The notes below the pieces were generated by a model. That model saw only the letters and a program-made list of their open reading frames with translations. It ran no database searches and was not told the origin of the DNA. Shown one piece after another: positions 1 to 30,977 of a stretch of 30,977 bases of DNA. How positions within the stretch are numbered: the first letter of the stretch is position 1; every line of letters starts with the position of its first letter. Source of the DNA: Lobulomyces angularis. Taxonomy: Eukaryota; Chytridiomycota; Chytridiomycetes; Lobulomycetales; Lobulomycetaceae. The translations under genes were made by a program, and so were the position numbers. The stretch lies in the NCBI GenBank assembly GCA_027604685.1, contig JADHYX010000258.1, positions 1 to 30,977 on the forward strand. The letters are read 5' to 3'.

Positions 1-426
1 AAAAAAAAAAAAAATTACCCTAAAACCTTTTTAGATTTAACTTTTTAATTCCACCAAATCACCAAACTTATTTTTTAAAGAACTTTAAAAATCATATCTT
101 TAAATTTATCATGGAATTTAATAATTTGCTACTAACATAGATGAATTCTAAATCCGACCACATAGTTATTGCAAAATACTTACATCTACAAAGAGTTTAC
201 AGTGACAAAAAAAAAAACAACACTTAGGATATGGTATTGGATATTTTGTAAAACTACATTAAAAGGGTTTCCAAAAAAAACTAAACTAAATGCTGATGCT
301 GGTGCTGGTGCTTTACATTAACGTAAAATAATTCGATTTAGGAGATTTACCACATGTTGTAAGTTAAAATACACGATACTGTGAAATTATATTGTAAAGA
401 AAATTAAATAATGGTTATAAAGTTTT
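1..426. other. Intergenic or 3' flank, no gene seen
   Basis: AT-rich sequence that starts with a 14-base poly-A run at the window edge. I see no coding exon, tRNA or other RNA gene. A single TACCCTAA near the start resembles a telomere repeat unit but is not tandem. A short GGTGCT-like microsatellite lies near 295-312. The stretch is the 3' flank of the minus-strand gene that ends at 427. Confidence 0.5.
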
Positions 427-1882
427 TTATTGTCTATCCCTCCAATTAGATTTCGGCTGAACAAAATTTGGATTTGAAGTGGTGCTAGGTTATTTATGTA
501 TGAAAGTAAGAGAATGTGTAAAAATTAAAAAATACTTTTCTTCTGCTTCCTTCTTGGCCCATGCCTCAAGTTTCTTAACATTAGATATAGAACTATCATT
601 GAAGTTTTGTTGAAACATTTTTTCTTCCTCCATTTCAATCTCCTCTTTCTTTAAATTCCACTTTTCAAATATCATGTTTTGCTAAATCAAATGTTCAATT
701 TATGTTTCCAAAGTTTTTACAAAGTAAAGTATTACTTACATTTTTGGCTTTTTTTTTCAAGGGTTTAGATACAACATTGTTGCTATATGATTCATCGTTT
801 GTGTAAATTTTTCTATTATTTGCAACATTTTCCAATTCTGTATCATAAGTTTGATGCAAACCTGCCTCCTTACTTGAATAAGGCTTTTCTATTGACAGAT
901 TATAAGTTTGTCTTTGAAGTTTCATCACGACTTCTCTAGGAAAATAAAAAAATTCTGAAGATGTATTGGAAAAAATTTTAAATAATCTACAAATCTTCAC
1001 CTTCTAACTTTTGAACCATAGAATCCCTGAAATAAAAAATTTAAATTGGAATTCTTTTTAAACTTTAAAACCAGTGATATATGATTTCCATAAAATACTC
1101 TTCTCGTAACATCCCACAATACCAATCGTAACAGCGAGAATCAAATTCAATCTTACCTAGATATTGTTTATGTAAAATTATTTAGAAAACAAGCATACTT
1201 TTTTTTATTCTTGATAAAAATTCTTCATTGGTAGACTTCAAAATAATTCCTTCAATTTTTTTAGATAGTCTTTGAATGTGCTCTATTTTTTCCTGATCTT
1301 TTTTTGGGTCAAACTGAACTTGCATAATCCTAAATAGATAAATTATACAAAACTTTGTGGCTTTACGCAGGTAAGCACTGTAAGTTAATATGTTGAGGAA
1401 AATTATTTAAAGGCTTAATATTGTTTTTAAGCATATCCAATCTTTCCTTAATGTTTTCTCTTTGCGAGGATGTACTGAAATCTAGATCAAATGTTTCCTT
1501 TACATTGAGCGTTGCTTTTTTTTCCAAATTCTCCTCTAAAATGCTACCATTTGAGTTTATTGAATGCACTTCTTGCAAAAACTTATTTAACTCCTCATCA
1601 CCTTTTAACACCGATTCACTGGTAGCACTGTTAGCTTCTAAATTATAAATGGAAAAGTAAATTGGTTAATAAATAAAACCTTAATAAAGTTAAAAAATTT
1701 TTAACTGATCAACTTGCTTTTTTCTTAAGTTTTTAGATCAAGCTTAACGTTTTACTACCTTGAGGTTGATTACTTTCGTCACTGTCTTCATTACTACTGG
1801 CATAATCAAAAGATAAACTAGAGTTCTGAACAACTTCAACAGCCTTGGTTGCTTTAGAATGTACCTGTAATCTTCTTTTCAT
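427..1882 (-). CDS. FNBP4-like coiled-coil protein, 8 exons
   Basis: Eight exons join in frame to give 335 aa: 1882-1759, 1637-1367, 1329-1199, 1156-1099, 1026-1001, 933-740, 681-536 and 484-427. Introns are 37-121 bp and all can be read as GT...AG. The N-terminus is basic (MKRRLQ) and then acidic and Ser-rich (DYASSNEDSDES). Next comes a segment starting DEELNKFLQEVHSI, a predicted helix, the block YDWYCGMLREEDSMVQKLEE, and a charged coiled coil ending in PKSNWRDRQ. From memory, an acidic start, a [DE]xxLxxFLxEI segment and a DWxxGxLxxxYxxxKL helix occur together in formin-binding protein 4, a nuclear WW protein linked to splicing. No WW domain is visible, so the assignment is tentative. The ATG at 1882 is the first in frame and lies 69 bp from a transposon end. 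I am confident in the gene model and unsure of the name. Confidence 0.6.
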
Positions 1883-1950
1883 TAAAGTTGCTTCAGATAT
1901 ATAATATATTATACCAACTTACTGTTACACAAAAACTCAAAAATATTATA

Positions 1951-1981
1951 GTGCTTGGGCATTATTTTTTTGAACATTAAT
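1951..1981 (+). repeat. Left terminal inverted repeat, 31 bp
   Basis: It begins GTGCTTGGGC and ends GAACATTAAT. It matches the reverse complement of 3922-3952 at all 31 positions, including a 7-T run. TA precedes it at 1949-1950. Confidence 0.95.
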
Positions 1982-2006
1982 TTTTTAGTGACCAAAAATT
2001 AATGTT
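1973..2006. repeat. Subterminal palindrome (13-bp stem, 8-base loop)
   Basis: AACATTAATTTTT at 1973-1985 is the exact reverse complement of 1994-2006, separated by the loop TAGTGACC. The left arm overlaps the inner end of the left repeat. The motif AACATTAAT therefore occurs at both element ends and once more inverted inside the left end. It could be a transposase-binding site or a chance AT-rich hairpin. No matching palindrome is seen at the right end. Confidence 0.6.
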
Positions 2007-2096
2007 ATATAAAGAATTTAAAAAATTTAAAAAATTTAAAAATGTAAAAACATTCAACAAATAAAACTAATTTTATTTAGTAAAGTTTTCAAAGGA

Positions 2097-3839
2097 GATG
2101 AAACCCATTTGAAAAATATTGAAACATTGATTTTTAATATTAATAGATTAACTGTACATACTACTCATTTTGTTTAGTGGTATATACTCAATTCCAATCA
2201 CACCAACAAACATATTTTAACTGAAAAAGATTTCCAAGTAATTTTTTCTTTACTAAACAACCACACCATCAATAATAGGAATAAAGAAGAAAGAATGACT
2301 GTCATACTTCGATTTTTACCTTATATTCTCAAATATAAAAAAATAATATCATACGGTAATCAAGAAATAAAAAATGTTCAACAAATAGCTATATATGCTT
2401 CAAAATGTTTTTTACAAATCACCTAGTTAATGTTCAAGAGCGTTTTATTCAAAAAGTTAAAAATTTACTTCTACAATGATAATAAAAAAATTGAAATTTA
2501 AAGGAATATCTAAAGAATTTATTAAAATTTTACAAGAACGTAATAGAAAAGTACAAGATTATATTTTTGGTAAAGAAAATGTTGAAATAACACACCTGTA
2601 CGATTTGCAAATTGCAAATGAAATAAAAATTTGTTACTCACAGACATTCAGACTAATGGATTGGCTTATGATATAGTTGCACGAACAGAAAATACTTGGA
2701 ATCTTACTTCAAATTATGTGAATTATACAAAAAATTTGATTTAAAATTATTTAATTTCATTCCATTATCAACATCTTCAATTCCTAGGCATATTATTATT
2801 GACACTAAAATATTAATGGAACATATTTTAAATTTATCGATAACAAAAAGAAAACAGTGTTAAATTGTTTAAAGATACTGTATGGGAAACAGTTTTTAAA
2901 ACTAATACAAAAGCTTTTAAATCTAGAAACAATATGAGTTTTAATGGAATGGTTAGAACTGATGGTGTTTCAATTTGTGTTTTATTATCTTCACCAAAAC
3001 CTAAAAAAGAGGAAAATATACCAAGAGTTAAAAAGAGAAAAAAACCAGAAAAATCTGAGTACTTTCAAGATAACCTTGGAGATTTACATTCTAATAATGT
3101 TTATATTGATCCTAATAAAAGAGATTTGTTGTATTGTCTTGGTAGTAATGCTAAGAACTTAAGATATACTCAAATGCAACGCAGAAAGGAAAGTGGGTTA
3201 AAACGTTATCGGAAAATTCGAGAAAGAATTTCTTGTCAAGTTGCTACTAAAGAAGTTGAGAACTAGGATATAACAAAAAAAACTTTAGAAAAAACAAAAT
3301 GGAATGACTATATAAAAGATTTTTTTATCAAGTTTTACCATAATGAAGAATTTTATAGGCAATCAATTTTCAGAAAACTTAAATTAAAGACTTTTATCAA
3401 TACTCAAAAATCAGAAAGTAAATTTATAAAAAATGTAAAAAAAAATTTGGAGATGAAAAAAACACAACAATTATTATTGGGGATTGGTCAAAAACAAGCA
3501 CGAAGCACCAAGTTTCAACAAAAGGTAAAGGATTTCGAGAAATGTTTAAGAAAGCTGGTTTTGATGTATTTTTATGTAATGAATTTTTGACATCTTCAAT
3601 TTGCCCAGGATGTAAAAAAAAGATCATTAGACACATTTAAATATGGAGAATCTCCTAGACCTTGGATAAAAAAAATTGAGAAAGTACATGGGTTGTTGCA
3701 CTGCAAAAGTGAAATTTGTCAACTACTTTATGGAAAAAAGAGGTTATGGAACAGAGATGATGTTGCAACCATGAATATAAGATCGGTGGTGGAAAGTTAT
3801 GTAATAGATGGTTGTAGACCAAAATATCGTTGTAAATAA
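2097..3839 (+). pseudogene. Fanzor/TnpB-like RNA-guided nuclease, broken frame
   Basis: Pieces in two or three frames line up as one Fanzor protein. The N-terminal part (from about 2097) has LTVHTTHFV and YIL segments typical of the family. The RuvC-I Asp lies in YIDPNKRDLLY (codon 3108-3110). Further on are IIGDWSKT and a Gly-rich KGKGFREMFKKAGFDVFL segment, the RuvC-II-like Glu in NEFLTSSICPGC (3581-3583), a zinc ribbon with CPGC and CKSEIC, and RuvC-III in WNRDDVATMNI (Asp 3756-3758). The frame ends at TAA 3837-3839. Breaks are TAG codons at 2175, 2424 and 3264, shifts near 2470 and between 2660 and 2865, and single-base shifts in A-runs at about 3437-3445 and 3613-3620. All catalytic and zinc residues survive. 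Related proteins cut DNA guided by an RNA copied from the element's 3' end. I could not find a clear start codon. Confidence 0.88.
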
Positions 3840-3952
3840 TGTAAATAGTTTTTTTCAACATAGTTTTCACTATGTTTATATTTAAATATATGTTGGTGTT
3901 TGTTGTGTTATTTTTTTGGATATTAATGTTCAAAAAAATAATGCCCAAGCAC
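3840..3952 (+). ncRNA. Candidate Fanzor guide RNA (fRNA) region
   Basis: The 113 bp between the Fanzor stop and the element end contain a clean hairpin, AACATAGT (3857-3864) pairing with ACTATGTT (3869-3876) around a TTTC loop. An AT palindrome (about 3878-3889) and the right terminal repeat follow. In known Fanzor and TnpB loci the guide RNA scaffold is transcribed from this position and the guide is the flanking DNA just outside the right end. Here that flank begins TAGTGAAGGTTGACTC at 3953. The role is inferred from position; nothing in the sequence proves transcription. Confidence 0.35.
3922..3952 (-). repeat. Right terminal inverted repeat, 31 bp
   Basis: Exact reverse complement of 1951-1981. 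TA follows at 3953-3954, matching the TA before the left repeat. Confidence 0.95.
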
Positions 3953-3954
3953 TA

Positions 3955-5121
3955 GTGAAGGTTGACTCCCAATTATAGTCAGTTGAAAGAATAATTAGGT
4001 TAAAAGGATTAATTAAGTTAAATTTTACGAAACTATACCAATTATAAAACTGAAAAGATAATGAGTTTAATTGTTTTGATGTTGGTTGTAAAAAATATTG
4101 TTTTGTTAAAAACTTTGCACTTTCAACAATAGGTTTATGTTAAATTTTATTTTAATGGGACAACCGCAAGGAAACACAAAGAATCTACACGAAGGACAAC
4201 AAAGGCTGACTACAATTAAACAAAGGATACAAAGGAATTCTTGTATGATCTGTAACTTGCAATACTTAATAACACAGCACAAATTCAATTTTTCCATAGT
4301 TATAATATTATTTTTAAGTGTTTTGCAGTTTCATAATCAATAAAACATCAGCTCTTATAGCTGCCTGTCCATGTTTGACCGGTTTTAACAAATCCTTTTT
4401 TTGTTGCCTTGATGCTCTAGAAGACGCTGGCTACTCACACTGCTTTAAACCAATACCGATTGGAAGTCTTAATTTTTAATTGAATTAAATTTCTGTTTTT
4501 TATTCCTTTTTGTTATTTTCTTTATTTCTTTTCTGTATTATTTTTTTATTTATGAGTAACAGCAATTTGGTAATCATGGATAAATAAAAATGAAAATTGC
4601 AAGCATTAACCACAGCAGCTCAACAAAAGACCAACTTATTTTAAACAAAAAGAGAACATAAACAAACCAGAAAAAAAGATTTAACATTAAATACATTGAT
4701 TTTTGCATAACACAATTAGAAAGTTTAGCATTACTTAAACTAAAAAATAAAGAATTGTAAATATTATATTATATAACAAGAAATTTTTAAAATTTTTTTT
4801 TATGTGAATAACAAATAAAATCAAACTGCTAAAATTAAATTCCAAAAAATGATTTGCCATCAATTGAAGCTTTCAATTTTGTAGTTAGTGGAAAATGGAA
4901 CTTTTTACCTCTTTTTACTCTTCTTACACACTTAACAAATTTTAATTGTATTATATAATTAAAATGATTAATATTTTCTATTTATTTACTGTTTTTAGTT
5001 TGAAGACAGTGAATACATTGAAGTTTAAGCTTAATTACCAAACTTTTCTTCTATCAAATTATACCATTAAACATATTTACTTATTTTCATTACAATTCTA
5101 CTGAAAAAAAATATACAAGTT
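3955..5121. other. Intergenic, no supported gene
   Basis: About 1.2 kb of AT-rich DNA between the transposon and the 3' end of the kinase gene. Short open frames near 4106-4343 on both strands lack recognisable domains. A patch at about 4345-4470 is less AT-rich than its surroundings. On the minus strand it reads as broken peptide-like fragments, possibly an old gene or transposon relic. I find no tRNA. Confidence 0.4.
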
Positions 5122-7323
5122 TTAATTGACTTTTCCTTTTCCTTTTAAACCAAATACTCTTCTAAAAACGTTGTTACTTTCAATTTTAACCCCTCTCTTA
5201 ATTCGGTTATCAGCCACTGGCAAATTAAATTTTCTATCCAGGCTGGTGTTAGCTGAATTTAAGCCGTTGTTACTGGCTTGCAGGGTTCCAAAGGAAGTAC
5301 TACCTAATAAGTCACTTCCAGCCGAACTAGTTTCACTATCCTCTGCTTCGGTAGGTCTTTCAACCATAGGTTTTTCTAAAACAATGGTCTTGTCAGTCAT
5401 TGATAGGCGTTTTAACATTTGACCAAGTTCCGATTTTTTTCGTGGTCGGATTTTTACTGGATTGTCGTTTATTTGAAGAAGACTATTATTTTTAATATCT
5501 TTATTAATTTCAGCTGCAACTTCTTCATCATTGATTTCCGTACTTTGCTGGATTGAATCAGCTTCAACATCAATGTTTTTTTTTGAACTGTAATACATTT
5601 TAATCAAATTTCCTAAATCAGCTGAAGCTCTTCTTTCTTCTCTCGGAACTTTGAGATGCTGCGTATTAGACTCGTTACTTTCCAATTCTGAACTTCTTGT
5701 TTTCGTTTTCGATTTCATTAAATTTATCCCCAAATCGTATGTTTTTCTGCGCTCTCTAACCATGTTCGTGTTGTTTTCTGTCCTTTTGGACTTGACTATC
5801 TCACTTAATTCATTCTGATTTTGTAATGCTCTACTTTTTTGTTCTGGAATATCGCTGAAAAATTCGGCTTCAATTTGCTCGCGTTCTATATATGAGTTTA
5901 CTTCCATCTGCTGTAACTGTAGCTTATCTTGAATACACTGATCATTTCTATCACTGGTATGTATGGCATTGGTACTTATGGGCAATCTCTCTTTCTTTTG
6001 AATTAAACTTCTTAAAAGTTTTTCTTTTATTAAATGATAAAGACTGGAAGATGGGTTAGGAATGGGATCACATATTTTTGAAATATTAATAAATTCATTT
6101 AGTTCATACTCCTTCATTTTTTCTAAAACAACTCTGTCAAGCATAGACGCATTTCTAATATGTTCCCTTATGGGAAAGTAGCTCCGAGGCGGTTGATTCT
6201 TGTATCCTGTAACTAAATTAAAAGTTCAAGCCTTACTTATGCGAAGATAAAATGTTAAATTAAATTACCTGTCCAGCCATTATGCCTAAGTATCTTTATA
6301 GTTGGCCTATCTACAGGATTTACTTTTAATATACTTTTTATAAGAATTGCAGCATCTTAATAATAGTGGAACGGTTAAGAGTTAATAAGTTTTTTATACC
6401 TTGAGAAACAAAAGATGGAACCTGAAAATTTGCACTTAAAGTTTTTCTAAAACCTTTGTCTTTCGTCGGAAACGGTGGTTTACCAGTAAGCATTGCATAC
6501 AAAATGATACCAAGACACCAAATATCCACTACAATATTAAAATAAAATTCAATACTCCATACCTTCTGGGCCGATGTAACCTTCACCCTTAATCATTTCT
6601 GGAGGTAAATACCCTGTAGAACCGCAAACAGTATTTAACTCATACCTTGGATTAAATAAATTTGCGAACCCAAAATCTATTATTTTTAGATTCATAAAAT
6701 TGTCAATTAGAATGTTTTCTGGCTTTAAGTCTCTGTGTACGATAAAATTGCGATGAATGTAATCTACTGCAGAAAGCAATTGCCTTTAAATAGGTATCTT
6801 AAGTCAGACACGTTTTTTAAAATTATACAAACCTAAAAAAATGCCGTGCAATGTTTTCGTCTAGACCTAGCTTATCTTTTCTAGTGCTGGATGTGTTTAT
6901 ATATTCGAAAAGGTCTTTTCCTTCCACAAACTCCATAACTATAACGTATTCTCTATCTTCTCGCTATTAACAAATTCAGGAAAACATAAATAAAAATTGT
7001 AAATTTTTACTGCAGAAGTTATAAATTTTGCAATATGAGGGTGACTCAGCAGTTTTAAAACCAGAATTTCCCTCTTCAATAGTATATAGTTAACATTTGC
7101 TCTGATAATCTCATTACTTATATATTTCAATGCCACCTAATCGAAATTATGGAACAAAATTACACTTTGTAAGGAATGCTGTATTTGTATCTACCTTTTC
7201 GCCTGATTCCACATGTTTCCCAAGTTTTACTTTCCCAAAGGCACCTGAACCAATTACTTTGGTAATTTTATAATTTCTAAAATATTGTACATTAGAATCA
7301 GGATTTAAGCTATCTAGATTCAT
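5122..7323 (-). CDS. CAMK-family Ser/Thr protein kinase (KIN1/MARK-like)
   Basis: Seven exons give 637 aa: 7323-7195, 7136-7011, 6963-6833, 6783-6563, 6528-6400, 6355-6269 and 6212-5122. The kinase domain starts at about residue 18. It has the glycine loop GSGAFGKV, the catalytic Lys in VALKYI, HRDLKPEN, the DFG motif in IIDFGFANLF, PPE as the APE motif, and GPEVDIWCLG. All catalytic residues are present, so it should be active. After the kinase, about residues 300-345 (RVVLEKMKEYELNEF to SSLYHLIKEKL) resemble the UBA-like segment that follows MARK and KIN1 kinases. The remaining ~290-residue tail is Ser- and Lys-rich and low in hydrophobics, with three RRKT/RRAS-type motifs. I see no KA1 domain. 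MARK/KIN1 kinases act in polarity and cortical signalling. The exact subfamily is uncertain; SNF1- or HUNK-like is possible. Confidence 0.92.
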
Positions 7324-8281
7324 TAATTAAAAAAATAATAATTTACTGCAAATTAAAGGAAAAATTTTTTTTGAAATCACCCCCAAAACTGCAATCCCTA
7401 ATTAATCTCCTCATTGGCCATAAAATTAGAAGAAAAGTTTTCTAGAAAATACGTGCAAATTTCCAGTTAATAATACCAAAATTGAATTTTAACTGTACAA
7501 CGCAGTACCTATCAAAACCAAAATAATACCCAGCTTGTGAAAGGTATGGTATGTTAAGTGGTTTTTCAGGTACAAACAAAAATTGAACTAAAGGGTGCGA
7601 AACGTTATAACGCGAAAAAAATTGTAATTAGTAAATCTCGAATCGCAAGGAGCAATTAGAGGAATTCATGAAAAGCTATACTAATATAATGTACAGTCAA
7701 TAAATGGAACTCTATTAAACTGTTACTTGCATAACTGCAAAATTTTAGAAATTTATTTGTTCAATTGGTCTACATTTATAGAAATTCTTAGTTTTAGTTC
7801 CTTTTTACTTAACTTTCAGGTTAAAAAGGCAATAATGCACTGGATATTACTGCCTCAGCATTAAAATTGTACTTTTTTATAAAATGTGTGATTTTCATTT
7901 ATTTTCTCATCTACAAATCAGCGATCTTAACAAAGTAAAATTTTCTTTCAAACTGTTTTAAATATTTTAGCAAAAATTTGCTACGTCCAATTCAAAGCAA
8001 ATCGTTTAAAAATTATTCTATTAAACAGGTGTTTTTCGTAAAATTTAGTTGTTGTGGTTGAGGTAATTTCTGTTGTAACAAAGCTCCATTAAACCTATTA
8101 AAAATAAATTCAAATTTTGCATACTTCAGTGAATTAAAATTAACTGATACATATTTGGTCGTTGTTTATTAACATTTTGGCTTTGTCTTTTTAAAATTTT
8201 TGATACTTTGTTATTTTTCTACAGAAAAAAATTTTTTAACTCTGTTACAGAATAAACTGTCAATTTAAAGCTACACCAAAA
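7324..8281. other. Divergent intergenic region
   Basis: Nearly 1 kb between the start codons of the minus-strand kinase and the plus-strand F-box gene, so it should hold both promoters. It is AT-rich with many T-runs. I see no coding exon and no RNA gene, and cannot assign a specific promoter element. Confidence 0.4.
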
Positions 8282-10935
8282 ATGGTTTCTGAATTGGATA
8301 CTAATTGTTCCTATTTGTCACAGTTGCCTGCTGAACTTAAAAGGGCGATTTTTGTTTACGTTGCTTATCCTAAAAATCTTTCGATACTAGACAAACAATT
8401 TAATCAAATCTCCAAACAAAGTTCTACAAAATCTAATTGGTTAATTACCAAATTTGGAATAAAAAATGTTTTAGAAGGCTCTTCAAACTTTGTAATCATA
8501 CTTCTTATAATTTTTTTTAGTTTTTAATTGGCCTTTTAGGTTTGCCTTTTAGATGACCAAACCTTTGATTTATTATTAAAAAAATGTACAGAAATCCCAC
8601 GTTATGTCATTCAGGTGAAAAATAACATAAAATTTGAATAAATGTTGAACTATATTTTAGAGGTTATTGGTTAAATTAAATTTTGTTAATAAACCAACCT
8701 TAATAATAAAGCTTTTGCAAAAAGGACTGGAGCTATATGATGACTTAAAACTGAATCAAAACGATACTTCAGTTTTTAGGGAAGTTTTTTTAAGAAGGTT
8801 TATTTTTTTGAATATCTTTTAATTTTTGAAACTCTGAAATCAGTGGTCCAATGCAAAGTTTTTACAATTTTCCTAATACTGTTGAAAATAGTGGAGAATT
8901 AACTGACGAAATGATAGAAACTTTGGAGACTCTAGTTAAAAAGTATGAGTTTTTTTTTAAAACTTAACAGGACTGTAATTGACCTTTCTCAAAGGTATAA
9001 ATTTAATTTGAACTATTGTAGATGGAATCATCAGAATGGTTCAAGTCACATTGACTCAAATGAAGGATATAAAACTTTTATTTCTGTTATCCAAAATAAT
9101 TCTATACCAATGGTGAGTGTAAATAAATTTGTCAGCATCTTTTAAAAAAAACCCAAAGGCGAAATTAATGTTGGACAATGGCATAGATACCCATGTGAAT
9201 CAGCAATTCCCTGTTTCGTCAATTATCCCTCCACACCGCAATGAGCTTGGAAATTTGATTAATGATTTTTTTATTAAAGTTGGACCTGCAGAAGGCAATT
9301 ACTTTCTTAATTAATTTTAATAGCTGAAATAATCCCAAATCATTTTAGAACAAGTTTTGGCGCCATATTGGGCAGTGGCGACATTCAATAATGACATTAA
9401 ACCATATCTCTATAAAACTTGCGACTGTCTCTTAGTTGCAGTAAAATATAAAAGAACTGAAATCCTTAAAATGCTATTAGAAAAAGATGAGCACAGATGG
9501 ACCACTGCGGATGGCCAGAAAGTTCTAAAGGTTGATTTATATCTTTTCATTGATGTAACTGATTTTTTTTTTAAAAAGAATGCATTACAGTTTTCTGTGG
9601 ACTTAAATTATGCAGAAGGTGCAAAGCTAATTAAGGGATATTATTTTGACAGCAGCGATTCATTGACGAAAAGTAGTGAGGCTCTAAGGAAGCTATTATA
9701 TGTTGCCTGCGATGGTATATATTTTAATCTAATTCATAACACAATTTTTTTTTATAAAGATGGTGATTTTGACAGTATTAGGCTATTAATATATGAAGGT
9801 GCTAAATTTGAAGTTCCTTATAATTCAGAGGATTTAATGGATTTTTCTAGTAGTTGTCATTGGATGAGCAAATTATCGTAATTAATGGTTAAATTTTTGC
9901 TACAACTTCACTTTTTTAACGTTAGGTCCTTTTTTTATGAGGGAAAGCATGGAATCATCCTTTTTTTAATCCAAAACTATAAATACTTTACCAAATGCAA
10001 TTATGCAGACTTTTTGTCAAAGGCTTTTGATTGCAAAAACCAACGGTATGTCAGTTGTTGTATTTTGTCATCTTAATTTTATAGATTGTGTTTGAAGCTA
10101 ATGGAAATTTATGAAAGAAAAAATATGCACGGAATTATTAACATGAAGTTGTTAAAAAAAGCTATTACACATAATCTTACAGATGTATTAGAAAAATTTA
10201 TAATTTACAAAATTACTTACCTTATGTGTATTAGGTTATACCAAAAGTCTTGATGGCAATTTATCGCCAAAAAGTAAAAAATCCTTTAACGGGGTTTAGT
10301 GCTTTAATAAAATTAGCAGAAAAACGTTGTGTTGATTTTTTTAGGCCAAACAAGGTAACTGACAGAAAAATGATAAAAATTAAAAACGGCTGCTTTCAAA
10401 TAAATATAGGTGGTTCTTATGCTATTTGGGTACTTGCAACTTGTGAAAATTGATATCAGAAAGTGTGCTAACAGAAAGTTTACAAAAGCAGAAATTAATT
10501 TATTTGCGTTAATGGACGAAAAATTAGGAGAAAATAGTTTAAAAAACAGTATAAAAATAAAAGAAGTTTTGGACAAAGTGGAAAGACAGTATCAGAAAGA
10601 CTGTACGGAAGTTGAAGGAGGGGAAGAGCTTTATACCAACAAACACGGAAACTCCGTTGTATGTAGTACTGATAGAGTATTAAGAAAGCGAAAAAGAAAC
10701 AACAGTGTGAATTTCATAGAAAACACTGGGTCTGAAGAAGAAGAACTAAATAACAATGGGGATAGTTACGAAGATGAATCAGAGGATGAATTGGAAAAAA
10801 ATGAAAAAGTTGAATTTGTAAAAAAGTTAAAAAGCGATAAAGATATTAAAGGTAATATTTTTATAAAAACATGTAATGACTTAATTTAATTTAGGAAAAG
10901 GTAGGGCATGCAGCGATAGTGAAAACAGTGTTTAG
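8282..10935 (+). CDS. F-box-like, ankyrin-like repeat protein, 15 exons
   Basis: Fifteen exons join in frame to 676 aa: 8282-8491, 8540-8614, 8661-8797, 8844-8942, 8971-8994, 9022-9112, 9159-9294, 9349-9530, 9579-9714, 9760-9877, 9926-10045, 10085-10184, 10235-10354, 10410-10851 and 10895-10935. The N-terminus (SQLPAELKRAIFVYVAYPKN, then LSILDKQF) fits an F-box, which would dock on Skp1 in an SCF ubiquitin ligase. The middle has helical pairs such as IPMAKLMLDNGIDTH, TEILKMLLEKDEH and FDSIRLLIYEGAKFEV, typical of degenerate ankyrin repeats. The last 150 residues are charged, with a KRKR basic patch and an acidic SEEEELNNNG to EDESEDELEKN stretch, possibly nuclear. One intron (9295-9348) appears to use a GC donor. 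The gene model is strong; substrate and role are unknown. Confidence 0.75.
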
Positions 10936-11279
10936 CTATTATGATGCACTGATGACTTTTCAAATAAATTTAAATAAATTAAAGCTCGTGTCATGGTAGC
11001 TTTTCAATAAATTTTGTTAGATATTTTTCATTTATTAATTAGGTAGACATATTTAAAACATTGCATTTCATTTATTTAAAAAAATGTTTAATAAATCAAA
11101 TTGAGTAGTTCTGCATGCAGTTACTATAACATGGAGAATTGAAAAAAAAAAATTAAAAAACTCATAAATATTTCAATTAAATATTGTAAAAATAAAGGTA
11201 AAATATAATGCTGGTGCATATTACTCAAACATTATTTCGTAATAATAGATAAAAAGTTGTATTATTTGCAATCTTAATT
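10936..11279. other. Convergent 3' flanks, no gene
   Basis: AT-rich space between two converging genes. AATAAA-like words near 10965-10980 could serve the plus-strand gene as polyadenylation signals, but such words are common in this base composition. Nothing else is seen. Confidence 0.4.
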
Positions 11280-12997
11280 TTATGTACTTTCAAACGGATT
11301 CTCTTCAAGATCGTATCCTGTAGTAAAAAAATTCTTTTTAAAATATTCAGTTTCTCCTGCTTCACTTAAGCTGTCATATCTAATAATGAAATCTTTATTG
11401 CTTTCGAAGATCTGGTTTCTATCGTCAAACGGGTTCTCAACAAAAGGATTGTCTATTACTAGGTGGTTAAAGTTTGTAGAATTTAACTTAATATCGCCCT
11501 GATTCTCTACTTCATCATCTATGATGAAGACTTCTTCATCCTCCTTGTTTAGTTCTTTTATACAAATAGCTTTTTCAATTTGATTTGGACCTTCAGTACA
11601 TTCACTGAAGTCAGTAAATTTTATGTCATCTATTGATTCCGATTTTAAAGTGACATCATTGTGATGAAAACCTTTTATAGCAAAATAGCAAATTACTGGT
11701 AACATATATGGAAGTATCAAGATTGAGCTAGTTGCCAGGTATTGTTTCTCTGGTTGTCTTAAATATGAAAAGTAAAGCGCCTTTTGTCTAAAAAAAATTG
11801 GAGATGAATTTTTTTAATAAATTTCTGTTAATATTTTAACTTACGCTAGCTTTACAAAAATTAAGCCAATCAATGCTGAGAATTTATACCATCCATTAAA
11901 CCTTCTGCCGAAAAAATACTTACAGGTTTTGTAGCTGTGAATCAATTTTAAAGTAAAAGAAATTAATAATTTTTTTTTTTTTTCAAGGTAAAAATTTCTT
12001 ACAAAATTAAAAAACTGAATGTGAGTAGTAAAGTTGAGATTAGTCTAGCCAAGAAAAACCAAAATATTGTTTGCTGAGTTGTTGAAAATGGATATAAGAA
12101 GATACTCATTTGAAATGTTATTGCTGTAATAGGGATTATTATTAAATACTGCGTAGATAAGAATAGTGCAAAATAGAAGAATTTTCTTTAATTAATAAAA
12201 TTTTTGTTAGCATAAATATTAGCTTCTTTTATTGATCTTACTGATTAAAAAAAATGGCATTTTTTTTAATTGGTAGCCTCTGAATTTCAGTACTATTGTT
12301 TGAACTTAGTTTACTTCCATTATTTTTTTTACTTCTACAATTTTTTAATATGGTAAAATAATCAAAGTAATCCTCGTAGATTAAATTGATGAATACGAAA
12401 CAAATGTAGCATAGATTCATATCTGTTAAAACTGTCCCAAAACTAAGATAGCTCTTCCAAAATGTAACTACTATTTCGTTTAAACTAATTATCTTTTTTT
12501 TGTTTAAAATTATTGGGATATTTTAAAAAATGATACCGGAAAAAAGATTAAGATCTCCAAATATTTCTTTCTTAATTTCAAATTGAAGACATTGTTGAAC
12601 AATGATTTTTTCTTTTGCTTCTTAATTATAAAAATTTCTTTCATACTAAAATAGAGAGTAGCCACTAATAAAATCAATGCAACAACTTTTAACACTAACT
12701 GAAAATCACTGAAATGAGAATAGTAAACAACTAAATTCAATTCTTCGTGATTTGAGTATTTAAAATCATCCTTATTTGTAGGTATTGGAGCGCTCAAGCG
12801 GCTTCTCTTATTAAGTAGATCGAGCATTGATTTTTGAGTATTTTATTTTTAAATCTTTTTTTTCGCGTTTTTGAGAACTGGCAGAAACTTAAAAAAAATA
12901 AATTGCAAAATTTTTTTTTGTGACATTTTAAAATAATAACTAGCAGTATAAAGTTATAAGAAATATGTATTATTGTTTGAGTAAAGGATGTATTCAT
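11280..12997 (-). CDS. Multi-pass membrane protein with NPF endocytic motifs
   Basis: The 3' exons are clear and join in frame: from about 12420 down to 12242, then 12185-12003, 11934-11845 and 11787-11280. They encode hydrophobic segments around YICFVFINLIY, FFYFALFLSTQYLIIIPITA, ISTLLLTFSFLIF, FSALIGLIFVKLA and ILILPYMLPVICYFAI. A cytosolic-looking acidic tail of about 125 residues follows. The tail contains NPF three times (DNPFVEN, ENPFDD, ENPFEST). ENPFDD matches NPFxD, the signal bound by the yeast endocytic adaptor Sla1, and NPF in general binds EH domains. Further 5', two pieces (12827-12510 and about 13018-12840) also carry membrane segments (VLKVVALILLVATLYF; ISYNFILLVIIL), but I could not find splice sites joining them cleanly. 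The start shown is an in-frame ATG and is uncertain. I do not recognise the family. Confidence 0.6.
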
Positions 12998-13766
12998 CAA
13001 ACTCTTAAATATATCCAATCCATATCCAGAAGCACATTTTTTTACTGATCTATGATATCAAGTTATTTTAGTTTCAATGTATACTGTGACGATGTTATGT
13101 TATTATCCTACCAAACTATTTTGTTTACCAATTGTCACTTTTCCCTTTTTTTTTTAAATTTTACTTTTTGGATAAACATAAACCAAGGTTACACTCATTA
13201 TTAATTAAGTTAGAAGATACTATGATGTTTTATATGATATAAGAAGCTTAATCACATCAAAGAATTTATGAAAGAACAGAAAACATCACCGATAGGCTGT
13301 ATTTTGTGCCTTATAACTTACATGTTACAGTTTCATAATCTATTAAATACTATAATTTCTAATTGTTGTGTAGTTTTAATTTTTATTTTTAGGGGACTTT
13401 TCTTTCTGTGTTAACTGCATTGTTTAGATAATGGTGCCAAATTACCTTACCATTCGCAAATCTTAGAAGCAATTTTTATTGTAACTTAAATTCTATTTAT
13501 TTATTTTTTTTTTAAATTATTTTTTCTCTATTTTCTTTCAATCAAATTTCGTCTAGAAATTTCAGAATTAAAAACACACAAAGTAAAATATAGAGGTTGC
13601 TGTTTTATATTTTCATTTTTATTTATATAATGAACAGGAAATATGGGCTAACCTTTATTTAGCTTTCATATTTTGCCAAAATCCTACTGATATTTAAAAC
13701 TGGGTTTCGGACTTTAAAAATTAAAATATAGAAAATTTTTACAATTGACAAAAACTATTTATTATC
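12998..13766. other. Divergent intergenic region
   Basis: About 770 bp between the membrane-protein gene and the glycosyltransferase gene. In-frame codons continue upstream of the chosen minus-strand ATG to about 13035, so a further 5' exon may lie here. Otherwise the region is AT-rich with T-runs and shows no recognisable feature. Confidence 0.4.
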
Positions 13767-15380
13767 ATGCAGAGAGGACGAGACTTTAAAAAATTTTTAA
13801 ACACCATGCTTCAAAATAACAGTCCTCATTTAAACTCTCCAGTTAAAAAAAAATCACCAAGAGCCAAACTTAACTTAAACACATGTTCATTGAAATTTTC
13901 AAAAATTGATTATTTTTTATTCGGATGTTTATCAGTTTTGTCTCTGTTGGCATTAATTTTATCTTTTTTAAAATCAAAAACTCCAGATCCTGATGCATTT
14001 AGTAAATTTGGTCAATTTGCCATCAATCAAAACACTTTTCAAAACACAATACCACATTCCTCTTTAAACAATAAATCACTCCCAGCATTAATTGCAACAA
14101 GCTATTCCCCAAAACAGACCAGTTCAAAATGTTTCGGAACTCTGACAGTGGGGTAGAGTGATGATTTTCGCAATTTATTTTTGCTGATAGAAAAATTTTT
14201 TTAATAGTGATAAGTTCGTTTTAGGTACGCTAGTCTTGTTCAACAGTTTAAAAAAAGTCAATTCCGATGGAGATTTTTGCGTTATGTTCTACAACCTGAG
14301 TGTTAATAGTGTGCAGTTATTGAACAAGTTTGGGGGTAACTACTATTTTATTGAAAAATTTTGTAAGGAAAATTATTTAGTGAGAACTTTTCTTGTTTCC
14401 CCATTAATCGTTGAGCTGTACAGAGATTCTAATAGAGAAATTACGAAGTCTATGGAGTTTAGAGACAAGTAAAACATTCTTATTTATCAATCATTGCGGC
14501 TTATTACAATTTATTACTGTCTTTTAGTATTTTATGGAGTAAGCTAAGAATCTGGCAGCTGGAAGAGTATGACAAGGTTTCAAAAAATCAATAACTAATT
14601 AAAACAGGACTAAATTCTTTGTTATTGAAAGATAGTAATGCTAGATACTGACCTTTTTGTAGTGAAAAATGTCGACGAATTATTTAATTATTCAGAATTT
14701 GCAGCGACACCAATGATTGATAAAAAAGAAAAAATTAGTTTCTGGAGATCACCGTTAATGGGTATGGCTGTCCGAAATAAAAATTTTAGACCTGTCAATT
14801 TACCTCACTGGTAATGTTTTTGCGACAATTTAATCTTGGAAATTAATTGTTTTTGCTATTTTAGGACTGGGTTAAATTCAGGAGTAACCGTTTTAATACC
14901 TTCGAATTTAACATTCTCAACGTTAGTAAATGAGTTAAGCATATTACCCAACAGGCCGTGTTGCCCGTCACAGGAATTTTTATTATATTTTTTTGAAGAA
15001 AGAAAAAAATACGTTAGATTGCCGTTACTTTATAATGGTATAATTAGAATTTACATATTTTTTTTTATTTTCTTTTTGTTGCATTTTTAATTTTTTTTCT
15101 AAATTACAAAGCAAGAATGCTGGAAACCATTGAAGATGATTTAGAAAAAAGAAGTTTTTTAAGAAATATGAAAATATATCATTTTGTAGGCAGTAAGCCA
15201 TGGAAAAAAAGAGACAACAACTGTAAATTAAACAGAATGTGGTGGAAGCAAGCCGACGAAGTTTTAAAATATTTTAGTGATCTTTATATTGCTAGCAATG
15301 ATAATAATTTGAATTTAAATTACTTGCGAAGTCTTTTGAAAAAGGGTAGTCAGACTGGTAAAACTAATAACGTTTCATGA
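13767..15380 (+). CDS. GT8 glycosyltransferase (glycogenin/GUX-like), type II membrane
   Basis: Exons: 13767-14152 (or 14130), 14225-14468, 14528-14576, 14632-14810, 14865-15037 and 15112-15380. A basic cytosolic N-terminus of about 48 residues is followed by one membrane anchor (YFLFGCLSVLSLLALILSFL), a Ser/Pro/Asn-rich stem, then a GT8 fold. The fold shows LVLFNSLKK, WSKLRIWQLEEYDKIVMLDTD with the metal-binding DxD (DTD, 14644-14652), FAATP, LNSGVTVLIPS, and HFVGSKPW near the end. GT8 enzymes transfer a sugar from UDP-sugars with retention; this one should act in the Golgi or ER lumen. Frames on the two sides of intron 1 do not agree with the best splice site: either one base is extra near 14226-14240, or a weak donor at 14131 is used and strand beta-1 (CFGTLTVG) is lost. 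Sugar and acceptor are unknown. Confidence 0.82.
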
Positions 15381-15918
15381 ATACTACTTTTTTTTTTTTA
15401 ATATTATTACAATAAATTTTTATTTTTTTTTATATTATATTTAGAATATTTTAATTTCAATTTTAATTTTATAAATTAAATTTTAAAGAAAAAAGTTTAA
15501 GTTCTAAAAAAAAGTTTATTCTTTATTTGATGCTTTCTTTAAAATTTGTAATTTTTGAAGAAAAAATAAATGATTTACTTCAAATCCTTTACCTTTGAAT
15601 GTTCTATTATTCCATTAAAGCATTTTAGAAATTATTTATTTTTAAAAGGAATTAAAGTTACATCATAGTTAAATCAGGAATATAATTTTTTATTCTCCGT
15701 TATTGTAATTCTAAAATTAATTTTTTTTTTTTTATTAATTTTTTGTAAATGCTAATTTGTACCAAAATATCGTGGTTTTTAAGTTAATAAAAAAAAAAAA
15801 ATGAAGAATAATAGTCGACAATATGGCATTGATTAATTATCTTATTTAAAACTTGAAAAAAAAAGAAAAAAAAATTTTTTATTGTAGCTAATTCTAAAAT
15901 CTAATATCTATTTACTTT
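15381..15918. other. Convergent 3' flanks, very AT-rich
   Basis: Lies between the converging glycosyltransferase and ABC transporter genes. It is dominated by long A- and T-runs, with no coding or RNA signal I can support. Confidence 0.45.
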
Positions 15919-18900
15919 TTAATCAGCCTGAGCGTCAGATTCAGAAATAATTTTTAAAAACACTTCTTCCAACTTAAAGTTATCAAAAATGGGAAAAGAA
16001 GTTAAAAAAAAAATTGAATTTTGAGCACTTACTGTAGTTTGAGAAATTCCGAAATCTAAAATTCCATTTTCTTCTTTACCGAACTCAATCTCTTTAAAAA
16101 GTTTCGAAATGGAACCTTTACATGCTGGAAACTCGTAACTAGAGTTGGTAGTAAATGCATCCATTTTTTTCCAACCATTTGGTAAAAGACTTTGTGTAAA
16201 TTGAGAAGCTCTTTCTGTATCTTCTGCCTTACTGTTAAAAAATAACTTAAATCCACTTCCATACAACTCCTTGAGTCGAAGGGTATTTCCTAAACATCGC
16301 AAAGATCCCTTAGCCATAATCCCTATCCTTTGACATAATGCTTCTGCTTCTTCCATGGAATGTGTTGTAAGTATAACAGTCTTTCCTTCTCGGGCTCCAT
16401 TTATGATATTCCAGATCAAGCGGCGCACTTCAGGATCAAGGCCGGTCTAAAGAAAGGTTACGTAAGGGTAAAGTAGTAGAAGCAACTTACTGTTGGTTCA
16501 TCTAAAAAGACTACTGAAGGAGAGCCTACAAGGGATATTGCAATGCTCAATCTTCTTTTTTCACCACCAGATAACCCTTTAGTTAAGCGATCTTTGAATG
16601 GAACTAGAGAAACTTGTTCCAGGCACTTCATTACTGCATCCTTTTCTTTAGAAATCTCCACCCCTTTTAATCTAGCATAAAAATAAAGATGTTCTCCTAC
16701 GGTTAAATCGTCCCATAAGATATCAAACTAGCAAATGAAGTTAACATTATTAATATCTATGTTACCTGTGGACAAATACCAATTTTTTGATAAACTAGAT
16801 CTGTTTCCGTTTTTATATCAAACCCTGCCAATATTGCCTCACCAGAAGTTTGCTGGTATAGTCCAGTCAACATACTTATCAAAGTGGTTTTTCCGGCTAA
16901 AAAAAATAAAATAAAATATTTTTTGAATAAAAAAATAAACCTCCGTTAGGACCAAGTAAACCAAAGATAACTCCTTCATCAACAGCAAGTGTAACGTTTT
17001 TCACTGCGACTTTTGGACCCATTCCACCTCTAGAAGCATATACTTTTCTCATATTTTTCATTATTAAAGGGCAATTTGTGGTAATATCTCCTTTTAAAAC
17101 TCTTGCCCTTTCATCTTTCACATCTTGATCCTCAAAATTCAATTCCGACTCATTTAGGATCGCACCTTTTTCCAAATTGGCAGTCTTTCTTGTTCTGGAT
17201 CGGGATCTGCCAGTCAAATACTGAAAAGGAAAGTACCAAGGTTTTTGAACTATAATATTCTTGTAATTAATATAACATGAAAATTATTAAGTAATTTACC
17301 TCCAAACTCCGAAGGTAGTACGGAAGAAAGATACAACGAAGCAAGGAAGAAAAAAACGGATTCAACACTCAAATAAATCAAAATAGTAAAAACTTCATTT
17401 CCTGGAACAATTCTACTTAGATTGTATGGAGTACGGCTACTTACATAAGCATCTTCATTCATGACTCCTAACGCACGGCTAGATTGTTCAATTTATATAA
17501 TATAAATTTGTTTAAACAAGAGTAATCTTTGTATCTTTCTTACTAAAATGCAAAAGGTGGCCTAACGTAGAAAAATGATTTCAATTTATTTAATTAAAAA
17601 ATAAAGAATAAATACCACAGATAATAGGCAGTAGGAATGGTTTTTCCATTGAATAATCTTTCCGTAGTAAGTGAAATAATTACTCCACATAGAATCAATA
17701 AAAACACTGAGACTAATGCAAATCTGGATCGGTTGTACATGCTAAAACAATTAACTACAAGGTAAACATGATCTCTTACCTGGAGAAAAAGAACACTAAA
17801 GAGTTTTGTGCATGACCCCATACAAAAAATACCAGCAACAGCACTAAAATAGAAGGATAAGTATTTTGAGACTAATCATAAAAAAGCACCAGTTGGTTCG
17901 GTTCTGGTAAATAACTCGATATCAAAAAAATAACCGGAACTGATAAAAATTACAGATGAAATGATGAACAGAAAATAAAATGTTATATAATGTGTTAAGT
18001 AGTAAGTCCACAATCTCAAACTGCGTTAATTTTTAAGAAGCTAGTTAGAAAATATATATATATATATATATTTTTTTTTAATTAAACCCGTTCATTTTCA
18101 TCATCACTAAAATTTTTTCTTCTTTTTCTTTAACAAGAGTTACAACGAATATCGGTAAAAGGAAGCTTACTCCAAAGGGAAAAAGAATTCTTCCAATTAA
18201 GGCAGCAACAGGAAACTGCAGTTTTGTTGAGGATCTGGTAATAATTAATACTGAAAAGAAATGTATATTCAAACCTTTCTGGAAAAACTCTAAATCCCTG
18301 AGTTATAGTGGCTTTTGTTAAATTTGATGAAAAATTACTAAAGCGTAAAAATGAGTTATCCAACTGCGTTTGTTCGATAAGTTGTCTTAAACCCATTGAT
18401 GGGAAGCCTGAGCTTGCATCAATTCTAGAGTCATGTCCATATTGTAAAGTCAATTTGTATTTTTTGGCAACATGATCAATTTTGTCAAAATGAATTGCTA
18501 TAAGACGAAAATTCACAATAATTTGATTGAAAGGGCAGAATAGTTATACCTCCGTAAGGCATTTTGTTCATAACTTTGTTTACTTTGGCAAAAAAGTTAG
18601 CAATTTCAAAATTAGTAACTTCAGTATCAAGCAGCAAACTTTTGTCAATTTTAGTAACTTCAACAACAGCCTCATTAATTTTTTTGGCTAAAATGTCATC
18701 CAAATTTTCATTTTCTTTCTGATAGAACGGCACTGGTTGAAAACCATGAATAGTAAAATTGCCAGTTTCTGCATTGACATCGACATCTAACCAGTATTTT
18801 GTAGTAAAGGTGTCAAATATTCCTAGTGATTTGTTGGCTGGATTAAATTGATTTGCGCTAATAGACAATAATTTATTAATTGGTACAAGAGGAAGTTGAG

Positions 18901-19734
18901 GTCTTTCACCGATGTCAGCACTCAAAACTTCAGGGGAATGGCTATATAACGACCACGGCCTTAAAAAAGTTAAGTTTTGAATAAATTGATAGATAATTAC
19001 CTAGTTTGTAGCTGATTAAATGCTCTTGCTAGATCAGTACTATTTGACATTTGCAGTGTCTGAAACCATCCAAACTTTGGTTGTGCAGTGTAAGTTGAAT
19101 CTAAGAGAAAAGTTATTTTTTTTTTTTATATCAATAAATAGGATTTTTATAAAAAAGAAACCTTGATCTGCGAATGACGAAAGTAACCGAGGCTTTCTTT
19201 CGTAAATTGAGGAATGTGGATAGTTTTCCCCAAACCAAAATACACTTTATTAAATTAATATAAAAATCGTTACAATTATTCAACTAAACTTGATTTAAGT
19301 AAATACCATGGATGTCTGAAATTAAATCCCGCTGCACCTGGTGGTGTAGTACTAGTTACATCAACCACTATATAAAAAAAAAAGTTTACAGCCTTTCTCA
19401 CTATCCCAGTTTTTTCATCAAAAATTTTAGGAATTTTAGCGTCATAAGTTAAGTTTCTAAGGTAAAAATTTGTTTCTGGATTCATAGCATCTTGGTTCGA
19501 ACAAGAAATGACTTCATGAACTGAAATTGTGCTTTGAATTAAACCAGATACCCACGTACCTAGCAAAGATGATATCATAATCTGAATAAATTTATATATT
19601 ATTAACGTTGTAAATTAGGTAAAATTTACCATAAAAAGTGGACAAAGGGAAATGCAAAAGATATTAGAGAACCATTGTCGCTTTTGAAATGATAAAGCTT
19701 TCCTAGAAAGTGCTCGAAACTGGTTTGACCTCAT
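15919..19734 (-). CDS. Half-size ABCA-family ABC transporter
   Basis: The gene starts at ATG 19734 (MRSNQFRALSRKALSFQKRQ) and ends at TAA 15921-15919, with a dozen or more short introns. The N-terminal membrane helix is followed by a large luminal loop containing CSNQDAMNPETNF, as in other ABCA proteins. Several helices come next (AALIGRILFPFGVSFLLPIFV; FYFLFIISSVIFI; FALVSVFLLILCGVIISL; LIYLSVESVFFFLASLYL), with the PPFAF motif near 17570. The nucleotide-binding domain has Walker A GPNGAGKTT split by the intron 16897-16940, Q-loop CPQFDILWDDLT, signature LSGGEKRR (about 16550-16575), Walker B VVFLDEPT, TGLDPEVRR and H-loop THSMEEAE. The protein ends GISQTTLEEVFLKII plus an acidic tail. Only one membrane domain and one ATPase domain are present, so it must dimerise. 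ABCA proteins usually move lipids. One exon around 19380-19400 remains ambiguous. Confidence 0.93.
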
Positions 19735-21077
19735 CCTTGAATATGACTTTGGAATTTATTTCTTTTTGACAATTTCAAGTGAACCCAGATACAACTTCAT
19801 TCTTTTACCCCTCATAACAAAAAGCTAAAAATTTTATTTATTTTTTCATTTTTTTTTGTAATTCAACATTCATTTTGTACAGAAGTTTTTAGTTTAACAA
19901 TGCAACTAAAGCTTTTTTTTCTTGTATAACTGTTTCATTAAAGTAAAATTTATTTATTGCCATATTCAGAATAATCTGAAAATAAGTAGGAGTGGAAAAT
20001 CGGAACAATTTTTTAAGTGGGAACAAAGCTGATATTTGAATTGCTAAACTGCTATAACAGAATATTTTAGAAAAAGTCATTTATCATTTATGCTGGACAT
20101 TGAGGATCTCACTTAATGATTTAAATTGCGTAGTTTAATCAAGTGTCGAAATTATGAACAATGCAAAACGTTTTATAGTAAAAGCTTTATTAACATTCTC
20201 ATTTCTTTTCATTTTGCATATGTATTCCTTCAATAAAAAAGTAACAGATTAAACATACTTTTATTGTACACACAAATATGCTAAATTTTAAAGAACTACT
20301 AAACGTAATCTACAAAAAATATTAGATCTAGCAGGTCTTCTTTATTAACGGAGTTTTATCATTAAGAGGTGAAAAATAACTTAAAAACATCTGAAAATTA
20401 TAAAATCAAATAGTTTTAAGTTACAAATCATATCTACTAAAAGTTAATTTTTTTTTTTTTTTTTTTGGGTGTAACAAGTGAATATCTTGCACAGTTTTTT
20501 TTTGAAATTTTAATCATAATTGCAGTCAAAATGGATTGGTAAAACCAGGTTTGGAAGATGTTAGGATGCCAAAAAATTATCTTGACGTTAATTCTGCCAT
20601 GAAAAAGGCTACCTTTATTTTTTTACTTAATTAATCCAGAGTGGAGTTTCTGCTTTTATATTTCTTGATTTCAGTCTAAACTATCATTACTTTATGAAAT
20701 TTTCTTTTCTGAAGTTTATATAATTTTATAGGATAATTGGGTCTTTACTGCATTTTTATATAGTAAATATTGAAAAAAGTTTAATTATTATCAAAGAAGG
20801 AAGTCTTAAATATAAAAATTTTGCTAGTTCCTTATATTTATTTTAATTTGTTGATAAAAAATTTCTGATTTGAACATATATATCACAGGTTTGTTATGCC
20901 ATTATTATTATGAAAGCTTTTTTTTGAAGATTACAATATAAATATTTAGTGAAAAATTAAAAATAAAAATTATACTTATAAGCATCTAAATTAAATTTAA
21001 GTTACCAAAAATTAAAACGGCAATTATACCAATAAGTTGATATATCCTAAACTTTGTTTTAATTTCAATTTTCAACC
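19735..21077. other. Divergent intergenic region, 1.3 kb
   Basis: Separates the ABC transporter and neurofibromin starts, so it should contain both promoters. A 63-codon minus-strand frame (20080-19889) has no recognisable domain and I do not annotate it. A T-run of about 17 lies near 20450. No tRNA or other RNA gene is seen. Confidence 0.4.
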
Positions 21078-24000
21078 ATGGATTTGAAATTGGTTAGCTT
21101 AACTTTAACCCGAATTGGTGAAAAGGTAGTTTACTCATACCAAGTTGTTTAAAAAATTTTTTTATTTAAATCCTACCAGCTCCCGGCTAATTCTGGTTTG
21201 CCTTGTTTTGTTTTGGAAAATGATGCGTTATTTGTGCAAAATGTTACATCAATTGTTAACTTGGCTCCATATCGGATTAATCATGTTCTAAACTCCTTAA
21301 CCACTTTATTAGATTCGTTTTCTAAGGTAATTTTTTATCAGCTTGCATTTTATTCATTTAAATAATTTTTTAAGGGTAAACAGTCATCTTTTAGTCAAAA
21401 AGATGTGAATAGCTCCTCTCCAGGAGTTTTTAATCTGGACGACAATTCAATATCAATTGAAATTTTACAATCACAACTATTTGTTTTAAGGCTGATGGGA
21501 TTTTGTTTGGCAATTTATTGGAGAAGTTTTCGGGACAAGTCTAATAAAAAGTATCTTACATCTAATTTTAAATTATTTTATTGATTACCTAAACAGAGCA
21601 GAAAGGATAGAAAAGAGTAAATTGAGCTTTTTAACACAACCTTTTGTAGGGTCAGCAGATTTCACTGCAGACCAGTCATTAAGTGAATTTCCGGATCCAC
21701 CACCATTGGATGAGCACCTTAGTAAAAACGTTATTGCATCAATTACAAAATATTTTCACACAACAGTATCTACGATGAATGCAGATTTTGTAACACACTC
21801 CTTTTCTTCATTTTCAACTGGAAATTATTCAGACTATATTGGAGCCATTCCAATTAGTAATATTTGTGGACCTAATTCTTCAGTAGCTGCTAATACTACA
21901 AATTTAGCAGCCTTTTATTTAAATCCCTGCAATAAAATGGATGTGGATGATCCAAATGAAGCAGATAATTATGACGAACTTTACGAATATTTTCCTTCTA
22001 ATGTAGAAGTTTTATCACAGTTAGCAAAATCTGCTGGAAGAGTAATGTTTTTTTTAAGTTCAAGTAACTGGCCAGTTGTATTTCAAAGAATCAGATTAAA
22101 GTTATTCCATATAAGTCAGTGGTTAGCAAATGACAAAGGCGCTGACTCTGCTACACAAGTCAGCGGAGATTATGGTGATTTTACTGAATTTCGATTTATT
22201 GAATGGTGCAATTTAAATAAACTGCGTCTAGGAATGGTGTTAGCAGGTAGTTTTCTTTAAGCGTTTATTTATTATTTTAGAGTTATGCAATGTTACTCGA
22301 ACATTTCCTAAAAGAGCAATGTTTATCACTGCCATTGTTCTCAGAAGAGCAATTTGGAACTTTATTGAAACATATCCTGCTGATTTTGCCGCTTTAATTC
22401 AATCCCAAAAGCGAATGGATGGTATTATTATGCTAACTTCGACTGTTAATCGTTATTATTTTTTATTAGGAAATCCAGATATACTTTTTGAAATATTTTA
22501 CAGCTCTGCAGACTCACATAGAAAAAAAATTTTGTACTGGCCTTTACAAACTTTGTTGTTAATTTTATGCCCTGATATCCTTAGTTCCATTGGTGCTTCC
22601 CATTCCAATAATATACCACTTGTTTTAGCCGCAAACAAAAATGTTGAAATTGCAAAAAAGTTTTTTGAAAACTTGAAAAAAAGTTTTAAAATTTCAAAAT
22701 TTGTGGATATCTCAATTTTTTGTTTGGTTGAGATTTGTAAAGCTTCAACGTTTTGTCCAAAAAATGATGGTATGGCACTGCGCATGATCATACCTAATAT
22801 GGAAACTGAATTGAAGGTTAGTAGTAGCTACAATGTTATTAACTATTTTTTTCACTTAGGAGAGATTGTTTGATCAGAACAGAACTGTGAATCAAATGGA
22901 AAAAACTGATGAGAATATTTTGGATATAAAGGTTTTAAACGATGCACTTACTGCTCTCTACAGATTGAATCCATTTACAACATTAAGAACTCTTGTCCCT
23001 TTTTTATTGGAATGGTCAGCCCCTGTTGTCTTCAAGGTTCTTTTGGTAAAATGTGGTTATACCATAGTTAGCGAGGTATTTTAATCTTATAAGTATTCTT
23101 TAATTAACTTTTTCTTCAGATAAATTTTTCTTGGAATCCCGCGATGGATGCAAGCTTGGCACAACCAATTAGGCAGTTGTTTTTGGTATCCTATAAAAAA
23201 AAAATTTTTAATTTTTTGGTGAAATAGGAAAATATTACAAAAGATAACTTAACTCAAGCAAAACTGCCATCAAATGCTAACAAAAAAATATCATTTGGAA
23301 GAAAAAATGATAAAAAATCGCATATCGAGGACACATACGATCGCCTTGAAGTTATCGCAAATGTATTAAAAATATGGTGTTGCCGCCCTTTACTTGCTGT
23401 TGCGGTATTAATATTATATAATTAAATTTCATTTTAGTTTTAATTCTTTTTTTCCACTTTTTAAAAATTTAGAAAGATACCACTATCATTGGAGCTGAGG
23501 AGTTAAGATTGCTACTAGCTGGTATATCAAGTTGTTTAAGTGATCCTATCCGAACCATTCGAGAAAAAGCCTCTGAAGCAATATTGGTACCAACAAAAAA
23601 ATCAATTTTTTTGTTCTATTTAACTTTGAATGCAGAAAATCTTTGAACCTGAATTTGTAAAACGATGGGATGGAAGCATAAAGGACTGGCGTTTTGATGA
23701 TGTATCTGATATTGAAATTTCTGATTCTTCTTTGGGACAGTGCATGAAAGTTTACTGGAAAATTAGCTCTCAAGTTCTTTTATCCATTTCAAAGCAATTA
23801 ATGGAAATAAAAGGAGACCTACTGGACCCTCAGGCACTTTCACCTTTTTTTGCTAAGCCATTGATGTTATTAGTTGTATGAAAAAATAAATAAAATAAAA
23901 ATTGCATATAATTTTTTTATATTTACAGGTGGAGTTATTAAAAAAAAGAAATGAATTTTTGAGATCCCGTATTGCTTCTTTCAAAGGTGTGGGAACTATT

Positions 24001-27000
24001 GCAGCTGCTCTTGGCATTGTATCATACATTCCTGAGAGGTTAATTGAGACAAACATTATTTTTTTAAAAAAGTTATCAGATTTGGTGCTTCAGTTTCCCT
24101 TGAAATGGCTTTACTAATATTCATTTGTTGCTCTGACCTTGAGATATCAAATACTGCGACATATTGTTTAGGTTGCTTTTGTGAATTTTATTAAACTAAT
24201 GTTATTAGGTTTAATGATGGATGAAGCTGAGTTGACAGGGGAAGCTAAATCCTCAGAAAGCAATCTTGCGGAGTTGAACACTAATCAAGAATTTGGCGGA
24301 AATGATGCAGATTCTTCTAAAAGAACAGGTTCAATATCTTCTGGAACCCCTGCGATGAGCACTGTTGCCGAAAATAGCTCCGTTTACCAAGAATTGAGGA
24401 AATTGAGCCAAGGGACAAATATTACTATATCTGGAGGACAAAAGGCTCAGCAAAAACGCATAAGGAAAATTTTAAGGTCAGTGAACAAAGCCACTGCTGG
24501 TAATATGGGTGCCTGGGAAGAAGTTTACAAACGCTGGAAAACTTTAAGTGTAATTCATAATACGCAAATGGCGTATTCTGGAAATAATGGGAATGACGAA
24601 GATCTGGATGCTACAAAAAGAAAAAAAGGATTTTTAAGCTATGGAAATATTAAGTCTCAATCTGAATTTGTGGAAGATAAAGGTGACTGGCAAAATTATA
24701 CAGGATTTCTAGCTGCACTTGGTGGAGTTTGTTTGAATGTACCAGCCTCGCAAAATCCGAACTCCTCCCTTACGACCTCACCAACGCTATCCACCTCCAA
24801 TTTGTCACCTTCTGTCCCACTTATCAGAAAGAGTTCAATGTCGAGCAACTTGACCAATACTGCACCTTCAAGGCGTCAATCTGCATTAAATAATTTACAA
24901 GATGCATCAAGTCCCTCTACTCCAAATTACTTAAATGGGGATTATTCCAACTGGAAAGGTTCAGCGGTAGGCAGTCAACTGATGGGGTATGTAAAAAGAA
25001 GATTTTAATTAAATTTTTGTTCTTTTCAAGGGCGTTTGCAAATTCGAATGAAAAAGTTGATACATTTTTAGCAGAGATGGTGGAATTAAGCATAGGGGAA
25101 AACGTGGTAGTTAGGGAAGCTGTTAAGGACCTATTAGGCAATGAGCTAAATAGCGGACTTTACGGTTCGTAAAAATCTAAAGTAATCAAAATATTGACTT
25201 TTTTAAAGGAATTTTGTTTAAGCACATCTCTAACCTTGTCGATAGGTTTTTTGTTACTGAGGGAGAAACGTTTAGTCACGAGAAAAATACGTTATTTGTT
25301 GAAAATTGTATATCTATTTTGAAGTTAATTTTGGAAAGAGCAGAAGAACTTTCGCCAGACCACTTATTTAAAGTAGATTTTGGTGGACTAATTTTAAGCT
25401 TTATCCAATACGTCAATCAGTTAGGAAAATTTAACCAAACCGTAACTGCTTTGCGCATAAAGGTAAAAATGTGTCAACTGGTGGAGGTCTTGGTTGGTAA
25501 AAAAGATACTGTTGGGTTGAGGCAAGAAATTAGATTAAGAAATAGATTGGTAGAAATTTTTTTGAGCTGGAATAGCGAGTTTAGTTTGGTAACATTTGCG
25601 GTTTTTTTCTTATTATGTAATTTTTTTTTTTTAGAATGAGGTATTAGATGTGAAGAATTTCAAATTGTACAGGGACTTAGATCTTGCCTGTATTAAGGTT
25701 ATGATACCGTTATTATCGGAGTTACCTTTGCAGCCGAGTAATGTAGAAAATTTGAAAGGAGAAAGTGGACCTTCCTCAGCACTGTCGAGTTTATTAGTTT
25801 TAGACCAAGATTTTGATAGCACTCCAGAAAAAGGGATTTTATTTAATAAGTATTTATCATTTTTTCTTAAAGTGCTACAGAAATGTAAAATGTCTGAGGT
25901 ATATACATAATTGAATTTCTTAATTTTGTTTACTGTTTCTTTCAAAGTCACATCAAATCCGAAATATTAATAATGAAAGAACTGAAAAAATTGCAGACAC
26001 TGTACAATATTATAGTTTATTAAAAAAACTATCTATTTTGGCTCTGTCTAATATGTTATCAGCAAACATTGAAATTGGCTTGAAATATTCTTTATCAATG
26101 GGTTATCATGAAGACTCAAAAACTAGAGCAGCATTTATGCAAGTTATGACTAATATCTTGAATCTAGGGTCATCAGAGCAATTCGCAAGGCTGGGAGAAG
26201 AGGGACTAGTTATTTTAGAACGCTATGAAAAGCTGTTGGATTTAATAATGGAGCAGGATTTAACTCTTGCTTTAGCTCTCTGCGAAGCAGCACCTGTTAC
26301 AGATATTGATGGAATTGCTCAAATGTTTTTAAAAGTATTTGAAGCGAAAGGAAAAAGTTTTAAGTTGCTTAAGGTTGTGGTTGAGAGTGAAGTTAATCAC
26401 ACCGATTCTCCGGCTAATCTTTTTAGAAGGAATAGTATGGCTACAAGACTGCTGACAAACTATGCTAAAGCAGAAGGAGCTGAATACCTGTTAGCAACTT
26501 TGAAACCACTAATGGAGGATTTAATTGATAGAAAATCCGACATTTCATTTGAAATGGACCCGACACGAATGGTATGAAAACTTAAGCTCGTACATTTTGA
26601 TTTTTTCTTGTAGGGTCCAAATGACGTTGCTGAAAATAATTTGAATAATTTAAAGTTGATTAGTCAAGGATTTTTAGATGCGATAATAGGAAACGTTTCA
26701 AACGTTCCCTTTAAAATTAGAGAAGTGTGCTCTTACATTTCGTATATAGTTGCTCAACGATTTCCTGATGCAAGGTAAAGTGCTTGTAAGGGGATTACTT
26801 AACTTTTTTTTAGAGTTGCTGCGGTTGGCGGTTTTATTTTTTTGCGATTTTTTTGTCCCGCTTTAGTAGCTCCAGAAACTACGGGACTTATTGGTAGTCA
26901 ATATGTGGTTTCCAAGGAACTCAGAAGAGGTATTGTATTACAAGTATAATTTTTTTTTTGATTCTTTTTTACTACAGGTCTCATATTAATAACGAAAGTG

Positions 27001-30000
27001 ATTCAAAATTTAGCAAATAATGTTTTATTTGGTATCAAAGAAAGTTTTATGGCTGGATTAAATGACGTGCTGCGTGAAAATATTGTACGAGTTCATAGTT
27101 ATTTGAGAGAAGTTTCGGTATGTGTTTACTTTGATTTCCAACAATTTAATTTGCTCCGTTTAGACAATTCCTAGCGATCATCTACAATTTCGTAGCCCAC
27201 CAGTCAACAATAAAATAGAAGAAGTGGAATTTATGAGATTACACCGGTATTTAACCCTTAATCTTGATAAAATGGAAAGGATTTTAGTAGGAGGGTCAAA
27301 GATTGAATCAGATGATCAAAAAAATGTTTTGCCGAGAAAAAAACTTTTTGCACAACTTTCCACATTACTTGCTAGGTTAGGATCACCTCCTGATTTACAA
27401 AAAATTGAAAGCAGTTTACAATCAAAAAGTATTGCGAGCGACAGTAGCACAAAAGGAATTATTTCTGCTTTGACAACTGGCAATTCCAAAAGTCAGTTTT
27501 ATACTGATTTTCTTACAAAAGTTGAAAATCGAAGTGGCTATATGAAATATGTGGGGAATCTGAGAAATCGAAAGGTTTTTTTTGAGGAAGGAGTTTCTAA
27601 GGTTTAAAAATTCATAAATTATAACTAGATAATAAAAATATTATATAGGAACGAAGACCAGTGCTCTATTACATTTGTCGAAGAGTCTTGCCTGGTTCAC
27701 TCGATATCGATATTTTTGTTTATTTTTTCATAATATCTTTGAAATCAGTGGCAAATAAGCCTTTCGATTTAGTAGTTGACTGCACTCAATTTTCTGGCGT
27801 AAACGGATGGGGTGATGACATTTTAAATCTTATGGAAAAAATTTTTCCTTTAAACTTTGAACAGAACTTGCAATGTCTCTATTTTTATAATGTTAATTCC
27901 GCTTTTAGAAAGTATTCCAAAAAACTTGCAAAATTTTTGAAAGATCAACGGAAAATCTTTCTGAATAATTTACAAGAATTTACAGAATTTATTGGGGAGG
28001 TGAATCTTCCAAAATCGACTCTATCTTTAGAAAGAGACGCTACTGCGGTGTCTCCTGTAACTAGGTTATTTAATTACAGAGACCATATTCCAGTCATATT
28101 TAAGATTTCAAATGAAATAGTCCAAGTCGTCACTTTAAAACCATCTGACATTTTAGGAACTCAGGCAATACTGAATGACATTTGGCACTTGAGTGAAATA
28201 GAAGACGCTTCGATTTCTACACGGAGTAGCAATGACAATGAGTTTGTTGTAAGATATGTGGAAAAAATTTCCTCCTATAAGCTCACATCCAGTAGTAATA
28301 CATCAGTTTCTACAGCAATTTTTTCGTCACCTAAACGCGACTTAATAATTCAAATGTTAAAAGCTGCTAAACTTCGTTTTCAGTCCTCGAGACAACAAAA
28401 TTTTTTAGCTGATCGCCGCCATCTATCTCCTTCTGATGTTCCAGGTACAGATAATATTATCAGTGTGATTTAAAGTTTTAGGTACCTTGTTAAACATGGC
28501 GATGCTTAACCTTGGCAGTAATGATGCGAATTTAAGAGTTGCCTCCTACAACCTTTTAGTGGGATTAAGTTCCAGTTTTAATTTTGAATTAGCGAACAAG
28601 CTTTTGATAACAAAGGGTATGAAAGTTGTAGAATATCTTGAAAATTAATTTTCATTTTTTAGGTTTATGCATTCCTGCAAACAATCAGCATTTTGTTGTA
28701 TATATAAGCAAAGGATTAGCTGTTACTTCACAGCATTTAACCTTAGAGTTTTTAATTGAATGCTGCATAGGATTTATGAAGTCTAGTAAAGAATTAAAAC
28801 ACTATTGTCTTGAATATATGGCCCCTTGGCTTCCAAACTTATCAAATTATTGCCGCTCAGGAATGTTGCTAAATTCTCCTACCAATGATGTACAGCAACA
28901 GAAATTAAAGGAGGTTATCAGATTATTGATAGAGATTACAATTAAAGAAACTGAGGTAGATTTTTGTTATATATCTTTAGCATTAAAACTTAATTTTTAC
29001 ATAGATGTATCCGTTAATACAGTCCAATATTTGGCAGTCGCTGGGGGAGATAGAGGAGATTGTTCCTTTGGTACTGGAATTGTTTATTCAGAGTGCAGTC
29101 GAAGGAGGAGTTGGTTCATCTACTGCAGAAGTTGCTGCTAATACTGTCATTACATTGGCTTCAGTTAATCTACATCACATCCCTGGAAAAATCATATCGC
29201 GGTTAAGAAGAATTATTTCTAGCACATCTCAGCACCCAACTGCATCCTTAGTAGATCATCCGGCGATGGGAGAAATTGCAGTTTTATTAAGATTTATTTT
29301 AATGCTTTCTTTTAACAACAACTTGAATGTTACTCAATTTTTGCCAGAATTATGGCATATTGGTAATGTTATTTTATTTACCTTAGTTTTTAATGTCATT
29401 TTAGTTTCGATTTTGATTGGTGTTGGATCACCATTGATTCGCAGCTCGATTCATGTAATTGTTGTAAATATTGTTCATTCTTTATGCACTAGAGACTTAA
29501 GTGAGATGCATTTAAATACGCTAAAAGTTTTGCTGACGAGTTTATCGGAACCAAAGATGTGTTTACTTTTTGGGACTTCAGTTGGTGGAGACACTAGTGA
29601 AGTTTTTTTGCTCAATTCAGATTCTGTGTCCAAAATAAACCAACGCGAAATACCATTATCAAGTGTTGAAATGGTTTTAAATTGTTTATTGGATGTGATA
29701 TCGTTCGGAACTTCAGACCCAGGTTTGAAAAATATTATATTTTCAATTTAGGTGATGTATTTTTAGAAATATCGGCTATTTGGAAATCCAGATGGATGTC
29801 TCTTATTGCAAGTACTGCATTTCAATACAATCCTGCCATCCAGCCTAGAGCATTCATGGCTCTCGGGTGTTTGGCACAAAATGATGTCGACAATGACTTA
29901 CTTTATCAGGTTCTTGTAGCCTTAAGAGGAGCCCTTACTTTATTTGAAGACAATGATTGTGGTCTTATAGTTTCAATAGTAATGTCGCTGTGTAACATAG

Positions 30001-30977
30001 TAGGGGGATTGACACTTGATTCTATTTTTCTGAAGCCCATGTTTTGGTTGGCTTTTTCTCTGGTTCAAATTGGTCATGTCCCTATTTTTCACGCATCTCT
30101 GTCATTACTTCAAGTTGTAATAAAAAGGTTGGATGAACTTGGTGCTTTTCAGGATGAAGGTGTTTCCAACTTGTTGATGAAAATAAGGAGCCCCTTTACC
30201 GAAATCTTGGGCCAATTGGACTCAACTGTTGGAATTCATTTTCAAACTGACGTATCATTCGCTATTTCAATTAACTTAATGAAAGGCTTAAGACATAAAA
30301 CTACAAAATCTGTTACGAACGATGTGTTAACATTGTTGCTTGAATTATCTGGAAAGCATTGTGGTTCACTCAAAGTGGGACTTGACAGATTGGGATATAT
30401 TATTCCTTTATTACCATCATCTGATAAAATTAAGAATTTATTTTGGTTTGCTGGTATTCACGACTCGGAAGCCGATATTTATTTAATGAATGGTAATAAT
30501 AATACGACCTGGAATCGACATAAGCGGTTGTTGGAGTGCATTGCTGATGATGTAACCATTTCAACTTTGACTATTTGCACTATGGCAACAATGTTGGAAT
30601 ATTCTGAAAATGAATCAGAGATGATTTTTATTTATGGATTTTTGGCAGAAGCAGCACAAATTATTCCTGATGCATTTATTTTAATGTAAAATGATTGTTT
30701 TTATTTATTTTTTTATTAATATTTTATAGATCGGAGTCTATACTCCCGCGTATGTCTCAAGTGGTGACTAATAATCAAAATTCACAGATTTTGGATTCTA
30801 TACAATCAATTTTAAAAACAGTTGTTTCTTTAACTCCAGAAAGTATTCCAAGTGCAGGCTCTAGAACTTCTGTGACATCTGTAAATAGATCTAATTCAAA
30901 ACCAAACGATTTACATAACCAGAACCTGAATCAAGGTAAAGATTATGTTACATATTATATTAAAAAAAAAAAAAAAA
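21078..30977 (+). CDS. NF1: Neurofibromin (Ras GTPase-activating protein), 3'-truncated
   Basis: A single large gene from ATG 21078 (MDLKLVSLTLTRIGEK) that runs off the window. The first exons are 21078-21125, 21180-21326, 21375-21550, 21597-22246 and 22281 onward, joined in frame; the last complete exon ends at about 30935 with a GTAAAG donor. The N-terminal helical part matches neurofibromin in pattern (RRAIWNFIETYPADF, WPLQTLLLILCPDILSSI). The RasGAP domain spans about 26040-27115, the Sec14-like lipid-binding domain about 27540-28010, and the PH-like part about 28070-28400. HEAT-like helices follow to a Ser/Asn-rich C-terminal stretch. The encoded part is close in size to whole neurofibromins, so only the end is missing. 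Neurofibromin turns Ras off by stimulating GTP hydrolysis; yeast IRA1/IRA2 are relatives. A low-complexity Ser-rich insert at 24740-24960 is not typical of the core. Confidence 0.95.
26040..27115 (+). other. RasGAP domain of the neurofibromin gene
   Basis: The arginine-finger segment reads NLFRRNSMATRLLTNYAKAE, with the finger Arg at codon 26425-26427. The FLR motif (FIFLRFFCPALVAPE) has its FLR codons at 26839-26847. The closing helices include LITKVIQNLANNVLFG. Short introns interrupt it at about 26577, 26775, 26930 and 27120. Both catalytic Arg positions are kept, so the domain should be active on Ras-GTP. Confidence 0.93.
27540..28400 (+). other. Sec14-like and PH-like module of neurofibromin
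   Basis: After the exon ending near 27602, the next exon begins RPVLYYICRRVLPGSLDIDI and continues with KPFDLVVDCTQFSGVNGWGD and LQCLYFYNVNSAFRKYSKKL, the CRAL-TRIO pattern of neurofibromin. Next is a PH-like stretch (VTRLFNYRDHIPVIFKISNE, VVTLKPSDIL). In human neurofibromin this bipartite module binds glycerophospholipid. It helps separate this gene from other RasGAP families. Confidence 0.85.

Follow-up and report, generated by a model that had tools for sequence, protein, structure and literature searches.

Transposons that carry a Fanzor gene have been known since 2013, when SPu-1 of Spizellomyces punctatus, which has the same anatomy as the element examined here, was described together with PUl-4 and PUl-1, in which Fanzor occurs alone or with a Mariner transposase between common ends, according to the portions of that report on these elements (Bao and Jurka 2013, PMC3627910). 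The sections of Saito et al. 2023 on SPu-1 and SpuFz1 (PMC10432273) give the transposon-associated motif (TAM) of SpuFz1 as CATA, record a fixed CA on the left of SPu-1, list D383, N385, E541, and D606 as the metal-binding residues of SpuFz1, and describe (section 7) an omega-RNA that spans the stop codon to the repeat plus 14-15 nt of flank. In those sections, no transposase flanked by SPu-1 ends was found and help in trans was only suggested; a TnpB-like role for Fanzor is suggested in the discussion. The guide-RNA scaffold of Fanzor1 is reported to include the repeats and target duplications in the part of Yoon et al. 2023 (PMC10711439) on scaffolds. The family described below bears on the role of Fanzors for the elements that carry them.

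The window analyzed here, meaning the whole stretch of 30,977 nucleotides, is one entire contig of the Lobulomyces angularis genome (Chytridiomycota, order Lobulomycetales; 20.76 Mb in 533 contigs). The initial annotation, made from the sequence alone, had assigned it to an early-diverging fungal-type genome, and this assignment was right. It had also described an element with perfect 31-bp inverted ends, a TA duplication, and no transposase, and each of these features was recovered. The element lies at positions 1951-3952, and its arms, extended to 1949-1981 and 3922-3954, are 33 nt long and 100% complementary, that is, TA plus the perfect 31-bp repeat. A 24-base end motif occurred twice in the window at up to 3 mismatches, compared to 0.00 occurrences expected from 100 shuffles. 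Within 1951-3952, no transposase match was found among the open frames or with a transposase protein search, which implies that the element can only be a non-autonomous member of the Tc1/mariner (IS630) group. The features are listed below.

Features of the Fanzor1 element in the window (coordinates are those of the window)
Feature	Position	Strand	Basis
TA target-site duplication, left	1949-1950	.	114 of the 122 distinct ends in fetched loci follow a TA
TATA, predicted transposon-associated motif (YATA) adjoining the left end	1947-1950	+	role suggested by the SpuFz1 TAM CATA (PMC10432273, sections on SpuFz1)
Left terminal inverted repeat, 31 bp	1951-1981	+	arms 100% complementary; end-motif match
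Broken Fanzor1 gene; catalytic D, E, D and zinc-ribbon cysteines kept	2040-3839	+	frame pieces, homology
Predicted omega-RNA-like hairpin, right end; inverted repeat and TA form the 3' arm	3894-3954	+	fold z-scores
Right terminal inverted repeat, 31 bp	3922-3952	-	arms 100% complementary; end-motif match
TA target-site duplication, right	3953-3954	.	arms 100% complementary including TA
Predicted guide, the 15 nt of host DNA that follow the right TA	3955-3969	+	analogy with the S. punctatus omega-RNA (PMC10432273, section 7)

Several other frames were seen in the window. An open frame on the opposite strand (1733-1918, minus) could, by eye, start about 70 bp from the left end of the element, so the element may occupy the upstream region of a host gene. 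Farther along are exons of an ABCA-like transporter at about 15900-19000 (minus; the R1_ABCA1 match is weak and sub-threshold) and exons of a neurofibromin-like RasGAP at 21500-30700 (plus; RasGAP E 1.6e-11), the relatives of which are named neurofibromin 1.

The gene inside the element had been read as a Fanzor nuclease with RuvC and zinc-ribbon landmarks. The landmarks are indeed present: the catalytic residues are D at 3108-3110 (IDPN), E at 3581-3583 (CNEF), and D at 3756-3758 (WNRD), and the zinc-ribbon cysteines are encoded at 3602-3613 (CPGC) and 3702-3719 (C....C). However, the gene is decayed rather than intact. Compared to its relatives, it has two in-frame TAG stops (2175-2177 and 3264-3266) and about seven frame changes, with the pieces counted by eye. 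The Pfam zinc-ribbon profile PF07282 fell below its cut-off for the only one of five window pieces that it matched (E 0.023, 15.3 versus 26.3 bits), and it did the same for two relatives, a piece from locus L012 and the protein P0025, which makes this profile a poor test for the clade. The assignment of the window gene to Fanzor1 is therefore based on relatives with longer open frames, and the Fanzor homology that the initial annotation had proposed to check was clear. The L012 piece (629-1624, a 332-aa open piece of the same family) matched SpuFz1 (8gkh) with E 5.8e-53, Parasitella Fanzor1 (9cf0) with 2.3e-36, and Guillardia Fanzor1 (9cer) with 1.6e-6. P0025, a whole protein of 612 aa, aligned with residues 9-604 of SpuFz1 8gkh (E 2.5e-76), and the window pieces, joined with X at the breaks, matched P0025 with E 2.9e-177 (51% over 98% of the query). 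Among the best 120 of 161 matches to the joined pieces were two Clydaea vesicula proteins, P0026 (78% over 49% of the query) and P0031 (76% over 29%). In the L012-piece alignment, SpuFz1 D383/N385, E541, and D606 fall on conserved residues, all of which are kept in the window pieces. On this homology, the window gene clearly belongs to Fanzor1, a family of RNA-guided DNA nucleases, as a broken member.

Other copies, which the initial annotation had suggested looking for, are abundant in the genome. The DNA of the element gave at least 89 matches (a lower bound, with 40 of 126 candidates scored) and the Fanzor protein query gave at least 139, while the end motif gave 150 (78 + 72) versus 0 for a backwards control and a shorter end motif gave 168 versus 3. 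In the fetched loci, TA precedes 114 of the 122 distinct ends, although the search pattern contained no TA, and the 20-nt flanks of the ends are at most 75% alike within each group. The initial annotation had also reckoned with repeats shared only with unrelated DNA; they are instead common to Fanzor copies and transposase elements. The Fanzor genes form at least two subfamilies, A, which is that of the window, and a diverged B. A 534-bp element, L033, has the right-end hairpin with no Fanzor piece found in it and resembles the ghost elements of S. punctatus, which are Fanzor-less sisters.

The intact copies that had been hoped for were not among the fetched loci. In these, neither Fanzor nor transposase had an open frame of full length; the longest stop-free pieces are 332 and 200 aa, respectively, and some Fanzor and transposase pieces extend off contig ends. 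The closest near-full copy is 90% identical to the window element. Among the 100 of 150 end matches listed, less 6 dropped for missing contig size, a contig end lay within 1 kb of 53 of the 94 usable ends on the element side versus 2 on the outer side. This implies that the assembly breaks inside copies, so that young, near-identical copies may be missing from it.

Some composite or additional units were observed as well. In L012 (506-2803, C216), a TA-flanked unit is bounded by two right-type ends. It carries the C-half of a subfamily A Fanzor and, on the opposite strand, a subfamily B piece, an arrangement that could result from the fusion of two elements whose ends still enclose the whole. 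Other open frames lie in or near units with the same ends (L029 301-1342, L039 2750-3451, L032 478-1329, and L030 708-1181). By eye, those of L029 and L039 are alike and that of L032 has a retro-protease-like stretch; a Pfam scan gave no match for these three and only weak, sub-threshold matches for that of L030. Two other TnpB-like genes scored above the PF07282 cut-off, L049 3767-4195 (C78) and L053 3006-3461 (C107), with no end motif found near either. L049 is nearest to TnpB-like L79 (9b0l, E 7e-17) and is thus Fanzor2-like.

Two loci, L043 (1,443 bp between TAs) and L030 (2,509 bp), hold a DDE transposase bounded by nearly window-type ends, and no Fanzor piece was found in either. Their end shares 29 of 29 bases with the right Fanzor end of L012 and the left one of L065; compared to the window end, 2 of 29 bases differ. 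A search with the transposase protein gave 33 genome matches. For the L030/L043 transposase, HTH_23 was above its cut-off (1.6e-7) and pieces of DDE_3 were just below (1.6e-6 and 6.7e-5), while NCBIfam IS630 was sub-cut-off for the L043 piece (E 3.4e-11). The whole relative P0146 was above the cut-offs of HTH_23, DDE_3, and IS630 (2.6e-30); a PDB search with it gave no useful match. The D, D, E triad could be aligned. The transposase is therefore like the IS630/Tc1-mariner group in its HTH and DDE_3 domains, D-D-E order, and TA target, but unlike Tc1 in that 44 residues separate the second D from E in 6 of 6 relatives measured, where the usual Tc1 spacing is 34. Both copies are broken, L030 by a stop and a frame change and L043 by frame changes. 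Further transposase elements have diverged ends (L052, L064, L067, L073, and L075, and L059, L066, and L070). By its ends and domains, the IS630/Tc1-mariner-type transposase is a good candidate for the mover of the Fanzor elements. The initial annotation had supposed a transposase encoded elsewhere, and a same-end candidate is now in hand; that it moves the Fanzor elements is what we infer.

Transposase and Fanzor pieces also occur side by side. In L070 (1421-2188) and L075 (1362-3236), Fanzor pieces lie directly behind a transposase-type end and a transposase N-terminal piece and share their strand, as might be left by deletions within one element that once carried both genes. Fanzor/transposase neighbors were also seen in L056, L057, L058, L063, and L065. 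Since several of these cases may be nested or adjacent insertions, we do not conclude that there was an ancestral element with both transposase and Fanzor. Separately, L030 1683-2852 (C280) aligned with P0145, a gene model from Clydaea vesicula, and the aligned blocks match at 93% (238 columns, including a gap), 97%, and 100%. Such closeness is high for another genus and possibly reflects horizontal transfer or a contaminating contig.

Empty sites were sought by joining the host flanks of 20 elements across a single TA and searching the genome with the result. L032 is a non-Fanzor element that has the same ends and lies in repeated DNA. Its joined flanks matched across the junction at each of the first 14 places listed, at best with 97% over 102 nt, and the empty sites on C390, C114, C59, C203, and C319 had equal lengths in query and genome. 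This shows that the element inserted at TA and duplicated these 2 bp. The empty TA sites that the initial annotation had pointed to were therefore found for this non-Fanzor member of the same end family but not for the window copy, for which the genome search returned its own flanks only. The other Fanzor copies among the 20 elements also returned only their own flanks, save for the junction of L013, which gave a 76% match over 81 nt in T-rich DNA that did not permit a reading (C187, E 8.6e-7).

We set the hypothesis of a CA on the left beforehand, based on the SpuFz1 TAM and the fixed CA of SPu-1. All 19 A-type left flanks read CATA or TATA (CA 15, TA 4; the window copy itself has TA), compared to 9 of 62 right flanks read outward (CA 3, TA 6). 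For CA alone, the difference between A-type left ends (15/19) and right ends (3/62) gave a Fisher p of 3.3e-10, and against A-type right ends only, which were picked by a loose sequence match, it was 1/30 (p 3.5e-8). The left ends of subfamilies B/C lack this preference for CA and favor AT (10/21, p 2e-4), a motif noticed in the data afterwards and not preset; a strict set, which leaves out five ends without a tied Fanzor piece (the L077 group and L093), gave 7/16 (p 0.0019). Ends with a mutated TA were dropped from these counts, namely, 4 of 23 A-left (CA, CA, TA, GC), 3 of 24 B/C-left (TA, AT, AT), and 1 of 63 right (TA). The one-sided YATA left flank fits the CATA TAM of SpuFz1.

The opposite end of the element has the potential to fold. 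The last 76 nt of the right ends had a mean fold z of -4.60 (n=55; 53 below -2), versus -0.70 for left ends (n=46; 7 below -2). A first fold run had given -4.69 and -0.75, with 0.49 for 8 ends of non-Fanzor elements. In the alignment of 63 right ends, 88.3% of hairpin cells are paired versus 50-55% when slid. As evidence of covariation, this pairing was rejected because shuffles reached 88.3% paired equally often (382/500), and we claim no covariation. The covariation test itself was not above shuffles (2 pairs with double changes versus 2.8 expected), since the arms change too little. RNAalifold returned no pairs for the 63 right ends, and an Rfam scan of the window returned 0 families at the gathering threshold. 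The right end is predicted to be able to fold into an omega-RNA-like hairpin, which would fit the reported Fanzor1 scaffolds.

Taken together, the window holds a decayed copy of a non-autonomous, TA-inserting Fanzor1 transposon, and we think it likely that this transposon belongs to a two-part system, with an IS630-type transposase for movement and Fanzor-driven retention. In this model, an IS630/Tc1-mariner-type DDE transposase from separate elements with the same ends would cut out end-bounded DNA and paste it into TA, with Fanzor carried as cargo. The right end, with its inverted-repeat hairpin, would give rise to a guide RNA that continues into the flank, so that it would match the element's own site next to the left YATA. 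Once the transposase has excised the element, the vacated site would be cut by Fanzor and then repaired from a sister or homologous copy, which would bring the element back. Bacterial TnpB works in this way, cutting the emptied site so that repair restores the element, and a TnpB-like role for Fanzor is consistent with the motif on one side, the hairpin on the other, and the ends shared with the transposase elements. A broader proposal, to which we give somewhat less than an even chance, is that this genome could be a natural record of Fanzor as the retention (homing) nuclease of a cut-and-paste transposon. Copies would then survive at sites with a TAM on the left, the Fanzor subfamilies would have diverged in their TAM (YATA for A and an ATTA-like motif for B/C), and the separate same-end elements would supply the transposase.

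Fanzor could instead be a passenger that contributes neither to spread nor to retention, with the CATA/TATA flank due to a target preference of the transposase or to a CA borne by the element, an account that we consider doubtful. What speaks most against a bias made by Fanzor alone is the flank count at nine transposase-side ends, some of them without a Fanzor seen (CA 4, TA 2, AA 2, GT 1). These lean the same way, so part of the bias could stem from the transposase. In several groups, both flanks are rich in T at position -4, which implies that the transposase has some target preference, and the flank search yielded no readable empty site of an A-type Fanzor element in which a prior CA could have been seen. 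However, the bias is confined to one side (19/19 versus 9/62) although both ends carry the same repeat. The preference of B/C for AT, in the strict set as well, implies that CA is no constant component of the end, and SpuFz1 itself requires CATA (PMC10432273, sections on SpuFz1).

It seems quite improbable to us that a different enzyme moves the Fanzor elements and that the IS630-type ends came to be shared through old recombination or capture. The end subfamilies do differ, several transposase elements carry diverged ends, the exact window end was not found on any transposase copy, and nested insertion may explain several of the places where Fanzor and transposase pieces adjoin; against this stand the complete identity of the L030/L043 end with some Fanzor ends, the common TA target, and the number of transposase matches in the genome. 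We also regard it as unlikely that the family is an old relic of dead Fanzors and dead transposases in which copies only decay, as would agree with the lack of a full-length open frame in the fetched loci and with the 90% identity of the near-full copy closest to the window. The contig ends inside copies speak against such a relic, as they are expected if near-identical younger copies were left unassembled.

One small fungal genome holds an SPu-1-like family, IS630-type transposases with matching ends, and a one-sided flank that fits the TAM, and so permits a direct test of Fanzor retention. As far as we found within the open-licence PMC literature, the new aspects are the chytrid host, the transposase elements that match an SPu-1-like family, and the subfamily-specific flanks; in that literature, from which most subscription journals are missing, we found no paper that treats Fanzor and IS630 together. 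The kind of element itself is already known from SPu-1 and PUl-4/PUl-1. Going by the portions of the SPu-1 and SpuFz1 reports cited above, the L. angularis family shares with SPu-1 a length of about 2 kb, inverted ends of about 30-33 bp, a TA duplication, Fanzor1 as the sole gene, an omega-RNA region (here predicted) between the stop codon and the right end, a CA on the left in subfamily A, and Fanzor-less sister elements such as L033. It differs in that the host belongs to a different order of chytrids, the observed copies are broken, and transposase elements with nearly the same ends are present. Like the insect ascovirus Fanzor1, in the passages of Yoon et al. 2023 on it (PMC10711439), the window element is non-autonomous, carries Fanzor1 only, and has its inverted repeat and target duplication in the predicted guide-RNA scaffold; unlike here, the host there is viral, the transposon family is unknown, and the RNA was sequenced rather than predicted. 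With PUl-1 and PUl-4, as described in the portions of Bao and Jurka 2013 on them (PMC3627910), it shares the TA target and the combination of a Fanzor-only element with Mariner-type transposase elements that have the same ends. PUl-1 carries both genes in one element, whereas no Fanzor piece was found in the clear transposase elements of L. angularis, L030 and L043.
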